A DNA stretch of 23,686 bases, from the IMG/VR virus record IMGVR_UViG_3300012988_000041, positions 1-23,686 of that record; one strand, written 5' to 3'. Positions 1 to 23,686 of the stretch are shown in pieces; the stretch's first letter is position 1; each line of letters opens with the position of its first letter. Origin of the DNA: a virus. Both the position numbers and the translations under genes were made by a program. The notes beneath the pieces were generated by a model. It was given only the letters and a program-made list of their open reading frames with translations, searched no databases and was not told the origin of the DNA.

Positions 1-1
1 G

Positions 2-373
2 AAGGAAGACCCGGCGTTCGCCCGCATGGAGCGTCAGGCCAAGCCTGCCGAGCCGGAAGATGAGGACGAGGTCGAAGTCACCCCGACGCCTGAGCCCGAG
101 CCGGTGAAGAAGACCCGCAAGCGCAAGGCCACCGCGTCGGCGGACGAGATCGCCGCTGCGGTCGGTGAGCCCGAGCAGCCTGTGGCCGAGGAAGCCCAGC
201 CGGACACCCCGCCCGCCACCGTCCGTAAGGGCTTCGGCGCCAAGAAGGCCAAGGCCGCCACCGCTCAGGCCGCGCCGGCTGAGGAGGCCTCCGACCCGTC
301 GCTGGGCGACGCCGCCTTGCAGGAGTTGGACGACGTGCTCAAGGGGTTCGACGACGGCGACGACGACGAGTAG
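2..373 (+). CDS. acidic-tailed phage protein, C-terminal part (possible ssDNA-binding protein)
   Basis: The reading frame is open to the left edge of the window (codons for KEDPAFAR precede the first ATG at 26), so this is probably the C-terminal end of a longer gene. What is visible is low-complexity: Glu/Pro-rich, then a basic KKTRKRK patch, Ala/Pro/Lys-rich linkers, and a final LDDVLKGFDDGDDDE tail. A disordered linker ending in a highly acidic tip is the usual C-terminus of phage single-stranded DNA-binding proteins such as T7 gp2.5. The position just upstream of a primase-helicase gene fits that role. The folded domain lies outside the window, so the function is inference; any protein with a disordered acidic tail would look the same. 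ATG 26 could be a real start, which would make it a 115-residue disordered protein. Confidence 0.6.
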   Translation, partial: KEDPAFARMERQAKPAEPEDEDEVEVTPTPEPEPVKKTRKRKATASADEIAAAVGEPEQPVAEEAQPDTPPATVRKGFGAKKAKAATAQAAPAEEASDPSLGDAALQELDDVLKGFDDGDDDE

Positions 374-385
374 TCGCACGCCTTA

Positions 386-407
386 GGGTCCGGCTTCGGC
401 CGGACCC
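386..407 (+). promoter_or_regulatory. 9-bp perfect hairpin with UUCG loop between two replication-region genes
   Basis: GGGTCCGGC (386-394) pairs perfectly with GCCGGACCC (399-407) around the loop TTCG. This forms a C(UUCG)G tetraloop, an exceptionally stable RNA fold. It sits in the 57-base gap between the acidic-tail gene and the helix-turn-helix gene. No T-run follows (the next bases are GCCCCGCTTAAGG), so it is not a canonical intrinsic terminator. It could block 3' exonuclease degradation of the upstream mRNA, act as an RNase III processing site, or attenuate transcription. Confidence 0.6.
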
Positions 408-430
408 GCCCCGCTTAAGGAGACAACCCG

Positions 431-697
431 ATGGAAACTATCGACTTCGCCCCCGTGAAAGCGGCGGACCTGAAGCCGTCTGATCTGGCCATGCTGGTGG
501 GTGTGGGACGCGTGTCCTGTTCATACTGGCTCAACGGGCACAAGCAGCCCCACACCCTCCACCATGCGAAGGTCCGGCGGATCGTTGACGCTATCGCCAA
601 GGCCACACAGAGTGGCCTGCTGCCGGTGCCGATCAATACGATGCGCCGTGAGCGAGCTCACTACATCCGGCAGGCGGTCGCCAAAGCCGCCAGCTGA
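431..697 (+). CDS. small helix-turn-helix DNA-binding protein
   Basis: This 88-residue protein begins with ATG preceded by a strong ribosome-binding site AAGGAGA (417-423, 7-base spacer). Residues about 14-40 (LKPSDLAMLVGV, then SYWLNGHKQP) have the pattern of an XRE/Cro-type helix-turn-helix: a helix with Ala and Leu at the turn, followed by a recognition helix containing YWLNG. Residues 41-66 form further helix, and the C-terminus is basic (MRRERAHYIRQAVAKAA). Phage proteins of this size with a single such domain are usually transcriptional regulators. Here, between the putative ssDNA-binding protein and the primase-helicase, it could control the replication genes or the switch to late expression. 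The DNA-binding fold is read from sequence; the regulatory target is not visible. Confidence 0.75.
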   Translation: METIDFAPVKAADLKPSDLAMLVGVGRVSCSYWLNGHKQPHTLHHAKVRRIVDAIAKATQSGLLPVPINTMRRERAHYIRQAVAKAAS

Positions 698-723
698 CCC
701 CAGTCGAAATTCACGAGGGCTAC

Positions 724-3657
724 GTGGACGATCTCACGTTCTTCAACACCGTCCTCCCATCGCAAGGCCTGAGGGTCGCCGCGATCCCCCACGAGAACAG
801 GGGTTTTCGACATTCCTGGGGTCCTGACAATGCGTGGTTGGTCAAAAAAACCCATGACCTAGATGCGCTGCCTAACGCCCATGTCTACTACGGGTGCTCG
901 TCCTTCCAGCCCGGACCACATCATCTAGGGAAATATCACCGGCGCCAGGAGTACGTCCTGCTGGTGCGATCGTTCTGGGTTGACCTCGATGTCGGCAAGT
1001 CCTTGCCGAACAAGCCGCCAAAGTACGCCACCCAGCGCGAAGCGGCCGACGCCATCGTGGCCTTCGCCGCGAACACTGGCCTCCCGACCCCCATGCTGGT
1101 GTCGAGCGGGGGCGGGGTCCACGCCTACTGGCCGATGGACCGGGACATGACGGTCGCCGAGTGGAAGCCCCTGGCGCAGGCCCTCAAGCGGGCGCTGACG
1201 GCCGCTGGCGTTCTCTTCGACCCAACCCGCACGGCTGACGAGGCGAGCGTCCTGCGGCCTCCTGGGACGACGAACCGCAAGGGCAAGGATCGCGCCGTGA
1301 CCGTGGTCCTCGACCGAGGCCAGACCAGTTTCGACAACATGGCCGCCAAGCTGGCCCCGATGGTCCAGGCTGCCGCCGTCTCGTCGGCCTCGCCTATCCT
1401 GCCCGGCAAGCTGTCGGCCCAGAACTCGGCGCTCGGCGGGGGCATGGGGCCTGACCCGTCGTCGGCCCTGATGATCGCCGACAACTGCGCCGTCATCGGG
1501 ATGATGCGGGACACGCGTGGCCTCGTCGATCAGCCCACTTGGTATCACTCGCTCGGCGTGCTGGTTCACACGGTCGAGGCCCCTGAAATCTGCCACGAGT
1601 GGTCGAAGGGGGACGACCGCTACACTGCCGCCGAGACCGACGAGAAGCTGGCCCAGGTGGCCAACCACGGCGCGACCACTTGCGCCAAGCTGTCCGAGTA
1701 TCAGTCCGAGGCGTGCGCGGCCTGCCCGTTCTGGGGGAAGATCAAGAGCCCGGTCCAGCTGGGGCGTCCGCGCCAGAGCGACCCGGGCGAGGCCGAGGCC
1801 AAGGAGATCACGTCCAAGCTGTTCGGCGGCGGTGCGACGGCCGGCGGCGACGTCCAGAGCGACGACATGCCGAACGGCTTCGGGCAGCGGGTGGAGCACG
1901 GCCATCCGGTGCTGACCCACTTCGTCCCCGCCGACGGTGACAAGCCCAAGCGCTGGGACGTATTCTGCGAGACGTTCTTCAGGCCGCTGTTCAACTACGA
2001 GGTCGACGGCGCCCACTTCAACGACTGGGTGGCGCTCGGCCGAGACGGCAAAGAGAGGACCTTCACGATGGAGGGCGGAACAATCGGAGCCGGCGGCGCA
2101 CCCCTGGCCAAGGCGCTCGGAGAGCGCGGCATCATGATCATCCCTGGCAAGGGGCGGGTCATGGACAGCTACATGAACCGGTGGATGGCCCACCTCACCC
2201 GCACCACCGCGCTGGTGAAGGCCTACAGCAGCTTCGGCTGGGCTGGCGATGTGTTCGTCACCGGCGGCGTCGTGGTCAACCCGGACGGCGCGGACACGCC
2301 GGCGGTCATGGCTGGCGTGGCCAAGCAGCGCAAGGACGCCGTCACGCTCAAAGGCGATCTGGAGACCTGGGTGCAGCTGGTCGATAAGGCCTACAACGCC
2401 CCCGGCCAGGAAGCCTTCCAGTTCCAGCTGGCGTGCGGGTTCGCCGCGCCCCTGCTCAGCCTGATGGATCAGGTCCGAGGGGTCACGGTCTACGCCCACT
2501 CGGCCGGGTCCGGCGTCGGCAAGTCCACCGTGCAGAAGGTGGCGCTCAGCGCCTGGGGCGACCCGGACATGATGATGCTGGCCCAGAACAAGGTCACGCA
2601 TAACGCGCTGTGGGGCCTGCTCGGGGCCTACAACTCCCTACCCATCGTCTACGACGAGTTGACCAACGTGAAGAACGACGAGGTGTCAGAACTCGTCTTC
2701 TCGATGTCGTCCGGCCGCGCCAAGGAACGGCTGCGCAACACCGGTCAGCTTCAAGACAACAACTCCAACTGGTCGACCATCCTGATGGCCAGCGGGAACA
2801 CCCTGCTGTCGGAGAAGCTGGCCGCCCACCGCGACAACGCCTCGGCCGAGATGAGCCGCCTGTTCGAGTTCACCCTGAACGCCGACCCCCACCTGAGCGT
2901 CGTCGACGCCAACGATCTGTTCCCTCAGTTCGACCGCCATTACGGCCACGCTGGTCTGGCCTTCGCCCGCTACATCGTGGCGAACAAGGCCAAGGTGACG
3001 GACTACCTGCGCAAGGTGCAGAAGCAGGTCGTGGCCGAGTTTCAGATGGAGCAGGTTGACCGGCACTGGTCAGCCCTGTTCGCCTCGGTGCTGGTGGCGC
3101 TCTACGTCTGCCGCGCCCTGCGGCTGGTGGCCTTCGAGGTCGCGCCGATCAAGGCGTGGATGCACGACCGCCTTGCCGAGAACCGGAACCAGAAGACGGC
3201 CCTGGTGCTCAGCGACGAGGAGAAGCTGGACCAGATGCTGCGGGACCTGTGGCCGGACGTGCTGGTCACTGTCGGCCGGGGCACGCGCAACAGCCCGTCC
3301 CAGCCGGTGATCGACAAGCCGCTCAACCGGGGCACCATCATCGGGCGCGGGATCATCGCCGACGCCAGCGGCCCCGAGGAACTGTGGATCAGCCGCCCGT
3401 CCATCCGCGAGTGGGCCGCCAAGCGGTCGGTCAACTACAACGACTTGCTCCAGGGCGCCGTCAACCTGGGCTGGGCGTTCCCGAGGGACGACCACCGGTT
3501 CAACCTCGGGGTCGGCACGGTCGGCCTCGTCACCGGCACGCACGTCATGTGCTGGCGGTTCCGGCCTGACCAGATGCCGGCGGCGGTCGCGACCCTGACC
3601 ACCCCTGGCAGCAACGTGGTGTCGCTGAACCATGGGCTGACGGGCGGCAAGCCCTAA
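724..3657 (+). CDS. primase-helicase replication protein (AEP-type primase domain plus DUF927-like P-loop ATPase)
   Basis: This 977-residue protein probably primes and unwinds phage DNA. The start is GTG 724, with GAGGG at 715-719; no in-frame ATG/GTG/TTG precedes it back to the previous gene. Residues about 60-190 look like an archaeo-eukaryotic primase (RepB-primase/PrimPol type): WVDLDV gives the metal-binding D87/D89, SSGGGVHAYW the H133 motif, and LRPPGTTNRK the third motif (R178, N184, K186). Residues 255-345 resemble a PriCT-like segment with a possible zinc site (C320, C331, C334). Residues about 395-720 form a DUF927-like helicase domain: Walker A HSAGSGVGKST (K600), Walker B LPIVYDEL (D644, E645) and a sensor-like TILMASGN. 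The remaining 250 residues are unassigned. The gene ends in an interlocked stop with the opposing giant virion gene. The two catalytic domains are clear; polymerase activity and helicase polarity are not known. Confidence 0.9.
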   Translation: MDDLTFFNTVLPSQGLRVAAIPHENRGFRHSWGPDNAWLVKKTHDLDALPNAHVYYGCSSFQPGPHHLGKYHRRQEYVLLVRSFWVDLDVGKSLPNKPPKYATQREAADAIVAFAANTGLPTPMLVSSGGGVHAYWPMDRDMTVAEWKPLAQALKRALTAAGVLFDPTRTADEASVLRPPGTTNRKGKDRAVTVVLDRGQTSFDNMAAKLAPMVQAAAVSSASPILPGKLSAQNSALGGGMGPDPSSALMIADNCAVIGMMRDTRGLVDQPTWYHSLGVLVHTVEAPEICHEWSKGDDRYTAAETDEKLAQVANHGATTCAKLSEYQSEACAACPFWGKIKSPVQLGRPRQSDPGEAEAKEITSKLFGGGATAGGDVQSDDMPNGFGQRVEHGHPVLTHFVPADGDKPKRWDVFCETFFRPLFNYEVDGAHFNDWVALGRDGKERTFTMEGGTIGAGGAPLAKALGERGIMIIPGKGRVMDSYMNRWMAHLTRTTALVKAYSSFGWAGDVFVTGGVVVNPDGADTPAVMAGVAKQRKDAVTLKGDLETWVQLVDKAYNAPGQEAFQFQLACGFAAPLLSLMDQVRGVTVYAHSAGSGVGKSTVQKVALSAWGDPDMMMLAQNKVTHNALWGLLGAYNSLPIVYDELTNVKNDEVSELVFSMSSGRAKERLRNTGQLQDNNSNWSTILMASGNTLLSEKLAAHRDNASAEMSRLFEFTLNADPHLSVVDANDLFPQFDRHYGHAGLAFARYIVANKAKVTDYLRKVQKQVVAEFQMEQVDRHWSALFASVLVALYVCRALRLVAFEVAPIKAWMHDRLAENRNQKTALVLSDEEKLDQMLRDLWPDVLVTVGRGTRNSPSQPVIDKPLNRGTIIGRGIIADASGPEELWISRPSIREWAAKRSVNYNDLLQGAVNLGWAFPRDDHRFNLGVGTVGLVTGTHVMCWRFRPDQMPAAVATLTTPGSNVVSLNHGLTGGKP

Positions 3658-6600
3658 GGCGTGGCGTCCAATGCGTCCTGCGGAGTGTCGGCGTAGAGCA
3701 TCTGCAAGGCCAGGGTCCGGTTGGCCGCCGTGGTCGGCACGCCGCCGATCACGTTCCGCTCCCGCTTCGCCTGGGCGCTCGGGGCCTTGAGCAGGGTCGA
3801 CAGCGGCTGGCGCTTGATCCCGTCCCGGGCGCGGGCGTCTTGGACGGCCTCGAATTCCTCGCGTACCGCACGGACCTTGGCGGGGTCCTTGCTCTCCACG
3901 GCCTTGATGTACTTGCTCTTCAGCTTGGAGGTCTGGGCGTCGTAATACTCGCCGATGGCGTAGTCCTTCGACCGGCGCTCGGCTTGGTTGGTCAGCGAGC
4001 GCGGCCGGACACCCATCGCGGTGTAGAAGCCGTCCAGACCTGAGATGTCCTCGGGCGGCATGAGCACGTCGCCCTTCTTGTCCGTCAGGCCTTCGGTCTC
4101 CAGGCGGAAGGCCTTGGCGCTGTTGGCGAACACGCCGGGCATCAGGCTCTCGGCCACGCGGCCCCAGTCGCCCTTCTCGGCGAAGCCCCAGCCGTCGATG
4201 GCCTTGGTCATCATGCCGCCGGACGGGCCCAACATCAGCTGGCCCATCGTCTCGTAGAACTTCTCCTTGTTGGTCACGGCCGCCGGCAGATCGCTGTAGG
4301 GCGCCAGGGAGAGGATGTTGCCCATGCCCAGGCGGTCGCTGGTGTCCATGCTCAGCAGGGCGTAGGGCGCACCCTTGTAGAGCAGGTCGGCCAGCCAATC
4401 GCGCTTCTCGCCTTCGCCGCCAGCGCCCAGGGCTTCCTTCAGGTCCTCCTGCCAGTTGTTCCAGTCCTTGTCGTCGTCATCGTCGAGCATGTTCAACAGC
4501 GCGCCGATGACCGGGCCCAGCAGCGCCGCGCCCGGCTGGCCGACGATCCCACCGATGGCCGCCATGTGGGCGCTGAGGAAGGCGAGGGCCTTGAAGCCCT
4601 GCACCTTCTCCTCACGTGTCGCGCCGGCGAAGGCCATGCGGAACTGCCGCGCCACCAGCTGGCCCATGATCAGCTGGAACTTGCGGAACTGAAGGGCGAC
4701 CTTGCCGAAGTTCCCGGCCACGTGGAAAGGCGTCGGGGAGTTGATGCCTGAGTAGTCTCCGTGCGCCTCGTAGATCATCTGCGAGGCGATCTCGCGCGCC
4801 TCGGTCTCGGTCTTGCCGTCAGCGATGGCCAGCTTGTAGGTCGCGATGCCGGTGACGACGCGGTTCGCCACCTCGACGCGCTGCGGCATCATGCGCAGAA
4901 ACGCGTCCACCTTGTTCCACGTCTGCGGCAGGACGCCGTCGCCGTTCACTTCCCAGTGGCCGTTCTCAGCGGCGAAGCCGGCGTCGAGGCGGCCGCGCTT
5001 GGCGAGATATTCCAACACGCCGTGCAGTTCCTTGGGGGCGTTCTTGAAGTCGATCCGCTCGTTCAGCTTGGTGCCCTTGGTCATCTTGCCGAACATCGAG
5101 TAGGCGGCCCAGGTCTCCCGGTTCGCAGCCCCGTAGCCGTACTTCGACGCCATGAGCGGCACGGCGATCAGCGAGTGCTGGGTGGCGTTCTGGAGGTAGT
5201 AGAAGGGCGACGTCAGCAGGGTCCAGATCGACACCGCGCGCACCGCGCGATCGATCACGCGGCTGGGCTTGGCGCCCACCGTCGAGGAGTAGCGGAACAT
5301 CACCTCGTTGACGCCGCGCTGGGCGTCCTGGCGCTTGTCGTAGTCGGCGTTCGAGGTCTCGTCCTTCATGGCGTAGATCGCGCTGGTGATCTGCGGCCCG
5401 TTGGAGATCGAGGCGATGTAGTTGGCCATGGCCGAGCCACGCGTGACGAAGGCGTGCATCATGTCCACGACCTCGCCGGTGACGGGGTCCCTGAGCGGCA
5501 CGTTCTTCCGGCCCAGTTCAGCCTTGCGGGCCGAAGCCTCCGACAGCGAGGACAGGTAGAGGTCCGTGACCAGACGGTCCATCCGCTGGGCCGCGCTCTT
5601 CCCCAGCTTGCCCTCGCCGGGCTTCGCCTTGGTGGCGGCGTTGATGGCCTTCTTGACCTGATCGAAGGCCAGGAACAGTTCCTCGCCGACGATGGCTCCG
5701 TCCTCAACCTTGCCGCGCTCGAACTGGTAGACGTTTTTCGGCCCGAACTTGGTGGCGACGTGGGAGGCCAGCGCCTCGGCCTCGGCCAAGGTGTCACGGA
5801 AGTCGACGTAGTGGTGCTCAGGATCGTCGGCCATCTTGTCGAGGGCCTTCTGATCCTTGGCCTTCTCGGCCGCCTTGTAGGTGTCGCTCTTGCCGACCAC
5901 CGCCCAGGCGCCCTCGCGGGCGATGGGGGTGTAGGGCGTACCGGCCTGGGTGTCGAAGACCCGCGAGAAGTTCTTCAGCGCCCGCTCCCAGTCGTCTTTG
6001 ATGCGCTTCGTCTGCTCCTCGGTCGTGGCCACGTCCAGCAGCGGCTTGTACTCGGCGTCGATGGTCTTCACGACCTCACGGTATAGCTTCTGACGGCCCT
6101 CGTGGTTGAAGAGGAAGACGTCCCTGATGACGTCGGCAGCCTTCTTGGACTGCGCCTCAATGGCCTTGAACATCTTGGCCATCTCAGGATCGATCGTCAC
6201 TCCACCTTCGACGTAGCCAGGGTCGTAGCCCCACTTCCCGCTGGTGGTGCTCGCCAGCAGGTAGTCGGAGATCGAGCCCGGCTTGGTCCCCTTCAGCTTC
6301 GCCGGCAGGGACTGGTAGACGGACTTGATGTTGGCCAGCCGCTCTTCAAACTCGCGGGCTTCGGCGTGGCCGTTGGAGACCAGATCGATCAACTTGCGCG
6401 CCGACGGGACCACCGCGCCCAGGCGGTTGGCGATGTCCTCGGTGCCGGACAACCACATCTGCATCTTCTTCAGCAGTTCGCGGCCGGACACGTCGACGGC
6501 CACCTTCGCCTTGTTGACGGCGGTGCGGCGGGCGTAGGCCTCGGGGGTCTTCTTCTCAGCCTTCACGCGCTGGAACTTGTCGCCGAACGCTGCGCGATCC

Positions 6601-9600
6601 AGCTTCTCTCCCCGGTCGTAGGCGGTGACGCGTGCGGCCGTGTCGAAGTCGGGCGTGTCGAGGGCGCCGGCCTTGAGCACCGACCACCCTGCATCAGCGA
6701 TCTCGGACAGCGCGCTGATCGGCGGCTTCACACCGAACAGGCTGCGGATCATCCCCATGATCTTGGCCCAGATCGACGTCGGGTTCGCCGGGGCGATCTT
6801 GTTGCCCTTGATGTCGTGGGTGCGCAGGAAGTTCTGGAGGGCGTCGTCGGTGAACACGCGGACGAACAGTTCGTCAGGGTCGGCGGCCGCCTCGATGGCC
6901 CAGATGTTCTCGTCGATCTCCTTCAGCAGGTTGGGGTGCTTGTCCTGCATCATCGTGTGGAAGTCGAACCACAGATTGCGGAAGGCCTCGTTGAACTTGT
7001 CACCCGACTGCCGCTTGGCCCCGATCAGATCGAGGTTTGTGGGGACCCCTCCGATGTCGAGGGTGTTGTAGCGGCCAGCGACCCACGAGTGCAGGGCCTC
7101 GTGGAGGATGGTCTCCTCGGACACGCCCGACGGCCCGTTGGTGGTCTTGTAGAGCAGCACGTTGCCGGTCTTGGTGTTGGTGACGCCGAGCGTGTTCAGG
7201 CTGGCGTTGCCCTCGTCTGAGACTTGGATCGTCGTCCCTTTGGCGAAGCCGCCCAGCAGCATCAGCCGCGCCAGTTCGCGATACTGAGGGTTCTTCGTGG
7301 TCTTCATGACGGCGCGGACGACGTTGTCCAGCTTGCCGGTCTTGAGCGCTTCGTCGACAACGGCCACGCCGTCGACATTGGTGCGGGCCTGGGCTTGGAA
7401 GGCCGCGCTGCCCATAGCGCCGGCGGCCAGTCCGGCCAGCCCTCGACGGGTGACGGCTTGTTGCTTGGTCTCGCCGCTCAGCAGCGCCAGTTCGGCGGCG
7501 ATGTTGTCGGTCGGCACGCGCTGCACGACGCCGCCGCGCACGGTCTCGGCCGTCACCTTGTCGGTCAGGGACTTGGCCTGGAGGGGCGTAATCTCGCCGG
7601 CGTTGCGCGCCTTGGCGATGTCCTTCATCAGGGCCTGACGCTCTTCGTCCACGTCCTCGTCGGTCTGGGCCTTCGCTTCGGCCTCAGCCTTCTTGGCGCG
7701 CAGCTTCATCAGCGCATCGGCAGACGCCGGCTTGGTTGGGGCCTTAGGCGTGGGGGCCTTGGCCTTCTCGACGGGCTTAGGGGCAGGCTTCGGCGCGGCC
7801 TTCGCCGCTGGCGCTGGGGCCTTCTTGGCGGGCGGGGCTACGGGCTCAGGCTTCTTCGCCTCGACCGCCTTGCGCGCGGCGACAGGCAGGCCGGCACGCT
7901 TCTGAGCGGCGCGCTCCTGGGTCTCCCGCTGGCGCTCTACGCTGGCGGACTTGAGCTTACGACGCGTCTCACGGGGACCGGCCGGACGCGCTGGCGGCGT
8001 GCTGGCTTCGGCCTCGCGGGCTTGCTGCTCGCGCTCGGCGGCGGCGAATTTCTTACCTCGCTCGAAATTGTAGAGGGTCGCGCCCTTGGTGGCGGTCGGG
8101 GTCTCATGGTCCTGGCCGAGCTCGGCCTTCATCCCCTCGCGGAACCACTTGGCCTGCACGGGGCCAAGGCTCTGGGTGGCGATGTGAGCGTCTGCACGGG
8201 CCGACGTGCTCGCAGCCGCTCGCTCTTGCGGAGTGGGAGCGGGCGCGGGCGTCTCGGTAGGCTTGGTCTGCGCTGTCGGCTCGGTGGGCTGTACGGGCTC
8301 AGGAGCGGGCGCTGGGCGCTCTCTGACGCCCAGGCTGGTGTCCTGTGCCGGAAGGGCCGCTTGCTGGGCCTGAGCCTCAGCCAAGGCCTCGCGGCGACGG
8401 AAGCTCTCTTCCATCCGCAGGGTGCGTTCTTCGGACGGGCCCAGAGCTTCGGGCAGGCCCATGTCGCGCAGGGTCTCGGCGAAGTCGGCGCGAGGGTTGG
8501 CGCTCTTGGAGGCGATCACCCGGGCCAGCACCTTGCCGCGCTCGGCCGCCTCGGCGGCGGCGTCGACGCGGGGCTGCACCTGGGCGAGTTGCGCCTGCTC
8601 CATCTGCGAACGGGCCGACAGGTCGTTGGCCCTAGCCTGCGCGCCTTCAGTGGCCAACTGCTCGCCCAGCTGCGCCAGTTCCGGGTTGACCTGAGGGCCA
8701 GCCGGCAGACGGTCTGCGCGCAGCGGGGGAGCCTCAGTAACGATCTCTGGGCCACGTGCCTTGGCCAGCCGCTCGGCCGTCTCGACGGCGGCCATGATGG
8801 TGCGTTCGCGCGACGCCAGCCTGCGCTGCTGATCGGACACATCCTCAGGCAGCAGCCGGTCCTCGATCTCGGCGAGGCTGTCGAAGTCTGCTTGCAGGCG
8901 TTCGCGCTCGCGGCCGATAGCCGCCGCAGCCTGCTCGCCTCCCTTGGCGATTTCCGGCGCCAGACTGTCAGCGGTCGTTTCGTCGACGTCGTCGCCAGCG
9001 AGCTCATCGATGCGGGCGCGCAGTTCGTCAGCCGTGAAGCTGACCTCATCGCCGGCGCGGCCGGGGGTCCCTGCGGCCGGACCTTCCGTGATCTCGTAGT
9101 CGCCGCGACGCGCCATGGCTGCGGCGAACTTCTGGACGTACTCCTCGCCCGACGTGCCCAGCACATCCCGGGCCTTGCTTCCGGTGCGGCGGGGACGGCC
9201 GGTGAACCACGCGCTCGCGGCGTCCTCGGCGTTGCCGAACCGCTCGACCAGACCACCGAACACGTGGTCGAACACGCGGTCCTGCGCCTCGGGATCAGCC
9301 AGGAATTCCTGAGGCGCCATCTCACGGCCCAGGGCTTCACGCGTCCACTGCGGCAGGTTGCGGCCCATCATCTGGTACTTGCCGTAGGCCCTGTCGCCTC
9401 GCTTCGTCACCGGGCCGACAGCCTGATAGTCGCCGCTGCCCCGGCTCTCGATGTCCGCGATGGCCGGGCCGTAGACTTGGCTCGGACGTCCCTTCCGCTG
9501 ATCGGTCAGGCGCAGATGTTCGACCGGGGCCTCGCCACGGATCGGCCCATCGACCGGGGCCGTCAGGCGCTTAGGCTCTGGGGCCGGCAGCGCCAGCATG

Positions 9601-10550
9601 TCGGTCGACGCGCCGGGGGTTTCATCCACAGGCCGGGCGCGGGTCTCATCTTCGGGCAGGGTCTGCGGCTTGGCGCGCAGATGCTCGTTGCCAAACGTCT
9701 GCTCGGCCGCGCCGGCCACCGTACCGCCGACTAGGCCCTTGATGCCGGACATGCCGTAGCGTTCGAGCGAGCCTTCGCCCCCGATCTCGCCACGCGTTCC
9801 GTAGTCCTCAACGACGTCCTGGCCTGTCTCGACGCCGCCTTCGACGAGCCCCGCCACGACCGGACGCTTGACGATGCCGAGGCCGCTCTTCTTCAGGCCG
9901 CCGGTGGCGAACCTACGAACCACGCCGGCCTCGGGACCGATCAGGTCCAGGGCGGCAGAGCCGCTGGCCGCCAGGGCGGCGCGACCACGGTTCTCAGTCC
10001 CCGCCTCGTCCTGACCAGACCGCTGTCCGCCGTAGCTCTGTATCCAGCTGGGCGCGAACGCCCCGATGCCGGCGCCAATAGCCGCGCCCGGGATTGCGCC
10101 GATCCCTTCGAACGGTGCACCGGCCATCGCGCCGAGCCGCGCGCCGGCCATAGCGCCAGCGCCGCTGATCCCTAGCTGCGGAGCCAGTTCAGCCAGGGTC
10201 TCCTTGACGAACTGAACCGGGTGCCGGCCGATATCGCCCAGGGTCATGACATCGGCAGGGTTATCGGCGACCACCTTCTCGCCGTAGGCCTGGATGCCCT
10301 CAGTCGGCAGGCCGACGTCCTGCGCAGCGCGGGCGAAGGACGCGAGCGCGCCGCCAGCCCCACGCTTGACGCCCTGGATGATGGTCGAGGGCTTGTCTTT
10401 AGCGGCCTCTTCCTCAGCGCCGGCGGTCCTGCGGCGACCAGACAGATCGGGCAGCACGTAGGGCGCAGCGGTCGTGGTGCCAGCGGGCGCCCACGATCCT
10501 CCGAAGTCGGCGGGGTCCGGCAGATTGCTGCGGCGGGGTTCGCGCGCCAT
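3654..10550 (-). CDS. giant internal virion (ejection) protein with lytic transglycosylase, HExxH peptidase and polyvalent-protein-like regions
   Basis: This 2298-residue protein is the last of three consecutive ejection-protein genes, the position of T7 gp16, and is much longer than gp16 (about 1300 aa). ATG 10550 directly abuts the TAA of the upstream gene. Visible parts: residues 128-170 form a Gly/Ala-rich hydrophobic stretch. Residues 358-470 are lytic-transglycosylase-like, with the probable catalytic E368 in ADIESRGSG and the later YGKYQMMGRNL. Residues 505-730 are charged helical, and 740-950 low-complexity and Lys/Ala/Pro-rich. Residues 1034-1056 look like a twin-arginine signal. Residues 1100-1250 contain HEALH (1150-1154) and a downstream DPDELF, as in zincin metallopeptidases. 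Residues 1640-2250 are a long helical region with FYYLQN and a hydrophobic helix at 2001-2021, resembling LPD38-type regions of phage polyvalent proteins. It probably opens the peptidoglycan and enters the host with the DNA. The LPD38 assignment is tentative. Confidence 0.88.
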   Translation of the reverse strand: MAREPRRSNLPDPADFGGSWAPAGTTTAAPYVLPDLSGRRRTAGAEEEAAKDKPSTIIQGVKRGAGGALASFARAAQDVGLPTEGIQAYGEKVVADNPADVMTLGDIGRHPVQFVKETLAELAPQLGISGAGAMAGARLGAMAGAPFEGIGAIPGAAIGAGIGAFAPSWIQSYGGQRSGQDEAGTENRGRAALAASGSAALDLIGPEAGVVRRFATGGLKKSGLGIVKRPVVAGLVEGGVETGQDVVEDYGTRGEIGGEGSLERYGMSGIKGLVGGTVAGAAEQTFGNEHLRAKPQTLPEDETRARPVDETPGASTDMLALPAPEPKRLTAPVDGPIRGEAPVEHLRLTDQRKGRPSQVYGPAIADIESRGSGDYQAVGPVTKRGDRAYGKYQMMGRNLPQWTREALGREMAPQEFLADPEAQDRVFDHVFGGLVERFGNAEDAASAWFTGRPRRTGSKARDVLGTSGEEYVQKFAAAMARRGDYEITEGPAAGTPGRAGDEVSFTADELRARIDELAGDDVDETTADSLAPEIAKGGEQAAAAIGRERERLQADFDSLAEIEDRLLPEDVSDQQRRLASRERTIMAAVETAERLAKARGPEIVTEAPPLRADRLPAGPQVNPELAQLGEQLATEGAQARANDLSARSQMEQAQLAQVQPRVDAAAEAAERGKVLARVIASKSANPRADFAETLRDMGLPEALGPSEERTLRMEESFRRREALAEAQAQQAALPAQDTSLGVRERPAPAPEPVQPTEPTAQTKPTETPAPAPTPQERAAASTSARADAHIATQSLGPVQAKWFREGMKAELGQDHETPTATKGATLYNFERGKKFAAAEREQQAREAEASTPPARPAGPRETRRKLKSASVERQRETQERAAQKRAGLPVAARKAVEAKKPEPVAPPAKKAPAPAAKAAPKPAPKPVEKAKAPTPKAPTKPASADALMKLRAKKAEAEAKAQTDEDVDEERQALMKDIAKARNAGEITPLQAKSLTDKVTAETVRGGVVQRVPTDNIAAELALLSGETKQQAVTRRGLAGLAAGAMGSAAFQAQARTNVDGVAVVDEALKTGKLDNVVRAVMKTTKNPQYRELARLMLLGGFAKGTTIQVSDEGNASLNTLGVTNTKTGNVLLYKTTNGPSGVSEETILHEALHSWVAGRYNTLDIGGVPTNLDLIGAKRQSGDKFNEAFRNLWFDFHTMMQDKHPNLLKEIDENIWAIEAAADPDELFVRVFTDDALQNFLRTHDIKGNKIAPANPTSIWAKIMGMIRSLFGVKPPISALSEIADAGWSVLKAGALDTPDFDTAARVTAYDRGEKLDRAAFGDKFQRVKAEKKTPEAYARRTAVNKAKVAVDVSGRELLKKMQMWLSGTEDIANRLGAVVPSARKLIDLVSNGHAEAREFEERLANIKSVYQSLPAKLKGTKPGSISDYLLASTTSGKWGYDPGYVEGGVTIDPEMAKMFKAIEAQSKKAADVIRDVFLFNHEGRQKLYREVVKTIDAEYKPLLDVATTEEQTKRIKDDWERALKNFSRVFDTQAGTPYTPIAREGAWAVVGKSDTYKAAEKAKDQKALDKMADDPEHHYVDFRDTLAEAEALASHVATKFGPKNVYQFERGKVEDGAIVGEELFLAFDQVKKAINAATKAKPGEGKLGKSAAQRMDRLVTDLYLSSLSEASARKAELGRKNVPLRDPVTGEVVDMMHAFVTRGSAMANYIASISNGPQITSAIYAMKDETSNADYDKRQDAQRGVNEVMFRYSSTVGAKPSRVIDRAVRAVSIWTLLTSPFYYLQNATQHSLIAVPLMASKYGYGAANRETWAAYSMFGKMTKGTKLNERIDFKNAPKELHGVLEYLAKRGRLDAGFAAENGHWEVNGDGVLPQTWNKVDAFLRMMPQRVEVANRVVTGIATYKLAIADGKTETEAREIASQMIYEAHGDYSGINSPTPFHVAGNFGKVALQFRKFQLIMGQLVARQFRMAFAGATREEKVQGFKALAFLSAHMAAIGGIVGQPGAALLGPVIGALLNMLDDDDDKDWNNWQEDLKEALGAGGEGEKRDWLADLLYKGAPYALLSMDTSDRLGMGNILSLAPYSDLPAAVTNKEKFYETMGQLMLGPSGGMMTKAIDGWGFAEKGDWGRVAESLMPGVFANSAKAFRLETEGLTDKKGDVLMPPEDISGLDGFYTAMGVRPRSLTNQAERRSKDYAIGEYYDAQTSKLKSKYIKAVESKDPAKVRAVREEFEAVQDARARDGIKRQPLSTLLKAPSAQAKRERNVIGGVPTTAANRTLALQMLYADTPQDALDATP

Positions 10551-12371
10551 TTACTTGCTCGCTGGTTGAAGCCGCCGCAGTTGCCGTTCGAACTCTTCTA
10601 CACGAGAACGCGTCGCGCCCATCTGGATGGACTTCAGTGCCGGCGTCTGGCCTTTGTTGCGGCGGGCGTCGAACACGCGAAGCGCCTCTTTGTCCTCGTT
10701 GTACTGCTTGATGCGTTTGGGATCGTCAGTGAACAGCTTGGCGGTCGCGGACTGACGGCCAGCCTCGGTGGCGGGCCGCTGCACAGGCGCCCTCGGCGCG
10801 GCAGGCGCGGCGGTAGGCTTCGCCGCCGGGGCGGTCCCCGGCTTCGCGGCAGGCGCGGCGGCCCCCGCTGTACCCGGCTTGACCTTCCTGGCGTCCTGCA
10901 CCCTGCGGATAGCGGTGCCGGCGGCGACCGGATCGGGGTAGGCGATCTGGGCGTAACCGTAGGCCTGACCCTGCGTCGGGAACATCGCACCGACGTTGCC
11001 CTGGTTGTCGAGCACGCCGAACGTTTTGCCGCCGCCGGGGGCGTTCACAATCTGCACGAGGCCATGCTTCACCAGCGGGTTGCCTTCCCACTCGTCGCGC
11101 TCAGCCTGCTGGTGTTGCAGGCGGTCGTTCACCTGGGTCTTGATCTGGGTCAGGGTCTCGGGATCGCTGGCCGTTTCGGTGGTGATGAAACCCTTCGGGC
11201 TCAGGATCGCGTTCTCTTCCGCCCACGACGTGTAGCCGACAGGGTCGAGCAGCGACGCCCCGGGGGCTGAGAACTTCTTCACGCTGTCGCGAAACTGGGT
11301 CTCGCGGTCAGCCTCGACCCGCTCGCCTGACGTCTTCTGCCTGATCTGCGCGGTCTGTGCTTCAGCCAGTCCCCGAGTGGACGCATAGCCAGCGATCTTG
11401 GCTTGGCTCTCCATCATCTTGGTGAACTCTTCGCGGCTGTCGGCGATCAGCTTCTCGCGGACCTCAGGCCGCAGAAGCTCGCCGGCGATATTCGCCTTCA
11501 GTTCACCCTTCGGCACGTTGCGCAGGACCGTGACCTCGGTGTCCTTGCCGTTCGCGTCCTTCTCGGTGACGGACATGCTCCACGTGCCGTTGCTGTTCTC
11601 AGTGATCTTGGTCGGAACGCCGGTGGTCTGCGACGCCATGTAGCTGAGATTGGCGGGGCTGGCGGTGTCGAACGCCCGGAGCTTCCGATCGATCACCAAG
11701 TCGCCGTACTGCTTGTAGTGCTCGTTGGCCTTGTCGGGCTGACGCGCCTCAGCGTAGGCCTTGGCCAGATACAGCTGCCGATCGATTTCCGTGGCCGGAC
11801 GCATCTTCTGACCGCCGCTGCCTGCAACGGGCACAGTGTCGGGGGTCGCGGGCTCGGGCCCGGCCGCAGGAGCAGCGGCCGGGGCGGGCGGCGCGCTCGC
11901 GGCAGCCCCCATGAGACCCGGCATGTTCACCTGATCCAGGGGACGCGTCGCTGGCGTCTCGGCGGCAGGGGTTGCGGCAGGCGCGGCGGCCGGGGCGGCC
12001 AAGCCGAGACCGACCTGGGGCGCAGGCGTCGTCAGGCCAGCGCCGTCGGAGGTCTGACGGATGCTCCGCCTGGAGAACAGCCCGGCCAGCTTGCCGACCA
12101 GTCCGGCTTCCTGAGGATCGGCGGCGACCGGGCGCGCAGCGGTGCGTGCGGCGTAGATGTCCTCGACGCTGCCGATGGGCTGGTCGATCAACGGTGCGCC
12201 GCCGACCGCCCACGCGAGCTTGCCCTCGCGCTCGTCGGCCTCTCGGGCGCGCGTGGCTGCCTCCTCGGCGGCCCTGGCTTGTGCGCGCCGCGCCCGGTTG
12301 GCCGTGTCGCTCTCGATGCCTTTGGCTACGCCGCCGGCGAAGTCGCCAAGGCCTTCCAGAAACCCAGCCAT
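10551..12371 (-). CDS. internal virion (ejection) protein, middle gene of the trio
   Basis: This 606-residue protein lies between a gp14-like and a gp16-like gene, the place of T7 gp15. Its ATG at 12371 shares a base with the TGA of the preceding gene (TGATG), and its TAA directly touches the ATG of the giant gene, so the three are probably made in fixed ratio. The N-terminus (MAGFLEGLGDFAGGVAKGIE) is amphipathic and is followed by an Ala/Arg/Glu-rich helix. Two Ala/Pro-rich linkers (about 112-190 and 500-545) separate helical segments. Residues 200-330 look folded and contain DKANEHYKQYGDLVIDRKLR. No enzymatic motif was recognised. Assignment rests on gene order, composition and length, not on a conserved motif. 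A role in building the DNA-translocating channel is inferred from the T7 gp14/15/16 analogy. Confidence 0.75.
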   Translation of the reverse strand: MAGFLEGLGDFAGGVAKGIESDTANRARRAQARAAEEAATRAREADEREGKLAWAVGGAPLIDQPIGSVEDIYAARTAARPVAADPQEAGLVGKLAGLFSRRSIRQTSDGAGLTTPAPQVGLGLAAPAAAPAATPAAETPATRPLDQVNMPGLMGAAASAPPAPAAAPAAGPEPATPDTVPVAGSGGQKMRPATEIDRQLYLAKAYAEARQPDKANEHYKQYGDLVIDRKLRAFDTASPANLSYMASQTTGVPTKITENSNGTWSMSVTEKDANGKDTEVTVLRNVPKGELKANIAGELLRPEVREKLIADSREEFTKMMESQAKIAGYASTRGLAEAQTAQIRQKTSGERVEADRETQFRDSVKKFSAPGASLLDPVGYTSWAEENAILSPKGFITTETASDPETLTQIKTQVNDRLQHQQAERDEWEGNPLVKHGLVQIVNAPGGGKTFGVLDNQGNVGAMFPTQGQAYGYAQIAYPDPVAAGTAIRRVQDARKVKPGTAGAAAPAAKPGTAPAAKPTAAPAAPRAPVQRPATEAGRQSATAKLFTDDPKRIKQYNEDKEALRVFDARRNKGQTPALKSIQMGATRSRVEEFERQLRRLQPASK

Positions 12372-13411
12372 CAGATCGGGACCTTGCTGTAGTCGACCAT
12401 CTTGTACCCGTCAGGGCCCACCATGACCGCGTCAGGGAACAGGAGCTCAACCTCGTCGGCCATGTAGCCGAACCGCAGCGGCGCGCTGGCCGGCTCCCAG
12501 ATGTAGCGGAACGCCCACAGCACGACGCCGTGCGCCATGGTGGCGAGCCGGTTGGCGTCCTTCTTGAGGCGGCGGTCGGACTTGAAGAGCGAGGTGTTGC
12601 CGAGCGCGGCGCTGCCCATCTGCCCGGCCAGCATCCCGATCCCGGCCAGGGGGCTGGACGAGGTGTTCATCGAGGTGTTGCCGAGCGAAGTGTAGGCGTC
12701 GAGGTTGGCGCCGTAGCCCTTCTGGGCGATGCCGTAGCCGGTGTTGACGTTGGCTGCGCCGCCGGGGGTCGTGCCGGCCGCCGCCGCTGCGCCGCTCAGG
12801 CCCGCGCCGGACGCGCCGCCCGCAGCACCGCCGGCCTGGAGGATGCTGGCGAAGCCGCCGCGCCCGAAGTTGGCGGCGTCGGAGGTCAGCTGCATCCCCA
12901 GCGCCTTGGCGCCCTCGCGCGCCCGGGTCGCCGCGCCCGCTTCGGTGGCGGTGTTCATGACCGACGCGTCGCTGCGCGCCGCCAGGGCCGCCGGGCTGGT
13001 GGGGTCGATACCGAGGCTGCCCAGCTTGCGAGCCAGGGTCCCGGCCTGGGACTGGGCCGCCGTGCGCACGTCGCCAATCGCGCTGCGCGCCTGCTTCTCC
13101 TGCTCCTCGGGGGCCGAATACTCGTCGACCATCTTGTAGTAGCGGTCTTCGGCCGGCACCCCGAGGGTGCGATAGCGTTCGTCCGCCAGCTTGGCTTGGT
13201 CGTAGGTCAGATCGAACAGCTGACCCTGCCGCTCGATGTTGGTGTCGCTCTCCTTGATGAGTTGCGACATCGCCGGGGCGACGTACTTGTCAAAGTAGTC
13301 GCGGTTCCAGGCTTCCGACCGCTCGGCCAGGGCGACGTTGGCCTTCGCGGCCTCGCCGATCTGGGGGTCGTACTTATTTTTGGAGGCTTTGCAGTACCAC
13401 CGGTCACGCAT
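12371..13411 (-). CDS. internal virion protein (gp14-like) with C-terminal S74-like chaperone domain
   Basis: This is a 346-residue protein. ATG 13411 has the site CAGGAG eight bases upstream and overlaps the GNAT gene by 8 nt. The N-terminal half (residues 1-185) is helical, with WNRDYFDKYVAPAM, DERYRTLGVPAEDRYYKMV and ARKLGSLGIDPTSPA. This is the pattern of podoviral internal core/ejection proteins. Residues 186-275 are Gly/Ala-rich and flexible. The last 70 residues match the intramolecular chaperone (peptidase S74-like) family: SDRRLKKD (S278 and K283, the spacing of the Ser-Lys pair in the family), FGYMADEVELLFPDA, and GYKMVDYSKV at the very end. The family usually helps fibre trimers fold and may be cut off autocatalytically. 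Here it is a short form lacking the helix that usually follows VDYS. Whether it still cleaves is unknown. Confidence 0.82.
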   Translation of the reverse strand: MRDRWYCKASKNKYDPQIGEAAKANVALAERSEAWNRDYFDKYVAPAMSQLIKESDTNIERQGQLFDLTYDQAKLADERYRTLGVPAEDRYYKMVDEYSAPEEQEKQARSAIGDVRTAAQSQAGTLARKLGSLGIDPTSPAALAARSDASVMNTATEAGAATRAREGAKALGMQLTSDAANFGRGGFASILQAGGAAGGASGAGLSGAAAAAGTTPGGAANVNTGYGIAQKGYGANLDAYTSLGNTSMNTSSSPLAGIGMLAGQMGSAALGNTSLFKSDRRLKKDANRLATMAHGVVLWAFRYIWEPASAPLRFGYMADEVELLFPDAVMVGPDGYKMVDYSKVPI

Positions 13412-13922
13412 AGCGACACTCCTGTCGGAACATTCGATAGATCAACACGTCGCCGCCGTCACGCGCGGCGTGCGTAAGCCGGGCCTCGGGCGTGAACCCG
13501 AGGTTGGTGACGAAGCGGCGGCTGCGGTAGTTGCTGTCCTCGACCCAGGCCGAGACGCGGGCGACACCCATGGTCACGAAGGGGAATTTGAACGCCTCGT
13601 GGAGGATGTGCCGCGTGCTCCACTTCCCGGTGCCGTCCGAGGCCACGTGCATGAACACGTTCTGGCCGTTGTACTGGTCGTAGCCGATGGCTGCGATGAC
13701 CTTGTCGTCCCGCAGCTGCACGATCCCCTTCCAGTCCTCGGTCCGGCCCGGGTCGTAGAAGGTGCTTATGAAGGCGTAGGCGGCGTCAGCGTCGGAGACG
13801 ACGGCGTATCGGACACGTCCGTCGGGCCGGGCACGTGATTTGCGGCGGCGACGAGACCGTTCAGTCGGTGGTTCTCCGCCTGAAGCGCCTGAAGCTGCGC
13901 TCCCATTTCGATCACCTGACAC
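13404..13922 (-). CDS. GNAT-family N-acetyltransferase-like protein
   Basis: Residues from about 36 on read as a GNAT fold: VRYAVVSDADAAYAF as the first strand and helix, GIVQLRDDKVIAAIGYD as the central strands, GTGKWSTRHILHEAF near the acetyl-CoA loop, and EDSNYRSRRFVTNLGFTPEA as the typical C-terminal motif. The classical Q/RxxGxG/A loop is degenerate. Such proteins sit just before the ejection-protein genes in several podoviruses; their substrate is unknown. The start is uncertain. GTG 13922 is the only ATG/GTG/TTG in frame before the domain, but it overlaps the preceding gene by 157 nt, and residues 1-35 (Ser/Gly, then RSRRRRKSRAR) look like shadow translation. The gene may begin at an unusual codon or be reached by frameshifting. 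It overlaps the next gene by 8 nt. Confidence 0.72.
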   Translation of the reverse strand: MSGDRNGSAASGASGGEPPTERSRRRRKSRARPDGRVRYAVVSDADAAYAFISTFYDPGRTEDWKGIVQLRDDKVIAAIGYDQYNGQNVFMHVASDGTGKWSTRHILHEAFKFPFVTMGVARVSAWVEDSNYRSRRFVTNLGFTPEARLTHAARDGGDVLIYRMFRQECRYA

Positions 13923-14020
13923 GTCAGCATCCCGATGTGGTTCGCGACCGCCTGTTGGACGTTTTGGGCGATCTGCGCGAAGGGGCTCACCCCTTCTTGG
14001 GTGGGGCTCTCGTCTTCCAT
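13766..14020 (-). CDS. small coiled-coil protein of unknown function
   Basis: This protein of 84 residues begins at ATG 14020, chosen because GAGGA lies 10 bases upstream; the TTG at 14029 would be only one base from that site. After an acidic N-terminus (MEDESPTQEG), residues about 13-55 form one amphipathic helix with leucine/isoleucine heptads (IAQNVQQAVANHIGML, then IEMGAQLQALQAENHRL), a likely oligomerising coiled coil. The final 20 residues are Pro/Thr/Ser-rich and are encoded by DNA that also encodes the start of the GNAT domain in another frame. There is no membrane segment or signal peptide. The product could be a virion assembly factor, or the N-terminal part of a frameshifted coiled coil-GNAT fusion. 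Confidence 0.6.
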   Translation of the reverse strand: MEDESPTQEGVSPFAQIAQNVQQAVANHIGMLTCQVIEMGAQLQALQAENHRLNGLVAAANHVPGPTDVSDTPSSPTLTPPTPS

Positions 14021-14046
14021 TTGGTTCAAGTCCTCAAGCTATCCTA

Positions 14047-14502
14047 TCACGGACGGGCGATTTCCACCCACCATGCCCGGTCGAAGCCGGCGGTGACGAT
14101 GGTGCGGTTCTGCGCCGGGATAGACAAGGGTGTCTGTGCGCCGATCAGGGCTCCGGTCTTGACGTTGACCAGTGACGTTTGACCGGTGGCCATGATGCTG
14201 ACCGGGCCAAGGTAGTTCAGGACCTCAACCGTCTGGCCGTAGGCGAACCCGTCCTGGGTGGGCGAGGGGAACGTCAGCTGGATGCCGGCTTGGTTCAGCT
14301 GAATGATGCCGCCGGCGTCGCCTGGGTTGATCGAGCCGGACATGTTGATCAACCGATAGGGCCGCCCGCCCGGGTTGGTGATCGCCTCCCCGAAGGTCTC
14401 CTCCAGATTGACCATGACGATCAGCTGGCGACGGACGGCTTGCAGGAACTCGTAGAGCCCCGGGTCCTGCATCTTGGGGACGTCGGGGATGCGCCGCGTC
14501 AT
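14047..14502 (-). CDS. hypothetical virion-region protein, 151 aa
   Basis: The start is ATG 14502, which overlaps the TGA of the nozzle gene as ATGA. A longer frame reaching 14736 exists, but its extra 78 residues (Arg/Pro/His-rich) are a shadow of the nozzle gene. The N-terminal 45 residues are helical (DPGLYEFLQAVRRQLIVMVN). The remainder is a run of short beta strands (RLINMSGSINPGDAGGIIQL, VEVLNYLGPVSIMA, ending in FDRAWWVEIARP), resembling small structural or fibre-head proteins. No family was recognised. Being coupled to the nozzle gene suggests a tail-tip or tail-assembly role, which is inference. Confidence 0.72.
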   Translation of the reverse strand: MTRRIPDVPKMQDPGLYEFLQAVRRQLIVMVNLEETFGEAITNPGGRPYRLINMSGSINPGDAGGIIQLNQAGIQLTFPSPTQDGFAYGQTVEVLNYLGPVSIMATGQTSLVNVKTGALIGAQTPLSIPAQNRTIVTAGFDRAWWVEIARP

Positions 14503-16301
14503 GTGGCGTGGAGCTCTTCGATGGTCGTGGCGAAGTGGACGCTGCGGACGTTGACGTTGCCGAGGATGGAGAACTCCATCTGCCGCGCCTTGAACGCCGG
14601 GATGCGGATGGGGTCGAGCGAGAACGGCCGCAGGTTGGCGCGCAGTTCGCCGCCGTCCCCGTAGATGACGATCTGCAAGGTCCGGGCCGAGGTCGGCCGG
14701 GGCAGGTTGTCGAGGATCGAGCCGTTGATCTCCCACTCGTTGAGCGGGGCGCCGTTGATCGCGCCCATCAGGTCGCCGGGATAGTGGGCCGCGTTCCAGG
14801 CCGTGACCGCCGCGCGCTCGGCCTCGTAGGCGCTGTTGTCCAGCAGCTGGCTGTAGTCGGCGTCGACACGCAGCAGGCTGAAGGTCCCGGCCACCTCATT
14901 GAAGAACCTCTTGGACTTCCACTCGTAGCTGAGCGGCGTCGCCTCGTCGGCGTCCATTTGGTAGACCTTGTGGTCGGTGTCGTGGACGTAGAACATGAAC
15001 CCGTTGCGGGCGTCGACGTGCAGCGCGATGGCCGGCAGCTGGACGAACGACAGCGCCGGCGGGTCGGTGCGACTGAGCACCAGGGCGCGCGAGGGCGTCT
15101 CGTTGGGGAACACCCCGAAGTACCGCCCCTGGAGTACGGCCGCCTTCATGGTCGCCGGGATCAGCGGACGCCACTCGTCGGCGGTGAACAGGTTGGAGGT
15201 CGATAGGCCGCGCTCGCTGGGCGACAGCGTCACCAGACCGTTAGGGCTGGCGTAGACCACGCCGTCCTCGTCCGAGGCGATGGTGGCCTTGGCCACGCAC
15301 GGCTCTTGGAGGGGGATTTTCTCGGTGTACATCTCGCCGGGCACGCCGCCGTGGATGAAGAACGGGGTGGTCCCGGTCATCACAGCGACCGAGGTCCCGA
15401 CCACGCCCAGGCCGACGATCTTCATGACCGGCAGGGTGATGGCGTAGGCCAGCGGCCACGCGTGCGGCTGATGCGGCTCGGAGAAGTAGACGGTGTTGCC
15501 GACGAACCCGGCCAGCGAGCCGCCCGGCAGGGCGACCAGACCGGCGAGGTTAACCGGCGGCGGCAGCCAGCCGATGGTGTCGATCGGTTCGCCCAGCTGG
15601 GCGACGGTCAGACTGTCGTCGTAGAAGGTGGTGGCCACTGGGATTTCGGCGACGAACTGGTAGCTGACCGTGGCTGTGCCGACGACCGTCCGATAGATAC
15701 GGCGGTGGGTGACGTTCTCGCCGGCGGTGGGCCCGTAGAAGTCGGACACCCGCACGGTCGAGCCGACCGGCGGCACGCTGAGCAAGGCGGACGCGGGCGA
15801 CGGCGCGCTCTCCGAGCGGATGGCGCCGAACACCGAGATGTTGGTGTAGACGTAGGCGCGGCTCTCAGGCGTGCCGGTGCCGACCACCGTCAGGGTGGTG
15901 ATGGGCGGAGCTCCAGGCGGCGTGATCCCCATCGGCTGGGACGCAGACGGGTAGGGCTCAGCCCCGCCCGTCGCCATAGCCCAGTTAGTCTTCTTCGGCG
16001 GCCCGTCACCGGTGTAGTAGATGCGGCTCTCGCCGGCGGCGTCAGCCGTCGGGCTGACCGCGACGTCCACCTCGTTCATCCACAGCAGGAAGGCCGAGGC
16101 CCCCGAGTTGTGGAAGAGCCTGTAGAGGGTCTGGTAGGCGGCAGGCGGCGGCGTGTAGGCAAGCAGCGGACCGCGCCAGTACCTGAGCTCTTTAGAGTAG
16201 AGCTTAACGTTCAGAGCGGTCTGAGCGAACTGGTCCCCCAACAGGGTGGGGGACAGTCGCGGGATCAGCCCGTCGAACCCAAGGAGCCTGAGCGCGGTCA
16301 C
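14499..16301 (-). CDS. tail nozzle / tail tubular protein B-like
   Basis: This 600-residue, beta-rich protein starts at GTG 16301, four bases after the TAA of the upstream gene, with AAGAAG/TAAGG just before it. It opens with a segment typical of podoviral nozzle proteins (FAQTALNVKLYSKELRYWRG). Repeated strand-rich blocks follow that look like a beta-propeller or platform: YTNISVFGAIRSESAPSP, LVALPGGSLAGFVGNTVYFS, FFIHGGVPGEMYTEKIP, VVYASPNGLVTLSPSERG and HDTDHKVYQMDADEATPLSY. Length and order match the proteins that close the tail end (T7 gp12, P22 gp10). It would form the distal end of the short tail, through which DNA leaves. The nozzle assignment is by family resemblance; the exact fold was not tested. 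Confidence 0.82.
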   Translation of the reverse strand: MTALRLLGFDGLIPRLSPTLLGDQFAQTALNVKLYSKELRYWRGPLLAYTPPPAAYQTLYRLFHNSGASAFLLWMNEVDVAVSPTADAAGESRIYYTGDGPPKKTNWAMATGGAEPYPSASQPMGITPPGAPPITTLTVVGTGTPESRAYVYTNISVFGAIRSESAPSPASALLSVPPVGSTVRVSDFYGPTAGENVTHRRIYRTVVGTATVSYQFVAEIPVATTFYDDSLTVAQLGEPIDTIGWLPPPVNLAGLVALPGGSLAGFVGNTVYFSEPHQPHAWPLAYAITLPVMKIVGLGVVGTSVAVMTGTTPFFIHGGVPGEMYTEKIPLQEPCVAKATIASDEDGVVYASPNGLVTLSPSERGLSTSNLFTADEWRPLIPATMKAAVLQGRYFGVFPNETPSRALVLSRTDPPALSFVQLPAIALHVDARNGFMFYVHDTDHKVYQMDADEATPLSYEWKSKRFFNEVAGTFSLLRVDADYSQLLDNSAYEAERAAVTAWNAAHYPGDLMGAINGAPLNEWEINGSILDNLPRPTSARTLQIVIYGDGGELRANLRPFSLDPIRIPAFKARQMEFSILGNVNVRSVHFATTIEELHAT

Positions 16302-16304
16302 GCC

Positions 16305-16772
16305 TTACTTCTTCGCCTTCTCGTCGGCGGCCTTGTTGGCGGCCTTGGTCCGGGCGGCGTCTTCGGGGCGCTCGGTGTTCGGCTTCGGCGTGTCAACGTC
16401 GCTGCCGGCCGGCGGCTTCCTGGCGTCTTCGTCTTCCCGGTTTTCCTCGTTGTACTGCTGGGTCATGTGCGAGGCAGGCTGATCCTCGCCGGCGACGTTC
16501 GGCATCGGCTCAGTCGGGCGCAGCGCCGCTTCCACGGGATGCGTGCTGAGGATGCTCTTGTCATCGGCGTCTTGCTCGGCCAGGACCCCGTCCTTGACGG
16601 CGTTCTTGTCGACTTCAAGCGCGATGCCACGGGCCTCGTCGTCGTCTTCGAGGATCAGGGTGCCCTGAACACTCTTGCCGACCAGCACGTTGCGGCCACC
16701 ACGGTTGACGATCAGCTGACCGCCGACGCTCTCTGCGCCTTTGATCCGCTTTAGGGCGTCTTCGAATTTCAT
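16305..16772 (-). CDS. hypothetical highly charged protein, 155 aa
   Basis: ATG 16772 has one of the best ribosome-binding sites of the late region (AAAGGAG, 7-base spacer), so the protein may be abundant. The N-terminal 50 residues look folded (MKFEDALKRIKGAE, then GGQLIVNRGGRNVLVGKSVQ). The C-terminal 70 residues are disordered and rich in Asp, Glu, Lys, Ala and Pro. There is no membrane segment and no recognised family. It lies between a small beta-rich gene and the nozzle, separated from the latter by four bases. A chaperone or minor virion role is possible but unsupported. Confidence 0.72.
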   Translation of the reverse strand: MKFEDALKRIKGAESVGGQLIVNRGGRNVLVGKSVQGTLILEDDDEARGIALEVDKNAVKDGVLAEQDADDKSILSTHPVEAALRPTEPMPNVAGEDQPASHMTQQYNEENREDEDARKPPAGSDVDTPKPNTERPEDAARTKAANKAADEKAKK

Positions 16773-16809
16773 TGGGTGTCTCCTTTGGGGGGTGGAACGT
16801 CCGGCGACC

Positions 16810-17205
16810 TTAGAAGGATCGGCGATATCTGTAGATGACGTTGATGCTCATCACGTTGGGCGGCGTCGCCCCGTAGTCGATGACCGTCGTCTTGAGGTTG
16901 GCCGAGTAATACATCTCGATGTCGATCATGCCCGAGACGCTGACGTTGGCGCTGTAGCCGGTGTTCGGTTCAGCCGACCACACCGTCCCCAGGCCGCCGT
17001 CGTCGATGAAGTCGAACTCCCGCGAGATCGCGAAGGGCCCCAGCCCGCCGTAGATCGTCAGCGTGCTGGAGGGCGAGAAGGTGTGGTTGATGTCGCCGCC
17101 GTTCTCGCCGAGGTCCGAGGTCGGGTTCACCGCCAAGGACATAGGCGGGTAGGGCGCGCTGCCCGAGCCGACGATCCCCGGCAGGACGTTCAGGATGCCG
17201 CTCAT
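16810..17205 (-). CDS. hypothetical beta-rich tail-region protein, 131 aa
   Basis: The start is ATG 17205, overlapping the TGA of the preceding tail fibre gene as ATGA. The frame extends upstream to 17262, but those 19 codons lie inside the fibre gene and give shadow-like sequence. The protein is Gly/Ser/Pro-rich with predicted short strands (STLTIYGGLGPFAISREFDF, GYSANVSVSGMIDIEMYYSA, SINVIYRYRRSF). No family was recognised. Translational coupling to a fibre gene suggests a fibre-associated or attachment-site protein, which is inference from position. Confidence 0.7.
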   Translation of the reverse strand: MSGILNVLPGIVGSGSAPYPPMSLAVNPTSDLGENGGDINHTFSPSSTLTIYGGLGPFAISREFDFIDDGGLGTVWSAEPNTGYSANVSVSGMIDIEMYYSANLKTTVIDYGATPPNVMSINVIYRYRRSF

Positions 17206-18149
17206 GACAGCCCGGGTCCCGAGACCCACCAGATGTTCGCATTGACCTTCATGGCCACGCACATGCCGTTGGCCGCCAGGGTCCGGCCGCCTACCGCGCC
17301 CGAGGGGACCCAGACGATCTGCGCGCCGCCCGAGGGCTGGAGGGTCAGGCCACCGGCCAGATTGACGATGTTGATGATGATGCCCCGCTGGAACGGCACG
17401 CTGTCGTCGGGCAGGTAGTAGGTGTGACTGCCGGCGTAGTGGACCACCTGCCGTCCGGCGTCGGTGAGGCCCATCACGTAGTTGGCGTTCTGGTCGTTGA
17501 TGACCATACCGCGATAGCCGGCCCCGCTGGGGTCGCCGTTGTGCTGGGCGGTTAGCAGGTTGCCGAGGTCGGTCCCGTCGACCTGTAGCTTCACCCGGGT
17601 CCCGGACCAGCCCATGTAAATCTTGTTGGTCCCCTGGCCCGCGCCGCCGCCTTGCTGGACAGGGCTGAAGCCCAGGTTGGCCTCAGCCGTGCCCGGCCAC
17701 AGGTGGCTGGCGTTGACCTGACCCGGCTGGATGTTTCGCGCCGTGACCGCGTTGTCGGCTATGGCGGGGTTGGTGACGGCGTTTAGTCCCAGCTTGGCGG
17801 CGGTGATCGAGGCGTCCGGGATTTGGGTCGGGTCGAGGGCGCGGTCGCGGATGGCGATCAGGGCGGCCGCCGTCAGGCGATGCTCCACCTTCTCACCTAC
17901 GCCAAGGTTTCGGGCGACTGTGCCCTCTTGCCCTCGCACCACCGTCAGGGTGTCAGCGATCCGGGCCGTGCACTTGACGATCTCGATGTTGTTCAGGACG
18001 TCGACGACAGTGACCGGGAACCACTCTCCAGCCAGGGGCGAGGGGAACCTAGCGCCCTGCCCCGCCGTCAGCGTCAGGGCGGTCGCCCCGGGGCCGTAAG
18101 CCGCCGCCAGGGTGCCGACTGCGTTGTTGGTGAAGACGGGCCCAGCCAT
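17202..18149 (-). CDS. tail fibre protein (second of two)
   Basis: This 315-residue protein starts at ATG 18149, four bases after the upstream TAA. Residues 10-100 match the N-terminal module common in phage tail fibres (YGPGATALTLTAGQGARFP, then ARIADTLTVVRGQEGT and VEHRLTAAAL). Residues 112-150 carry repeated xITAAKL/NAVTxxxI-type elements (DASITAAKLGLNAVTNPAIA, DNAVTARNIQPGQVNASHL), which form triple-stranded beta-helical stalks. The C-terminal 75 residues are a small beta domain ending GRTLAANGMCVAMKVNANIW and WVSGPGLS, seen in many fibre tips. The protein is probably a trimeric fibre for host recognition. A related C-terminal domain ends the other fibre at 18650-20095. The fibre class is well supported; the receptor is unknown. 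Confidence 0.8.
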   Translation of the reverse strand: MAGPVFTNNAVGTLAAAYGPGATALTLTAGQGARFPSPLAGEWFPVTVVDVLNNIEIVKCTARIADTLTVVRGQEGTVARNLGVGEKVEHRLTAAALIAIRDRALDPTQIPDASITAAKLGLNAVTNPAIADNAVTARNIQPGQVNASHLWPGTAEANLGFSPVQQGGGAGQGTNKIYMGWSGTRVKLQVDGTDLGNLLTAQHNGDPSGAGYRGMVINDQNANYVMGLTDAGRQVVHYAGSHTYYLPDDSVPFQRGIIINIVNLAGGLTLQPSGGAQIVWVPSGAVGGRTLAANGMCVAMKVNANIWWVSGPGLS

Positions 18150-18153
18150 GACG

Positions 18154-18594
18154 TTATCCGACCACCACGTTCCAAGTGATCCGCAGGGTGTCGTCGATCC
18201 CCTTGTTCACGACGGGGAAGACGGTGCGGGCCATCATCTCGCCGTCGACATCGGCGTTGAAGAGCCCGGCCTCGACCAGGGCGCCGCTCGCCTCGCCGGG
18301 TCCGAAGATCGCCACGTAGACGATGGTCAGGTCGACGAGGTCGGCGCTGTCGAACGCCTTGCGCAGCACCTCGGAGACGAGGGCGGTGTCGAGGACGGTG
18401 GGCGGGGTGGTGCCCACGCCGACCGCCATGTGGGTGATGGCGTCCAAGGTGGGGGCGACCATCAGCCGGTCGGCGACCAGGGCCTTGCCGACGTTGACGA
18501 CGAGGTTGTGGATCAGCCTGACCGATCGGCTGCCGTCCGGGCGGATCAGCACGATCTCCAGATGGCCGGTCAGCTTGAGGTGTTCGGCAGGCAT
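18154..18594 (-). CDS. phage tail-associated protein of a common uncharacterised family, 146 aa
   Basis: ATG 18594 is preferred over the adjacent GTG 18597 because GAGG lies seven bases before it. The sequence has features seen in a widespread phage family encoded next to tail fibres: IHNLVVNVGKALVADRL, ITHMAVGVGTTPP, LVSEVLRKAF, VAIFGPGEASGALVEAGLFN and VNKGIDDTLRITWNVVV. These suggest a compact beta-sandwich. Its role in those phages is not established; fibre attachment is often assumed. It is coupled to the preceding mini-ORF by TGATG and followed four bases later by a fibre gene. Confidence 0.72.
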   Translation of the reverse strand: MPAEHLKLTGHLEIVLIRPDGSRSVRLIHNLVVNVGKALVADRLMVAPTLDAITHMAVGVGTTPPTVLDTALVSEVLRKAFDSADLVDLTIVYVAIFGPGEASGALVEAGLFNADVDGEMMARTVFPVVNKGIDDTLRITWNVVVG

Positions 18595-18650
18595 CACAGC
18601 GCCTCACGGTTGGTGGGGGACGGTACTCGGAGGGGGCGGCGGCTGTCCAT
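18594..18650 (-). CDS. candidate 18-codon mini-ORF bridging two tail genes
   Basis: ATG at 18650-18648 overlaps the TGA of the tail fibre gene (TGATG), and the mini-ORF's own TGA at 18596-18594 overlaps the ATG of the next gene (TGATG). The predicted peptide is MDSRRPLRVPSPTNREAL. The exact double overlap suggests that ribosomes ending the fibre gene could reinitiate, cross the 56-base gap and reinitiate again on the next gene. There is no strong ribosome-binding site directly before it (AGGGGGG lies about 13 bases upstream). Such short frames arise by chance, so this is a candidate only. Confidence 0.3.
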   Translation of the reverse strand: MDSRRPLRVPSPTNREAL

Positions 18651-20095
18651 CAGGTGATCCCAGCCCCCCTCAGCATGTAGACGCCGCCGACGTAAAGGAT
18701 TTCGACTGACCCGATAGGCGCGACGACGCGATTGCCAGTCACCGGCCCAGTTGGGGACATCCAGTAGAGGGTGGTCCCGACCTCTTGGTTGATGGTCATA
18801 GGCGCTTGGGAGTGGTTGACGACCTCCCAGTGCATCCCGTCGATCAGCCCTGGCTGGGTCGTTGTCGTCGTGACGACAACGAAGGTACAGCCAGGCATGG
18901 CGACGAGCGCGCCGTCGTTCGTGGCGACGTCGACCCACGTCCCGGCGTCGGCGTACCGGACCACCTTCTTCGCAAAGCCGAGCGAGAAGCCGCCAGGGCC
19001 TTGAGGTAGGGCCGAGGTGAAGCGGTAGTTGTAGCCAGCGCCCGCCGCGAACTGAATGATCTTGAAGGTGGGGTCCGCGTACCCGAAATAGCCGGCTTGG
19101 AAATTGTCGGCCTGATGAAACGAGAAGTAGCCCGTATGCGTCGCGTCGCCGCCAAAAATTGACACAAAGCCGGAAGCGTCACCCGCCAGGGCCTTGAAGA
19201 CCGTTAATGCACTAGTGAAGGTCGCGCGCCCGTCAGACCGCCGTATCTTAAGCGGCATTCCGAGGAACACCCCGGCGTCGTCGTAGGTGTTGATCGTGAA
19301 GTCTGAGCCGACGTTGCCGCCCGTCTCGGCCCCTCCGATGTACACGCCCGCACGATAGTTGGCCGGGGCTAGGCCGTTCGCGGCGAAGTAGTGCGCGCCC
19401 ATCTGGCGAACTTCGCCCACCACGTTGAGGTGGCCGTCTTTCGAAATCGCGACCTTGGCCGCGCTGCCTTTGTAGAAGAACTCCCATGCCTCGCGCGGCA
19501 CGGACCACTGAAGGCCGGTATCGTTCGGATAGTCGAAGCTGATCCGCGTGTAGTTTCCAGGCCAAACCAGCAGCTGCAATTCGTTGCCTGGGCCGGTAGA
19601 GACCGACCCCCCGGGGAAGGCCACCGCGTTGGTCTTGCGGTTGACGATGAGCGTGTTAGCCAGCCACGCCCCGGCGTTGTCGAACGACTGCAAGTAAAGG
19701 TCCGAGCCGACGTTGCCGGCCGCCTCGGCGGTCTCAGTCTTGAACCCGAACCGTTTTGCCGCCGGGACCGGAAGCCCGTCGGCAGGCGGCGGCCCAACGA
19801 AAAGCGAGAGCGAACCGTTCGGACCCCATGCGCCGAGATCGGTCGTCGCGAAGACGTTGCGGGCGAAGACGTCCCCTGGCCGGAAGTCCTGTCCGGCCGC
19901 GTTGGCCGGGACGAAGCCGACGCCCCAGGCGATGATCCCGCCGCCCAGGTCCTTGGCGATCAGCGCCTTGCCGACGTCGCCTACCACCGGCAGCGGTGGG
20001 CTGGCTTGGAGCAGGCCTGTGAAGTTGCCGTCCACCTCGTTGTTGGTGAGGGGCGACCCCTTGCCGGCGCGGGTGATGATGGTCGGATACGCCAT
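18650..20095 (-). CDS. tail fibre protein (first of two), with internal repeats
   Basis: This 481-residue protein starts at ATG 20095, sharing a base with the preceding TAA (TAATG). The N-terminus (TIITRAGKGSPLTNNEVDGN) is the start typical of many phage tail fibres and probably attaches the fibre to the virion. Two related segments follow: residues 116-160 (GNVGSDLYLQSFDNAGAWL) and 251-293 (GNVGSDFTINTYDDAGVFLG). Each is a GSD-Y/F-D-D/N-AG repeat found in fibre shafts. Residues 300-385 form a separate Gly/Phe/Tyr-rich region from DNA of lower GC. The last 80 residues (VVVTTTTTQPGLIDGMHW, NHSQAPMTINQEVG, LYVGGVYMLRGAG) form a beta domain like the tip of the second fibre. It is probably a receptor-binding fibre; the receptor is unknown. 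Confidence 0.83.
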   Translation of the reverse strand: MAYPTIITRAGKGSPLTNNEVDGNFTGLLQASPPLPVVGDVGKALIAKDLGGGIIAWGVGFVPANAAGQDFRPGDVFARNVFATTDLGAWGPNGSLSLFVGPPPADGLPVPAAKRFGFKTETAEAAGNVGSDLYLQSFDNAGAWLANTLIVNRKTNAVAFPGGSVSTGPGNELQLLVWPGNYTRISFDYPNDTGLQWSVPREAWEFFYKGSAAKVAISKDGHLNVVGEVRQMGAHYFAANGLAPANYRAGVYIGGAETGGNVGSDFTINTYDDAGVFLGMPLKIRRSDGRATFTSALTVFKALAGDASGFVSIFGGDATHTGYFSFHQADNFQAGYFGYADPTFKIIQFAAGAGYNYRFTSALPQGPGGFSLGFAKKVVRYADAGTWVDVATNDGALVAMPGCTFVVVTTTTTQPGLIDGMHWEVVNHSQAPMTINQEVGTTLYWMSPTGPVTGNRVVAPIGSVEILYVGGVYMLRGAGIT

Positions 20096-20412
20096 TAGAA
20101 GACCCTGTGCTCCCCGACATAATCGGCCGGGGTCTCGAAGTAGTCGAGGCTGGCGTAGTCGTACCGGGACAGCAGCCCGTTGTCCGACAGGACCAGGGTG
20201 TCGGTGAACCTGAGCTCAGGCCGGAAGAAGTAGACGCTGTCTGTAAGGTGGAGCTCGTCGACCAGCACGGTGTGAGCGTCAAGCAGCAGCGACACATTGT
20301 CGATCATCGGCAGCGTCGAGAGCAGCCGCATGGCGCCCTTGTAGTCCACCCAGTGGGTGAACGTCAGGTCGCGGGCCTGGACGATGATCAGCAGGTTGTC
20401 GCCGCGCGCCAT
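20095..20412 (-). CDS. hypothetical small late protein, 105 aa
   Basis: ATG 20412 shares a base with the TGA before it (TGATG) and has GAGGAG five bases upstream. The protein has an N-terminal part rich in Leu and Val (NLLIIVQARDLTF, LLSTLPMIDNVSLLLD) and a Tyr/Asp-rich C-terminus (SRYDYASLDYFETPADYVGE). No transmembrane helix is evident and no family was recognised with confidence. Its place between a BppU-like gene and a tail fibre suggests a virion or fibre-linking role, which is inference. Confidence 0.7.
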   Translation of the reverse strand: MARGDNLLIIVQARDLTFTHWVDYKGAMRLLSTLPMIDNVSLLLDAHTVLVDELHLTDSVYFFRPELRFTDTLVLSDNGLLSRYDYASLDYFETPADYVGEHRVF

Positions 20413-20789
20413 CAGAACTCCTCACGCATCAGGAATTCGAGACGGGTGAAGGGCGTGAAGGTGTTGTCCTGGGCGTAGAAGACCTCGATCTCGCCCAGGT
20501 ACAGGCCGGGCGCGATGTTGAGGTTGCCCTCGATGAACTGGAAGCGCACTCGGCCGCCCGATCCGGGGACCGGATATTGCGACAGGTCGGCGCGGATCAG
20601 GTCGGCCTGAAGCGTCCCTGGCAGGAGCTCCCCCGTCAGCTGGAACAGTACGACGTCGTTCTTGTAGGGCTTGAACTTCAGGAAGACCGTCGCCGCCGAG
20701 ATGTCGAGCACGGTGTCGGGCTGACGCAGCTGGATGTAGAGCACCGGCCGCGTGTCGCCGACGACGAGATGGATGCGGCCCGTGCTCAT
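20412..20789 (-). CDS. BppU N-terminal-like / fibre-adaptor-like protein, 125 aa
   Basis: ATG 20789 is chosen over GTG 20795: it overlaps the upstream TGA as ATGA and has GAGGAAG five bases before it. The sequence (HLVVGDTRPVLYIQLRQPDT, ISAATVFLKFKPYKNDVVLF, FQFIEGNLNIAPGLYLGEIE, FYAQDNTFTPF) follows the two-sheet pattern of the N-terminal domain of baseplate upper proteins (BppU) and similar small phage proteins. There a GDT-P-L-L-D-LTGA-V-F pattern is common. In siphophages this domain anchors receptor-binding proteins; here it may do the same for the fibres encoded next. The fold is inferred from pattern, not demonstrated. Confidence 0.68.
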   Translation of the reverse strand: MSTGRIHLVVGDTRPVLYIQLRQPDTVLDISAATVFLKFKPYKNDVVLFQLTGELLPGTLQADLIRADLSQYPVPGSGGRVRFQFIEGNLNIAPGLYLGEIEVFYAQDNTFTPFTRLEFLMREEF

Positions 20790-21493
20790 ACCCACTTCCT
20801 CAGCTGGACATGCTGGACGGCCCGGGTGTGGTCGCGCATCCGCCGCGCCTTCGCCTCGCTGACGCCGCCATAGAACCGCCCCCAGAGCATCGGCGCGGCC
20901 TGAGGGTCGTAGTAGGGCTGGCCAGCGGTCTCCACCAGCCGCGCTCGCGCGCCGTAGGCGATGGCCTCGCCATAGTAGTTGAACAGGCTGTCGTCGATCT
21001 CGGCGGCGTCGACGGTGGGCTGGACGGCGGCGATGATCCTCATCTGGCGCCGGACGATAACCGGCGGGGCGAGCGGGTCCGGGGGATTGAACGGATCGGG
21101 CGGCGTGATGCCGAGGTAGTTGTCGTCCGGGCAGGGGACGAGGATCACCTCGTTGGGCTCGATCTGGGTGTAGTAGGTCGGCACGCCCTCACGGTCGGTC
21201 CAGTCCACGCCGTACAGCTGATCGAGCTCGTCCTTAGTCTTCGGGACCAGCACCCGGTTGCGGTCGTCGATCTCGATCCGCATCACCAGGGTCGGCACCG
21301 TGTTAGGCGGGGTCTCGACCTCGTAGATCGCGCGGCCGGTCTGAAGATCGATCGGCTCCAGCATCTCCTGCTGCCACAGGGTCAGCTTGTAGAACTCGAT
21401 GGCTGCGAAGCGCGCGGCCGCCACCGTGGCGGCCATCGAGGCGTCGCGCACGAACGGCATGATCAGCGGGGTCAGGTCGACGATGGCGGTCAT
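20786..21493 (-). CDS. head-tail adaptor-like protein, second of a pair
   Basis: This 235-residue protein starts at ATG 21493, overlapping the preceding TGA as ATGA, with GGGAG eight bases upstream. It begins helical (LTPLIMPFVRDASMAATVAAARFAAIEFYK), continues with strands (GRAIYEVETP, TLVMRIEIDD) and a Pro-rich loop (ITPPDPFNPPDPLAPP), and ends with an amphipathic C-terminal part. Two consecutive proteins of this kind directly after the major capsid gene are common in podoviruses and are thought to form the ring between portal and tail (compare T7 gp11, P22 gp4). The adaptor role is inferred from gene order and general pattern; no diagnostic motif is known to me. Confidence 0.68.
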   Translation of the reverse strand: MTAIVDLTPLIMPFVRDASMAATVAAARFAAIEFYKLTLWQQEMLEPIDLQTGRAIYEVETPPNTVPTLVMRIEIDDRNRVLVPKTKDELDQLYGVDWTDREGVPTYYTQIEPNEVILVPCPDDNYLGITPPDPFNPPDPLAPPVIVRRQMRIIAAVQPTVDAAEIDDSLFNYYGEAIAYGARARLVETAGQPYYDPQAAPMLWGRFYGGVSEAKARRMRDHTRAVQHVQLRKWV

Positions 21494-22176
21494 GCGGCGG
21501 CTCCCTTGTCGCTCAGATCAGAGGGGCCTAGCTGCTTGTTCGGGCTCTCGTCGAGCACCGCCTCGGTATGGCTGGTGATGAACATTTGGAACAGCTGAAG
21601 GTAGGTCTGAGCTTTGCTCTCGCCGGCGGAGTAGTCGGTGTCCTTCTGGTGCGCCCGGAACATCACGTAGTCGAACAGCGCCGTCTGGTAGAGGTCGGGG
21701 ACCGTGATCAGGTCTTGCAGGTTGGTGAAGTCGGCCGGCGTCGTGGCGCGGCTGACGTCCAGCTGGTTGGCCCCCGTCGACGGCGGGTAGATGTAGAAGG
21801 TCCGGGGCTGCTTGGGGTCGTAGACGTAGTGATAGGTGATGTCCGACCGCAGCGAGGCGTGCCAGTTCGGGTCCACCCGGTCCAAGTTCTCTCGGCTCAC
21901 CACAGTCACCACGCGTCCTGGCGTGACGCCGTCGAGCCCGAGGTTGCGCTTGATGTCCAGCAGCATGAAGGCGCCGGCCGGCAGGGTCTGCTTGGTGCCG
22001 ACGACCATCAGCAGCGGGCCGCTCACTTCGCCCAGCGCAGGGTCCATCGCGACCAGGGTGCGCTGACCATCTGACAGCCAGCGCAGGAGCTCGTCGTCGG
22101 TCCAACGCTTGGTCGCGAGCTCGTCGATCAGCTGCGTGCGGACGCGCGTGATGATGGTCTGTGCAGTGACGGCCAT
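21490..22176 (-). CDS. head-tail adaptor-like protein (DUF6682-like), first of a pair
   Basis: This is a protein of 228 residues; ATG 22176 has GAGGA six bases before it. The N-terminus (IITRVRTQLIDELATKRWTDDELLRWLSDGQRTLV) is the helical opening seen in phage adaptor/tail tubular A-like proteins, here probably of the DUF6682 type. The middle holds strands around LPAGAFMLLDIKRNLG and TYHYVYDPKQPRTFYIYPP. The C-terminal helices (LYQTALFDYVMFRAHQKDTD, KAQTYLQLFQMFI) match the usual end of the family. It follows the capsid gene and probably joins the portal to the tail. The family name is given from memory of the pattern; the adaptor role is by position and analogy. Confidence 0.72.
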   Translation of the reverse strand: MAVTAQTIITRVRTQLIDELATKRWTDDELLRWLSDGQRTLVAMDPALGEVSGPLLMVVGTKQTLPAGAFMLLDIKRNLGLDGVTPGRVVTVVSRENLDRVDPNWHASLRSDITYHYVYDPKQPRTFYIYPPSTGANQLDVSRATTPADFTNLQDLITVPDLYQTALFDYVMFRAHQKDTDYSAGESKAQTYLQLFQMFITSHTEAVLDESPNKQLGPSDLSDKGAAA

Positions 22177-22195
22177 GCTGGGTCCTCATGCAAGA

Positions 22196-22225
22196 ACGCC
22201 GGGACAACATCTGCTGCCCCGGCGT
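22196..22225 (-). terminator. candidate leaky terminator or processing hairpin after the capsid gene
   Basis: On the transcribed strand ACGCCGGG pairs perfectly with CCCGGCGT (arms at 22218-22225 and 22196-22203; 14-base loop) and is followed by TCTTG, a short pyrimidine-rich run. It lies between the major capsid gene and the first adaptor gene. A partial terminator there is a common way to make more capsid than the genes that follow, as in T7. The U-tract is poor, so an RNase-processing or mRNA-stabilising hairpin is equally possible. Confidence 0.45.
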
Positions 22226-22248
22226 GCCTGTCTACGTCAGGGACCGAC

Positions 22249-23211
22249 CTACTTATCGACGAGGGCGATAGCCCAGGCTTCCGGCTTGATCAGCTTCTTG
22301 CCGAAGACGTTCAGGCCGCGCACCAGCTGCCCGAAGTCGTTCGGGTTTTGCAGGCTCTCGGTCTTGGTGATCTGCGACGCGAAGGTCAGGGCCGATGTGT
22401 GCCCGGCGATCAGGACCCGGCGCTTCACAGCGGTCGGGTTCGGGGTGCCGTCGGGGTTGAAGCCGGCCGGGGCCTTCGGCAGCTGGTTCGACAGATAGAT
22501 CGTGAACCGGTCGATGACGCCGAGCTTGCCGTTGCGCAGGATGCTCTTGTCGTCCCCAGTCAGGTAGGCCTGCTGGAGGGGCGACTGCATCAGGCGCAGC
22601 CGGGTGGCCGGGTCGATGATCAGCCAGCGGTCGGTGTCGGGGACGTTCTGCTCGTCGAGGACCGAGGCCAGACCGAGGATGACGTCGAGCACCTTGGTCG
22701 GCGAGGTCGACAGGTCGACCGGCACGGTGTCCGACCCGAGGACGATGGTCCCCGAGATGACGCCGGCGTTGTTGCCTTTGTTGGCGGCCGCGCCGTTGTT
22801 GTACTCTTCGAGCAGGACCAGACGGTCGATGGCGATGGCCATCTGCTTGGTCGCGTCGTCGGTGAACATGCTCATCAGGTTCGGCTTGGCCTGATATTCG
22901 AGCACGTCAGAGACGTTGACGCCGAAGTATTTCGCCCGATCGATCGGCAGTTCGACCGTGTTCGGGACGGGGACTTGGTAGTTCAGGTTCTGACCGACGG
23001 TGTAGTCGCTGATCGCAATCGTCGGGATGTTGTTGATGATGATGCTATCACCCATCCCCTTGATCTCGCCTTCGTAGGCGGTGTTGGCGATCTCACCGAA
23101 GACGGTGGTGGCGTAGAACTTCACGTTCAGCTTGCCGGACCACAGCTGCGGAATGAACGTCCGCGAGTAGGCCGGGTTGGTGTTGAACGGAGCCTGGACG
23201 GGCATAGGCAT
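22249..23211 (-). CDS. major capsid protein
   Basis: This 320-residue protein follows the scaffold gene and precedes the adaptors, the standard place for the coat protein. ATG 23211 is followed by a second ATG two codons on (MPMP); neither has a good ribosome-binding site close by, see the hairpin upstream. Features common to HK97-fold coat proteins of podoviruses are visible. There is an N-terminal arm (IPQLWSGKLNVKFYATTVF), a strand segment (YEGEIKGMGDSIIINNIP) and a long alpha helix around FTDDATKQMAIAIDRLVL. A P-domain part (VPDTDRWLIIDPATRLRLMQ) leads to the C-terminal HTSALTFASQITKTESLQNP. It would form the icosahedral shell with scaffold assistance. No decoration domain or frameshifted minor form is apparent. 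Confidence 0.88.
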   Translation of the reverse strand: MPMPVQAPFNTNPAYSRTFIPQLWSGKLNVKFYATTVFGEIANTAYEGEIKGMGDSIIINNIPTIAISDYTVGQNLNYQVPVPNTVELPIDRAKYFGVNVSDVLEYQAKPNLMSMFTDDATKQMAIAIDRLVLLEEYNNGAAANKGNNAGVISGTIVLGSDTVPVDLSTSPTKVLDVILGLASVLDEQNVPDTDRWLIIDPATRLRLMQSPLQQAYLTGDDKSILRNGKLGVIDRFTIYLSNQLPKAPAGFNPDGTPNPTAVKRRVLIAGHTSALTFASQITKTESLQNPNDFGQLVRGLNVFGKKLIKPEAWAIALVDK

Positions 23212-23224
23212 GGGGGTCGCTCAC

Positions 23225-23260
23225 ACTGGAGGTGGGGGTGTGCAGGCCCCCACCTCCAGT
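23225..23260 (-). promoter_or_regulatory. 14-bp perfect hairpin upstream of the capsid gene, sequestering a GGAGGT sequence
   Basis: ACTGGAGGTGGGGG at 23225-23238 and CCCCCACCTCCAGT at 23247-23260 are perfect inverted copies around an 8-base loop. It fills most of the 56-base gap between scaffold and capsid genes. On the mRNA the 5' arm contains GGAGGTGG, an ideal ribosome-binding core, and the 3' arm CCACCTCC imitates the anti-SD tail of 16S rRNA. The hairpin ends 13 bases before ATG 23211. There is no T-run, so it is probably not a terminator; stabilising or controlling the capsid mRNA is more likely. Confidence 0.65.
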
Positions 23261-23267
23261 CGCCCGT

Positions 23268-23686
23268 CTAGCGGACGCGACCTTCGGCAAGAGCCCTGTC
23301 GATGTCGGTTTCGATGCGCTGGGCTTCCGCCATCCGACCGCGATACTCGCCCCTGGCGAAGTCTTTGTAGAAGGTGTCCATCTCGTCCACCGTCCACACT
23401 TTCTTGCCGTCGTCTGGGACCACGATTGCGGCCGTCCGGGCTTGGCCGGGCGACACCTGGGTCGCGAGCTCGACCTGCGGATCGATGGGCTCTTCGACGG
23501 GCTGCGGGGCGGGCGGTGTGGCCTCGGCTTTCCAGGCGTTGAAGACCTTGGCGGTGCGGTCCACGTCGAACGCGAAGTAGGCGTTCTGGAGGATGTCGTT
23601 ACGGAGGAGCCCGCTGAACCCGTCGGCCTGAAGCAACCACGTCTTGAAGGCGTCGTCGTTATCGATGACCTCGTAGTCGGGCACCA
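23268..23686 (-). CDS. scaffolding protein, C-terminal part
   Basis: The frame is open at the right edge of the window; GTG 23684 is only the first possible start inside it, so the gene probably begins outside. The visible part has the look of the C-terminal half of a podovirus head-assembly scaffold: DYEVIDNDDAFKTWLLQADG, a helix ending AKVFNAWKAE, a Pro/Glu linker (PPAPQPVEEPIDP), and a charged C-terminal helix pair (EMDTFYKDFARGEYRGRMAE, then RIETDIDRALAEGRVR). In this family the terminal helices contact the coat protein. Its position directly before the major capsid gene supports the call. Scaffold sequences diverge fast, so the assignment rests on context and pattern. Confidence 0.75.
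   Translation of the reverse strand, partial: VPDYEVIDNDDAFKTWLLQADGFSGLLRNDILQNAYFAFDVDRTAKVFNAWKAEATPPAPQPVEEPIDPQVELATQVSPGQARTAAIVVPDDGKKVWTVDEMDTFYKDFARGEYRGRMAEAQRIETDIDRALAEGRVR

Follow-up and report, generated by a model that had tools for sequence, protein, structure and literature searches.

The window analysed here, a virus record of 23,686 bases from a soil podovirus, gives 29% of its length to a single gene, which raises the question of what kind of protein is encoded there. A sequence-only reading had described it as one gene at the gp16 position whose product seems to merge an ejection protein with a multi-effector polyvalent protein and may act on host targets after entry. The gene (3654-10550, minus strand) is an ATG-started open reading frame with no internal stops, and it encodes 2298 residues, none of which is cysteine. 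It lies immediately downstream of genes for gp15-like and gp14-like proteins, which is the gp16 position as defined by T7 gp16, and both the integrity of the gene and its placement are thus confirmed.

The neighbouring genes are those of a short-tailed virion. A DUF927 primase-helicase gene (724-3657, plus strand) is convergent with the giant gene and overlaps it by 4 bases. Upstream of the giant gene there follow, in order, a cysteine-free gp15-like ejection protein (10551-12371, minus strand), which has no Pfam match and is assigned by position and cysteine content; a gp14-like virion protein with a Peptidase_S74 chaperone end (12371-13411, minus strand), which resembles gp64 of Burkholderia phage JC1 (E 2e-9); a GNAT acetyltransferase (13404-13922, minus strand; phrog_4470; JC1 gp63, E 6e-21) that is part of the conserved block; a tail nozzle or head-closure protein (14499-16301, minus strand; 8jov_A, E 2.9e-70; JC1 gp61, E 7e-60); and the tail and head genes with the major capsid protein. 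JC1, BcepIL02 and LASTA have the same gene block, and the order around the giant gene is kept in the relatives that we collected and in the cultured Rhizobium phage RHph_TM29. In TM29, LASTA, JC1 and BcepIL02, too, a GNAT gene separates the nozzle gene from the gp14-like gene. The TM29 homologue of the window primase, EVB31_075 (L163:2228-5311), is labelled 'putative integrase', which is probably a misannotation.

Domains of the giant protein

The central part of the protein contains the HExxH peptidase-like domain that had been noticed in the sequence. Residues 1056-1300 (6651-7385, minus strand) are, as judged by an HExxH motif and a distal Glu, a zincin-type metallopeptidase domain of what we term clade A, for which proteolysis is predicted. 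The motif, HEALH (residues 1150-1154; 7089-7103, minus strand), would supply two zinc ligands and the catalytic Glu, and Glu1227 (6870-6872, minus strand), within an invariant DE, is the candidate third ligand. HEALH is the only HExxH in the protein, and an HEx2-3H motif arises in just 3% of protein shuffles. Both HEALH and Glu1227 are invariant in seven aligned homologues. Pfam returned nothing useful for this region; the assignment is upheld by a profile of the region, which matches phiKMV gp37 (L182:4567-8580) with an E-value of 2e-16. The zincin-like domain of gp37 carries HEAVH at residue 423, and both this motif and a distal Glu align with those of the window protein. The same profile matches PDB chain 9sfn_G (E 4e-14), an 'internal virion protein' of 1337 residues. 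As phiKMV gp37 is annotated as an internal virion protein and is given a length of 1337 residues in a review, 9sfn_G is probably gp37 or a near-identical protein, judging from length and motif. The C1 domain of the N4 virion RNA polymerase (vRNAP) is also matched, with an E-value of 1e-6 in hhalign and only marginally in hmmsearch. An AlphaFold2 model of the domain (pLDDT 71) places the motif on a helix and shows a small three-stranded sheet with helices at its flanks; a PDB fold search with this model gave no significant match, with several zincins among the top ones.

The C-terminus is polyvalent-protein-like, as had been proposed. A helical segment at approximately residues 1363-1490 (6081-6464, minus strand) is LPD39-like, with Pfam LPD39 (PF18858) recognised in the two aligned relatives G018 and G020. 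It is followed by a tail-700, or PLxRFG, domain (residues 1578-2268; 3747-5819, minus strand) that matches NCBIfam NF032893 with an E-value of 1.6e-73 and a score of 248 bits against a curated cut-off of 100, covering nearly the whole profile. The PHROG match of the C-terminus is 'DarB-like antirestriction'. Residues 1330-2298, which we call the chassis, are common to every complete giant in our set, while the middle region is not. A search of 84,980 bacterial and archaeal genomes returned nothing close to the chassis, and relatives of the capsid there are just 45-54% identical.

A model of the 969-residue chassis is of moderate quality (pLDDT 72, pTM 0.59). Its structural matches in BFVD include LPD-domain proteins and helicase/methylase giants. 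Below these come two Roseobacter phage proteins named 'internal virion protein D', from CRP-4 and CRP-5 (E 6e-7 and 7.5e-6, with TM-scores of just 0.3-0.4), and the internal core protein of Ralstonia phage RSB3 (E 7.5e-5). The matches to internal virion protein D and the RSB3 core protein point, though only modestly, to a common ancestry of gp16-type proteins and the polyvalent chassis. A PDB fold search with the chassis model found no significant match, comparison of the chassis with the N4 C2 domain found no homology, and T7 gp16 did not match the chassis profile. A PDB sequence search of the chassis returned only capsid proteins, at chance level.

The N-terminal half is less securely assigned. 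Residues 1-340 (9531-10550, minus strand) are rich in Gly and Ala and contain a glycine-zipper-like stretch, with a match to DUF6861 (PF21724) at residues 107-170 (E 2.8e-7); glycine-zipper matches are present in the N-termini of relatives, and this part of the protein is probably membrane-active. Residues 357-482 (9105-9482, minus strand) had been read as a lytic-transglycosylase-like (SLT) domain. What holds is a real, conserved domain whose candidate catalytic residue, Glu368, is invariant in nine homologues and whose motifs, GKYQ and AAxxWFxG (AASAWFTG in the window), are conserved. The domain is about 42-57% identical to domains of rhizobial tape-measure and Streptomyces minor tail proteins. 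The slot that it occupies holds a Pfam SLT domain in three relatives (G008, G012 and G027) and Phage_lysozyme in another (G011). The identity as a transglycosylase is less firm: the window protein has no Pfam SLT match at E<1, and hhalign against true SLTs gives E-values of 0.0018-0.027 with low probability. Since direct profile proof is weak, we term the domain SLT-like, on the basis of motif and slot only. A PDB sequence search of this domain returned weak matches to a mycoplasma adhesin, which we judged to be chance. A search for a wall enzyme among the gp15-like proteins encoded next to the giants yielded one only in G026 and in TM29 (EVB31_084). A helical linker rich in Ala, Pro and Lys (residues 501-1000; 7551-9050, minus strand) lies between the SLT-like domain and the zincin.

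Cargo exchange on a conserved chassis

To place the protein among its kin, we collected 18 related IMG/VR records by capsid and giant protein, in which G009/G010 and G015/G016 look like near-duplicate pairs. Identity to the nearest relative, G001, reaches 66% in the chassis and 59% over residues 1-856. G001 is without the window-type zincin and has instead two HExxH domains of other clades, one adjoining LPD23. G002 and G009, by comparison, have a more distant chassis (46-48%), yet their zincin is of the window type, at 46-51% identity. The chassis tree joins the window with G001 (support 100/99), and a single clade of the three carriers of window-type zincin is rejected on that tree (AU p 4.9e-7). 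At least three zincin clades occur ahead of the chassis: A, with ETILHEALH; B, with HExxHAL..EAVAE; and C, with HEVQH..GEVEAR. The third zinc ligand is intact in most zincins of these clades. The clades were grouped post hoc by motif and the relatives are not independent, and we therefore give preference to the tree test and residue conservation over motif chance levels. An HEx2-3H motif, mostly just before the chassis, is present in all 19 IMG/VR giants (the window included, and counting the two near-duplicate pairs) and in eight of nine cultured ones. The sole exception in the set is the tail-700 giant of Atu_ph08 (4877 residues; L170:3467-18100), which has no HExxH, so the zincin is not required in every giant.

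Other cargo varies as well, and includes ART-PolyVal in G020, FtsK_gamma in G021, InPase in TM29 and, in G007, an SSGCIN motif resembling that of L,D-transpeptidases. Residues 635-755 of PDB 9b41_L, a phage portal protein (gp19), match the InPase region of TM29 EVB31_083 (L163:7460-14446). The G007 giant (2867 residues; L136) has one cysteine, residue 1495, which lies inside its SSGCIN motif and is apparently catalytic. Taken at the level of sequence, the pattern across these relatives is one of protease and wall-enzyme modules swapped between phages on a conserved chassis.

Cysteine is nearly absent from the giants, with two in 44,017 residues of the 19 IMG/VR proteins (the window included) and two in 33,790 residues of the nine cultured ones; together this makes four in 77,807 residues, against 1.46% in their convergent primases. 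T7 gp15 and gp16, N4 gp50-52, phiKMV gp35-37 and JC1 gp64, gp67, gp68 and gp69 contain none. For the window giant alone, the absence has a P of 0.003. The other genes of the window contain 0.26% cysteine, indicating that depletion is partly general to virion proteins here, and the cysteine evidence is for that reason moderate for the window protein alone and strong across the family. In N4-like vRNAPs, cysteine absence has been tied to transit through the tail and periplasm (PMC3715699, PMC3915230), and its near-absence in the giants supports a similar passage. A long, cysteine-free chain may offer a simple screen for ejected proteins. Mass spectrometry of JC1 virions identified 51 unique peptides of the giant gp69 (PMC9144972), and gp69 is homologous to gp30 of Ochrobactrum phage POI1126 over about 2,000 residues. 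A tail-700 match was expected in BcepIL02 gp70, a close relative of gp69, and none was found; the JC1 virion evidence is consequently indirect for the window giant.

The domain content also bears on how unusual the protein is. In 2017, Iyer et al. described phage-type polyvalent proteins, encoded beside virion genes, in which MPTase, lysozyme and LPD domains occur together (PMC5512222), with the N4 C1 zincin among the founding MPTase examples (PMC5512222). With several unrelated domains, MPTase- and LPD-type parts and virion-gene neighbours, the window giant is by its predicted domains a phage-type polyvalent protein, resembling the others in its long multi-domain chain, zincin MPTase, wall enzyme, LPD-type domain and virion-gene neighbourhood. 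It differs from the large members in having fewer enzymatic domains, an LPD39-like plus tail-700 end and a zincin for which there is no Pfam model. The DarB-like/PLxRFG podovirus giants (POI1126 gp30 and those of Klebsiella phage LASTA, Erwinia phage PEp14 and Pseudomonas phage Skulduggery) are like it in their C-terminal tail-700, their zincin, LPD39, tail-700 order and their near-lack of cysteine, and the window-type gene block is demonstrated in LASTA. They are longer, at about 3,700-4,900 residues against 2298. In POI1126 gp30 the order is explicit, with HExxH (3776) followed by LPD39 and tail-700, and its cargo comprises Hydrolase_2, M15 peptidase, InPase, methylase, SNF2, LPD3 and LPD39. 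The window giant has no Pfam match to a methylase or SNF2 helicase and shares only its C-terminus with the DarB-like proteins.

Closer in size is TM29 EVB31_083 (2328 residues), from a phage whose capsid is 44% identical to that of the window. It likewise has no cysteine, a zincin motif (HEATH), tail-700 and the same neighbours; it differs in carrying InPase, with the wall enzyme in the adjoining EVB31_084. The phiKMV gp37 protein shares a homologous zincin (HEAVH and distal Glu), freedom from cysteine and the gp16 position, but is only 1337 residues long and is unmatched by the chassis profile. N4 gp50, the vRNAP, which is ejected (PMC12633501), shares a zincin (C1) and freedom from cysteine, but carries an RNA polymerase and is without tail-700. 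Thus, the multi-domain virion-type protein that had been proposed for the gp16 position does have zincin, LPD39-like and tail-700 parts, while the suggestion that merging ejection and polyvalent proteins is unusual does not stand: the merger was already described (PMC5512222), zincins occur in N4 gp50 and phiKMV gp37, and the DarB-like giants are richer in cargo.

A possible role in genome entry

The window protein is likely to be an ejection protein of the phage-type polyvalent class. It would be packaged in the head with the gp14-like and gp15-like proteins, docked in the virion core by its LPD39-like/tail-700 chassis, and ejected through the short tail before the DNA, probably unfolded. Its N-terminal part would then enter the envelope and the SLT-like domain open the peptidoglycan, with the chassis ending up at the inner membrane or past it, like T7 gp16-C. 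The zincin, in the slot before the chassis, may cut the giant or its partners in the ejectosome, either during entry or afterwards, and such a cut would separate wall enzyme, linker and chassis. Iyer et al. suggested that polyvalent zincins process their own chains (PMC5512222), and we favour self-processing both for that reason and because the giants keep a protease even as its clade changes; even so, we give self-cutting during or after entry about an even chance. N4 vRNAP is packaged uncut. To our knowledge, no cut has been demonstrated in any tail-700 giant.

The zincin could instead act as an injected effector, with host proteins of defence or the envelope as its substrates in place of a phage protein. 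Effector-like cargo is found nearby in kin (ART-PolyVal in G020, FtsK_gamma in G021 and InPase in TM29), POI1126 carries methylase and SNF2, and exchange of zincin clades would suit an arms race. However, nearly every giant has a protease of one clade or another, whereas the other effectors vary, which fits a general task better, and we regard the effector role as unlikely. The domain might also be a non-catalytic structural leftover that aids packaging or folding, given that the HExxH-bearing N4 vRNAP is packaged uncut and needs its C-terminal region for encapsidation. Against this, the zinc ligands and the catalytic Glu are conserved in clades A (phiKMV gp37 included), B and C, and if the domain were not catalytic it would be hard to see why every clade that replaces another keeps HExxH; we find the structural role rather improbable. 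That the best matches of the SLT-like domain are in rhizobial tape-measure proteins would agree with a long-tailed phage in which the whole frame encodes a tape-measure or minor tail protein, but the order of gp14-like, gp15-like and nozzle genes, the nozzle match to 8jov_A, the same block in JC1, BcepIL02 and LASTA, and the tail-700 chassis leave that reading very little room.

More broadly, and more tentatively than for self-cutting, it is possible that many podoviruses have a zincin as a regular component of their ejection machinery, with clades interchanging in a fixed slot before a chassis of gp16-type fold, and that ejectosome proteolysis, in the form of self-cutting that sets the cytoplasmic part free, is a general step of entry. 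The class to which the window giant belongs, as a compact member, is a known one; what the present comparison adds is the exchange of cargo over a conserved chassis in 18 relatives. The shared domains connect three literatures, those on polyvalent proteins, on DarB-like podovirus giants and on the ejection proteins of T7, phiKMV and N4, and the comparison makes it testable why many ejected podovirus proteins bear an intact zincin.
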